From the NCBI RefSeq assembly GCF_038443705.2, contig NZ_CP151767.2, forward strand, positions 1,860,001 through 1,924,000: a stretch of DNA of 64,000 bases, given 5' to 3'. The notes below the pieces were generated by a model that did not search any database, was not told the origin of the DNA, and was given only the letters and a program-made list of their open reading frames with translations. A program made the position numbers and the translations under genes. Below, one piece after another: positions 1 to 64,000 of this stretch; the stretch's first letter is position 1, and each line of letters opens with the position of its first letter. The DNA is from Yoonia sp. SS1-5 (GTDB lineage: Bacteria > Pseudomonadota > Alphaproteobacteria > Rhodobacterales > Rhodobacteraceae).

Positions 1-279
1 ACGCGCGAATTTCAAACCGGCGAGGTTTTTGAAACATGGGTCCGGGTCCGGTTTGTGACCCCCTATCGCAACTCGGCCTATGCCGTGACGGTCACGCCCC
101 GCGTCAACAGCCGGTACGAGATGATCACCGCCAATATCCGCGCAAAGGCCACGGCCTATGTCGATATCAGCTTTACCGGGTTGCGCCAGACACCGACTGC
201 GGGCCTTCAGTTCGAACAGACCAGCAAGCTTAGCTTTGATCTGGCCGTCTTTGGCGAGTTGGGCGCGCCGACCCGATGA
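1..279 (+). CDS. C-terminal part of an unrecognised protein (5' end outside window)
   Basis: An open frame runs from the first base of the window to TGA at 277-279, so at least 92 residues are present and the start lies upstream. The visible part is rich in alternating polar and aliphatic residues (for example VRVRFVTPYRNSAYAVTVTP), which suggests a beta-sandwich. No family was recognised. It overlaps the next gene by ATGA, so the three genes from here to 3040 look like one translationally coupled operon. The weak resemblance to H-type-lectin or tail-fibre style beta domains is only an impression. Confidence 0.6.
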   Translation, partial: TREFQTGEVFETWVRVRFVTPYRNSAYAVTVTPRVNSRYEMITANIRAKATAYVDISFTGLRQTPTAGLQFEQTSKLSFDLAVFGELGAPTR

Positions 280-1331
280 TTTCTGCATTGCCTCTGTTGC
301 TGGCCGATCATCTGGCCGCCGAGGTGACCGGGGTCGCCCTGCCGACAGGCCTGTTTACCGATCCCTGTCGCGGTGCGGTTGGTGATGTGACCTTTGCGGC
401 AGATGCGGACGAGGCTGCGGTTTTTGTGCAGCTTGGTGCGCTGGATCAGGATGCGGGGATTGGGGCGCGCGCAGATGGCGAAGAGATCCGGTTGCCCTTC
501 ACCGCCGAGGTTGATCTGGCCCTTGCAGGCCCCGAAACGACGGTTGTTGATGGCGCGGACCGCGATCCGGCGGACACCCCCGTGGCTGGCGCTGATCTGA
601 TGTTGTCGGTTGTCACAGGTCATTTGAACACCGCCCGGGATGCGGGGCGCAATGCGCCCTTGTCACGCGCGGAAACCCGGGCCGAAGGGCGCAAACTGGC
701 TGCTGAATGGCGGTTTGGCCAGATCGTGTCGATCACGCCTGATCTGGTCGCTGATCGCGTGGTCTGGCGGCTGAAGACACAGTTCGAGGGCGTCCAGACC
801 CTCAGCCCACTGCCCGCCGAGGGTGGCCACATTGCGCGGGCCGAGATTGCCGGACAATTGGGTGACAACGCCTTTGCCGCTACGATCCAGGGGTCCTCTA
901 ACCAACTGCCTTTGGCGCTATTTGTTGAAATCGGCCCGGAAAATGCGGAACGGCTGGCTAGTTTCGGGCTGGCCCGTCTTGGTGATCTGATGCGCGTGCC
1001 ACGGCTGGAGATTGCCGGACTGGCCGCGGAAATCGCCCGCGACGACGATGATCTACGCGATGCACTGACCGTCCTGCACGCGGTGTTGATGCTGCGGCTG
1101 GATGCGGTTTTGGCGGGGGTCAACGCGGCGTTTTTGTTCGAGCGGCATGCGGCCCTGACGCTTGATACCGTATGGGATGGGCAGACCCTGACACTACCGG
1201 ATGACATGCGCACCGATCAGCAACTGCGATTTCAGGTTATGGCCGCACAACTGATGCGACTGGTCCGGCCAGAAGACCGGGCGCGTGTCACGCTGGGACA
1301 GCTGACGACACTGGATACAGAGGCCCGGTAA
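276..1331 (+). CDS. Hypothetical protein, 351 aa
   Basis: The frame starts at ATG 276, overlapping the preceding stop as ATGA, and ends at TAA overlapping the next start as TAATG. The protein is acidic, with no signal peptide, no membrane segment and no cysteine cluster. The first half is beta-like; the second half (about residues 210-350) is helical, with runs such as LARLGDLMRVPRLEIAGL. I do not recognise the family. Its tight coupling to the genes on both sides implies a joint function, perhaps assembly of a surface or extracellular structure, but nothing in the sequence proves that. Confidence 0.6.
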   Translation: MISALPLLLADHLAAEVTGVALPTGLFTDPCRGAVGDVTFAADADEAAVFVQLGALDQDAGIGARADGEEIRLPFTAEVDLALAGPETTVVDGADRDPADTPVAGADLMLSVVTGHLNTARDAGRNAPLSRAETRAEGRKLAAEWRFGQIVSITPDLVADRVVWRLKTQFEGVQTLSPLPAEGGHIARAEIAGQLGDNAFAATIQGSSNQLPLALFVEIGPENAERLASFGLARLGDLMRVPRLEIAGLAAEIARDDDDLRDALTVLHAVLMLRLDAVLAGVNAAFLFERHAALTLDTVWDGQTLTLPDDMRTDQQLRFQVMAAQLMRLVRPEDRARVTLGQLTTLDTEAR

Positions 1332-3040
1332 TGGCAACACGCGAAATCCGAGAATTACAGCAGGAAGTGACCGTTGTCGGCACTGTCGTGCAGGCAGGTA
1401 CGTTCACCGCCGTGTTGGATCAGGGCCTGCAGGGGTTGGCGGATTACGCCAGCACCGTCATCGCCAACACGCACCCCGATACCTATGGCGCCGTGACCGA
1501 AATCAACACGTCGATTGATGCGCTGACATCAACCGGCGCGATAGTGCGGGTTCCCGCAGGGGGCAGCGCCAGCCTGACGATTGAAGGTCTGGCAGATTGG
1601 CATTTTGATGCGGCGGCACTCGACCTTGATCCGCTGGGTCGGAATATGGGGTTGCCCATCGACCTTGGGGAAAGGCAGCCCGGCCCGCCCGCTTATACCT
1701 CTGGTTTCAGCTATGCGCCCAGCCAGCCGCTCTTTATCAATCAAATCGTCTACCGCTACGGGCTGCGCCCGCCAGTGCTGGGACCATTGATCACCCATTC
1801 GCCGCTGAACCTGATTGAACTTGCGCATGGGGGCGATCCGTTACGGTACTTTGTCAGTGCGGCCCAACCGGATAACAGCCAAGACACGCAGCAGGGTTTT
1901 GTCGGCGCCGTCGTGAACAAGATCACCGTCAGCGAGGCAATACAGTATCCGGCTGATCTGCTGCTCACCGCAATTATTCCCAATAAGGGCGACGGGCTAT
2001 CAATTGCCAGCGCTGACGACCGTGTGCTGCATCAGGTGCCGCGCACCGTTCTGCCCGGTGATGTGGCCAGCAGCACCGATCTATCCGGCTATCTGAATGA
2101 TCAGGTTGCGGCAGGCACCCAGGACGCGACTTTCCGGATCAGCAGCCGGACCGATTGCGTGCTGCATATCAAGATGCGGGCGATCCGGCGCCGGGTGGAT
2201 GAAGGGCCGGACACGGATGACCTGACACTGTCACCATGGCAGCCAACGATCCTGACCCCGAACATTCCGACAGGAACCGGTGTAGAGGTCATATTGACCG
2301 CCAGCGCCCGGGCCTCCGGACCCGCGCTGGTGGGTCTGCGCGAACCGGTGACGCCTGATCTTTGCCAGGGTGTGCGGCTTGGATCACGTGCTGCACTTTT
2401 GCAGCCATTTACCCTGCCTGACAGCAGTGGCGCAGCGTATCGGTTCCCCGGCATCTGGCTGTGCCTGACCGGCGCCCCCGCCGCGCCCGAGACGTTGAAA
2501 GCCTCAATCACAACATATGATCCCGAAACAATGACGGCAGGCGACCCACTGGCAACTGTCACCACCGATATCTCGGATCGGCAGATTGATCTGGCTGATC
2601 TGGGGAATGGTATTTTTGCACATTGGGCCGCCTTTGACAGCCCGCTCGAGATTGATATCCCTGATCTGACGGGTCAATTCGCGCTGCTGCTGGCCGAGGC
2701 GAGCGGGCCAATCCCGCTGATCGAAACGGCTGTCACGCGCCCAAACCTCAAACCTGCCTTGTCGCGAAATTTCGCGCGGTCTGATCGTTGGAGCGTGCGC
2801 AATTTTGCCAATAGCGCCAAAGCCCTGATGTGGGAATTGGGCGATGACACGCCCGGTCAGCCGGGGACCCTGACGGCAACATCAGGCAGCACGACCGCAA
2901 CCATCATCATTCCAGACAACACAACGGATGTAAGCGTGACACTACCCGCTGCAAGCGCGCTGACATTGCAGGCTGACCGCGCAATCGCCTTGGAAAAAAT
3001 AAAGCTGAACAGCAGCACCGCCCCGGATATCCTGGGCTAG
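1331..3040 (+). CDS. Hypothetical beta-rich protein, 569 aa
   Basis: ATG at 1331 overlaps the upstream stop (TAATG). The protein opens with a helical stretch (about residues 1-45), then becomes a long Gly/Pro/Asp/Thr-rich beta-type sequence with no signal peptide or TM helix. Residues 505-530 are a Thr/Ser-rich run. No catalytic motif was recognised. It is the last gene of the three-gene operon and is followed at once by a strong hairpin. The composition resembles structural or adhesin-like proteins, but I assign no function. Confidence 0.6.
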   Translation: MATREIRELQQEVTVVGTVVQAGTFTAVLDQGLQGLADYASTVIANTHPDTYGAVTEINTSIDALTSTGAIVRVPAGGSASLTIEGLADWHFDAAALDLDPLGRNMGLPIDLGERQPGPPAYTSGFSYAPSQPLFINQIVYRYGLRPPVLGPLITHSPLNLIELAHGGDPLRYFVSAAQPDNSQDTQQGFVGAVVNKITVSEAIQYPADLLLTAIIPNKGDGLSIASADDRVLHQVPRTVLPGDVASSTDLSGYLNDQVAAGTQDATFRISSRTDCVLHIKMRAIRRRVDEGPDTDDLTLSPWQPTILTPNIPTGTGVEVILTASARASGPALVGLREPVTPDLCQGVRLGSRAALLQPFTLPDSSGAAYRFPGIWLCLTGAPAAPETLKASITTYDPETMTAGDPLATVTTDISDRQIDLADLGNGIFAHWAAFDSPLEIDIPDLTGQFALLLAEASGPIPLIETAVTRPNLKPALSRNFARSDRWSVRNFANSAKALMWELGDDTPGQPGTLTATSGSTTATIIIPDNTTDVSVTLPAASALTLQADRAIALEKIKLNSSTAPDILG

Positions 3041-3047
3041 GGGCAGA

Positions 3048-3073
3048 ACCGCCCGACATCAAAATCGGGCGGT
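3048..3073. terminator. Hairpin between convergent genes
   Basis: A perfect 9-bp inverted repeat, ACCGCCCGA and TCGGGCGGT, is separated by 8 nt (CATCAAAA). It lies between the stop of the 569-aa gene and the stop of the convergent permease gene, so it can serve both strands. There is no long T tail on either side. Confidence 0.6.
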
Positions 3074-3083
3074 CTGCATTGCG

Positions 3084-4490
3084 TCATTCGTCGCCGGCGA
3101 GACCACCGGATATATCAGGTTTGCCGTCGATATCCTCTGGCAGGGCGAGGTTCAGGATGATCGCGATAAAGGCCGCAGGCAGCAGCCCGGATGTCATCAG
3201 AATCCGCAACGTATCCGGCAGGTATTGCACGGCCTTGGGCTCTAATTGCAGACCAAAGCCGATGGACAGGGCAATCGCAAAAATCACCATGTTGCGACGG
3301 TTCCAGTCCACCTCTGACAGCATCGACACACCGGCGGCCACGACCATTCCGAACATCACGATCACGCCGCCGCCCAACACCTCGATCGGGATGGTCCGGA
3401 TGACGGCCCCGACCTTGGGAACCAAGCCGCAAATGATCAGAAAGATCGCACCGATTGTGACCACATGACGGCTCATCAGGCGGGTCATCGCGATCAAACC
3501 GACATTCTGACTGAACGAGGTATTGGGAAAGCCACCGAATATCCCGGCAATCGCGGTGCCCAGACCATCCGCATAGGTGGCACCTTGTATCTCGGCCTCG
3601 GTTGCTTCGCGACCTGCACCACCTTTGGTGATCCCCGAAACATCGCCAACCGTTTCAATCGCCGACACGATGGCCATCAGGCAAAAGCCGATGACAGCGG
3701 CCAGGCTGAACTCGAACCCGTATTTGAACGGCTCGGGGGCGGCAAAGATGGCCGCGCGATCCCAGCTTGTGCCGATTGCATCCAATGTGACCATGCCGAA
3801 GATCAGTGCAAACACGTAGCCAAAGATCAAACCGATCACGACAGCCGAAACCGACAGCATGCCACGCGCAAAGAATTTCAGCGCCAGGGTGACGATGATG
3901 ACAACACCCGCAGCCGACCAGTTCAGCAGGCTGCCATATTCGGGGCTGTCAATCGCCGGGACGCCGCCCGCCGCGTATTGGATACCGACCTTGACCAGCG
4001 CCAGCCCGATCATGACAACCACAAGGCCGGTGACCAACGGGGGCAAGGCAAACCGGATCCGTCCGATGGACAGCCCGATGATGGTATGAAACAGCCCCCC
4101 GACCAGCACGCCACCAAACAGGGCTGGCAAGGCCTCGACCCCTTTGCCCGCCACCAGCGGGATCATGATCGGGATGAACGCAAAAGATGTGCCTTGCACG
4201 ATTGGCAGCTTGGCGCCGACCGGCCCAAAGCTGATCGTCTGCAGCAATGTGGCAATGCCTGCAAACAGCATCGACATCTGGATCAGATAGGTCATGTCCG
4301 GGAACCCCTGCGCCCCCGCATCAGACCCAAAGCCAAAGCCTGCCGCCCCTGCGATGATGATCGCCGGCGTGACATTTGACACGAACATGGCCAGCACGTG
4401 CTGAATGCCCAGCGGTATGCCCCGGGCCAGCCCCGGAAAATAGTTGGGATCGCGCAGTTGTTCCGGCGTCCCGATGGATTGATCACTCAT
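3084..4490 (-). CDS. NCS2-family nucleobase permease (xanthine/urate type)
   Basis: This 468-aa polytopic membrane protein has about 12-14 hydrophobic segments. It is typical of the nucleobase:cation symporter-2 family in length and in blocks such as TSFAFIPIMIPLVAGKG, PPLVTGLVVVMIGLALV and FPNTSFSQNVGLIAMTRLMS. Family members import xanthine, urate or uracil with protons. The neighbouring genes for ureidoglycolate lyase and allantoinase/OHCU decarboxylase argue for urate, xanthine or another purine-breakdown substrate. The start ATG at 4490 follows an AGGGA ribosome site. It is the distal gene of the minus-strand purine operon, 60 nt after allA. Confidence 0.85.
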   Translation of the reverse strand: MSDQSIGTPEQLRDPNYFPGLARGIPLGIQHVLAMFVSNVTPAIIIAGAAGFGFGSDAGAQGFPDMTYLIQMSMLFAGIATLLQTISFGPVGAKLPIVQGTSFAFIPIMIPLVAGKGVEALPALFGGVLVGGLFHTIIGLSIGRIRFALPPLVTGLVVVMIGLALVKVGIQYAAGGVPAIDSPEYGSLLNWSAAGVVIIVTLALKFFARGMLSVSAVVIGLIFGYVFALIFGMVTLDAIGTSWDRAAIFAAPEPFKYGFEFSLAAVIGFCLMAIVSAIETVGDVSGITKGGAGREATEAEIQGATYADGLGTAIAGIFGGFPNTSFSQNVGLIAMTRLMSRHVVTIGAIFLIICGLVPKVGAVIRTIPIEVLGGGVIVMFGMVVAAGVSMLSEVDWNRRNMVIFAIALSIGFGLQLEPKAVQYLPDTLRILMTSGLLPAAFIAIILNLALPEDIDGKPDISGGLAGDE

Positions 4491-4550
4491 GAATTTGTCC
4501 CTGTGTCTTGCAGCACCCGCCAGATCTTTGCCCGGTCTTTGATGGTGCCG

Positions 4551-5030
4551 TCAGTGGTTGGAAATGACGCGGTAGGGCGTCGGGTAGATATGTTCCTCCA
4601 GGTTGGGCCCGTCGCCGATGCGGTCAATGACCGCAAAAAGACCGGGGCCGGAAAGCGGGGTCAGCACGCCATGCCATGTCCCGCGGTGAAAATTGATCGC
4701 CTCACCCGGTTTGGTGACAAAGGCGCGCGGGATCAGGGCGTCATCGGCCGCGACAACCAGAAACGGATCCATGCTCATCGGGATAAACGCCTGCGAGCCA
4801 CGCGGGTGCCGCTCCACCATATCCAGCAGGTGGGGCAGGCTGCGCAATGTCGCCTGAAACAGGCTGATGCCGGGGCGGCCCTCCTGACAATCAATCTGCG
4901 CCCTGTCATGAAACCGGCCACAAAGACCTGCATTGATCAGCTGATCGGGTGCGCCGTCACAATTCAGCACATCGCCGAAAGGGGCAAAGGCCGCAGCAGT
5001 CAACGGTTCTATGACGATATCCTGGGTCAA
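4551..5030 (-). CDS. allA: Ureidoglycolate lyase
   Basis: This 159-aa protein splits ureidoglycolate to glyoxylate and urea, the last carbon-releasing step of allantoin breakdown. It matches the AllA family in length and in the N-terminal block EPLTAAAFAPFGDVL and the cupin-like block FHRGTWHGVLTPL. Translation most likely starts at a TTG (5030), because the family N-terminus MTQxIxIEPLT aligns exactly there. The TTGA overlaps the stop of the upstream puuE-type gene, so the two are translationally coupled. Confidence 0.87.
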   Translation of the reverse strand: MTQDIVIEPLTAAAFAPFGDVLNCDGAPDQLINAGLCGRFHDRAQIDCQEGRPGISLFQATLRSLPHLLDMVERHPRGSQAFIPMSMDPFLVVAADDALIPRAFVTKPGEAINFHRGTWHGVLTPLSGPGLFAVIDRIGDGPNLEEHIYPTPYRVISNH

Positions 5031-6427
5031 AGGGGCAATAGATCCCTCAATCTGTGCAGGGCAATGCGTTCAACCTGATGACAGGCCTCGGCGAATTCGT
5101 TTGCACGATCATTGCCCAGCCGGGTCTCAAAGGAAGCCCTGATCGACGCCTTGTCGTGGTCGCGGACCGCAATGATGAAAGGAAAGCCGAATTTCGCGGT
5201 ATATGCCGCATTCTGCGTCGCAAATTCGGCCCGTTCATGATCGGTCAGGGCGTCAAGGCCCGCGCTGGCCTGCTCTGCGGTACTCTCGGCTGTCAGTCGT
5301 CGGGCTGCGGCCAGTTTGCCGGCCAGATCAGGATGGGCAGTCAGCACAGCCAGACGTTCCTCTTCCGAGGCACGGCGGAAGACGCGGGTCAGCGCGTTGT
5401 GCAATCCGTCGGGGCGGTCATGGGCTGGACCAAGCTCCAGCGCATGGGCCCGTTCCGCCACCCATGCGGAATGCTCAAAGACGCCACCAAAGGCCGCAAC
5501 AAATGCGTCAGACGACATTTGCGACGGCCGGTTGACGCGGCGGGGCGGATGCATCTGCGTCCAGTGATCAGCGATCTGCTCACGGGTGGCAAACCAGACA
5601 TCATCATGCGCCTTGACGTAGGCGATGAACGCCCGCAGGGCCTCGCTTCGTCCGGGGCGGCCAATCAGGCGGCAATGCAGCCCGACTGACATCATGCGTC
5701 CACCTTCGCGGTAAAGCGCATCAAAGCTGGCCTTGAGGTAGTCGAGAAATTGCGCGCCCGCGTTGAAACCCTGAGGGGTCGCAAAGCGCATGTCATTGGC
5801 ATCCAGCGTATAGGGCACAATCAGCTGGTCACGACGACCGACCTGCATCCAGTAAGGGACATCATCGGCATAGCTGTCAGCGACATATGCAAATTGCCCC
5901 GTTTCAGCAGCCAGACGCACCGTGTTCATTGAGCAGCGTCCGGTATACCAACCGCGCGGGGGGGCACCGGTTACTTCTGTATGCAAACGGATCGCGGCTG
6001 CCATATCTGCGCGCTCGACATCTTCGGGGGCGTCCTTGTAATCGATCCATTTCAACCCGTGACTTGCGATTTCCCAGCCGGCATCCCGCATCGCGGCCAC
6101 CTGTTCAGGCGCGCGGGCCAATGCGGTGGCCACGCCATAAACGGTGACGGGAAGATCACCCATCAAACGATGCAGACGCCAGAACCCGGCACGGGCGCCG
6201 TATTCATAGATGCTTTCCATGTTCCAATGGCGTTGGTCGGGCCAGGCAGCGGCGCCGACGATCTCCGACAGAAACGCCTCAGATGCAGGGTCGCCATGCA
6301 GGGTGTTATTCTCGCCGCCTTCTTCGTAATTCAGAACGATCTGAACGGCGATACGGGCGCCGCCGGGCCAGGCGGCGTCTGGTGGATGGGCGCCATAGCC
6401 AACCATATCGCGTGGATATCTTTGCAC
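5027..6427 (-). CDS. puuE: Fused allantoinase (PuuE type) and OHCU decarboxylase
   Basis: The protein is about 466 aa. Residues 1 to about 300 are a polysaccharide-deacetylase-like PuuE allantoinase (RYPRDMVGYG, GGARIAVQIVLNYEEGGEN, EIASHGLKWIDY, HCRLIGRPGR). Residues from about 310 to the end are a 2-oxo-4-hydroxy-4-carboxy-5-ureidoimidazoline decarboxylase domain (HSAWVAERA, LTAHPDLAGKLA, EQASAGLDAL). The two activities are consecutive steps from urate to allantoate. I place the start at GTG 6427, not at the longer frame starting 6502, because PuuE proteins begin with RYPRDM and a GGGGGA ribosome site lies 8 nt upstream. The stop overlaps allA. Confidence 0.87.
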   Translation of the reverse strand: MQRYPRDMVGYGAHPPDAAWPGGARIAVQIVLNYEEGGENNTLHGDPASEAFLSEIVGAAAWPDQRHWNMESIYEYGARAGFWRLHRLMGDLPVTVYGVATALARAPEQVAAMRDAGWEIASHGLKWIDYKDAPEDVERADMAAAIRLHTEVTGAPPRGWYTGRCSMNTVRLAAETGQFAYVADSYADDVPYWMQVGRRDQLIVPYTLDANDMRFATPQGFNAGAQFLDYLKASFDALYREGGRMMSVGLHCRLIGRPGRSEALRAFIAYVKAHDDVWFATREQIADHWTQMHPPRRVNRPSQMSSDAFVAAFGGVFEHSAWVAERAHALELGPAHDRPDGLHNALTRVFRRASEEERLAVLTAHPDLAGKLAAARRLTAESTAEQASAGLDALTDHERAEFATQNAAYTAKFGFPFIIAVRDHDKASIRASFETRLGNDRANEFAEACHQVERIALHRLRDLLPL

Positions 6428-6502
6428 GCCTGTCCCCCTATGTGCAGTTTTGCGATGCAACTGTCTCAGGCAAGCGCACACAAGACAAGAGGCGCGATGC
6501 AA

Positions 6503-6530
6503 GGCCGTAGGATGGATCTTGATCCATCCC
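6503..6530 (-). repeat. Dispersed palindromic unit, family 1, copy A
   Basis: The inverted repeat GGATGGATC-TT-GATCCATCC spans 6510-6529. Read on the minus strand it lies three bases after the aglK stop codon and is followed by CTACGGCC, the flank shared by all four copies (see 14126, 29082, 50418). It probably ends or stabilises the aglR-aglK transcript. This copy has lost the left-hand TA of the TAGGATGG arm. Confidence 0.8.
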
Positions 6531-6532
6531 CG

Positions 6533-7603
6533 TCAGGGATCAAGACGCTGACCCGTTTCCATATCAAAAAAGCGCAACGCGCCAGGTGCAATGGTCAGGC
6601 CAAGACTGTCGGTATTGTCTTCGTCCATGCGCCCCGGCAGGCGGGCCGTGACAGTCACCCCGCCCAAAGCAAAATTCACGTAACATTCCGCGCCGGTATT
6701 CTCGATCATTGTGGGCACCACCTGCAGATCAGCGGGGCCGGTGGCAAAGCTCAGATGCTCTGGCCGGATACCCAGTTGCACCGGGCCGGCAAGGCCCGGC
6801 GGCGCGGGCAGGGCCATATCATCAATACGCAACTGACCGTCCTCGACCAGTGCGGGGATGATATTCATTGGTGGTGATCCCATGAAATCGGCAACAAAGG
6901 TATTGGCCGGGCTGTCATAAATCTGCTGCGGGGTGCCGATCTGTTGCACATCGCCTCCTTTGAGCACGACAATGCGGCTGGCAAGGGTCATGGCCTCAAT
7001 CTGGTCATGGGTCACATAGACGATGCTGGCACCGGTCGTCTTGTGCAATCGCTTGATTTCGGCGCGCATTTCAACGCGGAGTTTCGCGTCCAGATTGGAC
7101 AATGGCTCATCAAACAGAAACAGCTTCGGGTCACGCACCAGGGCGCGGCCCATGGCAACACGCTGCCTTTGCCCCCCCGACAGCTGCGACGGATTGCGGT
7201 CCAGCAGATGATCAATCTGCAAAAGGGTCGCAACCTCGCGGATTTTCGCGTCCATTTCCGCCTTGGGGACTTTGCGGATCTTCATGCCAAAGCCGATATT
7301 CTCTGCCACCGACATGGTCGGATAAAGCGCATATGACTGAAACACCATCGCGATATCCCGGTCCTTCGGCGGCTCCTGGGTGACGTCACGCCCCCCGATC
7401 ATCAACGTACCTGAGGTGATCTCTTCCAGCCCGGCGATGCAGTTCAGCAGTGTGGATTTGCCGCAGCCAGAGGGGCCGACCAGCACCAGAAACTCGCCGG
7501 CAGCCATTTCAATGTCGATGCTGCGCAGAACCTCGACGGCGCCATAAGATTTGGCCAGGCCTCGCGTGACCAAGGCAGGCCGAGGAGCGGTATCTAGGGC
7601 CAT
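6533..7603 (-). CDS. aglK: Alpha-glucoside ABC transporter ATPase, MalK/UgpC type
   Basis: This 356-aa ATPase powers the sugar importer. Visible motifs are Walker A GPSGCGKST, the signature LSGGQRQRVAMGRALVRDP, Walker B LFLFDEPLSNLDAKLR and the switch region YVTHDQIEAM. They are followed by a C-terminal TOBE-type regulatory domain (GIRPEHL). Strong GAGGAG ribosome site before ATG 7603. The gene overlaps the end of aglR by 10 nt. The matching binding protein and permeases are on the opposite strand (10428-14128), so regulator and ATPase form one divergent arm of the locus. The symbol follows the Sinorhizobium agl locus, whose gene set is the same. Confidence 0.88.
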   Translation of the reverse strand: MALDTAPRPALVTRGLAKSYGAVEVLRSIDIEMAAGEFLVLVGPSGCGKSTLLNCIAGLEEITSGTLMIGGRDVTQEPPKDRDIAMVFQSYALYPTMSVAENIGFGMKIRKVPKAEMDAKIREVATLLQIDHLLDRNPSQLSGGQRQRVAMGRALVRDPKLFLFDEPLSNLDAKLRVEMRAEIKRLHKTTGASIVYVTHDQIEAMTLASRIVVLKGGDVQQIGTPQQIYDSPANTFVADFMGSPPMNIIPALVEDGQLRIDDMALPAPPGLAGPVQLGIRPEHLSFATGPADLQVVPTMIENTGAECYVNFALGGVTVTARLPGRMDEDNTDSLGLTIAPGALRFFDMETGQRLDP

Positions 7604-8670
7604 GGGGTTCTCTCCTCTATCGGGGCAGGGCCGGTCGATTGGCGCACGATCATCTCTGCCCGGGTGATCTGCTGCACAGGTGGGGCGCCCGCCAGATGAT
7701 CAACCAGCAGATTTGCCAAAGGGGCGCAGGCATCCCGCAGCGGGGCGCGTGTGACGGTCAGGGCCGGATCAAAACTGATCGCGCGCAATTGCGGCAGGGC
7801 ATCATCATGCGCAACGACAGAGACATCCTGCGGCACACGCAATCCCCTGTCCTTCACCGCCCGTATGACCCCCGCAGCGATCAAGGTCGACGCACAGACA
7901 AATGCCGTTGGCCGGGCCTGATCACGCGCCGACAGCATATCAAGCGCCTGCAGATAGCCTTCGGATTCCGTTTCGGCATTTTCACCAACAAAGCCATCCA
8001 CAGCCCCAAGCCCGGCGTCAGCCATGGCGGTGCGAAATCCCTCTAGCCGGTCCGCGGCATAGGCATAGTTGACCTTGCCATTCAGCAGCGCAATGCGCGT
8101 ATGTCCAAGCCCCGTCAGCAGACGCACCGCATCGGCCGAGACTTTCTGGTTGTCGATTCCAAAGCATGGGTAGTCCACCGCGTCCCCACTTTGTCCATGC
8201 AGCACAAAGGGAATGTCATTTTCGCGCAAAAACGCTACGCGCGGGTCGTCATGGGCCGGCGCGTTCAAAACAAACCCATCCAGTACATCCCGCTCCAGCA
8301 TCTTGCGGTAGGCGACCAGCGGGTCGGCCTCTTGATCGACTGCAAGCACCAGATCAACATCGCGGGCGGCAAGTGCCGCGGTCAGGCCCGTCAACATTTC
8401 AAAAAATGTCTGATCGGCGCTCATGTCTTGGCGAATTTTGACGATCATGCCAACCATACCGGACCGGCCCGTCACAAGCCGTTGCGCGACCCGATTGGGC
8501 CGATACCCCAACCGGTTGGCAGCCTCGCGCACCTTGTCGCGGGTCTTGACGTTCACCTCTGGAAAGCCGTTCAGCGCGCGACTGACCGTTGCGGGCGACA
8601 ATCCCAATTCAGCACCAATTTCCTTCAGCGTGGCCAAGCCAGGATCCTCAAAGCGATTGCTATTTGGCAT
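7594..8670 (-). CDS. aglR: LacI-family repressor of the alpha-glucoside locus
   Basis: This 358-aa regulator has an N-terminal LacI helix-turn-helix (TLKEIGAELGLSPATVSRAL, about residues 14-33) and hinge region, then a periplasmic-binding-protein-like sensor domain ending in RAEMIVRQST. It probably represses both divergent arms of the agl locus until an alpha-glucoside is present. The intergenic region contains the AAAACGTTTT palindrome expected of a LacI-type operator. It is the first gene of a two-gene unit with aglK. Confidence 0.87.
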   Translation of the reverse strand: MPNSNRFEDPGLATLKEIGAELGLSPATVSRALNGFPEVNVKTRDKVREAANRLGYRPNRVAQRLVTGRSGMVGMIVKIRQDMSADQTFFEMLTGLTAALAARDVDLVLAVDQEADPLVAYRKMLERDVLDGFVLNAPAHDDPRVAFLRENDIPFVLHGQSGDAVDYPCFGIDNQKVSADAVRLLTGLGHTRIALLNGKVNYAYAADRLEGFRTAMADAGLGAVDGFVGENAETESEGYLQALDMLSARDQARPTAFVCASTLIAAGVIRAVKDRGLRVPQDVSVVAHDDALPQLRAISFDPALTVTRAPLRDACAPLANLLVDHLAGAPPVQQITRAEMIVRQSTGPAPIEERTPWP

Positions 8671-8694
8671 CTACATACCGCCAAATCGAGCAAT

Positions 8695-8726
8695 TTTATA
8701 GAGGAAAAGTAAATTTAAAACGTTTT
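8695..8726. promoter_or_regulatory. Divergent agl control region: LacI-type operator and minus-strand -10
   Basis: The perfect palindrome AAAACGTTTT (8717-8726) has the central CG typical of LacI-family operators. On the minus strand TATAAA (8700-8695) looks like a -10 for aglR. A 17-bp spacing puts its -35 inside the operator, so binding would block aglR-aglK transcription. For aglA the operator lies 49 nt before the start codon, near the likely promoter. Confidence 0.6.
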
Positions 8727-8775
8727 GAATATTTTGGCGATGGTGGTAGCGTGCCGGGAATCAGGGAGGATTCCT

Positions 8776-10389
8776 ATGCGAGAATGGTGGCGCGATGCGG
8801 TGATCTATCAGATCTACCCACGCTCGTTTCAGGACGACAATGGCGATGGTGTGGGCGATCTGGCCGGGATCACGCGGCGTTTGCCGCATGTGGCCGCACT
8901 GGGGGCTGATTGCATCTGGCTGTCCCCCATTTTTATGTCACCACAGAAGGACATGGGCTATGATGTGTCAAATTACACCGACATCGACCCGCTCTTTGGA
9001 TCGCTGGACGATTTTGACACGCTGATCGCAACGGCACATAATCTCGGGCTGAAAGTGATCACCGATCAGGTCCTGTCCCACACATCAGATCAACATCCGT
9101 GGTTCAAACAAAGCCGTACAAGCCGGGACAATGACAAATCGGACTGGTATGTCTGGGCCGACCCGCTGCCCGACGGCGCCCCGCCCACCAATTGGCACAG
9201 CCATTTCGGCGGACCGGCATGGGAATTCGACCCCCAGCGCGGGCAATATTACCTGCATAACTTTCTGGCCTCACAGCCCGACCTCAACTTTCACTGTCCC
9301 GATGTGATTGATGCCATCCTGGATACCTGCAAATTCTGGCTTGACCGGGGTCTGGACGGGTTCAGACTGGACACGGTCAACTACTATTTCCACGACCAGC
9401 AACTGCGATCAAATCCGCCCGCGCAGGCCAAGCCACAGGTGATGGCAACAGACCTTTATGGGATGCAGGACAATATCTATAACAAGACGCGCCCTGAAAA
9501 CCTTGGGTTCCTGGAACGGCTGCGGCAATTGACCGACCAGTATCAAGACATCATGATGGTCGGCGAAGTCGGCGAAATGGGCCGCCGATCCATCGAGATC
9601 ATGGGCGAATACACGGCCGGTTCCGACAGGCTGCATATGGCTTATAGCTTTGCCATGCTTGGCCCGGACTTCACCGCCGATCACTTTCGCAGCTGTATCG
9701 AAGGGTTCCAGCAGGGCGCCCCGGATGGCCACCCGAAATGGTCCTTCAGCAATCATGATGTACCGCGCCATGTCACCCGTTGGGCCGATCACGCGGTTGA
9801 CGACGACAGCATGGCCCGGCTTGCATGTGCGATGCTGATGGCGTTCGAGGGCACAATCGGCATCTATCAGGGCGAAGAACTGGGACAGACCGAAACCGAA
9901 CTGGTGTTTGAAGAGCTGACAGACCCACCTGCCCTGCGCTATTGGCCTGCGGTCAAAGGGCGGGATGGCTGCCGGACCCCCATGGTATGGACGGCAGATG
10001 CACCCCATGCGGGATTTTCCACCGGAACGCCGTGGCTGCCGGTGAAGCCCCCCCAGGCCGCACGCGCCGCCGATCAGCAGACACCCCAGGGCATCTTGCA
10101 GTTTTACAAGGACACCATCGCCCATCGCCGGGCGACACCGGCGCTGCGTTCAGGGGCAACGCGGTTTTATGATCTGCCCGAACCCGTTCTGGGGTTTGAG
10201 CGGCATATCACCGATATGCGGGTCAGCTGTTTCTTTAATCTGTCGACGACTGCACAGGATATCGCCCTGAACGACGACGCCACGCTGACAGGTCCGCACC
10301 GTGCCACCCTGCAGGACCGAACGCTCAGCCTGCCCGGCAATGGCTTTGCCTATCTCACGCATGACAGCCCGCTGACCCCCGGCCATTGA
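8776..10389 (+). CDS. aglA: Alpha-glucosidase, GH13 family
   Basis: This 537-aa cytoplasmic enzyme hydrolyses imported alpha-glucosides. It has the GH13 conserved regions: DQVLSHTSDQHPWF (97-110), GFRLDTVN with nucleophile Asp199, MMVGEVGE with acid/base Glu264, and FSNHDVPR with Asp328. There is no signal peptide. I start it at ATG 8776 because AGGGAGGA lies 5 nt upstream and MREWWRDAVIYQIYPRSF is the standard family N-terminus; an in-frame ATG at 8725 would translate through the promoter region. First gene of the plus-strand arm aglA-E-F-G. Confidence 0.9.
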   Translation: MREWWRDAVIYQIYPRSFQDDNGDGVGDLAGITRRLPHVAALGADCIWLSPIFMSPQKDMGYDVSNYTDIDPLFGSLDDFDTLIATAHNLGLKVITDQVLSHTSDQHPWFKQSRTSRDNDKSDWYVWADPLPDGAPPTNWHSHFGGPAWEFDPQRGQYYLHNFLASQPDLNFHCPDVIDAILDTCKFWLDRGLDGFRLDTVNYYFHDQQLRSNPPAQAKPQVMATDLYGMQDNIYNKTRPENLGFLERLRQLTDQYQDIMMVGEVGEMGRRSIEIMGEYTAGSDRLHMAYSFAMLGPDFTADHFRSCIEGFQQGAPDGHPKWSFSNHDVPRHVTRWADHAVDDDSMARLACAMLMAFEGTIGIYQGEELGQTETELVFEELTDPPALRYWPAVKGRDGCRTPMVWTADAPHAGFSTGTPWLPVKPPQAARAADQQTPQGILQFYKDTIAHRRATPALRSGATRFYDLPEPVLGFERHITDMRVSCFFNLSTTAQDIALNDDATLTGPHRATLQDRTLSLPGNGFAYLTHDSPLTPGH

Positions 10390-10427
10390 TGGCCGCACCC
10401 AATGACAAAACTCTGGGAGGAGAAACC

Positions 10428-11585
10428 ATGAAAAATTCCCTGTCCATCGTCGCGTTGCTTCTGGCGACAGCCGCCCCGGCCTATGCATTCGAAGACGGCA
10501 AGCTGACCATCTGGACCGGCGCCAACCGGGACCGTGACGCGCTGCTTGCGGCAACGGCCCCGTTTACCGACGACCTTGGTATCGACGTGGTTGTCGAGGT
10601 GGTCGACCCGGACTTGCCGCAGAAATTCCAGCAGGCCGCGGCAACAGGTGACGGCCCCGATATCCTGCTCTGGGCGCATGACCGGTTCGGCGAATGGGCC
10701 GGCGGGGGCCTCATTGCCCCGGTCCAACCCGCCGCAAGCTGGAGCGCTGATATCCTTCCCGCCGCCATGGAGGCGGTCCAGTTTGATGGCAAGACATGGG
10801 GCTACCCGGTCTCGGTCGAGGCTGTGACCCTGATCTACAACAAGGACATCATCGACACGCCGCCCGCATCATTCGAAGAGATCGCAGCGCTTGATATCGC
10901 GGGACAGAAGATCCTGTGGGACTACAATAACACCTATTTCACAATGCCCATGCTTATGGCCGGCGGTGGTTACGCGTTTCAAAAGGTCGACGGAACATAT
11001 GATGGCAGCACGACAGGCGTGAACAATGCGGGGGCGATTGCGGGGGCCGAGGTGCTCAAATCGCTTTTTGATGACGGGGTCATGCCGCAGGGCGTGGATT
11101 ACGGCGTCATGGACGGCGCAATGAACAATGGCGAGGTTGCCATGGTCCTGAACGGCCCTTGGTCATGGGGCGCATTCGCAGAATCGGGATTAAATGTGGG
11201 CGTGGCCCCAATCCCGACAGTCAATGGGGCGGTATCGCCGCCATTTCTGGGCGTGCTATCGCTTGGGATCAATGCCGCATCGCCAAATGCGGACCTCGCC
11301 GTGGAACTGATCGAGAATTATCTGGCCACAGATGAAGGTCTGGCCGCGTGGAACGAAAATGGCGCGCTGGGTGCACTCGCTGACATGTCGGCGGCAGCGG
11401 CACAGAATGACCCGCTTGTCACCGATATGCTTGCAGTTGCAGCGAACGGCGTCCCGATGCCCTCGAACCCCGAAATGGGGGCATTCTGGGCGGCCATGGG
11501 CCCGGCCCTGACCAATATCACATCCGGCGCCGCAGCACCGGCAGAGGCCCTTGACGACGCGGCGGCGCGGATTCTGGGCGAATGA
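10428..11585 (+). CDS. aglE: Alpha-glucoside ABC transporter substrate-binding protein
   Basis: This 385-aa periplasmic protein is of the MalE/family-1 solute-binding type. The signal peptide is clear (MKNSLSIVALLLATAAPAYA, cleavage before FEDGKL). The mature protein carries typical lobes (GKLTIWTGANRD, TWGYPVSVEAVTLIYNKD, GEVAMVLNGPWSWGAF). The start at ATG 10428 follows GGGAGGAGAAACC; an in-frame start 42 nt upstream would lack the signal peptide at its front. It captures alpha-glucosides for AglF/AglG. A strong hairpin follows the stop codon. Confidence 0.88.
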   Translation: MKNSLSIVALLLATAAPAYAFEDGKLTIWTGANRDRDALLAATAPFTDDLGIDVVVEVVDPDLPQKFQQAAATGDGPDILLWAHDRFGEWAGGGLIAPVQPAASWSADILPAAMEAVQFDGKTWGYPVSVEAVTLIYNKDIIDTPPASFEEIAALDIAGQKILWDYNNTYFTMPMLMAGGGYAFQKVDGTYDGSTTGVNNAGAIAGAEVLKSLFDDGVMPQGVDYGVMDGAMNNGEVAMVLNGPWSWGAFAESGLNVGVAPIPTVNGAVSPPFLGVLSLGINAASPNADLAVELIENYLATDEGLAAWNENGALGALADMSAAAAQNDPLVTDMLAVAANGVPMPSNPEMGAFWAAMGPALTNITSGAAAPAEALDDAAARILGE

Positions 11586-11591
11586 TATCAT

Positions 11592-11619
11592 CGCCGCGAC
11601 CGGCATATCGGTCGCGGCG
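11592..11619 (+). promoter_or_regulatory. Intercistronic hairpin after the binding-protein gene
   Basis: A perfect 11-bp stem (CGCCGCGACCG / CGGTCGCGGCG) with a 6-nt GCATAT loop begins 6 nt after the aglE stop. Stems in this position are known in binding-protein operons (for example malE-malF), where they protect the upstream mRNA or attenuate read-through so that the binding protein outnumbers the permeases. Confidence 0.65.
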
Positions 11620-11653
11620 GCAAATGCGGCCATGATCGCCAAGGCGCATCAAC

Positions 11654-13177
11654 ATGAGTAGTATTGCAGACACCCCGATCGCAAACGGCCCCGCCTGGCC
11701 CCGACTTGTCATGGTCGGGCTTGGCACGCTCGTGCTGCTCTTTGCTGCGTTCTATCTCTATCAACTTGCGCAGCCCCTTTTCGGCGCAATCCTGCTGGCC
11801 ATAGCCGTTGGCTTTGCGATCATTTTCGGGGCAAACAGGTTTTACGGGGCACGATTCATCTTTCCGGGCGTGGCGGCTGTGCTGGTATTCATCGCGTTTC
11901 CGGTGATCTACACGATCTATATCGGGTTCACGAATTATTCGTCCTTCAACCTGCTCAGTTACGAACGCACGATCGAGGTGCTGACATCACGCGGCGCCGT
12001 CGATCCGGCCACCGAACAACCATTTGCAGTGGCGCAGGACGGCGAGGCGTACCGGATTTGGCTACCCGAGGCGGGGCTTTTATCCGACCCGGTCAGCTTG
12101 CAGGGCCCAGACAGCGCCAATCTGGCCCCGGCAGAGGCACCTGCAAGCCTGCTCGAACGACGGGAGGCGATCAAACTGCGCAGCGGGCTACAGGGGCTCA
12201 GCCTCACCAGCCCGGATGGGACGATCATTCAGAATGCGGGGCTGCGGACCTTTGCCAGTGTCACGCCCGACTATGTGCGGACCGGGCCGGATATGCTGAC
12301 CAAAGCGGATGGAACAATCCTGACGGCCAATCACCAGACCGGTTTTTTCGAGGATGAAACAGGTGCACAGGTTCCACCGGGCTGGCGGGTAAATATCGGC
12401 TGGGGCAATTTCGAGCGGGTCTTTCAATCCGAAGGGATCAGAGGACCGATGATCGGCATCTTTGTCTGGACGTTTGTTTTTGCGACAGCGTCGGTCGCGC
12501 TGACCTTTGCGCTTGGGCTGACGCTTGCGGTTATCCTGCAATGGGAACATTTGCGCTTCAAAGCTGTCTACAGGATCCTGTTGATCCTGCCCTATGCCGT
12601 CCCCGCGTTTATCTCGATCCTCGTGTTCAAGGGGCTGTTCAATCAGAACTTCGGCGAGATCAACCTGATCCTGAACGCATTGTTCGGAATTTCGCCCAAC
12701 TGGTTCACAGATGGAACGCTGGCGCGGGTCATGATCCTGATCGTCAATACCTGGCTGGGCTACCCCTATATGATGCTGCTTGCGATGGGCTTTCTGCAAT
12801 CGGTGCCGGAAGATCACAAGAAAGCCGCCGCGCTGGAAGGGGCGTCGGCACTGCGGGTGTTCTTTACCATCACGCTGCCGCAGATCATTCCACCGTTTCT
12901 GCCGCTTCTGATCGCGTCATTTGCGTTCAATTTCAATAATATGGTGCTGATCTTCCTGTTGACACGGGGGCTGCCGGACGTGCCGGGGACAGTGATCCCG
13001 GCCGGTGAGACGGACATTCTGGCAAGCTTTACCTACCGGCTGGCCTTCGACAATGCAGGACAACAATTTGGACTGGCTGGGGCCATCACCTTGCTGATCT
13101 TCCTTGCGGTGGCGGCCATATCCTATGCAAATTTCGTGGCCATGCGGCGGGCCGCGCAAAAACGTGCCGGACGATAA
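11654..13177 (+). CDS. aglF: Alpha-glucoside ABC transporter permease, MalF type
   Basis: This 507-aa inner-membrane permease has N-terminal TM helices, then a large periplasmic insertion between helices (about residues 95-245) as in MalF, then the conserved permease core. The EAA loop that docks on AglK reads DHKKAAALEGASALRVFF. The gene lies 68 nt after aglE, across a hairpin. Its TAA stop is embedded in a family-2 palindromic repeat (13173-13222). Confidence 0.88.
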   Translation: MSSIADTPIANGPAWPRLVMVGLGTLVLLFAAFYLYQLAQPLFGAILLAIAVGFAIIFGANRFYGARFIFPGVAAVLVFIAFPVIYTIYIGFTNYSSFNLLSYERTIEVLTSRGAVDPATEQPFAVAQDGEAYRIWLPEAGLLSDPVSLQGPDSANLAPAEAPASLLERREAIKLRSGLQGLSLTSPDGTIIQNAGLRTFASVTPDYVRTGPDMLTKADGTILTANHQTGFFEDETGAQVPPGWRVNIGWGNFERVFQSEGIRGPMIGIFVWTFVFATASVALTFALGLTLAVILQWEHLRFKAVYRILLILPYAVPAFISILVFKGLFNQNFGEINLILNALFGISPNWFTDGTLARVMILIVNTWLGYPYMMLLAMGFLQSVPEDHKKAAALEGASALRVFFTITLPQIIPPFLPLLIASFAFNFNNMVLIFLLTRGLPDVPGTVIPAGETDILASFTYRLAFDNAGQQFGLAGAITLLIFLAVAAISYANFVAMRRAAQKRAGR

Positions 13178-13222
13178 CGGGATGGCGGGTGGGGCGATGT
13201 GCGCAGCACGAGCGTCATCCCG
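13173..13222 (+). repeat. Dispersed palindromic unit, family 2, copy 1
   Basis: The sequence GATAACGGGATGGCGGG starts here and recurs at 39469. It folds: CGGGATGGCG (13178-13187) pairs with CGTCATCCCG (13213-13222) with one G-T pair. The repeat contains the aglF stop codon (TAA, 13175-13177) and fills most of the aglF-aglG gap, ending just before the aglG ribosome site. Confidence 0.7.
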
Positions 13223-13237
13223 ACAGAAAGGACAGAT

Positions 13238-14128
13238 ATGATCGTTGAGCGACCACGCGATCTGCGGATCAAGAAAATTGCAGCACATGGTTTCATGATC
13301 ATCTTTCTGATCCTGATCCTGTTTCCCTTCTTCATGGTCCTGTCCATCAGCTTTCGCGAGGGGAATTTTTCCGTCGGATCAATCATCCCGCAAAACCCGA
13401 CTTTGGAACATTGGGTTCTGGCATTCGGGTTCGACTATACGCGGGACGATGGCAGCGTGATCAGCCCGCCCTATCCGGTCATGCTCTGGATGTGGAATTC
13501 GATCAAGATCGGCCTCGCCGCCGGCCTTGGGGTGCTGGCGATTGCGACAATCTCGGCCTACGCGTTCAGTCGCATTCGGATCAAGGGCAAGGCCGCAATG
13601 CTTGACGGGCTATTTCTGATCCAGATGTTTCCAACAACACTGGCGCTTGTGGCTATCTACGCCATCTTTGATGCCTTGGGCGAGGTCAGCCCGGTGCTGG
13701 GGCTTGATTCCCACATGGCGCTTATCCTGATCTATCTGGCTGGGGTCACGCTGCATATCTGGACGATCAAAGGCTATTTCGACAGCATCGACACCGCGCT
13801 GGACAAGGCAGCCGCCATTGACGGGGCCACCCCGTGGCAGACATTCCGACACATTTTCCTGCCATTGGCCGTCCCCATTATGAGCGTTGTTTTCGTGCTC
13901 GCCTTCATCGGCTTTATTAACGATTATCCAATTGCGTCGGTGCTGATCCGATCGGAAAGCCAGATGACGCTTGCGGTTGGGTCCCGGCTGTATCTGAACG
14001 AATTCAAATATCTTTGGGGTGATTTCGCCGCGGCGGCGATTTTGTCGGGCTTGCCAATCACGGTCGTCTTCCTGATCGCGCAAAGATACCTGGTCTCGGG
14101 ACTGAGCGACGGTGCGGTCAAGGGTTAG
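13238..14128 (+). CDS. aglG: Alpha-glucoside ABC transporter permease, MalG type
   Basis: This 296-aa partner permease has six predicted TM helices and the EAA loop ALDKAAAIDGATPWQTFRHI. I start it at ATG 13238 (MIVERPRD) because AAAGGA lies 5 nt upstream; an earlier in-frame start at 13199 lies inside the family-2 repeat. Its TAG stop (14126-14128) is the first three bases of a family-1 palindrome. Confidence 0.88.
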   Translation: MIVERPRDLRIKKIAAHGFMIIFLILILFPFFMVLSISFREGNFSVGSIIPQNPTLEHWVLAFGFDYTRDDGSVISPPYPVMLWMWNSIKIGLAAGLGVLAIATISAYAFSRIRIKGKAAMLDGLFLIQMFPTTLALVAIYAIFDALGEVSPVLGLDSHMALILIYLAGVTLHIWTIKGYFDSIDTALDKAAAIDGATPWQTFRHIFLPLAVPIMSVVFVLAFIGFINDYPIASVLIRSESQMTLAVGSRLYLNEFKYLWGDFAAAAILSGLPITVVFLIAQRYLVSGLSDGAVKG

Positions 14129-14149
14129 GATGGATCAAGATCCATCCTA
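14126..14149 (+). repeat. Dispersed palindromic unit, family 1, copy B
   Basis: TAGGATGGATC-AA-GATCCATCCTA is a perfect 11-bp inverted repeat with a 2-nt centre, followed by CGGCCG. Its first three bases are the aglG stop codon. It lies between the convergent aglG and histidine-kinase genes and can act as a terminator for the agl operon. Confidence 0.85.
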
Positions 14150-14156
14150 CGGCCGC

Positions 14157-15086
14157 CTACCAGGTCAGCAGGAAAGTTGCCCCTGATTGAGACGGCACCA
14201 AGGCGATTTCGGCATCCTGTGCCTGCAACATGCGCCGCACAATGGGCAGCCCCATCCCCGTCCCGCCGCTACCCCTGCGCGTGGTGAAGAACGGGTCGAA
14301 TATCCGATCCTGATTGCCTTGCGATACACCCGATCCGTCGTCGCGGATCCGAACGCCCTCCGGCTGCCAGGCAATGACAATTCGCGTTGCACCATGATCG
14401 CGCGCATTGGCAATCAAATGCGTCATCACCACACCCAAAAGCGTTGCCCCCAGTGGCACTACCCCGTCCCGCTCTAGGACAATATCTGCCGCAGGTTCGA
14501 TGACTTCCGAGACCAGGCAAGTCCCGCGCGGCATCGGCTCCTGCGCTTGGGCAAGCGCCCGTTGCCCGTCCAGAAGACCCTGCATACGGTCCACAGCCGT
14601 GCTGATATTGCCCAGCATTCTGGCCCGATCATCCGATTTCAGATCCGGATCATCCAGCAATTCAGCCGCCCCCCGGATCACCGTCATTGGCGATTTCAAT
14701 TCGTGCGTGACGTGATCCGCATAGGATCGCAAAACCGCCTCGCGCCCGCGCAACCGCGCGGTCATCGCAAAAATGGCGTCACCCAGCTGCGAAAATTCCG
14801 GCGTACCGAAATGCACCGGTACGGCAGCCTCGCCTTCGGCTTGCGCGAATTCTGTTAAGGCCCGCACCGGGCGCAGCACCAGCCGCCAGAGCAGAAATCC
14901 AAGGATCAGTGTCGCCATCAGGGCCATCCACGCGATCATCCAGGATGTTTCCGCCCAGCCCAGAACCCCGCCCGCAAGCCTAAAATATGCAATCCCGATC
15001 AGTGGCAAAAAGAAGACAGCCGCCAGAACGCCGCCCAGCACAAAGGCCAGCGGCGGGCGCCATTTGCGAATTACACGCCGCGGCAT
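14157..15086 (-). CDS. Membrane sensor histidine kinase
   Basis: This protein of about 309 aa has two TM helices (FVLGGVLAAVFFLPLIGIAY and a second near residues 42-70), a short HAMP-like stretch, the H box YADHVTHELKSPMTVIRGAA with the phospho-accepting His, the N box LIANARDHGATR, and the G boxes IRDDGSGV and GGTGMGLPIVRRM. The periplasmic loop is very short, so it may sense membrane state or its partner rather than a soluble ligand. Its start overlaps the end of the response-regulator gene. I chose ATG 15086 (MPRRVIRKW) over a start 51 nt upstream. Confidence 0.85.
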   Translation of the reverse strand: MPRRVIRKWRPPLAFVLGGVLAAVFFLPLIGIAYFRLAGGVLGWAETSWMIAWMALMATLILGFLLWRLVLRPVRALTEFAQAEGEAAVPVHFGTPEFSQLGDAIFAMTARLRGREAVLRSYADHVTHELKSPMTVIRGAAELLDDPDLKSDDRARMLGNISTAVDRMQGLLDGQRALAQAQEPMPRGTCLVSEVIEPAADIVLERDGVVPLGATLLGVVMTHLIANARDHGATRIVIAWQPEGVRIRDDGSGVSQGNQDRIFDPFFTTRRGSGGTGMGLPIVRRMLQAQDAEIALVPSQSGATFLLTW

Positions 15087-15757
15087 TGCCCCATCCGGAT
15101 CCCCACCCCATGCACAGTCTCGATCGCGTCGCCGCACCCGGCCGCGCTTAACTTGGCACGCAGGTTTCGCAGGTGGCTGTCCATCGTCCGGTCGCTGACA
15201 TGGATATTGGTGCCATAGATCGCATCAACCAGTTGCGGACGCGACATCACGTGATCAGGCCGGCGCATCAGCTGCGCCACAAGTTCCATCTCGCGCGCGG
15301 TCAGCGTGACGGGCGCATCATTGACGTGGCATTGATGTCTGTCGGGATCGAGGCTGAGAACGCCCCGCCGCATCACAACATGTTCGGACTTCACCGGACC
15401 GCTACGCTTGAGAACTGCGCGAACCCGCGCCGTAAGCTCGCGCGGTGAGAATGGTTTTGGCACATAGTCATCCGCGCCCAGTTCCAAACCAACGATGCGG
15501 TCAACCTCATCCGCATGGGCTGTCAGAAAGATAATCGGCACGTCAGAGGATTTGCGCAGCTCGCGGCATACGGAAAGCCCATCCATTTCGGGCATCCCGA
15601 TATCCAGCACGATCATGTCAGGACACAGGCTTTGCGCCGCCTCCAGCGCCGTCCGGCCATCTGCAGCCTCTGCCACGGTATAGCCCGCCCGGGTCAATGC
15701 AATCCGTAGAATATCGCGGATCTGCGCATCATCATCTGCGACCAATATCTGGGTCAT
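15071..15757 (-). CDS. OmpR/PhoB-type response regulator
   Basis: This 228-aa protein has a receiver domain with acidic pocket ADDDAQIRD, phospho-acceptor Asp52 (IVLDIGMPEMDG) and Lys in DDYVPKPFSPREL. The winged-helix DNA-binding domain follows (about residues 130-225: LTAREMELVAQLMRRPDHV, SDRTMDSHLRNLRAKL). It pairs with the kinase just downstream, and its ATG overlaps the stop of the DUF4173 gene (ATGA). The three genes therefore form one operon. Confidence 0.9.
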   Translation of the reverse strand: MTQILVADDDAQIRDILRIALTRAGYTVAEAADGRTALEAAQSLCPDMIVLDIGMPEMDGLSVCRELRKSSDVPIIFLTAHADEVDRIVGLELGADDYVPKPFSPRELTARVRAVLKRSGPVKSEHVVMRRGVLSLDPDRHQCHVNDAPVTLTAREMELVAQLMRRPDHVMSRPQLVDAIYGTNIHVSDRTMDSHLRNLRAKLSAAGCGDAIETVHGVGIRMGQCRGV

Positions 15758-17175
15758 GGGGCGGCCTCTTGCATCATCTGGCCTACATTATGGCGCAGCC
15801 GCGCATTGCGGTAGCCCCATTCGCGCCAATTCCGGGGCGTTGCCAATTTCATCCCCGGTCCGCGACAGATACCTGCTGTCGCAGGCGCGGCCCCTTCCCC
15901 CAGGCTGCACATATAGGCGTATGCCGTCGCACCCCGTGGCGCGAGGTTGCGGGCAACAAGCCCATCCACATTGATCAATGACGCCACATAGATCGCCAAG
16001 ACCCCCAGCCCCGCAGCGCGCATCATGAACCAGGTCGTGGTCTGACGCCCCCATGTCTGCATCAGGATCAACGCCAGACCAAGGGCCACGACAACCATCC
16101 AGACGACCGCAAAGAACCGCATCCGGGTCAGCCCGTAGGCATCCACGTAAAGGTCCAGCCTTAAAATGGCCGAGCCCACCAGCAGGATCGTCTGCGCAAC
16201 CCAGATATAAAGCAGCAGCCGAAGCGTTGACCTATCCAGATGCGGCTGGGCAACAAGTGCGAAAACCCCTGCCAGCAAGGCGGCCACCATCAGCGGATAG
16301 GCCCCGCGATGGGCATAATCCGCGTAGGTCATCCCATCAGGCAGACTGACCCCGCCCCAAAGATATCCCAGATCCGTCAGCGTCTGCATGGCAAAGATCA
16401 GGTTAAACACAACAAGCGCCCGCAGAATTGCGCGCGGCGTGACCAGCCCCATCCGCAACATGGGCAACCGCAAACTGGCCGGCTTTGCAAGCGCAGGGGT
16501 CAACGCGGACAGGCGCAAAAGCGGCCAGATGGCCAATGCTAACAGCGTCCAGAATATGAAACGCGCCGGATCGAAAAGCCTGCCCGCATCAAAATGGTAG
16601 AGCGCGGTCAACCACCGATCAACGATCGGGTTGGCCGCCCCCATCAGGGCCATGAAGATACCACCGATTGTGAGGGGCAACACCCAGTCCCGGACCTCTG
16701 CGCCAAAGCGACCCTTTGCGGGCGCCTGCACCCGGACTGCAAGCGCGTCAACGACGATCTGCAGCGGCCCGACGAATGGCAGTCGCAACACAGCGCGCAG
16801 GATGGTGGGCGCGTCCCACCGACCAAGCGCCTGCACGATTGCAAAAACCAGCAGCCCCGCAAGCGCGATGGCCACCGAAATGAACTGGACCAAGTCAACC
16901 AATGGGACCAATGCGACACATAGGACAGCCCAGTGACCTGCGATCTGCCGCTTGCCAACCGGCGGCCATAGCGCGATCTGGATTGCCCCGCCCATCAGCA
17001 GGAACCACACCGCCAGCCCGAGGCCCGGCGACACATCCCAAAGCAGCAGATCAGCCAGACCGACACATACAAGCGCCAGAAAGCCGGGCACCCGCAAGCT
17101 GCGCCCCTTGGGCGTTTCATCATCCAGCCACCAGCCATCCTTTGCCAGACCTTTGGGCAAGCCGCGCACAACCAT
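15754..17175 (-). CDS. Polytopic membrane protein, DUF4173 type
   Basis: This 473-aa protein has about 12-13 hydrophobic helices and the DUF4173-type blocks GMTYADYAHRGAYPLMVAAL and DAYGLTRMRFFAVVW. The function of the family is unknown. It is translationally coupled (ATGA) to a two-component system, so it may be the regulated output or an accessory sensor. I start at ATG 17175, which follows AAAGGGAC; the longer frame to 17229 has no such site. The C-terminal 60 residues carry four cysteines, possibly a periplasmic domain. Confidence 0.75.
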   Translation of the reverse strand: MVVRGLPKGLAKDGWWLDDETPKGRSLRVPGFLALVCVGLADLLLWDVSPGLGLAVWFLLMGGAIQIALWPPVGKRQIAGHWAVLCVALVPLVDLVQFISVAIALAGLLVFAIVQALGRWDAPTILRAVLRLPFVGPLQIVVDALAVRVQAPAKGRFGAEVRDWVLPLTIGGIFMALMGAANPIVDRWLTALYHFDAGRLFDPARFIFWTLLALAIWPLLRLSALTPALAKPASLRLPMLRMGLVTPRAILRALVVFNLIFAMQTLTDLGYLWGGVSLPDGMTYADYAHRGAYPLMVAALLAGVFALVAQPHLDRSTLRLLLYIWVAQTILLVGSAILRLDLYVDAYGLTRMRFFAVVWMVVVALGLALILMQTWGRQTTTWFMMRAAGLGVLAIYVASLINVDGLVARNLAPRGATAYAYMCSLGEGAAPATAGICRGPGMKLATPRNWREWGYRNARLRHNVGQMMQEAAP

Positions 17176-17251
17176 GTTTTGTCCCTTTCCGTGATCGTTC
17201 CGGAAATGGTCTAGGGCGTGCCCGTGCAAGCGCTGTCAGGGGAATGTGCAG

Positions 17252-17932
17252 TTATTGTGCAGCCGCACGAATAGCGCGGATGTTTTCGCCGTAGGGCGCA
17301 GGATTACTGACCGACCCGCCCCGAAAGACCGCCGAGCCTGCAACCAGCACATCTGCACCGGCATTCGCAACAAGGGGGGCGGTGGTCGGATCAACCCCAC
17401 CATCAATTTCGATATGGATCGGGCGGTCACCAATCATCTCGCGCAATTGGCGCACCTTGTCGATTTGCGAATGAATGAACTTCTGGCCACCAAAACCGGG
17501 ATTGACCGTCATCACACAAACAAGATCGACCATATCCAAAAGGTGACTGACAGCCGCTGCAGGCGTTGCGGGGTTCAGGGCCACACCGGCCTTGGCACCC
17601 GCACCCCGGATCGCCTGCACGGTCCGGTGAATATGCGGGCCTGCCTCAACATGTGCGGTGATGACATCCGCCCCGGCATCCGCAAAGGCGCTGATATAAG
17701 GGTCGACCGGCGCGATCATCAGATGCACGTCCATCACGCCTTTGATATGCGGGCGGATCGCGGCGCAGGTGGCCGGCCCAAAGGTGATGTTGGGTACAAA
17801 ATGCCCGTCCATCACATCAACATGCACCCAATCGGCGCCTTGCGCCTCTATCGCGGCACATTCGGCGCCGAAATTGGCAAAATCGGCCGACAATATTGAT
17901 GGTGCGATCTTGATGGAACGGTCAAAGCTCAT
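17252..17932 (-). CDS. rpe: Ribulose-phosphate 3-epimerase
   Basis: This 226-aa TIM-barrel enzyme interconverts ribulose-5-P and xylulose-5-P in the pentose phosphate and Calvin pathways. Family motifs are [33 protein letters not shown] (metal and catalytic Asp), [18 protein letters not shown] and EIDGGV. The start is at ATG 17932 ([14 protein letters not shown]), which fits the family; the frame is open 48 nt further upstream. Confidence 0.93.
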
Positions 17933-17960
17933 GGCGCCACTATCCTGTTTGTTCTGCTGC

Positions 17961-17978
17961 GCCCCCAATAGCGGGGGC
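17961..17978. promoter_or_regulatory. Short GC stem-loop upstream of rpe
   Basis: GCCCCC-AATAGC-GGGGGC forms a perfect 6-bp stem between the 97-aa gene and rpe, both on minus. It may partly terminate transcription of the upstream gene or insulate rpe. There is no T tail. Confidence 0.35.
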
Positions 17979-18007
17979 ACTGGGCCATGTCACGGTGTAA
18001 CGGGCGT

Positions 18008-18301
18008 TTATGTAAACGGATCAAGACGGGCGATGGCACGGGGATGATCCAGAATAATATAGTTCAGGCGACCATCCTCACTTGCCGGGATGGCGTTTTC
18101 CAACGCGTCAAGTTCCGGAACAGCAACGACCATTGCCGCCCCATTATCCCCGCCAAATGCAGCCGTTTCGGAGGATGTGAAAATGAGCGCCGGCACCTTG
18201 GTATCAGCGGCAAAGACCTGCAGCGCGACGCGCTTGGACAAATCGTCCAATCGGTCACGCAAACGGGAAAGCGTTTGTTCTGGCATGGCAACAATCGGCA
18301 T
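18008..18301 (-). CDS. Hypothetical protein, 97 aa
   Basis: This small soluble protein begins MPIVAMPEQTLSRLRDRLDD (amphipathic helix), followed by a beta/alpha stretch VPALIFTSSETAAFGGDNGA. It has a strong AGGGAGGA ribosome site 3 nt before ATG, which argues that it is real. No family was recognised. It lies upstream of rpe and diverges from the Hint gene. The last codons and stop overlap the palindrome CGTTTA-TG-TAAACG (18005-18018). Confidence 0.6.
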   Translation of the reverse strand: MPIVAMPEQTLSRLRDRLDDLSKRVALQVFAADTKVPALIFTSSETAAFGGDNGAAMVVAVPELDALENAIPASEDGRLNYIILDHPRAIARLDPFT

Positions 18302-18412
18302 GATTCCTCCCTAATAGTAGCTTGAAATTAACACAATGCTTATAGATACGGCCCACGCGATGCGGGCGCTGCGGCGGCCATCGTCATGAGTGATACAAGT
18401 TAAGAGTGGTCT

Positions 18413-19522
18413 ATGCCTTTCCTTTTTGATTGGGACACATTCAGCAGCCCGAATGGCTCCACCACTATCGTGGACGGGAACCAAAGCACTGTTTTTACCT
18501 CCACCGGGGTGAATTCCGGGCCGGGCGCGCCCAATCCGCAATATTTCCCCAATTTTGGCGGCTCGATCCTGTCTGGCGGGGCTGATCCGGGTGAAACCGG
18601 CGGGGTCGTGATGACGTTCACGCGGCCTGTCGTGGACGCAACATTTGAGATTATCGACCTCGATGCGCAAGCGGGCGCTTGGGATGATGAGGTCAGTGTT
18701 TTTGCATTTGATGCGGACGGCAATGCCGTGCCGGTCATATTCAGCAATCTGGAAAGCTATCACGTTCGGGTTGACGCCAACACTGTGGAAGCGAACGGAA
18801 ACAGCTCGCGCTTTGTTGACGGGCCGGGGGCGCGCGATTCAATCACCGTGTCATTCGGAGGTCCGGTCGCCCGGATTGAGGTTAATTTTGGGGCCGGCAG
18901 CAGCGGTGTGGCGCAGGGTCTTACCGGTCTGGGTGCTGTTTCCGGTACTGTCGTCTGCTTTGCACGCGATATGCGCATTACCACGGAAACCGGCGATATT
19001 CCGGTGCAGACGCTGAAAGTTGGCGACCGGGTACACACCATGGATCACGGGTTGCAGGAAATCCGCTGGATCGGATCGCGCAAGGTTGCGGCGCAAGGCG
19101 CTTTGGCCCCGATCGTGATCGACAAGGGTGCATTGGGCAACGACGCGCCGCTGATCGCGTCGCCGCAGCATCGGATACTTTTCACCGGCTGGCAGGCCGA
19201 ACTGATGTTTGGCGAGGCCGAGATACTCGTCGCGGCCAAGCATCTGACAGGCATGGACAGGATTTATGCCCGCGAGGGCGGCGAGGTCGAGTATTTCCAC
19301 ATCCTGTTCGACACGCATGAAATCGTATTCGCCGAAGGCGTGCCAAGCGAAAGCTACCACCCGGGCGCCTGCGGGCTGGACAGCATGGATGACGCGCAGC
19401 GCGCAGAGATTTTCCGCCTCTTCCCCGCGCTGATGGCCGATCCGGCGGCGTTCGGCCCAGCCGCAAGATGCGCATTGTCCCGCAGCGAAGGGCGGGTTTT
19501 CGTCAATCAGCTGCGCAACTAG
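18413..19522 (+). CDS. Hint-domain protein
   Basis: This 369-aa protein has a glycine/asparagine-rich beta-type N-terminal region (about 1-175), then a Hedgehog/intein-type Hint domain (about 178-330). Key features are the nucleophile-position Cys in GTVVCFARDM, the block DIPVQTLKVGDRVHTMDHGL, the histidine in SPQHRILF, and the end block YFHILFDTHEIVFAEGVPSE. Hint domains self-cleave at the Cys. Such proteins are common in Rhodobacterales, often secreted without an N-terminal signal, and none is visible here. Its substrate or release role is unknown. Confidence 0.82.
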   Translation: MPFLFDWDTFSSPNGSTTIVDGNQSTVFTSTGVNSGPGAPNPQYFPNFGGSILSGGADPGETGGVVMTFTRPVVDATFEIIDLDAQAGAWDDEVSVFAFDADGNAVPVIFSNLESYHVRVDANTVEANGNSSRFVDGPGARDSITVSFGGPVARIEVNFGAGSSGVAQGLTGLGAVSGTVVCFARDMRITTETGDIPVQTLKVGDRVHTMDHGLQEIRWIGSRKVAAQGALAPIVIDKGALGNDAPLIASPQHRILFTGWQAELMFGEAEILVAAKHLTGMDRIYAREGGEVEYFHILFDTHEIVFAEGVPSESYHPGACGLDSMDDAQRAEIFRLFPALMADPAAFGPAARCALSRSEGRVFVNQLRN

Positions 19523-19597
19523 GCGCACCCCTTTCGACCCCTTCGCTTTCTTGATATGCGCCCCTTGAAATCGTCCTGATTCATATGCGGAACGCTC

Positions 19598-20431
19598 ATG
19601 TCATTGCTATTGCGACATCAAGACATACTTTTTGACGGCGCCCAGATACATCTGACAAGGGCAACGCTTGCGCCCACCCGGCCGAAATCGCTGCATGATC
19701 ACAACTTTTTCGAGCTGTTCTGGGTTCAGAATGGCGAGGTGCGGCATCATCTTTCCGACAAGCGCGAGACTTTGTCCGAAGGCGATATGGTGTTTTTGCG
19801 CCCCGGCACGCCACATGGGCTGCAAGGACGGGGTGAGCATGCGCTGATCGTATCGCTTTGCATACATCCCAACACCGTCAAAGCGTTGGCCAAGCGACAC
19901 CCTAGCCTGAATGGCCACCTGTTCTGGTCCGATGCGGGTCTCGTCCAACGGCAGCGCGACATACGTCAGCTCGCCGCATTGAACCACGCCGCTGTCCAGC
20001 TGGAGCAAAGCAATTGTGACACCCTCGCGGCTGAGGCTTTTCTGCTTCCGCTTTGCGCTGACCTGACGGCGGACGGGTTTGGTGCCGACCTGCCCAATTG
20101 GCTGGCGACCGCCTGTCGTGCGGCCAAGGATCCCGCGGTGTTTCGCGACGGTGCCGCAGGTCTTGTGGCATTGACGGGCAAGGCGCATCCGCATGTTAGC
20201 CGGACAATGCGCAAGTTTCTTGGCCTGACCCCGTCCGACTATATCAACCGGATCAGGATGGATCACGCCGCGCGCGCCCTGACAACAGATGGCGAAGCGG
20301 TTAGCCAGATCGCGGCGGATTGCGGTATTCCGAATATGTCCCATTTCCACAAACTGTTCCGGGCCGCGCATGGTATGACCCCGCTGCACTATCGGCAAAA
20401 GTATCAGCGGCAGATCGTTCAACCAGAATAG
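19598..20431 (+). CDS. AraC-family transcriptional regulator
   Basis: This 277-aa protein has an N-terminal cupin sensor domain (HDHNFFELFWVQNGEVRHHL, EGDMVFLRPGTPHGL) and a C-terminal double helix-turn-helix (about 190-270: ALTGKAHPHVSRTMRKFLG, EAVSQIAADCGIPNMSHFHK). It is 74 nt upstream of deoC on the same strand and is a likely regulator of the deoC-aldehyde dehydrogenase unit; that link is inferred from position only. Confidence 0.85.
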   Translation: MSLLLRHQDILFDGAQIHLTRATLAPTRPKSLHDHNFFELFWVQNGEVRHHLSDKRETLSEGDMVFLRPGTPHGLQGRGEHALIVSLCIHPNTVKALAKRHPSLNGHLFWSDAGLVQRQRDIRQLAALNHAAVQLEQSNCDTLAAEAFLLPLCADLTADGFGADLPNWLATACRAAKDPAVFRDGAAGLVALTGKAHPHVSRTMRKFLGLTPSDYINRIRMDHAARALTTDGEAVSQIAADCGIPNMSHFHKLFRAAHGMTPLHYRQKYQRQIVQPE

Positions 20432-20505
20432 TATTTGACCAGCTGGTCAAAACTTGCCAAGACGCCTCCAAAGTGACACGCTATCTGCGCAGGCAGGAGG
20501 TTCCC

Positions 20506-21501
20506 TTGCAAACAACCGCATCCCCAACGATGACCACGACACAGCTGCCGCAAGTGCAGGATCAGCGCAATGATGGCACCGCACTTGACCTTGATTGGGT
20601 CATGGCCGCGCAAGCCAACACATCAGCAATTGAACGGCGTGCCAAGACCCTGCCGGGGCGGCGCAGTGTCAAGAAAGATTATCAGGCCGCATGGCTATGC
20701 AAGGCCATCAGCCTGATGGATCTGACCACCTTGTCCGGGGATGACAGTGAAGGCCGCGTGCGGCGGCTATGCGCCAAGGCACGCCAACCTGTTGCGCAAC
20801 CAATTCTACACGCGTTGGGGATGGAAGGGCTGACCACCGGCGCTGTCTGCGTCTATCATGATATGGTCCCCACCGCAGTGGCGGCGCTTGCCGGGTCGGG
20901 CATTCCCGTCGCGGCGGTCTCGACCGGTTTTCCCGCAGGCCTCTCACCTTTCCATCTGCGCATCGCCGAGATCAAGGAAAGCGTGGCCGCGGGCGCGACA
21001 GAAATCGACATCGTCATCAGCCGCCGTCATGCGCTGACCGGCAATTGGAAAGCGCTTTACGACGAAATGCGCGAAATGCGTGACGCCTGCGGTGACGCCC
21101 ATGTCAAAGCGATCCTCGCCACAGGCGAGCTTGGGACCCTGCGCAACGTGGCCCGCGCCTCGCTCGTCTGCATGATGGCCGGGGCTGATTTCATCAAGAC
21201 CTCCACCGGCAAGGAACCGGTGAACGCCACCCTGCCCGTCACGCTGACCATGATCCGCGCGATCCGCGACTATCAGGACCGGACAGGCACACGCGTCGGC
21301 TACAAACCCGCCGGCGGGATTTCCAAGGCCAAGGATGCGCTGGTCTACCTGTCGATGATTAAGGACGAGCTTGGCGACCGCTGGCTGCAACCCGACCTGT
21401 TCCGGTTCGGCGCCTCCAGCCTGCTGGGCGACATCGAACGGCAACTCGAACACCACGTCACCGGCGCCTACTCGGCCTCGTGGCGGCATGCGATTGGATA
21501 A
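20506..21501 (+). CDS. deoC: Deoxyribose-phosphate aldolase
   Basis: This enzyme of about 331 aa splits 2-deoxyribose-5-P into glyceraldehyde-3-P and acetaldehyde. The Schiff-base region is DFIKTSTGKEPVNATLPV and the phosphate-binding end is VGYKPAGGISKAKDALVYL. The N-terminus is longer than in the short E. coli-type enzyme, as in the large DeoC subgroup. The start is a TTG at 20506: AGGAGG lies exactly 5 nt upstream, whereas the ATG at 20530 has no ribosome site and an ATG at 20320 would overlap the AraC gene. The next gene probably oxidises the acetaldehyde. Confidence 0.88.
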   Translation: MQTTASPTMTTTQLPQVQDQRNDGTALDLDWVMAAQANTSAIERRAKTLPGRRSVKKDYQAAWLCKAISLMDLTTLSGDDSEGRVRRLCAKARQPVAQPILHALGMEGLTTGAVCVYHDMVPTAVAALAGSGIPVAAVSTGFPAGLSPFHLRIAEIKESVAAGATEIDIVISRRHALTGNWKALYDEMREMRDACGDAHVKAILATGELGTLRNVARASLVCMMAGADFIKTSTGKEPVNATLPVTLTMIRAIRDYQDRTGTRVGYKPAGGISKAKDALVYLSMIKDELGDRWLQPDLFRFGASSLLGDIERQLEHHVTGAYSASWRHAIG

Positions 21502-21514
21502 CGCAGGTATGTCT

Positions 21515-21588
21515 TGCCCGGCGGTACGCCGGGCAGCCCCCGACCGCCCCCATGGGCGGGGGCCTCACCCCCACCCGCGGTCAGGGGC
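21515..21588 (+). promoter_or_regulatory. Structured intergenic RNA between deoC and the aldehyde dehydrogenase
   Basis: Hairpin 1: TGCCCGGCG-GTA-CGCCGGGCA (9 bp, 21515-21535). Hairpin 2: GCCCCCGACCGC (21536-21547) pairs with GCGGTCAGGGGC (21577-21588) with one mismatch. An alternative inner stem, CCGCCC/GGGCGG (21544-21559), is mutually exclusive with the outer left arm. Possibly a terminator, processing site or attenuator between the two genes. Confidence 0.4.
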
Positions 21589-21615
21589 CGCCCTTAGCAC
21601 TTTGGTAGTAAACCG

Positions 21616-23934
21616 ATGACCATCAAAGAAATCTTCGACACCATGGATTATGGCCCGGCCCCGGAAAGCGCATCCGAAGCCCTGCAATGGCTGGGTGACC
21701 GTGGCGGCATTGCTGGGCATTACATCGGCGGCAAATGGGGCCCGCTGCGCGATGACTTCCCCTCCAACAACCCCGCCACAGGCGAAAAGCTGGCGGGCGT
21801 GACCAAAGGCACCGCCGAAGAAATCGAAACAGCCGTCGCCGCCGCCCGCAAAGCGCAACCCGCCTGGGCCAAGTCCGGGCACAAACGCGCCCGCATCCTC
21901 TATGCCATCGCCCGGCTGATGCAGAAACACGCGCGGCTTCTGGCGGTCATGGAAACGCTCGACAACGGCAAACCGATCCGGGAAAGCCGCGACATCGACG
22001 TGCCTCTGGCCATCCGGCATTTCTACCACCACGCAGGCTTTGCCCAACTGATGCGCACGGAACTGCCCGACCGCGAGCCGCTGGGCGTTTGCGGACAGAT
22101 CATCCCATGGAACTTCCCGCTGCTGATGCTGGCGTGGAAAATTGCGCCAGCGCTGGCGATGGGCAACACGGTCGTCCTGAAGCCCGCCGAATACACATCG
22201 CTGACGGCGATGATCTTCGCCGAAATCTGCACCGAAGCAGGCGTACCCCCCGGTGTGGTCAACATCGTCACTGGCGATGGGGAAACCGGGGCCGCGCTGG
22301 TAAACGCCAAGGTCGATAAAATCGCATTCACGGGGTCGACGGAAGTCGGGCGGAAAATCCGCGAAGCGACTGCCGGATCGGGCAAGGCGCTCTCGCTCGA
22401 ACTCGGCGGCAAAAGCCCCTATATCGTCTTTGACGACGCCGACATGGACTCCGCCGTCGAAGGGCTGGTCGATGCGATCTGGTTCAATCAGGGCCAGGTC
22501 TGCTGCGCCGGGTCGCGCCTGCTGGTACAGGAAGGCATCGCTGATCGGTTCTACGCGAAACTGAAATCGCGCATGGACAGGCTCCGCATTGGTGACCCGC
22601 TCGACAAATGCATTGATGTCGGCGCGATTGTTCACCCGGTGCAATTGGACCAGATCACAAAAATGGTCAACGCCAACGCCGAAGGCGAAACCTACCAAAC
22701 CAAAGCCCCCGAGGGCTGTTTCTACCCCCCGACCCTGATCACCGGCCTCGCCCCTGCATCAACGCTGATGCAAGAAGAAATCTTTGGCCCCGTCCTTGCC
22801 GCGACAACCTTCCGCACACCTGCCGAGGCCGTCGAAATTGCCAATAACACGCGCTACGGGCTGGCGGCCTCTGTCTGGTCCGAGAACATCAACCTTGCGC
22901 TGGATGTCGCCCCCAAGCTCGCCGCGGGGATCGTCTGGGTCAATGGAACCAACATGATGGATGCCGCTGCCGGTTTCGGCGGAGTACGCGAAAGCGGTTT
23001 CGGGCGTGAAGGTGGCTGGGAAGGCCTGGCAGGCTACACCAAACCCAAAGGCACCCCCAAGCCGATCAGGAAAATCGACGCCTTCACCACCGAAGACGGG
23101 CAGCCCGCCGATCCGCTGGACAGGACGGCCAAGCTCTATATCGGGGGAAAACAGGCGCGGCCCGATGGCGGCTACTCCACCCCCGTCTATAGCCCCAAAG
23201 GCAAACTGCTCGGCCACGCGTCCAAGGCCAATCGCAAAGATATCCGCAATGCGGTGGAGGCCTGCAATGCCGCCAAATCCTGGTCCAGGACCACGGGGCA
23301 TCTGCGCGCACAGATCCTCTATTACATTGCCGAAAACCTCTCGGCCCGGGCAGAAGAGTTTTCCGGCCGGATCAACAACATGACCGGCAAGAAGACCGGG
23401 GAAGATGAGGTCGAAACAGCGATCCGCACATTATTCACCTATGCTGCATGGGCAGACAAGTATGACGGGCAAGCCCACGGGGTGCCTATTCGGGGCGTCG
23501 CAATGGCGATGAAGGAACCGGTCGGCACGATCGGCATCCTCTGCGACGACGCACAGCCACTTGCGGGTCTGGTGAACACCGTGGCACCCGCCATCGCGAT
23601 GGGGAACCGCATTGTTGTGGTCGCCAGCGAACCTTTCCCGCTTGCTGCAACGGATTTCTATCAGGTGCTGGAAACATCCGATTTGCCGGCGGGGGTGGTG
23701 AACATCCTCACAGGCAACCATGCCGAGCTCGCTACCACCCTGGCGGCGCATATGGATGTGGATGCGGTCTGGTCGTTTTCCAGCAGCGATGTATCCGCCG
23801 ATATCGAGCGGGCAAGCGCCGGAAACCTCAAACGCAGCTGGGTGAACAATGCAACGGCGCTTGATGCTACGGCGCATGACTATCTGGCCGCCAGCACAGA
23901 GGTTAAAAATATCTGGATACCCTACGGGGAATAG
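21616..23934 (+). CDS. Double-domain aldehyde dehydrogenase family protein
   Basis: This protein is 772 aa. Residues 1 to about 480 form a complete aldehyde dehydrogenase: NAD-site block PWNFPLLMLAWKIAPALAMG, FTGSTEVGRKIRE, catalytic Glu in LSLELGGKSPYIVFDDAD and catalytic Cys in WFNQGQVCCAGSR. Residues from about 490 to the end are a second, shortened ALDH-like half (LYIGGKQARPDGGYSTPVYS, GILCDDAQPLAGLVNTVAPA). It lacks both the ELGGK Glu block and any catalytic Cys region, so it is probably structural or regulatory. Its position after deoC suggests acetaldehyde oxidation in deoxyribose use. Confidence 0.85.
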   Translation: MTIKEIFDTMDYGPAPESASEALQWLGDRGGIAGHYIGGKWGPLRDDFPSNNPATGEKLAGVTKGTAEEIETAVAAARKAQPAWAKSGHKRARILYAIARLMQKHARLLAVMETLDNGKPIRESRDIDVPLAIRHFYHHAGFAQLMRTELPDREPLGVCGQIIPWNFPLLMLAWKIAPALAMGNTVVLKPAEYTSLTAMIFAEICTEAGVPPGVVNIVTGDGETGAALVNAKVDKIAFTGSTEVGRKIREATAGSGKALSLELGGKSPYIVFDDADMDSAVEGLVDAIWFNQGQVCCAGSRLLVQEGIADRFYAKLKSRMDRLRIGDPLDKCIDVGAIVHPVQLDQITKMVNANAEGETYQTKAPEGCFYPPTLITGLAPASTLMQEEIFGPVLAATTFRTPAEAVEIANNTRYGLAASVWSENINLALDVAPKLAAGIVWVNGTNMMDAAAGFGGVRESGFGREGGWEGLAGYTKPKGTPKPIRKIDAFTTEDGQPADPLDRTAKLYIGGKQARPDGGYSTPVYSPKGKLLGHASKANRKDIRNAVEACNAAKSWSRTTGHLRAQILYYIAENLSARAEEFSGRINNMTGKKTGEDEVETAIRTLFTYAAWADKYDGQAHGVPIRGVAMAMKEPVGTIGILCDDAQPLAGLVNTVAPAIAMGNRIVVVASEPFPLAATDFYQVLETSDLPAGVVNILTGNHAELATTLAAHMDVDAVWSFSSSDVSADIERASAGNLKRSWVNNATALDATAHDYLAASTEVKNIWIPYGE

Positions 23935-23974
23935 CGCCAGACAATAATGTCGTCGGCGTCAGCCGTCCGTTGTT

Positions 23975-24646
23975 TCACTTCTTGGCGCGCCAGGTGTCCA
24001 GCCAGCGACTGATCCGGCCGCGCCGTTCGGCGACGCCTGCCTGTACCTCATCAACCTGTTCGCCAGCCGCATCCAGCAGCGGATCGACCGAGCGTTCCCA
24101 GAATTGACGCCACATGGCCCGAACGAAGGCAAAAACAAAGGCCAGGAACATGAAAAACACGATGTTGAACCACGGGATGATGGTGACATCGGGTCCTGCG
24201 ACTGTCCGTACCCCCACCGCATTTGGATAGATGCTTGCCCAGCGTATCCGCCAGCCATAATGGGTCACCACCGCCCATTCATCCCCGCGCGCAATGCTGG
24301 CAGCCTCGGCCTGCAGATCGGAGCTGTCAAATTTGAAATAGGGCGGCCAGATCCAGCCTGTGTCTTCGTTGCGATATACCATGACTTCGGAACTGTCGCG
24401 CGGAACAAAGCCCAGCAAAAATGTCTTTTGCTTTTGCGTATTGATCAGGCGCAGGTCGCGTGTCGGCTGCTCGGTCGCGCCACTGTCGGCCTGCGCAAAG
24501 AACAAACGGTTATAAGAGCTGAAATCAGTACGAATAATCTCGGTCGATGTGATCTTGACCACGTCGTGCTGTGGCAGAACATAATGCAGCAGCAGCCCGA
24601 TCAGGACAAAAGCCAGTACGCGAAAAACAGTCTTAATCTTGCGCAT
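23975..24646 (-). CDS. DUF1523-like membrane protein
   Basis: This 223-aa protein has an N-terminal TM helix (VFRVLAFVLIGLLLHYVLP), an exported beta-rich domain (about 27-160, DVVKITSTEIIRTDF), a second TM helix (IVFFMFLAFVFAFVRAMW) and a short C-terminal cytoplasmic tail. The pattern fits the DUF1523 family of Rhodobacterales, whose function is unknown; I recognise it from memory. It is the last gene of the eight-gene minus-strand block that begins at 31382 and lies 9 nt after the 91-aa membrane protein. Confidence 0.7.
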   Translation of the reverse strand: MRKIKTVFRVLAFVLIGLLLHYVLPQHDVVKITSTEIIRTDFSSYNRLFFAQADSGATEQPTRDLRLINTQKQKTFLLGFVPRDSSEVMVYRNEDTGWIWPPYFKFDSSDLQAEAASIARGDEWAVVTHYGWRIRWASIYPNAVGVRTVAGPDVTIIPWFNIVFFMFLAFVFAFVRAMWRQFWERSVDPLLDAAGEQVDEVQAGVAERRGRISRWLDTWRAKK

Positions 24647-24655
24647 GTGATATCC

Positions 24656-24931
24656 TTAATTCGTGTTGACCACGTAGACGATAACCGAAACGACAACCAC
24701 GGGGACGACGTAGACAAGTCCGATCAGTTTGGGCCGGATCGAGTTATGATACGCCTCCATCCCGTTCTTGATATAGGCATCGCGGGCCGCGGCGTCAGCC
24801 CCTTCCGGCGGATTGGCGTCAAATTCCTTTTCCAATCGTTCGCGCCGGACCGATTTGGAATAAAGCGAAATAGAAAAGTAGATAATGGTCAGGGCAACAA
24901 ACCCGAAAACGACCAGCCGTACAAATTGCAT
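24656..24931 (-). CDS. Small membrane protein, 91 aa
   Basis: It has an N-terminal TM helix (FVRLVVFGFVALTIIYFSI), a charged central stretch and a C-terminal TM helix (LIGLVYVVPVVVVSVIVYVV). ATG 24931 overlaps the preceding stop as ATGA and follows GGGAGG, which decides this start over one 27 nt upstream. Part of the AAA-ATPase block. No known family was recognised. Confidence 0.7.
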   Translation of the reverse strand: MQFVRLVVFGFVALTIIYFSISLYSKSVRRERLEKEFDANPPEGADAAARDAYIKNGMEAYHNSIRPKLIGLVYVVPVVVVSVIVYVVNTN

Positions 24932-26283
24932 CAACGCCTCCCTGTCACTGCGCCCCACGGGCCAACGCGTGTGATCAAATCCGGCTTTGGCGCCGCTGGG
25001 GCAGGTTCTGCCATGTCATCCTCGGCCCCGAAAAGGGCCGCGCGGGTCCCCGCCTTGTCGACTTGATATTCGCGTTCCAGAAACGCCGCCACATAGGCCT
25101 TCTTCTCTTCGGGCCAGCTTGCGTAGGCCCGGTAGAATACCTCCTTGTGACAGATAAAGAGCTGCCGGATATCAAGCGGCGCCAACTCCGCAAGCAACAT
25201 GTTGACCAAATCAGAATCCGCCCGTGGCTTGGCCCGTAACGTATAGAAATAGGCCGGATGCTCGGACGTGATTTTGGGCCATGGGCCATCTTCGTCCGCC
25301 CAGCGCACCAATGCGGCCAATCCTTTCCATTCCTCGGGCAGATCGCGCGCATATTGACGACCCAGCCGACGCAAATCCCGGCGGCTTGCGCCGGCCAGGT
25401 CCTCACCCATTTTTGCGGCAACAGACACGACCAGAAAATCCATCTTCTGGCGCAATATTGCACTGGAATCGACACCGCGGGCTGCGATGATCGGCTCGAC
25501 CAGATCATTCAGTTCCAGAAATTTTGCGATGGCTGACCTATCGTCAAAGTCAAAGACATAAGGGATCGGCAACTCCCCGACGCCATCCTTACCACCGGCC
25601 AAAATGGCCGCCGGATGCTCGACACCGCGAAAGACATACATGCCGCCAAAGTGATCCGTCCAGAAATTGTCCTGACTGAATTCCATCTGCTTGAGCCTGA
25701 CGGGGTTGCGCACCACATCACCTGTTTTTTTGGCCATGCCGATCATCTGTGCAATCAACACATCGTCATGCCAGGCGTCAGGCTCGGTTTTGAAACGATC
25801 AATCATCCCGCCCAATGCGTCGGCCATGGCCACCGTGCCAGAAGTCGTATCGGCCTCAATCTGCAATTTGCGGATATCAAACAGGCGCGCGGGGGTGTCG
25901 GCCAGGTAAACCGAATTGACGATCTCTCCGGCCACCGCATCCTGGGCCGTCAGCGCAAAAAGCTGGGCCCGGTTTTCTTCGATGAATTGCTTGAGGATCC
26001 CGCGAGAGGTTGAGAATTTCGCATTCAGCAGCGGGGCGCTACTCTGCTCTGTCGTCAAAAGAATGAATTGCCGGTTGACGCCCTGATGGTTCAGATACAA
26101 CGCATCATCCAACTCATCACCGATCTCGGGGCTATAGCCGGAAATGTCGATGTGAAAGGCATCCAGCGCTGTCTTGCGCCCCGACAGATGCTGTAGCGCA
26201 CGATTGTAGCGTTCGACCAGCACCGGCGCATCCACCCGGATCAAGTTTCCAAACATCAGTCCTTTTTCGATCAGGCGGTGCAT
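24931..26283 (-). CDS. Conserved hypothetical protein in the AAA-ATPase block, 450 aa
   Basis: A soluble, mixed alpha/beta protein beginning MHRLIEKGLMFGNLIRVDAP, with no signal peptide or TM helix. The C-terminal fifth is Ala/Pro-rich. ATG 26283 follows AAGGA with 6 nt spacing; a longer frame to 26328 has no such site. It is coupled by ATGA to the downstream 91-aa membrane protein and follows the 128-aa one by 34 nt. I could not assign a function. Blocks worth searching are AFHIDISGYSPEIGDELDDA and FWTDHFGGMYVFRGVEHPAA. Confidence 0.72.
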   Translation of the reverse strand: MHRLIEKGLMFGNLIRVDAPVLVERYNRALQHLSGRKTALDAFHIDISGYSPEIGDELDDALYLNHQGVNRQFILLTTEQSSAPLLNAKFSTSRGILKQFIEENRAQLFALTAQDAVAGEIVNSVYLADTPARLFDIRKLQIEADTTSGTVAMADALGGMIDRFKTEPDAWHDDVLIAQMIGMAKKTGDVVRNPVRLKQMEFSQDNFWTDHFGGMYVFRGVEHPAAILAGGKDGVGELPIPYVFDFDDRSAIAKFLELNDLVEPIIAARGVDSSAILRQKMDFLVVSVAAKMGEDLAGASRRDLRRLGRQYARDLPEEWKGLAALVRWADEDGPWPKITSEHPAYFYTLRAKPRADSDLVNMLLAELAPLDIRQLFICHKEVFYRAYASWPEEKKAYVAAFLEREYQVDKAGTRAALFGAEDDMAEPAPAAPKPDLITRVGPWGAVTGRR

Positions 26284-26317
26284 GGCACATCCTTCCATCT
26301 GCGGATGACTTCGGGGC

Positions 26318-26704
26318 TCACAGGTCATCCTCCCACATCATGAACATGACACCCAACCCGGCAACCAGCCATAGCGCCAATGCGATGGCGGTACTTTGCA
26401 GAACGGCCAGCTGATGTGGCCAACTGCGGGTGACGATGTCGAATTCGTTGAAATCAAGATAAAGCTGGAACAGCTTGTCCCAAGAGGTGAGGTCCGGCAG
26501 GCCCTGCATCGTGCTGAGCGAACTGATCAGTTGCAAAAGCCCGAACGCAAGGCTAAGCGCGATACCGACCTGGATCAGACTGGCCACCAAACGCGTTTGC
26601 GTCTGATTGACCAAAAGCCGCCCCGTCACTGCACCGGCAAACATGCACCCCAGCCAGATCAGCAGGTGAACCGGCCAAAGCTGCATGATCAGAACATCGC
26701 TCAT
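26318..26704 (-). CDS. Membrane protein, 128 aa
   Basis: It has three hydrophobic helices: MQLWPVHLLIWLGCMFAGAV, LVASLIQVGIALSLAFGLLQ, and IALALWLVAGLGVMFMMW at the end. The start is at ATG 26704 (MSDVLIMQLW), preceded by GGAGA. The much longer open frame to 27202 runs antisense-like through the neighbouring gene and is rejected. It overlaps nothing and sits 2 nt after the 114-aa membrane protein, so the two are probably partner subunits. Confidence 0.7.
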   Translation of the reverse strand: MSDVLIMQLWPVHLLIWLGCMFAGAVTGRLLVNQTQTRLVASLIQVGIALSLAFGLLQLISSLSTMQGLPDLTSWDKLFQLYLDFNEFDIVTRSWPHQLAVLQSTAIALALWLVAGLGVMFMMWEDDL

Positions 26705-26706
26705 CG

Positions 26707-27051
26707 TTACCAGGTCTCCTTTACCCAGCGCCTGGGCAGGCCGGCCACGGACAAAAGCATAATCGGGGCCCATATGATGGCCGCCATCAGCCCGAGCTTT
26801 CCGAAAAACGCAACATTCGCGGCCAGTCCGGGGGCCAGAATTTCCGCCACCGGCGTTCCCTGCCAAAGATAAAGACAGACGAAAAAAGCCGCACTCAGCA
26901 CAAACAGGATCAGGGTCGACAAAAACGCGTTCAGCAAGAGCGGGCGCACCCCTTCGGGCAAGATGCGCGCAAGGCCGCGCGGCACCACAAACCCAAGCAC
27001 CGCAATCATCAGCGCGGGCCAAAACAACGTATCGGAAATAAGACTGCCCAC
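26707..27051 (-). CDS. Membrane protein, 114 aa
   Basis: It has three predicted TM helices (FWPALMIAVLGFVVPRGLA, LLLNAFLSTLILFVLSAAFF, FFGKLGLMAAIIWAPIMLLS). The start is GTG at 27051, preceded by GGAAAG. It lies 41 nt after the AAA ATPase gene and directly before the 128-aa membrane protein. It may anchor the ATPase complex to the membrane, which is inferred from position alone. Confidence 0.68.
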   Translation of the reverse strand: MGSLISDTLFWPALMIAVLGFVVPRGLARILPEGVRPLLLNAFLSTLILFVLSAAFFVCLYLWQGTPVAEILAPGLAANVAFFGKLGLMAAIIWAPIMLLSVAGLPRRWVKETW

Positions 27052-27092
27052 GGCCTACTTTCCGACCACAGCGTGATGGATGCGGCCCCGGA

Positions 27093-29033
27093 TCATGTCT
27101 TGCTCTCAAGATACCGTTTCTTGGCGATCTCCTGGCGGCCAAAGTCACGCACCATAGCATCAATGGCAACTTCGTCGGACTTATCGGCATAGCGGAATTC
27201 ACTGTCGGCGTAGCGGTTGATCTCTTGGATGACCATGTCCACCGTGATCGGCTGGCGCAGTTCGGAAATCATACCCTTTTTGGTGTCATAATCCTTGAAC
27301 AGGAACAGGTCGGGCTCTTCCATCCATTCATCGGGCAGTTCAAAATCCATCGCGCGGACCTTCACCGCATCGGTGATGTTCTTGATCGCCCGACCGGTAA
27401 AGCGTTCATCCGCCTCCTGTATCCCTTTCAAATAGGTGCCCAGCTTAGCAATCGTGTCCAGATCACCCACCTGCGCATGGACCTGATCAAATACCTTCAG
27501 CAACCCGTCCTCATGAGGGCGGGCGTGGCTTTCAAAGGATGCGGCGACAGCCTTTTTGATTTCCTGTGCGCTAAAGACGTCATGCGCGCCAACCGGGATA
27601 TCGTGGTTCTTGCCCATCAACAGATATAGAATGTCGATGTAATCCTCGCGGGTCTGCGGGCCATCAACCAAAAACCGGGCGCCGGCCCGCTGGCGCAATG
27701 CGTCATCCACATTCTCCGGGTAGTTCGAAAACATGCCGAATGTGCAATTGCCGCGCACAACCGTATTGGCCCCGGCAAAGCTTTCCATCAAAACGGCTGT
27801 GATCTCCAGCTGGCCAGCCGATGACTGGCGATCCCCGCGCTTGCCCGCCAATTGGTCGATATCATCAATCGTGCCAAAGCCGATGACACCGGGATCTAGC
27901 ACGTTGCGGATAAAGGCCTTGGCGTTCTGGCCAGACTTGCCCTGATAGCTGTCGATATTGTCGGTACTCAGGTTTTGATAGCGGAACGGATAGCCGGCGG
28001 TCTGGCAATACTCATTGATCAGGCCGGCCATCATCTGGATCAGTGTGGTTTTCCCGGTCCCCGGTTTGCCATCCCCCATGAACGTAAAGATGAAACCTCC
28101 AAGCTCTGCGAAAGGGTTCAGCTTGCGGTCAAAATCATAGGCCATGACCATCTTGGCCAGCTTCATCGCCTGATATTTTGCAATATGGTTGCCAACGACC
28201 TCATTGGGCTTCTTGAAGGTCATCGTCAGGCTAGACCCTTTGGCCTTCCGGGCGGGCGAGAACCCGTTGATGGTGAAATCATCCGCCTCGACCCGCCAGC
28301 TTGCGGTGTTGAAACTTTCCAGCCGGCCTGCGGTGCTTGCGCGCAAGGCCACCTTGTCCATCAACTGCTCGGCATAGGCCAGCATCGTGGCAATCAGGGT
28401 CGGTTCATCCTTGGCAAATTCACCCAGCTTCTGATCAAGTTCCCAGATCGCGCCATGCAGGGCCAGTGGGGCGTTATCGGTCAACACCTCATCAACGGCG
28501 CCAACCTCGACGCTGGCCTCGGTTGAATGTGCGGCCAGCAGGTAAGACGCGGCATTTGCGAATGTGTACAAGGCCACAAGCGCCTCGGCAGCCAGATATT
28601 CGGTAAACTCCGCCGCGCGGGCATCGGGCAAACGGCCTTCCAGGTTGATGCGCTTCAATTCGGTCAGCGGCGTCTGGTCGGCATAAGCATCCGCAACCGT
28701 CAGGGCAATCGACAACGCGCGGCGCAAGGCATGCGCAACCGCGGCCTGTGCGGGGGATGTCAGCGGATCATCATCGTCCGTCTCGGCAATGCGGTCCAGC
28801 AGGCGCACGCCGCCTGCCGGGGCAGTGGTCCGGGACAAAAGGCCAGGGGTTGTTGACCGAAAGCGACGGCGGGTTGCCACGACATCCGGGGACTTTTCCG
28901 GCGTCTGCAATGACAGGCGGGCCTTGGCGATGCGTGGCGTATGGTCCAACTGCATCAACATCTCTGCCGCCGGAATATAATGCTTGCGGATATCATCCTC
29001 GCGCAGTTCCATCTGATCGCTTGTCTGGCTCAT
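27093..29033 (-). CDS. AAA-family ATPase
   Basis: This 646-aa protein has a long helical N-terminal region (about 1-300) without a recognised domain, followed by a AAA core. Walker A is GDGKPGTGKT (320-329). Walker B is VIGFGTIDDIDQLAGKRGD, with Asp-Asp where most AAA proteins have Asp-Glu. A sensor-1-like Asn lies in FGMFSNYPENVDDALRQR, and the RQRAGAR stretch could contain the arginine finger. There is no TM helix. It is the only obvious motor in the eight-gene block and probably remodels the coiled-coil protein or the membrane subunits. Confidence 0.82.
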   Translation of the reverse strand: MSQTSDQMELREDDIRKHYIPAAEMLMQLDHTPRIAKARLSLQTPEKSPDVVATRRRFRSTTPGLLSRTTAPAGGVRLLDRIAETDDDDPLTSPAQAAVAHALRRALSIALTVADAYADQTPLTELKRINLEGRLPDARAAEFTEYLAAEALVALYTFANAASYLLAAHSTEASVEVGAVDEVLTDNAPLALHGAIWELDQKLGEFAKDEPTLIATMLAYAEQLMDKVALRASTAGRLESFNTASWRVEADDFTINGFSPARKAKGSSLTMTFKKPNEVVGNHIAKYQAMKLAKMVMAYDFDRKLNPFAELGGFIFTFMGDGKPGTGKTTLIQMMAGLINEYCQTAGYPFRYQNLSTDNIDSYQGKSGQNAKAFIRNVLDPGVIGFGTIDDIDQLAGKRGDRQSSAGQLEITAVLMESFAGANTVVRGNCTFGMFSNYPENVDDALRQRAGARFLVDGPQTREDYIDILYLLMGKNHDIPVGAHDVFSAQEIKKAVAASFESHARPHEDGLLKVFDQVHAQVGDLDTIAKLGTYLKGIQEADERFTGRAIKNITDAVKVRAMDFELPDEWMEEPDLFLFKDYDTKKGMISELRQPITVDMVIQEINRYADSEFRYADKSDEVAIDAMVRDFGRQEIAKKRYLESKT

Positions 29034-29081
29034 CGTGTTGTCATTTCCTCTGTTCGGTCATCTTCTGCATCACGCCACGGC

Positions 29082-29107
29082 GTAGGATGGGTCTTGACCC
29101 ATCTTAC
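29082..29107 (-). repeat. Dispersed palindromic unit, family 1, copy D
   Basis: GTAGGATGGGTC-TT-GACCCATCTTAC has 12-bp arms with one mismatch. Read on minus it starts TAAGATGGGTC, and that TAA is the stop codon of the 373-aa gene (29104-29106). The flank CTACGCCG matches the other copies. The A-to-G change in the arm is compensated on the other side, so the stem is conserved. Confidence 0.82.
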
Positions 29108-30225
29108 CTGTAGCTCAGGACCCGGCCGCCATCGCTGACGACAAATTTGTGTACCTGGCTGAACCCGGGGGGATTGCGCTCTGCCAGCGCCTGATACGGG
29201 CGTTGCGGCATGATCAATGATCGTTCCATGCGGGTCGCCCCGGTATCGCCGCCGCCGCCCTCAAACGGATCAAGCGCAAAGATCTGGCGTTCCACGCTGC
29301 CGAACCAGCCTGATTTCACTTTCTCGACACGCGCCGACACCAATTCTTCCTCGGTCCAGACCAGGGCCCAATCCTCGCCCACAGGGGCCTTCGCGGCTTT
29401 CAGCACCTCGCGCAACGGGCCCGATTGCTGGGTGAACGCAGATGAATACATCGGGCCCACGTGAAAGCGGCGCAAACGGGTCGGGTGCAAATCGTCAAAA
29501 TCCGCGTCAAAGCCCTTTGCAATTGTCAAAAGCTTCAGATGCGCAACAGACTGGGCCATCAGATGGGCCTGCGCCTCGGGCCAGCGGCGTTCATCCTTGG
29601 GCAGGCCCGTGCGGCCGCTATCCTCAAGATCCATCAGATAGATCGTGGGCAGATTGACCTGACTGTCATACACGGCCCAATGGATCTGAAACCGGCGGCG
29701 ATCGCCCTTGTTCTCAATCCAGACGGCCTGCGGATCATTGCGCGCCCAGAACAGGCCCCCTCGCGCCAGTTCTTCATAGTAGAGCCGTTGCGACAGGGCA
29801 AATTGAAGCTTCGTGGGGATTTCTTGTTCCCCCAAAATCACCCGCACCATCTGGTCTTTCAGCGCATCGACCGATGGCTGGGATGCCAGATGCCGGTCGG
29901 CCTGAAGCGCATCATTGGCCATCTCCAGCAGCTCTTGATAAACAGGAAAGCCACTTTCATGGCGGTCAAAAGTCAGCGCACCCGCATGGGCATAACGACC
30001 CGAGAAATGGTATTTGTGCGACAAGGCCGTGAAGGTCCAATTAAGACCAACCAGATACTGCGCAAGAGCTTCAATATCAGCCCGTGAAAACCTGCCCTCG
30101 GCCTCCATCGTTGCGGCAACCTTGGTCAAATGCTCGGTAATCCTGGCAAACTTGCCAAAATACCGGCGCGTCACGCGGGTATCTTCCAGCTTCATGTGAT
30201 CGGCTTGGAGGTCTGACTGAGTCAT
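29104..30225 (-). CDS. Conserved hypothetical protein in the AAA-ATPase block, 373 aa
   Basis: A soluble protein with no TM helix or signal peptide. The N-terminal 110 residues are mainly helical (RRYFGKFARITEHLTKVAAT), then come mixed segments such as RFQIHWAVYDSQVNLPTIYL and SGWFGSVERQIFALDPFEGG. A GGAGG site precedes ATG 30225. It sits between the coiled-coil gene and the AAA ATPase, and a family-1 palindrome overlaps its stop codon. The palindrome may lower expression of the downstream genes. No known family was recognised. Confidence 0.72.
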   Translation of the reverse strand: MTQSDLQADHMKLEDTRVTRRYFGKFARITEHLTKVAATMEAEGRFSRADIEALAQYLVGLNWTFTALSHKYHFSGRYAHAGALTFDRHESGFPVYQELLEMANDALQADRHLASQPSVDALKDQMVRVILGEQEIPTKLQFALSQRLYYEELARGGLFWARNDPQAVWIENKGDRRRFQIHWAVYDSQVNLPTIYLMDLEDSGRTGLPKDERRWPEAQAHLMAQSVAHLKLLTIAKGFDADFDDLHPTRLRRFHVGPMYSSAFTQQSGPLREVLKAAKAPVGEDWALVWTEEELVSARVEKVKSGWFGSVERQIFALDPFEGGGGDTGATRMERSLIMPQRPYQALAERNPPGFSQVHKFVVSDGGRVLSYR

Positions 30226-30261
30226 GGCTCAACCTCCGGCGATGACGTGGTCAGCGGTAGA

Positions 30262-30290
30262 CAGAGGTCCCGGATCACGTCCGGGACGGC
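30262..30290 (-). repeat. Dispersed palindromic unit, family 3, copy 1
   Basis: CAGAGGTCCCGGATCACGTC begins the unit. GTCCCGGA (30267-30274) and TCCGGGAC (30280-30287) form a perfect 8-bp stem. The same unit in reverse orientation is at 46677-46708. It lies in the 74-nt gap between the coiled-coil gene and the 373-aa gene. Confidence 0.65.
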
Positions 30291-30299
30291 ACCCTACCT

Positions 30300-31382
30300 T
30301 CAAGAGTCAGCCCCATATTGATTGCTGTCATGCTTCTCGACGATCTTCTGGAAACGGCGGACGAAACGCTCATCGGCCTTTGCCTTTTGCTCCAGAACCT
30401 CGCGCGCAAACACCATATGGTCTTCATGGGCTTCCATCATATCCGCCATCCGGGCATTTGTGGCCGAGCCAATGGCAGCCATGGCTGTCTGCGCCTCTTG
30501 GTCGGTTTTGACACCAATCTCGTTGATCTGGTGTGCAACATCCTGCTGCTGGGCCGTCTTCAAGGATTTTGACAGGGCGTCATAAAGCACAACGCGCTGC
30601 TTGGTGTCTGTCTGCAACTTGTTGATCAGGACCATCTGGGTCGCAGCCTGGTTCTGCAGACTGTCGATCCAGGTCTTGCCCTTCTCAATATAGCGTTCCA
30701 GCGTCTGGGACTTGGCCAGATGCACCTGCTCTTGCTGGACCATCTCGTTATATTTGCCGTTCAAAGCGGCCAATTCGGTTTCCAGCTTGGTGCGGGCGGC
30801 GGCATCCTGCTCGACCGAGATTTTGCCCTCAAGCTCGATGATCTTCGGATCCATCGCCAGAATATCCGCACGCACGGTCTCAAGCGCACCGACGGTTGCC
30901 TCGCGCTCTTCCAATGTGCCTGAGAGGTTCTGTTCAACGCTGACCTTCTGTTCGTTCAGAACACCCAACTGTCCCTCCAGCAGCTTCATGATCACGTCGG
31001 ATTTGCTGATCAGATCCTGTAACTTGTCGTCAATATTCGCTGTCCGCACCCGTTCCTGGCGCATGCTGTCGGCCTTGGCTTTGCTGAAGAAGCCGATAAA
31101 GCTTTCCATCCCGGTCTTTGAGCGCATCTCGTCAAAGTCTTTGGAAAAGGCAGAGGTGACATCATCGAGACCCATGATCAGTTCGGCGATATTCGCATTC
31201 ATCAGCTCGGTATGGGCGTGCACATCCGAAAGGCTGGCATTTTCAATATCCACCGAAATATCCGTCCCCTCGGCCATCTTGGCGCGCGCCGTCTCGATCC
31301 GGCTGGTCAGCTCGGAGATCTTGCTTTGCGCCTCGGCGACCTGCGATTGCGATTCCTGAATCTGGGTTTCAAAATTTGCCAT
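30300..31382 (-). CDS. Coiled-coil protein, possibly TelA-like, 360 aa
   Basis: Almost entirely helical, with heptad-like coiled coils at about 1-40, 120-180 and 185-250. The order of elements recalls the toxic-anion-resistance (TelA/KlaA) fold: a SFIGFFSKAKADSM turn, a long coil, the block LERYIEKGKTWIDSLQNQAA and a Gln-rich helix LKTAQQQDVAHQINEIG. The match is weak and unverified. It is the first gene of the block, with its own promoter (31415-31443) and a GAGGGA ribosome site. A coiled-coil ATPase substrate or membrane scaffold is the most natural guess. Confidence 0.75.
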   Translation of the reverse strand: MANFETQIQESQSQVAEAQSKISELTSRIETARAKMAEGTDISVDIENASLSDVHAHTELMNANIAELIMGLDDVTSAFSKDFDEMRSKTGMESFIGFFSKAKADSMRQERVRTANIDDKLQDLISKSDVIMKLLEGQLGVLNEQKVSVEQNLSGTLEEREATVGALETVRADILAMDPKIIELEGKISVEQDAAARTKLETELAALNGKYNEMVQQEQVHLAKSQTLERYIEKGKTWIDSLQNQAATQMVLINKLQTDTKQRVVLYDALSKSLKTAQQQDVAHQINEIGVKTDQEAQTAMAAIGSATNARMADMMEAHEDHMVFAREVLEQKAKADERFVRRFQKIVEKHDSNQYGADS

Positions 31383-31414
31383 CCAATGTCCCTCTTTTGT
31401 TATGCATTAGCAGT

Positions 31415-31443
31415 TACTTAAGTAGTGCTGACCCATTTTTCAA
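31415..31443 (-). promoter_or_regulatory. Promoter of the eight-gene AAA-ATPase block, with palindromic -10
   Basis: On minus, TTGAAA (31443-31438), a 17-bp spacer and TAAGTA (31420-31415) form a good sigma-70-type promoter 33 nt before the ATG of the coiled-coil gene. The perfect palindrome TACTTAAGTA (31415-31424) covers the -10 and may be an operator. Confidence 0.5.
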
Positions 31444-31454
31444 TCAGGCACGCA

Positions 31455-31483
31455 AAAATCGCGCGCCGGTTGCACGCGATTTT
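31455..31483 (-). terminator. Intrinsic terminator of the L,D-transpeptidase gene
   Basis: AAAATCGCG and CGCGATTTT form a perfect 9-bp stem with an 11-nt loop, and on minus the second arm runs straight into TTTTT. It lies 28 nt after the transpeptidase stop and just upstream of the next promoter, so it separates the two transcription units. Confidence 0.65.
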
Positions 31484-31511
31484 GGACCCAGAATACGGCA
31501 AAGAAAAGACG

Positions 31512-32297
31512 TTATGCGTCGTCGAATTCCGGCGGGCGATCCAGCGCTTCCGCTTCCGGCCCCAGCAATTCTTCGGGCGAGATGATCTTGGCCGGCAGTT
31601 CAATACCGCGCCCGTAGTTTTCGGGATCAACACGCAAGGATTCCTCGCGCGACCGAATAAGAACCTTCATCGGCGCCTCGATCTGGTTGTACAGGTGGAT
31701 CACATCCTGATTGAACATCCTGATACAACCGGCCGATCCGGAATTCCCGATTGATTCCAGATCATTGGTCCCGTGGATCCGGTAAAACGTATCCCGACTA
31801 CCCCGGTAGAGATAAAGTGCGCGGGCACCCAACGGGCTGCGCAACCCGCCCGGAATACCCGCACGGAAGGGGCCGTAAACCTCGGGCTCTGTCCGCAGCA
31901 TGTTCTGTGTGGGGGTCCAGCCTGGCCATTCCCGCATCAGTTTCATCGTCGCGCTGCCGCGAATAGAGCGCCCTGCCCGTCCTACGCCAACCGGATAGCG
32001 GGTCGTCGTGCCATCCCGCCGCACGTGATACAAAAACTTGGCATATGGATCGACATCCAGCGTATTTGGGCCCGCTTCGCCATTATAGATCCCCGACATC
32101 CGCCGGTTCACGCCTTGTAAATATTCGGTCGGGATGCCCGGCAAATTATAACCGGCATCCTGTATCGGGCCGTAGCCTTCGAGAAATGGCTGGACCTCGG
32201 GCAAAGGCGGGATTGCGGGCGGCCGCGCACAGGCGGCAGTGCTGGCCAACATCATTGCGCCAAATGAGCGCCGGGAAAACTTCGTCACTGTGGTCAT
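31512..32297 (-). CDS. L,D-transpeptidase (YkuD family), exported
   Basis: This 261-aa protein cross-links peptidoglycan or anchors proteins to it. The YkuD motif is clear: RIHGTNDLESIGNSGSAGCI, with His and the catalytic Cys in SAGCIRMFN. The N-terminus has twin Arg in KFSRRSFGAMMLASTAACA, so Tat export and possibly a lipoprotein cysteine are plausible, although the lipobox is not classical. The start at ATG 32297 follows AAGG; the longer frame to 32351 is unlikely because it would bury the signal. Confidence 0.88.
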   Translation of the reverse strand: MTTVTKFSRRSFGAMMLASTAACARPPAIPPLPEVQPFLEGYGPIQDAGYNLPGIPTEYLQGVNRRMSGIYNGEAGPNTLDVDPYAKFLYHVRRDGTTTRYPVGVGRAGRSIRGSATMKLMREWPGWTPTQNMLRTEPEVYGPFRAGIPGGLRSPLGARALYLYRGSRDTFYRIHGTNDLESIGNSGSAGCIRMFNQDVIHLYNQIEAPMKVLIRSREESLRVDPENYGRGIELPAKIISPEELLGPEAEALDRPPEFDDA

Positions 32298-32737
32298 CAC
32301 ACTACCTTGTTTCTGCGAATCCCCTCTTATCATTCCCCCGGGAAAGGGCAAAACCGACAGCGATCAATTCATGGCGAACTGTTGCACGTCCCGGGACCAT
32401 CCGATGATTTAGATGCAGGAAATCCGATATCAACAAGGATTGCTGACAAAACGGACGGGCAGCCGACTGCGCGACAGGCAAAATGTCTGCAACCCACGAC
32501 AGAATCGGATGTATTCCATCGCGCAGGACGGCAGCGGACCTGCCCTGACTTCACCAAATGTTACAATATTACGGCTGGTTCACGTCGATATCAGTGTCTG
32601 GCCGGCATTGTTTCAAGCTCTGTTTCAATCTTGCAGCAACGCGTCACCCCTGCGTGAGGGGGCTGCACAACTGACCGGAAAGGTTGGATAAAACGGGCAA
32701 TCGAAATGAATACCACCGCATACAAAGGATCGCTCAC
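32298..32737. other. 440-nt intergenic region between divergent genes
   Basis: No convincing ORF. It must hold the promoters of the transpeptidase gene (minus) and the 162-aa membrane gene (plus). The only pattern seen is the direct repeat TGTTTCAA at 32609-32616 and 32621-32628, 12 nt apart, which could be an activator site. No strong hairpin was found. Confidence 0.4.
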
Positions 32738-33226
32738 ATGAAAAATAACATCTTCTCCGTACTCGCAGCCGGCGCTTTCGCAACCATCGCATTTGATGCG
32801 TTTGGCCAGGGGCTGAGCCCGCTATTTGGCTACGCAAAACTAGCGCCCGTCGGTCTGGCCAACCAGACAATCAAAACCGTCTTCGGCGCCAGCCCGTCTG
32901 GTCTGGCCCACTTGCTGCACGTCTTTACGGGCATGATTGCCTATACGCTTGGCTATCTTCTGATCGCCCGTCCGCTGCAGCAAAAGATCATGCCCTCACT
33001 GCCATGGATCGCCACCGCCACCGCTTACGGCGTCGTGCTGTGGGTCTTTGCGCTTTACGTGATGGCGCATCTGGTTGCAGGCAATAAGCCATTCCTGGGC
33101 TTTACCGGTATCACCTGGGTTGCCTTGTGGGGTCACATCGTTTTCGCCATCGTCGCAGCCTGGGTGCTTGAGGCACGCGGTGTGGTCAAGTCACCTGCCC
33201 CCAAGGCAATGCCAGCCCACGCCTAA
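32738..33226 (+). CDS. Four-TM membrane protein of unknown function, 162 aa
   Basis: It has hydrophobic helices near residues 5-25, 60-80, 90-115 and 125-150, with histidines in several helices (GLAHLLHVFTGMIAYTLGYL, VMAHLVAGNK, LWGHIVFAIVAAW). The start at ATG 32738 follows AAAGGA with 8 nt spacing; the 54-nt longer frame has no ribosome site. It is a monocistronic unit ending in a strong terminator. The clustered histidines might bind metal or haem, but no family was recognised. Confidence 0.65.
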   Translation: MKNNIFSVLAAGAFATIAFDAFGQGLSPLFGYAKLAPVGLANQTIKTVFGASPSGLAHLLHVFTGMIAYTLGYLLIARPLQQKIMPSLPWIATATAYGVVLWVFALYVMAHLVAGNKPFLGFTGITWVALWGHIVFAIVAAWVLEARGVVKSPAPKAMPAHA

Positions 33227-33252
33227 ACCCAAATTATCCCTCCCAAGACGTC

Positions 33253-33280
33253 AACAGCCGGGTCAAGCCCGGCTGTTTTC
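33253..33280 (+). terminator. Intrinsic terminator
   Basis: AACAGCCGGG-TCAAG-CCCGGCTGTT forms a perfect 10-bp stem followed by TTTCGTTT. It closes the plus-strand 162-aa gene and sits just before the stop of the convergent VOC gene. Confidence 0.85.
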
Positions 33281-33283
33281 GTT

Positions 33284-33715
33284 TCAACGACCATCCGGGT
33301 ATTCGGCAGGTCCCTTGATCTCGAGCTTGTTGCCGAACGGATCGAAAATGTAGAATGAATGCCCAACCCCGCGGGCACCACCATGAACCGCCTCGCGGTC
33401 GATCTGCACCTGATGCGCCGCCAGATGGGCGCGCATGTCTTCGGGTGCGAAGGGCGAGGTTGCGATGCAAACATGGTCGACATTCCGACCGCCCTGAACA
33501 GGCGGAATGGCCGCCGCAGCCCCCGGGTGGGTGGTATCCCACAAAACAATCAATGCCGCACCGGCCCAGACCTGCTCCATCCCCAGATCAGGATAGGAAT
33601 ATCCCGGCTGGCACCCAAGAACATCCCTGTAGAACGCCATGGCGCGGGGCATATCATCGACCAGAAAAACGACGTGATCTATCCCCACAAGGGTAAAGGG
33701 CTGATTGCGGCTCAT
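33284..33715 (-). CDS. VOC-family (glyoxalase/dioxygenase-like) protein
   Basis: This 143-aa protein has two beta-alpha-beta-beta-beta repeats ([40 protein letters not shown]). It ends in the common VOC block [16 protein letters not shown], whose Glu is a typical metal ligand. The substrate is unknown. ATG 33715 overlaps the fmt stop as ATGA, so it is the last gene of the def-def-def-fmt unit, which is a usual position for an accessory gene. Confidence 0.83.
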
Positions 33716-34611
33716 GTGATCTGCACCCCCAGATCGAGGCCGCGCAAGGCCTCGGCCGCCGACATGGGCCGCTTGCCTGATCGCTGAACCTGCGTGACCT
33801 CAACGGCCCCCTCCCCGCAAGCAATGGTGAACCCCGACAGCACGCGCCCCGGTGCGCCAGGACCATCCGCCAGCCGGGACCCAAGCAGTTTGACGCGCTC
33901 GCCCGCGACCTCGCACCAGGCACCGGGGAAAGGTGACAGACCGCGGATCAGCTGATCGACCTGCGGGGCCGGGGCAGTCCAATCGACGCGCGCCTCGGCC
34001 TTGTCTATCTTGGCAGCATAGGTGACCCCGTCTTCGGGCTGTGGGATGGCGGCAAGATCGGGAAGCCTGTCCAACGCAGTCACGATCAGGCCGGCCCCCA
34101 TGGCCGCCAGTTGATCATGCAGCGCGCCGGTGGTCGTCTCGGCCCCAATTTGTACGACGTCACGCAGCAGGACCGGCCCTGTATCCAACCCCGCCTCCAT
34201 CTGCATGATGCAGACCCCGGTTTCTGCATCGCCCGCCATGATCGCCCGATGAATAGGGGCCGCACCGCGCCAACGCGGCAAAAGCGAGGCATGGATATTC
34301 AGGCAGCCGAGGCGCGGCGCATCCAGCACCGGTTGCGGCAGGATAAGGCCATAGGCCACGACAATGGCGATATCAGCCTCTAACGCAGCAAATGCGGCCT
34401 GCGCCTCGGGCGATTTCAGCGAAACGGGGGATCGTACAGGCAGACCCAACGCCTCTGCCCGTTTCTGCACCGGCGAGGGGCGATCTTTCTTACCGCGACC
34501 CGCAGGGCGCGGCGGCTGCGAATAAACGGCAAGGATATCGTGACCTGCATCCACCAATGCCTGCAGAACAGGCACGGAAAAATCAGGCGTCCCCATAAAA
34601 ATGATTTTCAA
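33712..34611 (-). CDS. fmt: Methionyl-tRNA formyltransferase
   Basis: This 299-aa enzyme formylates initiator Met-tRNA. Diagnostic blocks are [19 protein letters not shown], the formyl-tetrahydrofolate loop [20 protein letters not shown], and [24 protein letters not shown] [17 protein letters not shown]. The start codon is TTG at 34611, with AAGGGGA 6 nt upstream. It follows the three def paralogues on the same strand after a 139-nt gap. Confidence 0.94.
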
Positions 34612-34629
34612 TGTGGTCCCCTTTCGGCC

Positions 34630-34647
34630 AAGCCCGTCACGGGGCTT
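34630..34647 (-). promoter_or_regulatory. Short stem-loop in the def-fmt gap
   Basis: AAGCCC-GTCACG-GGGCTT forms a perfect 6-bp stem in the 139-nt gap between the third def gene and fmt. There is no T tail on minus. It could be a weak terminator or mRNA-stabilising hairpin; the rest of the gap shows nothing clear. Confidence 0.3.
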
Positions 34648-34750
34648 TGCGGCGGAGTTAGATCAAAAAACGATCTGTCGCAAACAAACCGACATGGTCA
34701 ACCCGGGGAAGCGCGCCGCATCGGCACAGTCCGTGGGGCCCGCATGGAGG

Positions 34751-35248
34751 TCAGGTCGCGCGTTTTCTGGACTTTTTGATCAACATCTCGCGTTTGGTAC
34801 GGCTGAGCCGGTCAAAAAACATCTTGCCATGCAAATGGTCGATCTGGTGCTGCACCGATGTGGCCCATAGCCCCACAAGGTCCTTGCGATCCCAGACCCC
34901 CTGATCATTGAGAAAACGCACGGTTACCGCGCGTGGACGGCTCAGCTTGGCCCAGACGCCCGGCAGGTTGGGCGAGCCTTCCTCGTGATCGCGAAATTCA
35001 ACGCTTGTATGCAGGATTTCGGGATTTGCCATGCGGATCGCCTGCCCCCGGCTATCGGATGCATCAACGACGGCCAGCGCCAGATCAATCCCCAACTGCG
35101 GTGCGGCCAGCCCCACGCCCGGCATTGTATCCATGGCCACAATCATTTCGTCCCAGATGACGCGCAGATCGTCTGTGATCTCGGTGACCGGTGCGGCAGG
35201 TTTGCGCAAGATCGGGTGCGGCCACATGACAAAAGGGCGGTGGGTCAT
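34751..35248 (-). CDS. Degenerate peptide deformylase paralogue
   Basis: This 165-aa protein has the deformylase fold but altered active-site motifs. Motif 1 is intact (GVGLAAPQLG, 44-53). Motif 2 reads EEGSPNLPG, with Ser92 where the metal-binding Cys should be. Motif 3 reads HQIDH (134-138), with Gln replacing the catalytic Glu. Such a protein is unlikely to deformylate and may bind nascent peptides or regulate. ATG 35248 overlaps the previous stop (ATGA); the frame to 35383 inside the upstream gene is a shadow. Third of three tandem paralogues. Confidence 0.88.
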   Translation of the reverse strand: MTHRPFVMWPHPILRKPAAPVTEITDDLRVIWDEMIVAMDTMPGVGLAAPQLGIDLALAVVDASDSRGQAIRMANPEILHTSVEFRDHEEGSPNLPGVWAKLSRPRAVTVRFLNDQGVWDRKDLVGLWATSVQHQIDHLHGKMFFDRLSRTKREMLIKKSRKRAT

Positions 35249-35706
35249 ATTTCCGACCCCGTCTGGGTGATCAGCAAGCCGTTCAGATGATCCAACTCGT
35301 GGCAGACACAGACCGCGCCAATCCCCTGAAACCGGGCCGTCTGCCGGATACCTGCAGGGCTGGTCCAGGCCAGATCCACCCATACCGGGCGGGCCACATC
35401 AAAGCTGCGGTCAGGAATGGACAGGCACGCCTCGGGGCCTTGCTGTCGAAATGGGGCGGCCGCGACAATTTCCGGGTTCACAAAGGCAAGCGGCTGCTTT
35501 TCGCCCTCTTTCCAAGTCGTATCAGTCACAAATACCCGGTCCGCCACACCGATCTGCGGGGCAGCCAGACCGCGACCATGGGCGTCATACATCGTCTCGA
35601 AAAGATCGGCGATCAGGGTTTGCAGACCATCGCCGAAATGGGTCACGGGTGCGGCAGTTTCGGCAAGGATCGGATCACCCTCGAACCGCAGGGGGCGCAC
35701 CGCCAT
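35245..35706 (-). CDS. Peptide deformylase-like protein, second paralogue
   Basis: This 153-aa protein has GRGLAAPQIGV (motif 1), EACLSIPD with Ala93 in place of the usual Gly but Cys94 kept (motif 2), and HELDH (136-140, motif 3). All metal ligands and the catalytic Glu are present, so activity is plausible. It is coupled by TGATG to the canonical def upstream and by ATGA to the degenerate paralogue downstream. Confidence 0.88.
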   Translation of the reverse strand: MAVRPLRFEGDPILAETAAPVTHFGDGLQTLIADLFETMYDAHGRGLAAPQIGVADRVFVTDTTWKEGEKQPLAFVNPEIVAAAPFRQQGPEACLSIPDRSFDVARPVWVDLAWTSPAGIRQTARFQGIGAVCVCHELDHLNGLLITQTGSEI

Positions 35707-36227
35707 CAGCTACGCGCCATTTCGCGTTTCAGCTTTTGCATCTTGCGGGTGATCATCTGCCGCCTGAGCGGCTTGAGGTAGTCAATGAACAGCTTGCCAT
35801 CCAAGTGGTCGATCTCGTGCTGGACACATGTGGCCCACAGCCCGTCAAAACGCTCGCGCTGGGTCGTGCCGGACAGGTCCATCCAGGCGACCTCCACCTC
35901 GGCGGGGCGCTCAACCTCGGCATATTGGTCGGGGATCGACAGGCAACCCTCGTCATAGACATTGCGTTCGTCCGAGGACCAGACAACAGCCGGGTTGATC
36001 AGAACCATGGGGCGGGTATTCGCCCCCTCTTCCTTTTCGCAATCCATCACGATCAGCCGCTGCATTTCAGCCACTTGCGGGGCGGCAAGGCCAATCCCGG
36101 GCGCATCATACATGGTTTCAAGCATGTCATCGGCCAATCGGCGGATGTCATCGGTTACCTCCACCACGGGTGCTGTGGTTTTCTTCAACCGGGGATCGGG
36201 GTGAATAAGGATCTTGCGTAATGCCAT
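35706..36227 (-). CDS. def: Peptide deformylase
   Basis: This 173-aa enzyme removes the formyl group from new proteins. All three motifs are canonical: GIGLAAPQ (44-51), EGCLSIPD (93-100, Cys95 ligand) and QHEIDH (136-141). It is the first gene of def-def2-def3-fmt-VOC on minus. Its promoter must lie in the 117-nt gap shared with the divergent membrane-protein/XRE pair. Confidence 0.95.
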   Translation of the reverse strand: MALRKILIHPDPRLKKTTAPVVEVTDDIRRLADDMLETMYDAPGIGLAAPQVAEMQRLIVMDCEKEEGANTRPMVLINPAVVWSSDERNVYDEGCLSIPDQYAEVERPAEVEVAWMDLSGTTQRERFDGLWATCVQHEIDHLDGKLFIDYLKPLRRQMITRKMQKLKREMARS

Positions 36228-36271
36228 GGCGCAGATTTAGGCGGCACTTCGCGAAATTGCAACAAGAGCAA

Positions 36272-36323
36272 AAGTTACCTTGAGGTTACATACGGGGTGA
36301 ACTATGTAACCCTTAGGTGACTT
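36272..36323 (+). promoter_or_regulatory. Promoter embedded in a large inverted-repeat operator
   Basis: The -35 is TTGAGG (36280-36285) and the -10 is TATGTA (36303-36308), with 17-bp spacing. Two 21-bp arms (36272-36292 and 36303-36323) match at 17 of 21 positions as an inverted repeat, and the inner GGTTACATA/TATGTAACC is perfect. GTTAC half-sites begin at 36274 and 36285, one helical turn apart. The layout fits an operator for the XRE regulator encoded at 36743. Confidence 0.65.
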
Positions 36324-36344
36324 ATCAAGCGTGGGAGACGTGGA

Positions 36345-36746
36345 ATGAACATTGTTGCAACAACCCGTTTTGTCGCGAATCTGCTGCTTGTCCTGGTTAT
36401 CTTGCTGCTCTGGGTGAATATCGGCATGGATCGCCAGATATCGGGGCTGGCCTGGGCAATCGGTATTTTCATCCTCGCCGCAGGGTGTGGCCTGATCGAG
36501 GTCGCAATCGCATTTCTCAAACCAAAACAAGCCGTTGCTGCCTGGGACGAACAGGCGCGGGCATCGGTGCGGCTGTCCTATGCATGGGGCTATTGGATCG
36601 CGATGGCCGCGTTCCTGATCCTGCTGGCCGCAAGCCTGACAGATCACATTGATCCGGCATTTGCGTTCTACATCATGGGAACACCGCTGGCGGTCGGGCC
36701 GCCTATCATCATGATCTGGGCCTATGTGACGGGACGCGCGGGGTGA
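36345..36746 (+). CDS. Membrane protein paired with an XRE regulator, 133 aa
   Basis: It has four predicted TM helices (FVANLLLVLVILLLWVNIG, GLAWAIGIFILAAGCGLIEV, WGYWIAMAAFLILLAAS, GPPIIMIWAYVTG) and a charged cytoplasmic loop between helices 2 and 3. A GGGAG site precedes ATG 36345. Its stop overlaps the regulator start (GTGA), so the two are co-translated. Membrane/XRE pairs of this size are widespread in bacteria and their role is largely unknown. Confidence 0.75.
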   Translation: MNIVATTRFVANLLLVLVILLLWVNIGMDRQISGLAWAIGIFILAAGCGLIEVAIAFLKPKQAVAAWDEQARASVRLSYAWGYWIAMAAFLILLAASLTDHIDPAFAFYIMGTPLAVGPPIIMIWAYVTGRAG

Positions 36747-36943
36747 AGTTGCGCAACACGCTGCGCGAACACCGCAAGGCGGCCGGTCTGACCCAGGCGG
36801 CACTTGCCAATCAGGTCGATGTCAGTCGCAAGACGATCAACACGGTCGAAAACGGGGTCTTCATCCCCTCCACTGTGCTGGCGCTGAAACTGGCGCACGC
36901 ATTGGGTACATCGGTCGAGACCCTCTTTCAGATCCCCGAATAG
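36743..36943 (+). CDS. XRE-family transcriptional regulator, 66 aa
   Basis: A single helix-turn-helix domain: LREHRKAAGLTQAALANQVD and VSRKTINTVENGVFIPSTV, ending in the block LALKLAHALGTSVETLFQIP. The GTG start at 36743 overlaps the upstream stop. At 66 aa it is a minimal DNA-binding protein without a sensor domain, so the membrane partner may do the sensing. It probably binds the inverted repeat at 36272-36323 and regulates its own operon. Confidence 0.85.
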   Translation: MKLRNTLREHRKAAGLTQAALANQVDVSRKTINTVENGVFIPSTVLALKLAHALGTSVETLFQIPE

Positions 36944-37001
36944 GTCTTGCGCTCGGCCTGACCTGCGATAGCTTGCGCGAGACCCAGGCCGGAGACCACA
37001 A

Positions 37002-38171
37002 ATGACATTCGACAACACCCCAGATCGCCGCAACACGCATTGTGTCAAATGGGACGGGATGGAGGCCGCCTATGGCGTAAGCCCGGATGACGGTCTGTCG
37101 ATGTGGGTGGCGGATATGGAATTTCAGGCCCCGCCCTGCGTGCAAAAGGCAGTGCAGGATATGGTCGATCACGGGGTCTATGGCTATTTCGGGGACGAAA
37201 CCAAATACCGGGATGCCATTGGCTGGTGGATGGACACACGGCACAATTGGCAGATTGATCCCTCATGGGTGTTCACCACCCATGGGCTGGTGAATGGCGC
37301 GGCAATGTGTGTGGACGCATTTACCAAACCCGGTGACGGGATCGTGCTGTTCACGCCGGTCTATCACGCATTTGCGCGGGTCATAAACGCGGCCGACCGC
37401 AAAGTGGTCGAATGCCCGCTTGTGAACAATGCCGGCCGATACGAAATGGATTTCGAGGCCTATGATGCGCAGATGACCGGCACGGAACGGATGGTGATCC
37501 TGTGTTCGCCGCATAACCCGGGGGGGCGCGTCTGGTCGCATGCGGAATTGCAGGCGGTCGCGGCCTTTGCAGAACGGCATGAATTGATCATCGTCTCTGA
37601 CGAAATCCACCACGATCTGACTATGCCGGGGCAAACACATATCCCCATGACGCATATCAGCGGGATCACCGACCGGCTTGTCATGATGACCGCGACGACC
37701 AAAACCTTCAACATCGCGGGCAGTCATTCTGGAAACGTCATCATCGAAGACCCCGACCTGCGGGCGCGTTTTGCCAAACGCATGGCAGGGCTTGGACTAT
37801 CGGCAAACAGTTTCGGGCTGTTCATGAGCACGGCCGCCTATTCGCCCGAAGGGGCCGCCTGGGTTGATGAGCTATGCGCCTATCTTGATACGAACCGCAA
37901 GATCCTTGATGCGGGGCTTAACGCGATCCCGGGGGTCGCCTCCATGCGGCTGGAATCAACTTATCTGGCATGGGTCGATTTCAGCAATACCGGCATGGCG
38001 CCCTCCGAATTTATCGACCGGGTTCAATCCAGGGCCAAGATTGCGGCCAACCATGGAACGACCTTCGGCAAGGGCGGTGAGACCTTTTTGCGGTTCAACT
38101 TCGGGGCGCCGCGGGCACAGATCGAAGACGCTGTTGCGCGGCTGCAGGATGCATTCAGCGACCTGCAATAG
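37002..38171 (+). CDS. PLP-dependent aminotransferase-fold C-S lyase (MalY/PatB type)
   Basis: This 389-aa fold-type I PLP enzyme has NTHCVKWDGME, DDGLSMWVADMEFQAPPCV (typical of MalY/PatB cystathionine beta-lyase-like proteins), LCSPHNPGGRVW, IIVSDEIHHDL and the PLP lysine in MTATTKTFNIAGSHSG. Family members split C-S bonds of cystathionine or other S-conjugates, giving thiol, pyruvate and ammonia. GGAGACC precedes ATG 37002. A single gene with no obvious operon partners. Confidence 0.87.
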   Translation: MTFDNTPDRRNTHCVKWDGMEAAYGVSPDDGLSMWVADMEFQAPPCVQKAVQDMVDHGVYGYFGDETKYRDAIGWWMDTRHNWQIDPSWVFTTHGLVNGAAMCVDAFTKPGDGIVLFTPVYHAFARVINAADRKVVECPLVNNAGRYEMDFEAYDAQMTGTERMVILCSPHNPGGRVWSHAELQAVAAFAERHELIIVSDEIHHDLTMPGQTHIPMTHISGITDRLVMMTATTKTFNIAGSHSGNVIIEDPDLRARFAKRMAGLGLSANSFGLFMSTAAYSPEGAAWVDELCAYLDTNRKILDAGLNAIPGVASMRLESTYLAWVDFSNTGMAPSEFIDRVQSRAKIAANHGTTFGKGGETFLRFNFGAPRAQIEDAVARLQDAFSDLQ

Positions 38172-38280
38172 CCGCATCTGTGCGCTTCCAGAATGACGTG
38201 GTGCGCAGGCGCGCTGACCCGTTCGCCTTGCGTCCACACGATCCGGCGCTAGGCTCGACGCACAGATATCGGAGAGCCCC

Positions 38281-39456
38281 ATGCGCCATAAATTCCTGAC
38301 CGCCATCATCCTCAGCCTTGTGACCAGCACGGCAAATGCACAGGTCTGCGGCGGATCCGTCGGCGACTTCATCGCGGGCATCAAGACCGAAGCCATCGCA
38401 CAGGGCATTGCTGCCAGCAGTGCCGATGCCTTTTTCCAGGGCGCGCAAATTGACCCAAAGGTGCTGGCGGCGGACCGGGCGCAAGGGGTTTTCCAAAAGG
38501 ACTTTATCAGCTTTTCGAGGGCGCTGATCAGCCAGAACCGCATTGATAACGGGCGCATCTACGGGCAGCGCTACGACGATACTTTTGATACGATCCAAGC
38601 ACGGTTCGGCATCCCGCGTGGTGTGCTACTGGCATTCTGGGCCTTCGAGACCGATTATGGGCAGGTGCAGGGCAGCTTCAACACGCGCAATGCGCTTCTG
38701 ACACTGGCCCATGATTGCAGACGCTCGGAATTGTTCAGGCCGCAACTGATCGCGGCAATCCGGCTGTTTGAACAAGGCGGTATGGATCCCGCAACCACGA
38801 CGGGCGCCTGGGCAGGCGAAATCGGGCAGTTGCAAAAACTCCCGCGCGAGATTGTCGAAAAAGGCCTAGATGGGGATGGCGACGGGGTTGTGAACCTCAA
38901 GACATCCGCGCCGGACGCGCTGATGACCGGGGCAAACGTGCTGTCATCCCTCGGCTGGCGACCGAACGAGCCCTGGCTGCAAGAGGTGCAATTGCCCGAC
39001 ACGCTTGATTGGGCGCAAACCGGATTGGGCAAAACCGCATCCGTCAGCGACTGGGCCGCACGCGGCGTGGTCGCCCGGCAGGGCAATCTTGCAGATGGAA
39101 ATCTGCAAGCCGCTATTCTGCTTCCAATGGGGCGCAACGGGCCGGCCTTTCTGGCCTATCCGAACTTCAACGTCTATTTCGACTGGAACAAAAGCTTTGT
39201 CTACGTCACAACGGCCGCCTATTTCGGAACGCGGCTGGAGGGGGCGCAAATCTACAACGCAGGCAATCCCAGCCCGGCCCTGTCAGGTCAGCAAATGCAG
39301 GCGCTGCAGCAGAAACTGACCGCGCGGGGCCATGACGTCGGTGGAATTGACGGAATTCTGGGGGCCAAAACACGCGACGCGGTACAGGCCGAACAGGGGC
39401 GGTTGGGCCTGCCCGCCGATGCGTGGCCAACCCAGGAGCTGCTTAACAGGCTTTAG
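38281..39456 (+). CDS. Lytic murein transglycosylase (MltB type) with peptidoglycan-binding domain
   Basis: This 391-aa exported protein has a signal peptide (MRHKFLTAIILSLVTSTANA, cleavage before QVCGG). The catalytic domain (about 22-320) has the MltB-type Glu in LLAFWAFETDYGQVQG and the GEIGQLQKLPREIV block. The C-terminal peptidoglycan-binding repeat (about 328-390) reads QALQQKLTARGHDVGGIDGI and GAKTRDAVQAEQGRLG. It cleaves glycan strands to 1,6-anhydro ends. A family-2 palindrome follows. Confidence 0.87.
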   Translation: MRHKFLTAIILSLVTSTANAQVCGGSVGDFIAGIKTEAIAQGIAASSADAFFQGAQIDPKVLAADRAQGVFQKDFISFSRALISQNRIDNGRIYGQRYDDTFDTIQARFGIPRGVLLAFWAFETDYGQVQGSFNTRNALLTLAHDCRRSELFRPQLIAAIRLFEQGGMDPATTTGAWAGEIGQLQKLPREIVEKGLDGDGDGVVNLKTSAPDALMTGANVLSSLGWRPNEPWLQEVQLPDTLDWAQTGLGKTASVSDWAARGVVARQGNLADGNLQAAILLPMGRNGPAFLAYPNFNVYFDWNKSFVYVTTAAYFGTRLEGAQIYNAGNPSPALSGQQMQALQQKLTARGHDVGGIDGILGAKTRDAVQAEQGRLGLPADAWPTQELLNRL

Positions 39457-39468
39457 GGTCAGTATCGC

Positions 39469-39525
39469 GATAACGGGATGGCGGGCGGGGCGCATTGCGC
39501 AGCAATAGCGACGGCCGTCATCACG
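39469..39525 (+). repeat. Dispersed palindromic unit, family 2, copy 2
   Basis: GATAACGGGATGGCGGGCGG repeats the unit at 13173, continuing with GGGGCG and TGCGCAGCA, and then a longer, less conserved right half ending in GTCATCACG. The right arm overlaps the smc stop codon (39521-39523). It lies between the convergent transglycosylase and smc genes and may terminate both. Confidence 0.65.
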
Positions 39526-42500
39526 CCACCATCGCAGCCGCCTTTTTCAGATCAACAGATACCAATTGCGACACACCCTGTTCGCCCATCGTCACACCGA
39601 ACAGGCGATCCATCCGGCTCATGGTGACGGCATGGTGGGTGATGATCAAAAACCGGGTTTCTGTCCGGCGGGTCATTTCATCCAACAGATCGCAGAACCG
39701 GGTCACGTTGGCATCATCCAGCGGGGCATCCACCTCGTCCAGCACACAAATCGGGGCGGGATTGGCAAGGAACACCGCAAAGATCAGGGCCAGTGCGGTC
39801 AATGTCTGTTCACCGCCCGACAGCAGGGACAGCGTGCTCAGCTTCTTTCCGGGTGGCTGACACATGATTTCCAGCCCCGCCTCAAGTGGGTCATCGGATT
39901 CCACCAGCACCAGCTTGGCCTCGCCGCCGCCAAACAGATGGGTAAACAATAGCCCGAAATTCTCGTTCACCTGTTCAAAGGCAGTCAGCAAACGTTCGCG
40001 ACCTTCCTTGTTGAGGCTGGCAATACCTGATCGCAAGGCGGCAATAGCGGCCTCCAGATCTGCCTTTTCGCTGACCAGGCCATCATGCTCGACCTGCACT
40101 TCCTTGGCGTCTTCCTCGGCGCGCAGATTGACCGCGCCCAGACTGTCGCGCTGGCGCTTGAACATGTTGACCTGCCCCTCAACCACGTTCGAGGCAGGCA
40201 TGTCATCCACTGACATATCAAGTGTTTCCAGCAATTTATCCGGGGTAACCTCTTGGGCTTCCATGATCCGCTCTGCGGCATAGGCCACGGTTTCGCGGGC
40301 GGCATCCGCCCGGGCCTCGGACCGGGCGCGGGCCTCGCGCGCCTCAGAGGCCAGACGCTCTGCCTCGCGCTCAAGATGCCCCACATCGCGTAGAACATTC
40401 TCGGCCTCCGCCAGTTTGTCAGCCGCGGCCTTGCGGCGGGTTTCCGCGGCATCAATCGCCTCGGCCAATTCATCGCGCTTGGCGGCTATTTCCTCGGGCG
40501 CGGCCGTTGCCTCGGCCAATTCAGCCTCTGACTGGGTCTTGCGTTCAGCCAGTTCCGCAGTGCGCTTGTTGGCTGTCTCCAACCGATGCTTCCAGCCAGA
40601 GATTTCCTTGGTGATTTCCTGACTGCGCTTGAGGCGCTGTTCGCCCTCGCGCCGCACCTCGTCATGGGCCGCGCGTTTGGACATCATCGTGATGCGGGCA
40701 GCCTCAACCGTCATTTTAACGTCTTCCACCGATGCGCGTGCGGTCTCCAGATCGCCCAATTCGCCCGCCGCCTTTTCAGCCTCTGCCAGGGCCTTGCGGG
40801 CATTCATCGCCTCTTCCTCGTGACGCTTCACCGCTAGTCCAAGACTTTCCAGCTTGCCCTGCGACAGGTTGCGATCCGCCTCGGCGCGGCTGGCGGCCCG
40901 ATTTGCATCACCAACAGCGCGGTCCGCGTCCCGACGGGCCGTGCGGGCCGCATGATCAGCCTCGGTCTGTTCTTTCAGCAGCTTGGTCAGTGTCTCATGG
41001 GCCTGTGCGGCACCAATCGCGGTTGCCGATGCCTCTTCCAGATCACGCTTCAACTCGGTCAGGCGGTTCAACTGCTGCAAACGCAATGCGGCGGCTGACG
41101 GGGCGTCCTCTGCGCCAGCGCGGAAACCGTCCCAGCGCCACAAGTCCCCTTCGACAGAGACCAGCCGTTGCCCAGGCTTCAGATCAGCCTGCAAACGCGG
41201 ACCATCCGTCTGATCCACAAGCCCGACCTGCGACATCCGGCGCACCAGAACCTCTGGCACTGTCACATAATTGCCCAGCGCCTTCACGCCATCGGGCAAA
41301 ATCTGTGGCGCGGCATAGCCAGGCAACATCGCCCAGCCGGACTTTGCCCCGGTCTCTATCGCGGGGGCGCGCAGATCATCAGCCAATGCCGCACCCAGCG
41401 CCTTTTCATAGCCCCCTTCGACGCGCAGCAGATCAAGCACCTGCCCGCCCTCGGCGGTGTCACGTTCAACCAGCTTTGCAAGGGCGGCAACCTCAGCCCG
41501 CAGCGCGCTTGCCTCGCCCTCCGCCTCAGAGCGCAAACCGCGCGCATCACTTTCGCGACCCTGCGTTTCAGCGCGGGCGGCCTCTGCAGCAATCAATGCT
41601 GCATCCGCGTCTGCGGCAGCCTGGACGGCAACGGCCTCGGCCGCGCCTGCGGTTGCAAAATCCGCCTCTGCCTTGGCCAGGGCGGCGCGTGCATCTTCCA
41701 TCGCGGCCTTGGCGCGGGCCGCCTCGGCCTCGTTTTTTGTCAATGTGGTGCGGTTGTCGTCCAGCAAACGCTGTGCGGCCTGATGGCGGGCAGCCAGCCT
41801 TGCCACATCTTCGGTCAGTTGGGCGGAATCCGCCTCGCGCTGCTGCAGGATCCCTGCGGCCTCACGGGCGGCAGCCTGCGCCTCTTCAAGGCGTTGCGCA
41901 TGCCCCTCGCTGGCCTTTGCAATCTCGCGGGATTCCCATTCCAGCCGTTCAATCGTCTCGCCGGCGTCCTTGTTCAGGCCCGCCTCGCGTTCCATATCAT
42001 GACCCAGCTGGTCGATCCGGGCGCGCAATGTCTCGATCATCTCAAGCGCGCGGGTTTCCTGATCTTTCAGGGTGTCACGTTGCACCTGAAGCCGTTGAAG
42101 AACCGCGGCGGCAATCGCCTCCTCCTCGCGCAAGGGCGGCAAGGCATCCTCGGCCACCTGCCGGCCCTTGGACGCCTCGCGCGCATCTTTTTCCGCCTGA
42201 GCGGCCGCTGTTGTCCGGGCGCGCAACTGGTCCGCAGCCGCAAGCAGGGCTTCATCCGCCTCTTTCCAACGGCGAAACAGCAGCATGCCTTCGGCTTTGC
42301 GCAGCTTCTCACCGATCTCGCGATAACGTGCGGCCTGTTTGGCCTGCCGGGCAAGCTGCGCCAGTTGGGCGGCAAGCTGCTCGACCACATCATCGACCCG
42401 GGTCAGGTTGGTTTCAGCCCCTTTCAGCTTTAGCTCTGCCTCGTGGCGGCGTTGATACAGGCCCGAAATCCCGGCAGCCTCTTCCAGAATGCGGCGACGC

Positions 42501-42976
42501 GCCTTGGGCTTGGCGTTGATCAGTTCCGAGATCTGACCCTGCCGGACAAGCGCCGGTGAATGCGCCCCGGTGGACGCATCCGCAAACAACATCTGCACAT
42601 CGCGGGCGCGCACATCCTTGGCGCCAACCTTGTAGGCGGACCCCGCATCGCGGGTGATCCGGCGGATGATCTCGAGGTTGTCGGCATCGTTGAACGCCGC
42701 CGGGGCAAGGCGTTCGCCATTGTCGATGACAAGCGAGACCTCGGCGAAATTGCGGGCCGGGCGGGTTGATGCGCCGGCAAAGATCACATCTTCCATACCG
42801 CCGCCGCGCATCGCCTTGGGGCGATTTTCCCCCATCACCCAGCGCAACGCCTCCAGCAGGTTCGACTTTCCGCAACCATTGGGACCGACCACGCCGGTCA
42901 GACCATCCGCGATAATCAGATCCGTGGGGTCCACGAAGCTTTTGAAGCCATTCAAACGAAGTTTGCTAAAACGCAC
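39521..42976 (-). CDS. smc: Chromosome segregation ATPase SMC
   Basis: This 1151-aa protein has the full SMC layout: N-terminal FKSFVDPTDLIIADGLTGVV and Walker A VGPNGCGKSNLLEALRWV, a coiled-coil arm, a hinge near residues 500-640 (EGGYEKALGAALADDLRAPA, ending near DLWRWDGFRAG), the returning coil, and C-terminal signature LSLLSGGEQTLTALALIFAV with Walker B PAPICVLDEVDAPLDDANV. It compacts and segregates the chromosome. The start is GTG at 42976. It is monocistronic here; long open frames on the opposite strand are shadows. Confidence 0.95.
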   Translation of the reverse strand: MRFSKLRLNGFKSFVDPTDLIIADGLTGVVGPNGCGKSNLLEALRWVMGENRPKAMRGGGMEDVIFAGASTRPARNFAEVSLVIDNGERLAPAAFNDADNLEIIRRITRDAGSAYKVGAKDVRARDVQMLFADASTGAHSPALVRQGQISELINAKPKARRRILEEAAGISGLYQRRHEAELKLKGAETNLTRVDDVVEQLAAQLAQLARQAKQAARYREIGEKLRKAEGMLLFRRWKEADEALLAAADQLRARTTAAAQAEKDAREASKGRQVAEDALPPLREEEAIAAAVLQRLQVQRDTLKDQETRALEMIETLRARIDQLGHDMEREAGLNKDAGETIERLEWESREIAKASEGHAQRLEEAQAAAREAAGILQQREADSAQLTEDVARLAARHQAAQRLLDDNRTTLTKNEAEAARAKAAMEDARAALAKAEADFATAGAAEAVAVQAAADADAALIAAEAARAETQGRESDARGLRSEAEGEASALRAEVAALAKLVERDTAEGGQVLDLLRVEGGYEKALGAALADDLRAPAIETGAKSGWAMLPGYAAPQILPDGVKALGNYVTVPEVLVRRMSQVGLVDQTDGPRLQADLKPGQRLVSVEGDLWRWDGFRAGAEDAPSAAALRLQQLNRLTELKRDLEEASATAIGAAQAHETLTKLLKEQTEADHAARTARRDADRAVGDANRAASRAEADRNLSQGKLESLGLAVKRHEEEAMNARKALAEAEKAAGELGDLETARASVEDVKMTVEAARITMMSKRAAHDEVRREGEQRLKRSQEITKEISGWKHRLETANKRTAELAERKTQSEAELAEATAAPEEIAAKRDELAEAIDAAETRRKAAADKLAEAENVLRDVGHLEREAERLASEAREARARSEARADAARETVAYAAERIMEAQEVTPDKLLETLDMSVDDMPASNVVEGQVNMFKRQRDSLGAVNLRAEEDAKEVQVEHDGLVSEKADLEAAIAALRSGIASLNKEGRERLLTAFEQVNENFGLLFTHLFGGGEAKLVLVESDDPLEAGLEIMCQPPGKKLSTLSLLSGGEQTLTALALIFAVFLANPAPICVLDEVDAPLDDANVTRFCDLLDEMTRRTETRFLIITHHAVTMSRMDRLFGVTMGEQGVSQLVSVDLKKAAAMVA

Positions 42977-43300
42977 TACTGACCTGCTCTTGATTCTCTC
43001 AAGTTGATAAATCCTGTCCCCGCAAGCCCCCCGGAGTCAACGAAAGCCATCTAGATAAGGCCAAAACACGCCAGTTATCCACAACATATTGAGAAATTCA
43101 GCCGGTTTGGGCCGAACACGGACGGCAAGCCCCCGATCTTTGCGCGGATCCGGTGATTATTCTGTGCCCCCACGGATCGGGCCGTAGGCATCATCGTGAC
43201 GCCGACCAAACCGACCGTACAGGCCATGCGCGTTCCATATTTCCAATTCTCAGACAGTCCATGCTAGGCTTTGGCAACGTCAACAACCCGAGCAGTCATC
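42977..43300. other. 324-nt intergenic region upstream of smc, with one DnaA box
   Basis: The region separates divergent smc and the WHxH membrane protein and must contain both promoters. It holds one perfect DnaA box, TTATCCACA, at 43075-43083. No second copy was seen nearby, so it is not an origin. No ORF or hairpin of note. Confidence 0.45.
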
Positions 43301-43921
43301 ATGCAAAACCCGGACCTTTGGGCACGAATTGAGCGGTACGATTTTCCAAAGGGCTTTGCGGAAAAACTGACCGAGGCAGGTATCGGATGGGGGCAAAAAA
43401 CTGCCTGCGCGGAGTATCGCAGATTTGTCTACTTGATACTGGTCTCGGATGCGCCACTGACGCCGTCCGTTATTGTGGATGCGGTCTGGCATGTCCATCT
43501 CAGCTTTACGCGCGATTACTGGACAACATTCTGCGCCAAGGTTTTGAAACAGGATTTGCATCATGATCCCTGCGACGGGCCCGCATCCTTGCCGATCTAT
43601 GACAGGCAATACCTTGCCACTTTGCGCCTTTATGAGCAGGAGTTCGGGGCGCCACCCCCTTCGCGCATTTGGCCAACAAAGCTGTTCTGGCGACGTGTCA
43701 TTAAAGGCGGGCTGGTTGCCGCTCTTGGGACGGTTTTGGGCGTTTGGGCAGTGATGACCGGGCAGGACGGGTCGTCATGGTCAGTTGGCCTTGCCTTGTT
43801 TTTGATCATCGGGGGCGGGGTCTATGCGGCACTGAACCTGCCAAAGGATTCGTCATCGGCAAACAGCGGCGCAGGGTGCGGCGGGGGTGCAGGATGTGGC
43901 GGTGGAGGATGTGGCGGCTGA
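43301..43921 (+). CDS. Membrane protein with WHxH motif and Gly-Cys-rich tail
   Basis: This protein is about 206 aa. The N-terminal part (about 1-120) carries IVDAVWHVHLSFTRDYWTTF, then Cys, which resembles the D-x-x-W-H-x-H...Y...C signature of glycine-rich-domain (DUF1399-like) proteins. Two TM helices follow (GGLVAALGTVLGVWAVMTG, VGLALFLIIGGGVYAALNL), and then a tail made almost only of Gly and Cys (GAGCGGGAGCGGGGCGG). The His/Cys content suggests metal binding. I start it at ATG 43301; the ribosome site is weak and a frame opens 30 nt upstream. Confidence 0.65.
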   Translation: MQNPDLWARIERYDFPKGFAEKLTEAGIGWGQKTACAEYRRFVYLILVSDAPLTPSVIVDAVWHVHLSFTRDYWTTFCAKVLKQDLHHDPCDGPASLPIYDRQYLATLRLYEQEFGAPPPSRIWPTKLFWRRVIKGGLVAALGTVLGVWAVMTGQDGSSWSVGLALFLIIGGGVYAALNLPKDSSSANSGAGCGGGAGCGGGGCGG

Positions 43922-44061
43922 TCGCGGACCTGTCATTGGTGGCCAGAAGGTCTTGTCTACTGGGCATGGCTTTTTTGGGCATCGCGCAAACGCCGATGGC
44001 TGAAACCTCGCCCCTGCGCGGCATTCCGTCAGCGCACCCAACGTCGCCAATCGCAGGATAG
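43909..44061 (+). CDS. Possible small exported peptide, 50 aa (doubtful)
   Basis: An ATG at 43909 overlaps the end of the upstream gene in another frame. It encodes MWRLIADLSLVARRSCLLGM, then AFLGIAQTPMAETSP, which has the look of a signal peptide with cleavage after an A-x-A-like site. A GGTGGAGG stretch directly abuts the ATG, which is too close for a normal ribosome site. It ends 44 nt before the cobalamin riboswitch. It may be chance. Confidence 0.25.
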   Translation: MWRLIADLSLVARRSCLLGMAFLGIAQTPMAETSPLRGIPSAHPTSPIAG

Positions 44062-44104
44062 ACGCCGGTTTATGTCTTGACGGCCCTGCAAACAAAGGCG
44101 CACA

Positions 44105-44310
44105 AGGTTAATCGTATGGTTCCCCGCACGTCGCAAAAGCGTCAGGGGATCAAATGGGAATGTGGACGGGCCGATCCAAATCGGGGGCCTCAAGCCACAG
44201 CCGCCCCCGCGACTGTATGCGGAGAGTGCTTTGCGAATACGCCACTGGGGCAACCCGGGAAGGCCGCAAAGCGCATCGACCCGCAAGCCAGGAGACCAGC
44301 CATGCACCGG
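44105..44310 (+). promoter_or_regulatory. Cobalamin (B12) riboswitch
   Basis: Conserved elements appear in the right order: GGTTCCCC near 44118, the core GCCACAGCCGCCCCCGCGAC and TGTA near 44200, GCCACTGGGGCAACCCGGGA near 44240, and the B12 box AGCCAGGAGACCAGCC at 44286-44301. It lies 115-320 nt upstream of hupE and would switch off the hupE-cobW-GNAT-cobN genes when adenosylcobalamin is abundant. The expression platform (44310-44424) contains a GGGGG/CCCCC pairing option before TTTAT, but I could not settle its mechanism. Boundaries are approximate. Confidence 0.88.
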
Positions 44311-44424
44311 GGCCTCAAGTCTCGGACAACAACAACGGACGGGGTGTTCCGTGGGGGTAAAGCCGCAAGACAGACGCGGTCACTCCATGAAATCCCCCCT
44401 TTATGCGATCCAAAGGGGACGAAG

Positions 44425-45069
44425 ATGAAAAAACTGATCACAGCCGCAGGCCTCAGCCTTGCCGCCTCACCTGCACTTGCACACCACCCGCTGAACGGCA
44501 TGCCGATGGAGACCTTCACACATGGTCTGATGTCCGGCGCAGGTCACCCGGTTCTGGGTTTTGACCACCTGTTCTTTGTGGTCGCCATGGGCGTTGCAGC
44601 ACTGTTCACCGGACGCAAACTGATGACACCTGCGGCCTATATCGGGGCCATGCTCGTTGGCTGCGGGCTGATGTATGCAGGTATCGCGATGCCCATCGCG
44701 GAAACCGTGATTGTACTGTCGCTGATCGTTCTGGGCGGCATTGTCCTGTCAGGCAAAGCGCTGAACACAGCCGCTGCCGTTCTGATCTTTGCGACCTTCG
44801 GTCTGTTCCACGGCTCTGCCTTCGGCGGCTCCATCGCCGGTCAAGAAGGCGGCGTCGGTGGCGCAGTGCTGCTCGGCTACCTGATCGGTCTGGGTGTGGT
44901 CCAATACCTGATCGCCATCGCCGCAGGCTGGGCCGTCCAGAAACTGGGCGCCACAGATGCGACAGCCATCAACGCCCGTCTTGGCGGGGCCATGGTGGCC
45001 GGGGTCGGCGTCTTCCTTGCGCTGGAAATCGTCGAAGGGCCGCTTGTCGCCGCCATCGCCGGCGCCTAA
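44425..45069 (+). CDS. HupE/UreJ-family metal (cobalt) transporter
   Basis: This 214-aa membrane protein has a signal peptide (MKKLITAAGLSLAASPALA) followed at once by HHPLNGMPMETF and the HupE signature GHPVLGFDHLFFVVAMGVAA, then six TM helices with FGLFHGSAFGGSIAG. HupE/UreJ proteins move nickel or cobalt. Control by a B12 riboswitch and the cobW/cobN neighbours point to cobalt uptake for cobalamin synthesis. ATG 44425 follows AAAGGGGACGA. Confidence 0.87.
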   Translation: MKKLITAAGLSLAASPALAHHPLNGMPMETFTHGLMSGAGHPVLGFDHLFFVVAMGVAALFTGRKLMTPAAYIGAMLVGCGLMYAGIAMPIAETVIVLSLIVLGGIVLSGKALNTAAAVLIFATFGLFHGSAFGGSIAGQEGGVGGAVLLGYLIGLGVVQYLIAIAAGWAVQKLGATDATAINARLGGAMVAGVGVFLALEIVEGPLVAAIAGA

Positions 45070-45147
45070 GCGCCAAACAAAACATCGTGCATGGCGGTCC
45101 CGCAGGGGCCGTCATTCCGTTTGGTCACAGCCCACAGGACAGATCCC

Positions 45148-46218
45148 ATGCCCGCCAAAATCCCCGCAACCGTTGTCACCGGCTTTCTTGGTGCCGGCAA
45201 AACCACGCTCATCCGCCACATGCTGCAAAACGCCGAAGGCAAGAAGATCGCTCTGATCATCAATGAATTTGGCGATCTGGGTGTCGATGGCGATATCCTC
45301 AAAGGCTGCGGCGAGGAAACGTGCACCGAAGACGACATCGTAGAACTCTCCAACGGCTGCATCTGCTGCACCGTGGCCGATGATTTCATCCCGACCATGG
45401 AACAGCTGCTCGCCCGCGATGACAAACCCGACCACATTGTAATCGAAACCTCCGGCCTGGCCCTGCCCCAACCACTGGTGCGCGCGTTCAACTGGCCCGG
45501 CATTTCCACAAAAGTCACCGTCGATGGGGTGGTCACGGTGGTCGACGGGCGCGCCGTACATGACGGGCAGTTCGCCCACAATGTCGCCGCCGTCGATGCC
45601 CAGCGCGCGCAGGACGAAAATCTCGACCATGAAACGCCGCTGTCCGAGCTTTTCGAAGATCAGGTCGCCTGCGCCGATATGATCGTCGTGAACAAGACCG
45701 ACCTTCTGAACGAAGAAGAGGCAGGGGCGCTGACCAGCCGCCTGAAATCCGAAAGCCGCGACGGCGTGCAAGTGGTCAAGACTGCCATGGGCGCGCTCCC
45801 CGTCGATGTCCTTCTGGGGCAAGGCATCGGTGCAGAGGCCGACCTCGCAAGCCGCCACGAAATCCACCACCATCATCACCATGACGACGAGGATGATCAC
45901 GACCACGACCACGACCACGCACATGAACATGGCCATGACGAATTCGAAAGCTTCATCGTGGCCCGCGGCGAAGTCACCGATGCCAACGCCTTTGCCGAAC
46001 AGGTGGCCGATACAATCCGCGCCAACAACATCCTGCGGCTCAAAGGCTTCGTCGCTGTCGCTGGCAAACCCATGCGGCTGACCTTGCAGGCCGTTGGCCC
46101 GCGCGTGGACACCTATTTCGACCAGCCCTTCGGCGACGCCGCCCGCGAAACGCGACTGGTTGTGATCGGCGAGGCGGGCCTTGACCACGCGGCCATCACC
46201 GCCGCATTGCAGAAATGA
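45148..46218 (+). CDS. cobW: CobW, metal-trafficking GTPase of cobalamin synthesis
   Basis: This 356-aa G3E GTPase has Walker A GFLGAGKTTL (12-21), the metal-binding CxCC in NGCICCT (Cys71, 73, 74), base-recognition NKTD and the C-terminal CobW domain. A loop near residues 235-265 is exceptionally His/Asp-rich (HEIHHHHHHDDEDDHDHDHD), a likely cobalt store. It is thought to deliver cobalt to the CobNST chelatase. ATG 45148 fits the family N-terminus KIPATVVTGFLG. Its stop overlaps the next gene (ATGA). Confidence 0.93.
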   Translation: MPAKIPATVVTGFLGAGKTTLIRHMLQNAEGKKIALIINEFGDLGVDGDILKGCGEETCTEDDIVELSNGCICCTVADDFIPTMEQLLARDDKPDHIVIETSGLALPQPLVRAFNWPGISTKVTVDGVVTVVDGRAVHDGQFAHNVAAVDAQRAQDENLDHETPLSELFEDQVACADMIVVNKTDLLNEEEAGALTSRLKSESRDGVQVVKTAMGALPVDVLLGQGIGAEADLASRHEIHHHHHHDDEDDHDHDHDHAHEHGHDEFESFIVARGEVTDANAFAEQVADTIRANNILRLKGFVAVAGKPMRLTLQAVGPRVDTYFDQPFGDAARETRLVVIGEAGLDHAAITAALQK

Positions 46219-46664
46219 TCATCGTCGAACGGACCGACCCGCATCACCCCGGCGCTGTGGCTTTGCTGAAACAAAGCCACGCGCTGATGCAGGAGCTCTT
46301 CCCGCCCGAAGATAATTACTATCTCGAAATCGACGATCTGGTCGCCCCTGACATCCATTTCTTCGCCGCCCGCGAAGGCGATCAGATCCTCGGCACCGGC
46401 GCGCTGAAGATCAAAGCGGAATATGGAGAGATCAAGTCCATGTTCGTGGCCGAGGCCGCGCGCGGCAAAGGCGTGGCCGACGCATTGATGCGCCAACTCG
46501 AAGACACCGCCCGCGAACAGAAACTGCCGATGCTGAAACTCGAAACCGGCAACGTACTGCATGCAGCCCACAAGCTCTACCGAAGGCATGGTTTCACCGA
46601 TTGCGGCGTTTTCGGGGATTATGTCGCAGCAAACTCATCAATCTTCATGGAAAAATCACTATGA
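46215..46664 (+). CDS. GNAT-family N-acetyltransferase
   Basis: This 149-aa acetyltransferase has the acetyl-CoA loop MFVAEAARGKGVADALMRQL and the C-terminal beta-strand block LKLETGNVLHAAHKLYRRHG. The substrate is unknown. It is coupled to cobW by ATGA overlap and lies 45 nt before cobN. Its place inside the cobalamin cluster is probably genomic convenience, but a cobalamin-related role is not excluded. Confidence 0.83.
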   Translation: MIIVERTDPHHPGAVALLKQSHALMQELFPPEDNYYLEIDDLVAPDIHFFAAREGDQILGTGALKIKAEYGEIKSMFVAEAARGKGVADALMRQLEDTAREQKLPMLKLETGNVLHAAHKLYRRHGFTDCGVFGDYVAANSSIFMEKSL

Positions 46665-46676
46665 CCCGCCAACGCA

Positions 46677-46708
46677 GCCCCGGACGCAGATCCGGGGCCT
46701 CTGCCTGA
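46677..46708 (-). repeat. Dispersed palindromic unit, family 3, copy 2
   Basis: GCCCCGGA-CGCAGA-TCCGGGGC forms a perfect 8-bp stem (46677-46698). In reverse orientation it reads CAGAGGCCCCGGATCTGCGT, matching the unit at 30262. It fills the gap between the GNAT stop and the cobN start and ends 11 nt before the ATG, so it may limit cobN initiation. Confidence 0.65.
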
Positions 46709-46709
46709 C

Positions 46710-49700
46710 ATGCACCTTCTGGCCGCCACCCCCGGTGCGATCAGCGATGGCACAGAACCCGTCGATCTGGGCCAGACACCTGCCGATGTGGTCATCATCT
46801 CAGCCGCCGATACCGAACTGGCTGCCCTGTCGGATGCGCGGGCCGAAATGGACAGCCCGCCAACCCTGCGCCTTGCCAATATGATGCACCTGACCCACCC
46901 GATGTCGGTCGATCTGCATCTGGATGATTGTGCCACAAAGTCCCGCCTTGTCATCGCGCGCATCCTGGGCGGCGCGGGCTACTGGAAATACGGACTGACC
47001 CAATATGCAGCGCGTCTTCACGCGGCAGGCATCCCTTTCGTGGCCCTGCCCGGTGATGACAAACCCGATCAGGAATTGCGGGAACTCTCGACCGTCAGCC
47101 CCGAGGATTATGACACGCTCTGGTCCTATCTGGTCGAAGGCGGCCCGAAAAACAGCACGAACTTGCTGCATTATGCAAAAGCCATGCTGGATGGCGGCGA
47201 CAAGCCCACGGCGCCCGCGCCCTTGCTGCGGGCTGGCGTCTATTGGCCCGGCGCAGGCATCGCCGATGTTCAAGAAGCACAGAAGACCTGGACGGACGAT
47301 GCGCCGATCGTGCCAATCATCTTTTACCGCGCCCTTGTCCAGGGCGGCGGGCTGAACCCGATCAACCGGCTGACCCGCAGCCTGTCACGCGCCGGGCTGA
47401 ACCCGCTGCCGATCTTCGTGGCCAGCCTCAAGGATCCGGTCAGCAAAGCCACGCTCGATACGCTCTTCGCGGCCGCCCCGCCCGATGTCATCCTGAACTG
47501 CACAGCCTTCGCTGTGGGATCGCCGCATGATGGCGATGACAGCCCGCAAAACCCGCTGCGCGCCAACAACGCCCCGATTTTCCAGGTCATCCTCTCCGGC
47601 GCGTCCGAAGCGACATGGGCGGAAAATCCGCAAGGCCTCACTGCCCGCGACATCGCCATGAACGTGGCCCTGCCCGAGGTGGACGGGCGTATCCTGTCCC
47701 GCGCTGTCAGCTTCAAGGGCGAGGCGTTCTTTGATGCGGCCACAGAATGCCCGATCGCGACTTATCAGGCACGGGGCGACAGGATCGATTTCGTCAGCCA
47801 GCTTGCAAAAAACTGGGCCGAACTGCGGCAGACAGCTGCAAAAGACAAAAAAGTCGCGCTGATCCTCGCCAATTACCCCAACAAAGACGGGCGGCTCGCC
47901 AATGGGGTCGGTCTGGACACCCCTGCGGCCATAGTGCACGTGCTGAACCTGCTCAAATCCGAAGGCTACGAGGTCACCCCACCTCCCGACAGTGCTGCAT
48001 TGATGCAGCAGATCATGGACGGCCCAACCAACTGGCTCACCGACCGGGCCAACAAAGAGGGCGGCGAACATCTTCCCCTCGACATTTACAAAAAACATTT
48101 CGACGCGCTGCCATGGGACGTCAAAGAACAGATCACCACGCGCTGGGGCCAACCCGAAGACGACCCCTTCATCATCTCGCCAGAAATACTCCCCCCCGAG
48201 GGTCCGACGTCAGCAACGGGTTTCGCCCTCAGCATTCACCGCTACGGCAACGCCATCGTGGGCCTGCAGCCCGCGCGCGGCTACAACATCGACCCGATCG
48301 ACACCTATCATTCGCCCGACCTTGTCCCGCCGCACAACTACCTCGCCTTCTATTTCTGGCTAAGACACCACTGGGGAGCGGATGCGATCATCCATATGGG
48401 CAAACACGGCAACCTCGAATGGCTGCCCGGCAAAGCAGTTGCGCTGTCGGAAACCTGTTGGCCAGAAGCCGTCTTCGGTCCCATGCCCCACATCTATCCG
48501 TTCATCGTCAACGACCCGGGCGAAGGAACCCAGGCAAAACGGCGCACAAGTGCCGTCATCATCGACCACCTGACCCCGCCACTCACCCGCGCCGAAAGCT
48601 ACGGGCCTTTGCGCGACCTCGAAGCACTTGTCGACGAATATTACGAGGCGGCCGGGGTCGATCCGCGCCGGATCGATCATCTGCGTCGGGAAATCCTGTC
48701 ACTCTCCGAGGTCACAGGACTTTCAAAGGACGCAGGCTTCACGGGCGACAACGACAGCGATCTGGGCAAGCTCGATGCCTATCTTTGCGAGCTGAAAGAA
48801 GCGCAAATTCGCGATGGTCTGCACATTTTCGGTCAATCCCCGACAGGGCAGCAGGAACGGGACCTGGCCATCGCCCTTGCGCGTGTGCCGCGTGGTGACG
48901 GCAAGGGGGCAAATGCATCGCTGCTGCGCGCACTCGCCACAGATCTTGGTCTCAGCCTCGACCCCCTTGATTGCGATATGGGGGCGCCCGCAGGCGAAAA
49001 GCCGGACTGTCTTGCCGATGGCACCACATGGCGGACAAATGGCGATACGGTCGAACGGCTCGAAAGCCTTAGCCAAACACTCCTGCGGGATGGGGGGTGG
49101 GGCGATGTGGGGGTCACCCCACGAGCGACACACCCCGTCCTGGACCATATCCAATCCCACATTCTGCCGACCATTCAGACCTGCGGGCAGCTTGAGGGAT
49201 CGGGCCTCCTCACCGCCCTTTCTGGGCACTTCGTCAGCCCGGGCCCGTCCGGCGCACCAACACGCGGGCGGCTTGATGTGCTGCCGACGGGGCGTAATTT
49301 CTACTCTGTCGACAGCCGGGCCGTGCCGACACCCACAGCTTGGGCGCTTGGGTGGAAATCGGCAAATCTGCTGATTGAAAAACACCTGCAAGACCACGGC
49401 GATTGGCCCCGCACAATGCTGATCACGGCTTGGGGGACTGCAAATATGCGCACGGGCGGCGATGACATTGCACAGGCTCTCGCACTGATGGGCGTCAAGC
49501 CGACGTGGGACAGTGCCAACAGACGGGTCACCGGCTTTGAAATCTTACCGCAGTCCGTCCTCGCTCGCCCCCGCGTCGATATCACCTTGCGCATCTCTGG
49601 CTTCTTCCGCGACGCCTTTCCGCAACTCATCGCTTTGATCAATTCAGCCGCCCGCGCGGTGCAGAACCTCGATGAACCACAAGAGCTGAACCCCGCCGCC

Positions 49701-50420
49701 GCCCGCACAAAAGCGGGCGAAGATCGGTCCCGCGTGTTCGGCGCGAAACCCGGCGCCTACGGGGCCGGTCTGCAAGCGCTGATTGACGAACGTATCTGGT
49801 CGGACAAGGCGGATTTCGCCGAGGCCTATCTGGAATGGGGCAGCTATGCCTACGGCGCGGGCGCCGAGGGCCGGAAGGCCCGTCAAGCCATGGAGCAACG
49901 CCTGTCTCAAACCGACGCGGTCGTGCAAAACCAGGATAATCGCGAACACGATATCCTCGACAGCGATGACTACTACCAATTCGAAGGGGGGGCCGCGGCG
50001 GCCATCAGCACCCTGCAAGGACAGGACAGACCGATTTATCACAACGACCATTCACGCCCCGAACGGCCAGTCATCCGGACATTGGACGATGAAATCGGAC
50101 GGGTGGTGCGGTCGCGCGTGGTCAATCCCAAATGGATCGAAGGGGTCAAACGACACGGCTACAAAGGCGCCTTCGAAATTGCGGCCACGGTCGACTACCT
50201 CTTCGCCTTTGCGGCCACCACCGGGGCCGTGCGTAACCACCATTTCGATCTGGTCGAAGAAGCCTTCATCAAGGATGATGAGACCCGCGCCTTTATCGCC
50301 GATGTCAACGCGCCAGCACTGCAGGAGATCGCGGCACGCCTGCAGGAGGCGATCGACCGCAACCTGTGGCAGCCTGCCTCAAACTCTGCCCGGGCCCGCC
50401 TGGCGGGATTGCTTGACTAG
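46710..50420 (+). CDS. cobN: Cobaltochelatase subunit CobN
   Basis: This 1236-aa large subunit of the aerobic-pathway CobNST chelatase inserts cobalt into hydrogenobyrinic acid a,c-diamide. Family blocks include ARILGGAGYWKYGLTQYA, the central LILANYPNKDGRLANGVGLD, ADAIIHMGKHGNLEWLPGKA, and the C-terminal NMRTGGDDIAQALALMGVKP and FRDAFPQLIALINSAARAVQ. The length is about normal for CobN. Its TAG stop (50418-50420) is part of a family-1 palindrome. CobS/CobT are not in this window. Confidence 0.95.
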   Translation: MHLLAATPGAISDGTEPVDLGQTPADVVIISAADTELAALSDARAEMDSPPTLRLANMMHLTHPMSVDLHLDDCATKSRLVIARILGGAGYWKYGLTQYAARLHAAGIPFVALPGDDKPDQELRELSTVSPEDYDTLWSYLVEGGPKNSTNLLHYAKAMLDGGDKPTAPAPLLRAGVYWPGAGIADVQEAQKTWTDDAPIVPIIFYRALVQGGGLNPINRLTRSLSRAGLNPLPIFVASLKDPVSKATLDTLFAAAPPDVILNCTAFAVGSPHDGDDSPQNPLRANNAPIFQVILSGASEATWAENPQGLTARDIAMNVALPEVDGRILSRAVSFKGEAFFDAATECPIATYQARGDRIDFVSQLAKNWAELRQTAAKDKKVALILANYPNKDGRLANGVGLDTPAAIVHVLNLLKSEGYEVTPPPDSAALMQQIMDGPTNWLTDRANKEGGEHLPLDIYKKHFDALPWDVKEQITTRWGQPEDDPFIISPEILPPEGPTSATGFALSIHRYGNAIVGLQPARGYNIDPIDTYHSPDLVPPHNYLAFYFWLRHHWGADAIIHMGKHGNLEWLPGKAVALSETCWPEAVFGPMPHIYPFIVNDPGEGTQAKRRTSAVIIDHLTPPLTRAESYGPLRDLEALVDEYYEAAGVDPRRIDHLRREILSLSEVTGLSKDAGFTGDNDSDLGKLDAYLCELKEAQIRDGLHIFGQSPTGQQERDLAIALARVPRGDGKGANASLLRALATDLGLSLDPLDCDMGAPAGEKPDCLADGTTWRTNGDTVERLESLSQTLLRDGGWGDVGVTPRATHPVLDHIQSHILPTIQTCGQLEGSGLLTALSGHFVSPGPSGAPTRGRLDVLPTGRNFYSVDSRAVPTPTAWALGWKSANLLIEKHLQDHGDWPRTMLITAWGTANMRTGGDDIAQALALMGVKPTWDSANRRVTGFEILPQSVLARPRVDITLRISGFFRDAFPQLIALINSAARAVQNLDEPQELNPAAARTKAGEDRSRVFGAKPGAYGAGLQALIDERIWSDKADFAEAYLEWGSYAYGAGAEGRKARQAMEQRLSQTDAVVQNQDNREHDILDSDDYYQFEGGAAAAISTLQGQDRPIYHNDHSRPERPVIRTLDDEIGRVVRSRVVNPKWIEGVKRHGYKGAFEIAATVDYLFAFAATTGAVRNHHFDLVEEAFIKDDETRAFIADVNAPALQEIAARLQEAIDRNLWQPASNSARARLAGLLD

Positions 50421-50441
50421 GATGGATCAAGATCCATCCTA
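50418..50441 (+). repeat. Dispersed palindromic unit, family 1, copy C, spanning a stop and a start codon
   Basis: TAGGATGGATC-AA-GATCCATCCTA is a perfect 11-bp inverted repeat followed by CGCCG, identical to copy B. Its TAG is the cobN stop, and the ATG two bases later (50422) is the only reasonable start of the next gene, whose first residues MDQDPSYA are encoded by the repeat. Confidence 0.85.
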
Positions 50442-51084
50442 CGCCGTTGCGCCACATCTACGGCTGGCGCGAAAAGATGCAGAGACCCAGCGCGACGCGC
50501 TGGTTGCAATAGTTCAGGACTGTCCTGACCTCATGCGGTGTTTCCATCAAGCCCGCGCACTGGACCTGCCGGATTGGTGGATCGTCTCGGGCGCAATCTA
50601 CAATCAGGTCTGGAACCACCTGACCGGCAAACCGGACCTTTACGGTGTCAAGGACATGGACCTGTTCTACTTTGACACAGACGTCAGCTACGCTGCCGAA
50701 GACAGGATCATTCAACGTGGGGCAATGCACTTTGAAACACCTGTTCCCGTAGAAATCCGCAATCAGGCCCGTGTCCATCTTTGGTACACAGACCACTTTG
50801 GCCAGGACTACGCGCCGCTGACCAAGACGACCGACGGGATCGACAATTTTGCCTGCAAAACCCACGCTATCGGCATGCGTCTGAACAAGGATGACAGCTT
50901 TGACATCTACGCCCCTTTTGGACTGGGCGACATTTTCAGCTTTCGTCTGACGCCACATATTATCCGCGACAACCGCGCCACCCATTTGGCCAAGGCAAAA
51001 CGGCAAATGGCGCTTTGGCCCGAGTTGACGTTCGTCCCTTGGCCGGGTGACGTCTGCCTGCCCGAGGCAGACGATCACAGTTGA
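50422..51084 (+). CDS. Nucleotidyltransferase family protein (DUF925 type)
   Basis: This protein is 220 aa if started at ATG 50422. The central block WWIVSGAIYNQVWNHLTGKP and GVKDMDLFYFDTDVSY match the DUF925/COG3575 nucleotidyltransferase-like family, whose acidic pair D-x-D would bind metal. The target is unknown. The first eight codons come from a palindromic repeat, there is no ribosome site, and no other ATG/GTG/TTG start lies nearby. Translation therefore probably depends on ribosomes finishing cobN one base earlier. Confidence 0.78.
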   Translation: MDQDPSYAVAPHLRLARKDAETQRDALVAIVQDCPDLMRCFHQARALDLPDWWIVSGAIYNQVWNHLTGKPDLYGVKDMDLFYFDTDVSYAAEDRIIQRGAMHFETPVPVEIRNQARVHLWYTDHFGQDYAPLTKTTDGIDNFACKTHAIGMRLNKDDSFDIYAPFGLGDIFSFRLTPHIIRDNRATHLAKAKRQMALWPELTFVPWPGDVCLPEADDHS

Positions 51085-51155
51085 ACGCAAGGCGGTCTTT
51101 GCCTATGCAAAGGGGGGCTTTATTTTAGATGATTTGAGAGAAGGTGGTTTTCGAT

Positions 51156-51644
51156 ATGAAGAAATTCGTAACTTTCTGCGCTATTGGCGGATTGATGGCC
51201 GCATGTGCGACAACCGACGCGGTACAGCAACCGGTCAACGTCACGCCCAAGAACGCTGAAACAGCCGTAGGGCTCGACGTGTTCGCCGCCCAGCGCGCGG
51301 CTGGCAACAGCGCCCCGCGTTATCGCGGCGATATCACAATTGATGTGGTCAGTCTGCGCGAAACGCTTGGGGCGGAGAGCGGCGTGCCGACCACAGCGGA
51401 TTGCACACTTGATAGCGGCCTTTACACCGCAAGCTTTGCGACGCCCGCCAAGGTGGTTGTGCCAAATTACGGTCGGGTTTCGCCCGCAATATTCGTGCAA
51501 TGCAAGTCAGGCAGCCAATCCGGAAACGTGACGCAACGCCCGCGCAATGTGACTGCCGGCGAAACCGCAGACACCGCACCGACCCGGCCTGATCAGTCTG
51601 GCGACGTTTTCAACTACGGGACCATCGTCGTAACACTGAAATAA
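51156..51644 (+). CDS. Small putative lipoprotein, 162 aa
   Basis: The N-terminus MKKFVTFCAIGGLMAACATT has a lipoprotein signal peptide with lipobox LMAAC. The mature part is beta-type with two Cys (TADCTLDSGLY, FVQCKSGSQS) that could form a disulfide. It ends NYGTIVVTLK. The start at ATG 51156 follows GAAGG at 11 nt; a GTG 12 nt upstream is also possible. Predicted to be anchored in the cell envelope, function unknown. It sits between cobN's partner gene and cobO. Confidence 0.7.
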   Translation: MKKFVTFCAIGGLMAACATTDAVQQPVNVTPKNAETAVGLDVFAAQRAAGNSAPRYRGDITIDVVSLRETLGAESGVPTTADCTLDSGLYTASFATPAKVVVPNYGRVSPAIFVQCKSGSQSGNVTQRPRNVTAGETADTAPTRPDQSGDVFNYGTIVVTLK

Positions 51645-51724
51645 ACCCGGTTTGATCCCGCTGATGATTGCACCTCTGCCAGTTCAGCGGCACAGTGGCC
51701 GGATATCCACGGGAGTGTTGAAAG

Positions 51725-52333
51725 ATGACCGATGACACAGAGCGCCACGCCGCAAAAATGGCCAAGAAGAAGGCTGCGCGCGACAAGATCATGGCGACGA
51801 AAACCGACAAAAAAGGCCTTGTCATCGTGCATACGGGCAAGGGCAAGGGCAAATCCTCCGCCGCTTTTGGCATGATTTTCCGCTGCATCGCGCATGACAT
51901 GAAATGTGCCGTCGTTCAATTCATCAAAGGCGGGATGAGCACCGGCGAGCGTGATCTGATCCTGTCGAAATTCAGCGATACCTGCGCCTTTCACACCATG
52001 GGCGAGGGCTTCACCTGGGAGACACAGGACAAGTCCCGCGACACCGAAATGGCCCAGGCCGCATGGGCCAAAGCCAAGGAACTGATCCTTGATGAAACCA
52101 ACCACATGGTTCTTCTTGACGAGATTAACATCGCGATCCGGTATGACTATGTGAATATCGCAGAGGTTGTTTCCTTTTTGCGCGACCACAAGCCGCCCAT
52201 GACCCATGTGGTTTTGACCGGCCGCAATGCGCATGATGATCTGATCGAACACGCTGACCTCGTGACCGAGATGGAACTGGTCAAGCATCCGTTCCGCTCG
52301 GGCATCAAGGCGCAAATAGGGGTGGAATTCTAG
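51725..52333 (+). CDS. cobO: Cob(I)yrinic acid a,c-diamide adenosyltransferase
   Basis: This 202-aa enzyme of the CobO/BtuR family transfers adenosyl from ATP to reduced corrinoid. It has the unusual P-loop VIVHTGKGKGKSSAAFG near residues 33-49, VVQFIKGGMSTGERD, FTWETQDKSRD, and VLLDEINIAIRYDYVN (Walker B-like). It is the next step after CobN cobalt insertion. 80 nt follow the lipoprotein gene; no separate riboswitch was seen. Confidence 0.93.
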   Translation: MTDDTERHAAKMAKKKAARDKIMATKTDKKGLVIVHTGKGKGKSSAAFGMIFRCIAHDMKCAVVQFIKGGMSTGERDLILSKFSDTCAFHTMGEGFTWETQDKSRDTEMAQAAWAKAKELILDETNHMVLLDEINIAIRYDYVNIAEVVSFLRDHKPPMTHVVLTGRNAHDDLIEHADLVTEMELVKHPFRSGIKAQIGVEF

Positions 52334-52372
52334 ATTATGCACCGCGCTGCGGGGCAGACGGCCCCCAAAGGC

Positions 52373-52394
52373 CAGTGGCAATGAACTGCCACTG
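52373..52394. promoter_or_regulatory. Stem-loop after cobO
   Basis: CAGTGGCA-ATGAAC-TGCCACTG forms a perfect 8-bp stem 39 nt after the cobO stop and 24 nt before the YrbL-like gene. It may terminate or process the cobalamin-operon mRNA. There is no T tail. Confidence 0.45.
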
Positions 52395-52418
52395 ATCCGC
52401 CCCCAAGGTAGCTACATC

Positions 52419-53096
52419 ATGACAAACCCATTGACCCTGTCCGAGGAAAGTCTGGTTGCCAGCGGCGTCCAGCGCGCGGTTTATCTGCACCCGACCGATC
52501 CCACAAAACTGGTTAAGGTTCTGAAACCTGATACGGACCAACCCCGGCGCACCAATTTCAACGGGATCATGGACCGGCTGTTTCCAAGCACCCGCATTCG
52601 TCAAATTCGCATGGAATATCAGGAATATCTGCGGGTGATGCTACAACATCCTGAACCCGGCTTTCGCGCGCCCATCTCGCATATGTTCGGCTTTGCGACG
52701 ACGAATATCGGGCTGGGCTGCCTGACTGAACGGGTCATGCAGCCAGATGGCAGTCTTGGCCAGACACTGAGTGACAAGGTCAAGAACGCCACACTGACTG
52801 ATGATGATCTTGCGTTGCTGAATGCAACGGTCAGCCGGATCTTTGCGCTGGGGATCCGGGCCAGCGATATGAACCCCAAGAACTTTGTATTTGGCCATCG
52901 GGACAATGGCAGCGGTCATGGCCCGGCGGAATGCGTTTTGGTGGATGGCTTTGGCGATATTCACGCCATACCTGTGCGATCAATGGCCCACTGGTCGAAC
53001 CGAATGGGGCTGGATGACAGTTGCAGACGACTTGCCAGAAACACCGGCCTTTCGTGGGATCAAGGCACGCGACACTTCGCGCGCGTGAGCCCCTGA
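52419..53096 (+). CDS. YrbL-like (PhoP regulatory network) protein
   Basis: This 225-aa protein is like YrbL, a small kinase-fold protein. The N-terminal lobe has RAVYLHPTDPTKLVKVLKPD, with the Lys expected in the ATP site. It continues with IRQIRMEYQEYLRVML, a catalytic-loop-like MNPKNFVFGHRD and a VLVDGFGDIH block at the metal-binding position. The biochemical role of YrbL is unknown. The C-terminus ends 10 nt before a mobile element and reads normally. Confidence 0.75.
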   Translation: MTNPLTLSEESLVASGVQRAVYLHPTDPTKLVKVLKPDTDQPRRTNFNGIMDRLFPSTRIRQIRMEYQEYLRVMLQHPEPGFRAPISHMFGFATTNIGLGCLTERVMQPDGSLGQTLSDKVKNATLTDDDLALLNATVSRIFALGIRASDMNPKNFVFGHRDNGSGHGPAECVLVDGFGDIHAIPVRSMAHWSNRMGLDDSCRRLARNTGLSWDQGTRHFARVSP

Positions 53097-53106
53097 GGTC
53101 GGGCCC

Positions 53107-54187
<1,081 letters not shown>

Positions 54188-54296
54188 CTACCAGAAACGG
54201 GGGGCGCCGCTCAGTGTGGAAATCCAGACCCGGTCTGGCTTGCATGGCCGGGGGTCCTGCCGCTAGCTTGGCATTATCCAAGAAAGCAGGTCACTG

Positions 54297-54776
54297 ATGC
54301 GCATATTCCGTCTGGTCCCCTTCCTGATCCTACCGCTTGCAGCACACGCGCAAGCCCCGCTTGCGGCAGATGAATTGATCATCAAGCCCTACACGATCAG
54401 TGGCTCTAGCCTGGCCGAAGTGGAAGAACAGCTAAACAGCAAGGGGCCGCATGGCTACTGGGCGTGGGCGCAGACACGCTGGCGGTGGGATGGCAACTGC
54501 AACATGTCTTTCCGTGCCGAGATTACCATGCCCCGGCTGGAAGACCCCGGTCGGCTGACAGCGGCAGAGCAGGCCGAATGGGATCGCATGTATGCGGCCT
54601 TGCTGGACCACGAGATGGGGCATGTGACCATCGGGCGCGACACCGCGCTTGCGATCAAGGCGGCAGATTGCAAGGTCGACAGCCAGGCCTATGATGCGGA
54701 ATTCCGCGCCGCGCAAAAGGCCTATGACGCCCGCACCAATCACGGCATTGATACCGGTGCCACGCTGAATTACTGA
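54297..54776 (+). CDS. Exported DUF922-type putative zinc protease
   Basis: This 159-aa protein has a signal peptide (MRIFRLVPFLILPLAAHAQA). The domain has the zinc-protease motif HEMGH in LLDHEMGHVTIGRDTA, preceded by TRWRWDGNCNMSFRAEITMP, as in DUF922 (Wss/secreted protease-like) proteins. One Cys pair (NCNMS, ADCKVD) may form a disulfide. It probably acts in the periplasm; the substrate is unknown. Confidence 0.82.
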   Translation: MRIFRLVPFLILPLAAHAQAPLAADELIIKPYTISGSSLAEVEEQLNSKGPHGYWAWAQTRWRWDGNCNMSFRAEITMPRLEDPGRLTAAEQAEWDRMYAALLDHEMGHVTIGRDTALAIKAADCKVDSQAYDAEFRAAQKAYDARTNHGIDTGATLNY

Positions 54777-54809
54777 CAACACAGCACCACATCCACGCCG
54801 GAGACTGCA

Positions 54810-55154
54810 ATGCCCAAACACCGCGTCCTCACCGAATTTGGCATGGGCACCAGCCTGCGCCGGCAAGATTATACACAGGCTGCACGCCGCGGATTGCAGG
54901 ATGCGCTATGGCATAATTCGATCAATATGGCTGAACTGTTTGGCTTCCCCAAAGAGGCGATGCTGATTGATGTCGAGATCGGGGTGCAGCAGCCCGAAAA
55001 GGTGGATCAGGCGGCTTTGCTTGATATCTTTCCCTATGGCCAACCCGCAATCACGGTCCATCATGGTGGGCTGGACATTCCACGCCCCGATGGCAAACCA
55101 ACCGTCATTGCCAATGTCGCGATCAACGTCTCGTTCGATATGGTGCCGTCATGA
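54810..55154 (+). CDS. Lin0512-family protein, first of a pair
   Basis: This 114-aa protein has the family N-terminus TEFGMGTSLRRQDYTQAARR, then GLQDALWHNSI, a ferredoxin-like or cyanuric-hydrolase-like ring-hydrolase pattern. Lin0512 proteins have been linked to ring-opening amidohydrolase-type folds, but the reaction is unknown. GGAGACTGCA precedes ATG 54810. It overlaps its paralogue by ATGA, so the two probably form a hetero-oligomer. Confidence 0.8.
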   Translation: MPKHRVLTEFGMGTSLRRQDYTQAARRGLQDALWHNSINMAELFGFPKEAMLIDVEIGVQQPEKVDQAALLDIFPYGQPAITVHHGGLDIPRPDGKPTVIANVAINVSFDMVPS

Positions 55155-55549
55155 CTGACCAACGCATGATCATCGAAATGGGGATGGGCAACGACCTGCA
55201 CGGGCAGGACTACCAAAAGGCAGCGCGGCGGGCGATAGAGGACGCAATGCGGCATTCCACCCTGCCGATTTTCCAAAGTATCGGGGTGGATCATCAGCAG
55301 ATGCGGGTGCAGGTGACGGTGGGCGTGCAGAAACCCGATCAACTCGACCTGACAGCCCTCGCAGCCGCATTGCCGCGTGGGCGCGCAACAGTGACCGCCG
55401 TTAAGGGTGGTCTGAATATCGCCAATGATGAAACCGGTGAGACAGCCATTGTCGCCACCGCGGCGATAGAGGCGTTTTTGCCCAGTCAGGCAGACAATTG
55501 GCGTCTGCGCGAAAGCGAGGGTCAGGCGATCGGCCATCCAGACATGTGA
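55151..55549 (+). CDS. Lin0512-family protein, second of a pair
   Basis: This 132-aa paralogue of the preceding gene shares IIEMGMGNDLHGQDYQKAAR and RAIEDAMRHSTLP with it at the same positions. The C-terminal part is longer (AIEAFLPSQADNWRLRESEG). Coupled by ATGA to the first copy. The two proteins are diverged (roughly one third identical by eye), so the duplication is old. Function unknown. Confidence 0.8.
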   Translation: MTDQRMIIEMGMGNDLHGQDYQKAARRAIEDAMRHSTLPIFQSIGVDHQQMRVQVTVGVQKPDQLDLTALAAALPRGRATVTAVKGGLNIANDETGETAIVATAAIEAFLPSQADNWRLRESEGQAIGHPDM

Positions 55550-55550
55550 T

Positions 55551-55563
55551 GCGCCGCAGGCGC
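55551..55563. terminator. Short hairpin between convergent genes
   Basis: GCGCC-GCA-GGCGC, a 5-bp stem, fills the 15-nt gap between the Lin0512 pair and the convergent TPP-enzyme gene. It is too short to be sure of. Confidence 0.3.
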
Positions 55564-55564
55564 G

Positions 55565-57214
55565 CTATTTGGTCACGGCGGCCTGTCGGATATCGCGCAG
55601 TGTGGCGCCGGTCGACAACGCCTCCGCATCAACCTTGCAGTCAAGAACCGCAACAGTGCCTGCACCTTGCGCGCGCACAAACGCATCCGCGAAATCAGCA
55701 TTGCGCAATACCGTCTCGCCATGGCCGCCATAAGCGCGGGCGAGTGCGGCAAAATCCGGATTGTGCAATTCCGTGCCGGATACACGACCCGGATAGGTCT
55801 TTTCCTGATGCATGCGGATCGTCCCGTAGCGGCCGTTATTCATCACAACCACAATCGGCTTGGCCCCATGCTGGACGGCGGTCGACATCTCGTTGCATGT
55901 CATCTGAAAGCAGCCATCACCCGCAAGGCAGACCACCTGCCTGCCCGGATGTTCCAGTGATGCAGCGACAGCAGCAGGGAACCCATAGCCCATCGACCCC
56001 GATGTTGGGGCCAATTGCGTTCCATATTGGCGATAGGAAAAGTAGCGGTGCAGCCAGGCTGCATAATTCCCGGCCCCATTCGTCACAATGGCATCATCGG
56101 GCAACTGATCCGACAGCCATTTGATGGCCGTCTCCTGCTTGAAGGCGCCCGGGCTTTCCGCCGGATGCGCCCAGGTCTCGTAATCAGCGCGGGCAGCGGC
56201 TGTCCAGTCAGACCAGTTGCCTGCCGGGGCCGCATCAGCCAGCCCCGCCAACACCGCCGGGGCGGTGGCAGCGACGCCGATATCAGGCACATAGACGCGC
56301 CCAATCTCGGACGGGTCTGCATGTACATGCACGATTGTCTTTTGCGGGTCTGCCGGGTCAACAAGCGTATACCCCTGCGTTTCGATATCGCCAAAACGGG
56401 TACCCAGCAAAAGCAGAAAATCAGCCGATCTGACCCGGTCGGCCAAACGCGGGTTCATTCCCACATTCAGATCACCCGCATAATGCGCATGATGATTGTC
56501 GATGTAGTCCTGCCGGCGAAATCCGGCAGCAACCGGCAGCGCCTGGGTCTCTGCAAAGGCCTGCAGCTGCGCCTGGGCGGTCCGGCTCCAATGGGGGCCA
56601 CCAACCACGACAAGCGGTCTGGTCGCCTGCGCCAGCGCATGCATGATGGATTGGACCGTATCTGCAGGTGTTTCCCCCTGCATCGCCGGTATTCGCAGAT
56701 CAGGCACATCCGCTGTGGCGCTCAGCATGTTTTCAGGCAAGGCCAGCACAACAGGTCCGGGCCGCCCGGATGTGGCCACCCGAAAGGCGCGGCCGATATA
56801 TTCGGGCAAACGCGCCGTGTGATCCACTTGCGCAACCCATTTGGCCAGGCCGCCGAACATGGCCCTATAATCAACCTCCTGAAATGTTTCGCGATCTGTC
56901 TGGCGGTTATCAATCTGGCCAACAAACATCACCAAGGGCGTGCTGTCCTGCATCGCCACATGAATGCCCGCCGTCGCGTTGGCCGCCCCCGGCCCGCGTG
57001 TGACAAAGCATACGCCCGGCTGACCGGTCATCTTGCCATGAGCCTCCGCCATCATCGCCGCACCGCCCTCCTGCCGACACACGATATTGGCAATCCCACT
57101 GTCATAGAGGCCATCAAGCGCGGCCAGAAAGCTTTCCCCCGGCACGGAAAAGACCCGGCGCACGCCCAGCTTGATCAACTGATCGGTCAGAATTTTGCCC
57201 CCATGCCGGATCAT
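55565..57214 (-). CDS. Thiamine pyrophosphate-dependent enzyme, acetolactate synthase-like
   Basis: This 549-aa protein has the three-domain TPP layout: N-terminal pyrimidine domain with catalytic Glu in VFSVPGESFLAALDGLYDS, a middle domain (about 190-320), and a C-terminal domain with the TPP/Mg motif GDGCFQMTCNEMSTAVQHGA followed by NNGRYGT. No small regulatory subunit is adjacent, so it is probably not the biosynthetic IlvB but a relative (sugar-acid, oxalyl or benzoylformate-type substrates possible). I start at ATG 57214: AAAGGGG then lies 6 nt upstream, whereas it abuts the ATG at 57220. Confidence 0.85.
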   Translation of the reverse strand: MIRHGGKILTDQLIKLGVRRVFSVPGESFLAALDGLYDSGIANIVCRQEGGAAMMAEAHGKMTGQPGVCFVTRGPGAANATAGIHVAMQDSTPLVMFVGQIDNRQTDRETFQEVDYRAMFGGLAKWVAQVDHTARLPEYIGRAFRVATSGRPGPVVLALPENMLSATADVPDLRIPAMQGETPADTVQSIMHALAQATRPLVVVGGPHWSRTAQAQLQAFAETQALPVAAGFRRQDYIDNHHAHYAGDLNVGMNPRLADRVRSADFLLLLGTRFGDIETQGYTLVDPADPQKTIVHVHADPSEIGRVYVPDIGVAATAPAVLAGLADAAPAGNWSDWTAAARADYETWAHPAESPGAFKQETAIKWLSDQLPDDAIVTNGAGNYAAWLHRYFSYRQYGTQLAPTSGSMGYGFPAAVAASLEHPGRQVVCLAGDGCFQMTCNEMSTAVQHGAKPIVVVMNNGRYGTIRMHQEKTYPGRVSGTELHNPDFAALARAYGGHGETVLRNADFADAFVRAQGAGTVAVLDCKVDAEALSTGATLRDIRQAAVTK

Positions 57215-57321
57215 CCGCATCCCCTTTACATTGCCTGCGCCGACAATGTGCCAAGCGACCGGCTTGCGCAATTGCGCAAACGGATTAGGTCCCACCCCAA
57301 CGCAAGAAAGGACGACGCATC

Positions 57322-57852
57322 ATGACAAAACTTCTGGGTATCTCGGGCGCGCTACGCAAGGATTCAACAAACACGCTGCTGATCAGAAATGCCGCCGAAA
57401 TTTTCAATCCCGACACGTTCACCGAGGCCGATCTGCATCTGCCGCTATACGATGGTGACCTTGAGGCCGCGTCCGGTATTCCGGCATCGGTTCAGACCCT
57501 GTCTGATCAAATTGCCACCGCTGATGCAGTGATCATTTCGACGCCCGAGTACAACAAGGCTATTTCCGGTGTTCTGAAAAATGCGCTGGATTGGGTCAGC
57601 CGCACCAAAGGCGGCCCCTGGGCAGGCAAACCGGTTGCGATCATGTCCGCCACAGCCGGTCGCGCCGGCGGGGAAAGAGCGCAATTTTCCCTACGGCTGG
57701 CGATGATGGCCTTTCGTCCGCGGCTCTTGCAAGGCCCCGAGGTACTGGTGGCCGCCAGCCACAAGGCGTTCGACGCCGATGGCAAGCTGACAACCGAAAG
57801 CTACGTCAAGCTTCTGACAGAGTTGATGGAAGAGTTGCGGGCGATGACCTAA
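57322..57852 (+). CDS. NAD(P)H-dependent FMN reductase
   Basis: This 176-aa flavodoxin-fold reductase has N-terminal LLGISGALRKDSTNTLL (phosphate loop), the central STPEYNKAISGVLKNALDWV block that defines the family and the MSATAGRAGGERAQFSLR loop. It supplies reduced flavin or reduces quinone/azo compounds. AAAGGACG precedes ATG 57322. It diverges from the TPP enzyme and converges with the VOC gene 12 nt away. Confidence 0.88.
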   Translation: MTKLLGISGALRKDSTNTLLIRNAAEIFNPDTFTEADLHLPLYDGDLEAASGIPASVQTLSDQIATADAVIISTPEYNKAISGVLKNALDWVSRTKGGPWAGKPVAIMSATAGRAGGERAQFSLRLAMMAFRPRLLQGPEVLVAASHKAFDADGKLTTESYVKLLTELMEELRAMT

Positions 57853-57863
57853 GCACGCGTCAC

Positions 57864-58262
57864 CTACAGGGCGTTTGAGACCTCAATCAGGTTCCCGTCG
57901 GGATCGCGAATGTAGATGGACAGGATTGGTCCGGCAGCCCCGGTGCGCTGAACCGGGCCATCCAGAACATCAACCGCCAGATCCGCAAAATGGCGCTGCC
58001 AGTCGGCCAACCCGGTGTCTGACAGAAAACATAGATCGGCAGATCCCGGCTGTATCGAGCCGGCCTTGGGCTCAAACGGTGCTGCGGCTGCATGCAGATT
58101 GATTTTCTGGCGTCCGAATTTCAGCGCCCATCTTGTCGTACCATCCGCCGCCGTAAATCGCGCGGATGTCATCCCAAGCACGCGCGTATAAAACGCAACC
58201 GTCGCGTCAATATCGCGCACCGTCAGCACCAGATGATCGAGCTGCGTCAGTGAAGGGGTCAT
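57864..58262 (-). CDS. VOC-family protein
   Basis: This 132-aa protein has LDHLVLTVRDIDATVAFYTR, VLGMTSARF, FGRQKINLHA and a C-terminal SIYIRDPDGNLIEVS, with the Glu used as metal ligand in glyoxalase/extradiol folds. It is single-domain and probably a dimer. The substrate is unknown. It lies 31 nt downstream of the FAD oxidoreductase on the same strand. Confidence 0.85.
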   Translation of the reverse strand: MTPSLTQLDHLVLTVRDIDATVAFYTRVLGMTSARFTAADGTTRWALKFGRQKINLHAAAAPFEPKAGSIQPGSADLCFLSDTGLADWQRHFADLAVDVLDGPVQRTGAAGPILSIYIRDPDGNLIEVSNAL

Positions 58263-58293
58263 TTGCCTGCCTCCGACCTTATTTTCCGGCGCA

Positions 58294-59307
58294 TCATGCC
58301 TGCGCCGCCCGAAACCCGTCGGGGATCAGGTCGCGCCCTTCCAGCAGCAGATCGGCCATCACCTCGCCCACCTTGGGCGCCATGCCAAATCCGATTTTGA
58401 AGCCACCATTCGCCACATACTCCCCTTGTCGGGTTGGATGCGCCCCCAAGACCGGCGCCCGGCTGCGGCTGCGCGGGCGCACGCCGGCCCAGCGTGCCGT
58501 GACCGGCGCGTCCATCAAAACCGGCACAGCATGCCGGGCGCGGACCAGGACCTCATCCAACGCCGCATCGGTCGCGCCCGGGGTCTCGAATACCCTTTCC
58601 GAGGTCGATCCAACCGCAACGGTCCCATCACCATGCGGGATGATATGCAGCCCATCGGCAAAAAGCTGTGGCTGCCCACGCGCGTCATAAGACAGCAGCG
58701 CCGCCTGCCCCTTGACGCCATTGCCGCCGAGTTCCGGCATCCCCGCCCAGCCGGTTGCCCACACCACCTGCCCTTCGGGTGGACTATCGCCGGCAATCAC
58801 CCCGCCTTTGGCGACAAGTGCTGCGGCAAGGGCATGGACCGCCCGGCGGGGGTGGATTAGCGCAGACAGGGTATCGCGCACCATCAACCCGGTTGGGCTT
58901 GGCGGCACCCAGCTGGCATCGGGCGCCGCAATGACCTGCCAGACGGCCTGCCCCTGCCAAAGATCGGCCGCCGAGGCCGCCCGGCTTCGGGCCAGATCGA
59001 CCGCCCGGGTATCGGCCAGCGGCTGCAAGCGGCCTGTGCGGGCGTATCCCGTCGCAGCCCCCGATACCGCGGTGATCTCGGCCCAGAAATCAGCTGCCAT
59101 GATCAGGCTTTCAAACTGAAACGCCTTCTTTGGGTTCCAGTTTTCGGGGACATGGGGGGCAAGCGCGCCAACCAATCCGCCGCTGGCCCCCGCGCCGACG
59201 CCGTTGGGGTCAATCACACGCACAGCCGCACCGCGCCTGGCACAGCAATAGGCAACACACAGGCCGAATATCCCCGCACCCATAACTGTCACATCTACCG
59301 TTGCCAT
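58294..59307 (-). CDS. FAD-dependent oxidoreductase, MnmC1-like
   Basis: This 337-aa DAO-fold flavoprotein has the N-terminal dinucleotide site VTVMGAGIFGLCVAYCCARR, VGAGASGGLVGALAPHVPE and a C-terminal VANGGFKIGFGMAPKVGEVM. It is divergent from mnmD, 48 nt away. In E. coli the two activities are fused as MnmC, the oxidase domain removing carboxymethyl from tRNA cmnm5U before methylation. I infer this is the separate oxidase; a generic amino-acid oxidase remains possible. Start at ATG 59307; the frame to 59340 crosses the promoter. Confidence 0.78.
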   Translation of the reverse strand: MATVDVTVMGAGIFGLCVAYCCARRGAAVRVIDPNGVGAGASGGLVGALAPHVPENWNPKKAFQFESLIMAADFWAEITAVSGAATGYARTGRLQPLADTRAVDLARSRAASAADLWQGQAVWQVIAAPDASWVPPSPTGLMVRDTLSALIHPRRAVHALAAALVAKGGVIAGDSPPEGQVVWATGWAGMPELGGNGVKGQAALLSYDARGQPQLFADGLHIIPHGDGTVAVGSTSERVFETPGATDAALDEVLVRARHAVPVLMDAPVTARWAGVRPRSRSRAPVLGAHPTRQGEYVANGGFKIGFGMAPKVGEVMADLLLEGRDLIPDGFRAAQA

Positions 59308-59355
59308 TTTACGCCTGCCTGCCCAAAGATGGCTTAACACTTAGGGTATTGGCGA

Positions 59356-60036
59356 ATGGCGGACCAGACAGCAAAACTGCAATGGCGTGACGGTGTCCCG
59401 ATCGCCACGGCCTTTGATGACCCGTATTACTCGCTCGATAACGGGGTTGCCGAGACAACCCATGTTTTCCTGACGGGCAACGACCTGCCTGACCGGTTCG
59501 GAGGGGACTTCCAGATTGCAGAACTTGGGTTCGGCACGGGGCTGAACTTGTTGGTGGCCTGGCAGGCATGGGATGCGGCGGGCCGCCCCGGATCGCTTTG
59601 TTTTACCTCATTCGAGGCATTTCCGATGGCAAAGGATGACACGGCAATGGCCCTCGCACATTTTCCGCAACTCGCGGCCTATGCCCGACAGCTTTTGGAC
59701 AGCTGGGCACCGGATGGCGGGGCAATCCAGTTCGAAGATGGTCCAAGGCTTGAGGTGATCACCGGCGACGCGCGCGTCACCCTGCCCTTGTGGGAGGGCC
59801 GCGCAGATGCGTGGTTTCTTGACGGGTTCTCGCCTGCCAAGAACCCCGAACTCTGGCAGGCTGATCTGTTGATGGCGGTGGGACAACACACCACGCCCGG
59901 CGGCACGGCTGCGACCTATAGCGCTGCCGGTCGTATCAGGCGCAGCCTGTCGGACGCCGGATTTGAAGTCACGCGGCACCCCGGCTTTGGCCGCAAACGC
60001 CACATGACCCGCGCCAGGAAACCAGATGCAGAATAA
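59356..60036 (+). CDS. mnmD: tRNA (mnm5s2U34) methyltransferase MnmD
   Basis: This 226-aa SAM-dependent enzyme matches the N-terminal half of bifunctional MnmC: AKLQWRDGVPIATAFDDPYY, ETTHVFLTGNDLPDRF, SAM loop IAELGFGTGLNLLVAWQAW and DAWFLDGFSPAKNPELW. It methylates nm5U34 at the wobble base. The C-terminal oxidase half is missing and is encoded as a separate gene on the other strand. It overlaps the EamA gene by 11 nt. Confidence 0.9.
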   Translation: MADQTAKLQWRDGVPIATAFDDPYYSLDNGVAETTHVFLTGNDLPDRFGGDFQIAELGFGTGLNLLVAWQAWDAAGRPGSLCFTSFEAFPMAKDDTAMALAHFPQLAAYARQLLDSWAPDGGAIQFEDGPRLEVITGDARVTLPLWEGRADAWFLDGFSPAKNPELWQADLLMAVGQHTTPGGTAATYSAAGRIRRSLSDAGFEVTRHPGFGRKRHMTRARKPDAE

Positions 60037-60895
60037 TACCCGGCTGGGCATCCTGCTGATGGTGGCCACGTCATTTGTGTTTGCGGTGCAGGACGGGATT
60101 TCACGCCATCTGGCCGGCGAATACAACGTGATCATGATCGTGATGATCCGGTACTGGTTCTTTGCAGCATTTGTAATCAGCATCGCAACCCGCCAAAGCG
60201 GGTCGATCCGGGCCGCTGCCCGCACCAGCCAGCCCCTTTTGCAGATCGGTCGGGGGGCTCTGCTTGCGGTGGAAATATGCGTGATGGTCACGGCCTTTGT
60301 GGCGTTGGGCCTTGTGGAAAGCCACGCGATCTTTGCCTGCTATCCATTGCTGGTCGCCGCACTATCGGGCCCAATTCTGGGTGAACGGGTTGGCTGGCAA
60401 CGCTGGGCGGCGATCGGGATCGGGTTCGTGGGGGTGCTGGTGATCCTGCAACCAGGGCGCACAGTGTTTGCGCCCGCAGCGATCATCCCGCTTGCCTCGG
60501 CCTTGATGTTTGCGCTTTACGGGCTGCTGACCCGGTTTGCGGCGCGCAAGGACAGTGCCGCGACCTCCTTTTTCTGGACAGGGACAACGGGTGCCGTTGT
60601 GATGACAATCATTGGCATCTGGTTCTGGGAACCGATGAGCCGCGCAGATTGGCTCTGGATGCTGGCGCTGTGCGTCACCGGGGCCTTGGGCCACTGGTTC
60701 CTGATCAAATGCTACGAAGTGGCCGAGGCAAGTGCCGTCCAACCCTTTGCCTATCTGCAGATGGTTTTTGCAAGCGCCATCGGGATATTTGTGCTGGGCG
60801 AAACCCTGGAACCCAAGGTGGCGATTGGCGCCGCAATCATCGTGGCCGCCGGGCTATTCACCCTGTGGCGCGCTGCGCGTGCACGTCCGGCATAG
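60026..60895 (+). CDS. EamA/DMT-family membrane transporter
   Basis: This 289-aa protein has ten predicted TM helices in two EamA repeats (LGILLMVATSFVFAVQDGIS; AAIIPLASALMFALYGLLTR). It is probably an exporter of metabolites; the substrate cannot be told. AGGAAA within the end of mnmD precedes ATG 60026, so the two are co-translated. It converges with the Slt gene 12 nt away. Confidence 0.87.
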   Translation: MQNNTRLGILLMVATSFVFAVQDGISRHLAGEYNVIMIVMIRYWFFAAFVISIATRQSGSIRAAARTSQPLLQIGRGALLAVEICVMVTAFVALGLVESHAIFACYPLLVAALSGPILGERVGWQRWAAIGIGFVGVLVILQPGRTVFAPAAIIPLASALMFALYGLLTRFAARKDSAATSFFWTGTTGAVVMTIIGIWFWEPMSRADWLWMLALCVTGALGHWFLIKCYEVAEASAVQPFAYLQMVFASAIGIFVLGETLEPKVAIGAAIIVAAGLFTLWRAARARPA

Positions 60896-60907
60896 TCCGG
60901 GCGGTGA

Positions 60908-62917
60908 CTACCCGCGTGCTGGCCGCGCAATCGGCCGGATGCTTGGCGTGTCCTCCACAGCCTGCGGCAAAGGTCGCGCGCGCGGGCGCAGCAGCGGCTT
61001 TTCCCCGATCAGCAGATCCGTAAAGGCGACGGGACCGGCCTGCCCGGTCAGCCGGGCCTGATAAATCGGGATACTTTCGGTGACGCGCATGACGTAATTG
61101 CGGGTTTCGCGGAACGGAATATGTTCGATCCAGTCGATCACGTCCATCTCACCCAGACGGGGATCACCGCGTTCATCCATCCATGTCTTGGGCCGGCTTG
61201 GGCCTGCATTATATCCGGCTGCAATCATCACCGGCGTGGGGCCAAAATCCTCTTGCAGGATCGACAGATACTTTGCGCCCAAAGTCGCGTTATATTCCCA
61301 ATCGCTTGTCAGGCGCCCCCGCGAATAGGGCAAGGCAAGAAAACCTGCGACCTCTTCGGCTGTCGCGGGCATCAACTGCATCAGACCCAGCGCGCCGACC
61401 GGACTGCCGATCCCGATGTTGAACTCACTTTCGCGGCGCGCGATGGACAGGGCAAGTGCCGGATCAACGGGCAGCTCCATCGCCGCAAGATCATGTATCG
61501 GGAAATAGTTTTGCGGAACCATGATACCCCGCCGCAAGGCCCGCTTGCCCAGCAACAAGGTGTAATATTGTTCGTCCATCTCATCGAGTGCGGCACCCAC
61601 CTGCGCCAGATCGCCAGGGTTCAAAGTTGCACCCAGCTCGGCGAAAAATGTAACCGCATGTCCGCGTTCGCCGCCCGCAAGCAGCAGGAAAGCTGCGCGC
61701 ACCAGGTCAGCCGCAAAGACATCGGATTGCGGAACGATAGGCGTTTGCGCCCAAATCGGGTCCAGGGGGCGGCCCAGTTTTTCGGCCGCGAGTAACCCGT
61801 AAAAGCTTGTCTGGTGGGTTGCGGCGATGCCATAGGCCTCGGCGGCGGCGTCTGCTGCGCCCATGACCGCATGTGTCCGCCCGATCCAGTAATGCATGCG
61901 ACCCAGCGAAATCGGGCTGTCCACGACACCGGCTGCCGTCTGGAAATGATCAAGTGCTGCTGCAGGATTGCCCAGATAGGTCAGGGCAATATAGCCGGAA
62001 AGCCATTCCAGATCCGCGAAAGCCGCCCCATCCGTCAGATAGTGACGCGAGGCCAGCGCATAAGCCTGATCTGCCCGTCCTTCGCGCATTTCCCAACGGG
62101 CCAATGACCGGCGCCAGCCGGCCCAGCGAAAGGGTTCGGCCAGTGCCGACGCACTTGTGGACCGGTCCAGCAATATCTTGACCGCTTCGGTCCGCCGCCC
62201 CCGGTCGGCCAACCAGTTGTACCGGTCATAGGCCAGCCCGGGATCCTGGCGCAGATTGGCAGGCACCGCGTTGACCTTGGCGGTAATATCACCCGCCTTC
62301 TTGATATAGGCGATGCGCGCTGCAGCCAAAGCGCGTTGATCCGGCGATAGCAGGGGCAGCATGCGCGCCGCATCCGAGGTGCGCCAGCGCCATAACAGCG
62401 CATCGGTGCGCGCCAGATGGAAGGGTTTCAGAATATCCGGAAAGGCCGCGATCAATGCCGCGTGCCCATCACCGCTAAGCCGGTTGCCGATCCAGACCTC
62501 GCGCAACATCGCCTCGGCTGCCTCGGGCGCGCCGGTTGATATCAGCGCGCGGGCCAGATGCACGGCGCCTTCACCGGTCTGCGGTGTCGCGTCGCCAAAA
62601 AATGCAATCACCGCCTCCGCATCGGTGGTCTCGTGCAAAGCCCCCTCACCAGCTGCGCGCAGCCGCGACAGGCCGGGCCAATCCGCATGGGTTTCCAGAA
62701 AGCTTGTATATTCGGCCAGCCGTCCTTCGCCAGCGCGCAGCCGCATCCATGTCAGCACATCCCGGGTCAGCGGATCGGCCTGCGCGGCCAGAATGCGCGC
62801 ATCCTCCCAGCTGTCATCAGCCGCCCTGATCACCGCAACGGCGGACGGGTCAACCGCCTGCGCGCGCGCTGTCTCGGCCGTCAGCAAAGCCGCTGCCACA
62901 ATGGACAATAATCGCAT
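60908..62917 (-). CDS. Soluble lytic murein transglycosylase (Slt70 type)
   Basis: This 669-aa exported protein has signal peptide MRLLSIVAAALLTAETARAQ, a long alpha-helical superhelix (about 25-480) as in Slt70, and a C-terminal lysozyme-like domain. That domain has catalytic Glu in ALSIARRESEFNIGIGSPVG, GALGLMQLMPATAEEVA and MIAAGYNAGPSRPKTWM. It cuts peptidoglycan in the periplasm. I start at ATG 62917 because the signal peptide begins there; the 141 residues that the open frame adds upstream run across the dapA promoter and its coding start. Confidence 0.88.
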   Translation of the reverse strand: MRLLSIVAAALLTAETARAQAVDPSAVAVIRAADDSWEDARILAAQADPLTRDVLTWMRLRAGEGRLAEYTSFLETHADWPGLSRLRAAGEGALHETTDAEAVIAFFGDATPQTGEGAVHLARALISTGAPEAAEAMLREVWIGNRLSGDGHAALIAAFPDILKPFHLARTDALLWRWRTSDAARMLPLLSPDQRALAAARIAYIKKAGDITAKVNAVPANLRQDPGLAYDRYNWLADRGRRTEAVKILLDRSTSASALAEPFRWAGWRRSLARWEMREGRADQAYALASRHYLTDGAAFADLEWLSGYIALTYLGNPAAALDHFQTAAGVVDSPISLGRMHYWIGRTHAVMGAADAAAEAYGIAATHQTSFYGLLAAEKLGRPLDPIWAQTPIVPQSDVFAADLVRAAFLLLAGGERGHAVTFFAELGATLNPGDLAQVGAALDEMDEQYYTLLLGKRALRRGIMVPQNYFPIHDLAAMELPVDPALALSIARRESEFNIGIGSPVGALGLMQLMPATAEEVAGFLALPYSRGRLTSDWEYNATLGAKYLSILQEDFGPTPVMIAAGYNAGPSRPKTWMDERGDPRLGEMDVIDWIEHIPFRETRNYVMRVTESIPIYQARLTGQAGPVAFTDLLIGEKPLLRPRARPLPQAVEDTPSIRPIARPARG

Positions 62918-62984
62918 CAAATGCACCACCGATCCCGTTTTGTACCAAAGGTAACGCCGCCCCGGCGAAGTACAACTCACAAAC

Positions 62985-63013
62985 TTGGCAATCGGCAGAA
63001 AGCAGTCTAGGTT
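62985..63013 (+). promoter_or_regulatory. Likely dapA promoter
   Basis: TTGGCA (62985-62990), a 17-bp spacer and TAGGTT (63008-63013) lie 53 nt before the dapA ATG in the 148-nt gap between divergent slt and dapA. Confidence 0.4.
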
Positions 63014-63065
63014 CCGCCCGATTTTGACTCGGGTCTGCCAGACCCACCATACAAGGAAGCGTGCC

Positions 63066-63938
63066 ATGTTTAAGGGATCCCTCCCCGCCCTCGTCACGCC
63101 GTTTTCGGACGGCCAGGTTGATGTGGTCGCGCTGAAAAAACTGGTGAACTGGCATATCGCGCAAGGGTCAAACGGGTTGGTGCCCGTGGGAACAACAGGC
63201 GAAAGCCCGACACTGACCCATGAAGAACATGATATGGTCGTCGAAACTGTGGTGGCAGAGGTTGCGGGCCGTATCCCGGTAATTGCCGGGGCCGGGTCCA
63301 ACAGCACCCGCGAAACGGTTCGTCTGGTCGAGGCCGCCAAGAAAGCAGGCGCCGACGCGGCCCTTGTAGTGACCCCGTATTACAACAAGCCAACCCAGCG
63401 TGGGCTGATCGCGCATTTCACAGCGGCTGCCGATTGCGGTCTGCCGATTGTGATTTACAATATCCCGCCCCGCTCTGTCATTGACATGACACCGGAAACC
63501 ATGGGCGAATTGGCCAAGCACGAGATGATCGTGGGCGTAAAAGACGCCACTGCGGACCTTGCCCGTGTTCCCGCAACACGATTGACCTGCGGGCCGGATT
63601 TCATCCAATTGTCAGGCGAAGACGCAACCGCGCTTGGTTTCAACGCCCATGGCGGGGTCGGGTGCATCTCGGTCACCGCGAATATCGCACCCAAGCTGGT
63701 TGCCGAGTTTCAGGCCAGCACGCTTGCGGGCGACTATGCCACGGCCCTGACCCAGCTTGACCGGCTTATGCCCCTGCATCAGGCCGTGTTCACAGAGCCC
63801 GGTCTGGTGGGCGCAAAATACGGCATGTCCCTGTTGGGTCTGTGTTCTGAAGAGGTGCGCCGCCCGCTGACCGGACTGACAGATGAGACAAAGGCGAAAA
63901 TGCGTGCCGCGATGGTGCATGCAGGCCTTTTGAATTGA
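63066..63938 (+). CDS. dapA: 4-hydroxy-tetrahydrodipicolinate synthase
   Basis: This 290-aa enzyme condenses pyruvate with aspartate semialdehyde, the first committed step to lysine and diaminopimelate for peptidoglycan. Motifs are [29 protein letters not shown], the catalytic Tyr in [14 protein letters not shown], the Schiff-base Lys in [12 protein letters not shown] and [15 protein letters not shown] 63066 follows AAGGAAG; the frame upstream overlaps the promoter. It is flanked by slt. Confidence 0.95.
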
Positions 63939-63943
63939 TGCAC

Positions 63944-63965
63944 CGCCCGGTCGCAAGACCGGGCG
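63944..63965 (+). terminator. Hairpin after dapA
   Basis: CGCCCGGTC-GCAA-GACCGGGCG forms a perfect 9-bp stem with a stable GNRA-type tetraloop, 6 nt after the dapA stop. There is no T tail. Nothing else is seen in the last 35 bases of the window. Confidence 0.6.
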
Positions 63966-64000
63966 ACCAAACCTGATATTGGACTAGCTTGCCGCAACCT

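Follow-up and report, generated by a model that had tools for sequence, protein, structure and literature searches.

What kind of system is formed by eight closely spaced genes of Yoonia sp. SS1-5, and do they constitute a single machine? The window analyzed, a stretch of 64,000 nucleotides (contig NZ_CP151767.2, positions 1,860,001 to 1,924,000), carries all of them on the minus strand, and its ORF lists bear out both the number and the order of the genes given in the original prediction, with intergenic gaps of at most 74 nt. The single promoter thought to drive them (31415-31443; TTGAAA, 17 nt, TAAGTA, with 2/6 matches in the second hexamer) was not confirmed; our promoter scan listed nothing at this site, and the region contained two promoter-like sites versus a mean of 5.7 in shuffled sequences.

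The eight genes are not one fixed system conserved as eight; they are two separable modules and a hypervariable slot, an arrangement that had been overlooked. Module C comprises g1, a coiled-coil protein of 360 aa without predicted transmembrane segments (30300..31382), g2, a soluble protein of 373 aa without known family (29104..30225), g3, a classical AAA ATPase of 646 aa (27093..29033), and g6, a DUF6638 protein of 450 aa when read from its MHRLIEK start (24931..26283). Module M consists of the DUF1523 membrane protein g8 (223 aa; 23975..24646), often together with the membrane protein g7 (91 aa; 24656..24931) and a three-helix protein. The slot extends from the AAA stop codon to the DUF6638 gene (26318..27051) and is occupied here by g4 (114 aa; 26707..27051) and g5 (128 aa; 26318..26704). 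As originally described, g4 and g5 have three predicted helices each, and g7 and g8 two each. Conservation of the neighbourhood holds for the four core genes, which are collinear in 78/85 loci (loci in our counts are related, and two of them, L016 and L031, probably come from a single contig), but not for the slot: g4-type genes, the commonest slot family, occur in 23/84 related loci, and g5 in none by tblastn, nor did g5 significantly match any of 83 slot ORFs.

The occurrence of module C is patchy. Its AAA protein is present in 63 of 149 genera of the Rhodobacteraceae, a largely marine family, and was not found in the other 86. Further copies of the module are found in rhizobia, where the membrane partner is mostly DUF2333, and on Vibrio megaplasmids. 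DUF1523 is present in 130 of the 149 genera, in 68 of them without the AAA gene, and g7 adjoins DUF1523 without module C in 14/20 regions.

The g3 protein matches PF00004 (E 2.4e-11; 44.6 bits, cut-off 21.2), and its AAA domain could be aligned with those of Vps4 and fidgetin-like 1. Walker A, the unusual DD Walker B and the pore-loop tyrosine Y363 are invariant in 15/15 aligned relatives, all of which carry Asp in place of the catalytic Glu; the DD motif noted previously is real. Judged by its sequence, the domain is a classical, Vps4/Cdc48-like one, which upholds the proposal of an AAA motor, here of the Vps4/fidgetin/Cdc48/FtsH class. Neither the MIT nor the C-terminal domain of Vps4 was found in g3; down to E 10, its Pfam matches are confined to AAA, AAA_19 and ABC_tran.

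A g1 relative is present in 82/84 related loci and its C-terminal half is strongly conserved, so that the motor does have a conserved coiled-coil partner. This partner had been labelled TelA-like. TelA (PF05816) tellurite-resistance proteins are helical and similar in size to g1, but no Pfam family scored above cut-off with g1, neither TelA nor PspA/IM30 (PF04012) being an exception. Profile comparison with TelA gave hhalign probabilities of 1.9 and 2.9 and a score of 26.2, below the best reversed controls (34.0), and does not support this assignment. With PspA, probabilities of 28.5 and 17.6 were obtained over coiled-coil stretches, and the score of 31.8 slightly exceeded those of 20 reversed controls (at most 27.1); such similarity does not support homology or place g1 within PspA/IM30. 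The true TelA and PspA genes of this genome both sit outside the locus. Although the alignment of g3 with Vps4 and the weak resemblance to PspA point in its direction, we regard it as very unlikely that g1 belongs to the TelA, PspA or ESCRT-III families and works with the known partner ATPase. Of the membrane-remodelling machine envisaged in the original prediction, the AAA motor, the conserved coiled-coil partner and the membrane proteins in a conserved neighbourhood stand, while homology to TelA or PspA is not supported.

Family assignment was unambiguous for g6 as DUF6638 (PF20343; E 2.5e-236; 785 bits, curated cut-off 27) and for g8, previously called DUF1523-like, as a true DUF1523 protein (PF07509; E 4.4e-59; 199 bits, curated cut-off 23). 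Both g2 and g6 (pLDDT 85.2) were well modelled, and neither model has a confident PDB match (for g6, none at E 0.001). A full-text literature search found DUF6638 named in no paper, and the papers naming DUF1523 carry, as far as their titles tell, other subjects; no assigned job was found for g2, DUF6638 or the widespread coiled-coil/AAA pair.

Slot contents differ among close relatives. Across 18 loci from Ruegeria and its relatives, the coiled-coil protein, g2, the AAA protein and DUF6638 have median identities of 97, 96, 95 and 90%, respectively, and the slots of the same loci contain 15 clusters of ORFs of at least 70 aa (12 superfamilies in another clustering). Its edges are sharp: in 13 of these 18 loci, DNA identity is about 93% ahead of the AAA stop codon, drops to 44% beyond it and is back at 95% where DUF6638 starts. 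Slot DNA is also lower in GC than the core (52.4 versus 58.4%; 72 loci). In 30/64 loci, the first slot ORF starts between 4 nt before the AAA end and directly at it, and a GGAG or GAGG motif is present in the last 24 nt of the AAA gene in 64/85 cases, compared with 5/83 for the coiled-coil gene and 4/84 for g2; this stretch, which resembles a ribosome-binding site, codes for conserved residues, and selection need not act on it in that capacity.

Across 79 loci possessing both the AAA and DUF6638 genes, the slot holds 37 ORF clusters, mostly small membrane proteins, with a transmembrane helix predicted in 68/78 slot ORFs. A gap of less than 160 nt between the two genes is found in 6/79 loci, no slot ORF was chosen in nine, and larger genes not of the small membrane type are present in 25. 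Only 4/83 slot ORFs match Pfam at 1e-3, and all four matches are to abortive-infection or restriction families (AbiJ_NTD4 twice, Mrr and putAbiC). As a control, 83 flanking ORFs yielded 81 families, and none of the 25 shown is of this type; since these ORFs were longer (at least 120 aa versus at least 70 aa in the slot), they were likelier to match Pfam. Twenty hand-picked core-less loci served as a second control: the 24 ORFs upstream of their DUF1523 units yielded 21 families, none of this type. An ABC-type ATPase upstream of one of these units also matches a model named after AbiEii. The commonest slot protein accompanies DUF1523 even without the AAA gene (12/12 genomes) and may thus belong to module M, and the GDTLAG slot family stands away from the AAA gene in 4/8 genomes.

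Since some slot genes match anti-virus families, our best explanation, to which we assign a probability of about 0.4, is an AAA machine that docks at the membrane, works through an exchangeable effector and would likely serve phage defence. The four-gene cytosolic core would be driven by ATP and held at the inner membrane by a partner there, DUF2333 in rhizobia and g7 with DUF1523 in this locus, and the AAA ring may thread or disassemble the coiled-coil protein. A disturbance such as phage attack would alter the state of the core and free the slot protein, which might then damage the membrane or nucleic acid. Most slot proteins are small membrane proteins, and some are putAbiC-like, weakly HEPN-like, AbiJ or Mrr proteins. 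Rather unlikely, in our judgement, is the bolder proposition of a new class of immune machine in which an abundant AAA motor would act on a coiled-coil polymer and, held at the membrane by interchangeable anchors, would guard and trigger a plug-in effector gene that is swapped as a cassette at the site between the AAA stop codon and DUF6638.

Several observations run against phage defence. The core proteins have no convincing match among PADLOC models, only weak ones of the AAA or coiled-coil type (for example TRIP13, 2.4e-5; REase_II, 6.4e-5), and PADLOC does not separate the slot from its flanks, with 13 families on slot ORFs and 16, mostly weak, on flank ORFs. The flanking genes look metabolic or flagellar, unlike a defence island. 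The coiled-coil, g2 and AAA proteins are, at 95-97% identity, more conserved than a FlgI-like flank gene (92%), and codon bias is stronger in the core (median Nc 41-44) than in most neighbours (45-52), although an aldehyde dehydrogenase flank gene is equally biased (41.8) and DUF6638 of the window itself is not strongly so (50.2). Conservation and codon bias together suggest steady high expression, which is unusual for defence. Finally, the commonest slot protein goes with DUF1523 where the AAA gene is missing, and GDTLAG-family genes also stand away from the AAA gene.

Much of this favours the main rival, a quite conceivable housekeeping machine of the envelope. Here the AAA and coiled-coil proteins would be an abundant remodeller that serves DUF1523 or DUF2333 at the inner membrane, and their strongly expressed operon would be no more than a permissive landing site at which orphan genes, some of them for defence, were acquired by recombination. 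Stable chromosomal sites, the breadth of DUF1523 across the family, GDTLAG-family genes elsewhere and the ribosome-binding-like AAA 3' end also fit this. It accounts less well for the rarity of short gaps, the many genera in which the AAA protein was not found, the megaplasmid copies, and the larger slot genes of the core loci as against the core-less loci without abortive-infection or restriction matches, a comparison in which the criteria differ. Improbable, by comparison, is a diversifying cell-surface or kin-recognition system whose core would move or regulate the variable slot membrane proteins along with g7 and DUF1523; the prevalence of transmembrane helices and the fast divergence of g7 and DUF1523 (60 and 67% identity) would suit it, but soluble slot proteins of the Mrr and AbiJ kinds would not. 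Whichever reading applies, the slot is a natural experiment in which one chassis, often at one chromosomal site, is combined with many alternative partners. If these are effectors, the locus would represent an immune architecture that is both new and modular, and would supply candidate effectors; otherwise, it cleanly illustrates how a conserved operon can harbour a site of gene exchange.

Among known systems, Vps4-ESCRT-III, Cdc48 and fidgetin-like 1 resemble our system in that their AAA domain is of the classical type, with a Walker A motif and an aromatic pore loop; the operon here also encodes membrane proteins and a coiled-coil partner. In contrast to these remodellers, g3 has DD instead of DE in Walker B and 300 N-terminal residues without a known Pfam family, and its partner g1 has no detected homology to PspA-type proteins; we know of no counterpart of DUF6638 and g2 among them. 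CBASS-type systems are modular abortive-infection systems with exchangeable effectors. They likewise combine a conserved core with an adjacent variable gene and have alternative membrane and nuclease-like candidate effectors, but no nucleotide cyclase or known sensor was recognized in our locus, and its core is highly conserved and, in our data, was not found within defence islands. Defence hotspots of core genomes are described as carrying variable, partly defence-related content between conserved flanks (PMC10250203, PMC10121019). The slot resembles them in both respects, but differs in that it is internal to a single operon, has room for one to three small genes and in many loci directly adjoins the stop codon of the preceding gene.

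Eight minus-strand reading frames occupy positions 31382 to 23975, with intergenic gaps of at most 74 nt and in the order that the original prediction had given them: a coiled-coil protein (CC), a 373-amino-acid soluble protein (g2), an AAA ATPase, two three-helix proteins (g4 and g5), a DUF6638 protein, a 91-amino-acid membrane protein (g7) and a DUF1523 membrane protein. The anticipated helix counts were likewise recovered by prediction, i.e., three each in g4 and g5, two each in g7 and the DUF1523 protein, and none in the other four. The promoter proposed at 31415-31443 is weak: five of six positions fit in its first hexamer and two of six in its second, and a promoter scan reports none at that spot. 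Pfam cut-offs were passed by three of the eight proteins (AAA, DUF6638 and DUF1523), and comparison with NCBIfam and PADLOC yielded no convincing match. Elsewhere in the window (34751-36227) lie three tandem frames that we take to resemble peptide deformylase paralogues, adjoining a formyltransferase-like gene.

From a genome search with the AAA protein we retained the best 80 of at least 580 relatives and added four further loci; two of the resulting 84 (L016 and L031, both counted) are probably one and the same contig. CC was present in 82 of these loci, g2 in 83, DUF6638 in 79, DUF1523 in 76, g7 in 75 and g4 in 23; g5 was found in none of the 84. With the window counted, the genes for CC, g2, AAA and DUF6638 share one strand and keep their order in 78 of 85 loci. 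DUF6638 is absent from five: L085 and L088 stop at a contig end, L084 and L092 lack it though the contig continues, and L091 holds the AAA gene alone.

These four genes constitute a core, module C, and a second unit, module M, is made up of DUF1523, in many cases accompanied by g7 and a g4-type protein. Within the family, AAA occurs in 63 of 149 genera and DUF1523 in 130, in 68 of them without AAA. In 55 of the 63 genera that carry AAA, DUF1523 follows it within 6 kb; in the other eight DUF1523 is on a different contig (seven) or missing (one). Twenty regions with DUF1523 and without AAA were inspected (12.7 to 14 kb each; eight picked for a previously located g4-type protein), and core profiles searched across all 20 gave no match. 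Since g7 adjoins DUF1523 in 14 of these core-free regions and a g4-type protein stays with it in eight, the two modules are distinct. Upstream of such DUF1523 units, sense ORFs gave matches to families concerned with metabolism, transport and regulation; several of these families, namely YkuD, M24 peptidase, aldehyde dehydrogenase, MarR and hydrolase, recur beside module C. At L240-L259, which are without the core, the DUF1523 units keep YkuD, M24 peptidase, aldehyde dehydrogenase and MarR neighbors of the kinds that flank the core elsewhere, and these common neighbors look as if module C had come or gone there.

Exchange takes place in the slot, which separates the stop codon of AAA from the start of DUF6638. 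Among 18 loci from Ruegeria and its relatives, of which 16 share a flank that we read as flagellar, median identities are 97% for CC, 96% for g2, 95% for AAA and 90% for DUF6638, with 60% for g7, 67% for DUF1523 and 92% for a FlgI-like neighbor; their slots contain 15 clusters of at least 70 amino acids, or 12 superfamilies by sensitive clustering. In 13 of the 18, median pairwise DNA identity stays near 93% until AAA ends, drops to 44% in the block that follows and returns to 95% inside DUF6638, and the 60 nt ahead of the DUF6638 start are seemingly unrelated in most of 17 listed loci. The first slot ORF starts between 4 nt before the AAA end and directly at it in 30 of 64 loci. A ribosome-binding-like GGAG/GAGG is found at the 3' end of AAA (64/85 loci) and of DUF6638 (63/79), which precedes g7, and at few other 3' ends (CC 5/83, g2 4/84, g7 0/72, DUF1523 2/77). 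GC content is 52.4% in the slot and 58.4% in the core; of 72 loci, 57 have the lower value in the slot (Wilcoxon p = 1.8e-9, a value that is optimistic because the loci are related). The CC-g2 gap is a second, smaller variable position, with 43 small sense ORFs over many loci (e.g., L019:8456-8761 and L026:8518-8853), some visibly hydrophobic and some possibly spurious.

Counting sense ORFs of 70 amino acids or more, the slots of 79 loci contain 78, which fall into 37 clusters; a transmembrane helix is predicted for 68 of these ORFs. The gap was below 160 nt in six loci; automatic choice came up empty in nine others, six of which proved on manual inspection to hold candidate ORFs. Sensitive clustering of 83 slot ORFs (76 plus seven from loci missed by automatic choice) gave 22 superfamilies, the largest being g4-related small three-helix proteins (36 loci); a membrane family with a GDTLAG motif occupies seven slots, one member matching putAbiC. 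Pfam at 1e-3 identified four of the 83 (AbiJ_NTD4 twice, Mrr and putAbiC once each), the remaining listed models falling on the Mrr protein. This Ruegeria gene (L089:11931-12848) has both Mrr domains, and PADLOC classed it as a type IV restriction enzyme, besides reporting a weak HEPN resemblance in the slot set. As PADLOC also yielded 16 mostly weak families for flanking ORFs, it fails to tell slot from flank. A flank control of 83 of 154 ORFs (81 families; near-duplicates removed by hand) showed no abortive infection or restriction family among the 25 listed. Relatives of the L044 slot protein occur in eight of 149 genomes, four adjoining AAA and four elsewhere; slot genes thus also occur outside the slot.

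Module C moves between lineages. Of 398 genomes from the phylum, the g2 profile matched 26; within the same family it matched 14 of the 27 genomes listed. In 7 of 11 rhizobial loci (L131, L132, L136, L137, L140, L178 and L232) a DUF559 nuclease gene fills the slot, and module C is followed by a DUF2333-type membrane protein in 10 of the 11 (exception, L182). At L178, an IS4-like transposase adjoins the DUF559 endonuclease gene. Vibrio megaplasmids carry the four core genes without DUF2333; in two of 0.9 Mb (L179, L180), the core lies upstream of an mfd gene with no adjoining DUF2333. On a Rhizobium leguminosarum plasmid (L181:11794-14148), at the place where a relative has the whole set, just a diverged coiled-coil gene and DUF2333 are left, without the ATPase, as in another rhizobial genome (L229:4422-6722). 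A single genome from outside the class has a DUF2333 gene near a PspA gene (L219:5474-7905).

Because the conserved motor has an exchangeable gene that is often translationally tied to it, and because the few recognizable slot contents are abortive-infection or restriction genes, the locus is best explained as a core plus effector, possibly serving defence, a reading to which we give a probability of 0.4. Against it stand the high conservation and codon bias of the core, its sites outside defence islands, and the g4-type protein, which accompanies DUF1523 even without the motor (12/12). The alternative, that this may be a housekeeping operon permissive for inserted genes, we judge to be almost as likely.

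The TelA-like character ascribed to CC did not hold up: profile comparison gave probabilities of 1.9 and 2.9, and the score, 26.2, was exceeded by the top one among 20 reversed controls (34.0). With PspA the probabilities were 28.5 and 17.6, and the score of 31.8 exceeded the best of 20 controls (27.1), over coiled-coil stretches only. The unusual DD Walker B of the AAA protein was confirmed as invariant in all 15 aligned relatives, as are Walker A and the pore-loop tyrosine Y363; the catalytic Glu is replaced by Asp in all 15. Because of its pore loop, we infer that the protein may thread a substrate. A profile search against solved structures gave no match at 0.001; the alignments obtained were with an i-AAA protease, fidgetin-like 1 and Vps4, and for a relative from Vibrio they were with VCP-like and Cdc48 proteins. 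The ATPase is a classical AAA remodeller.
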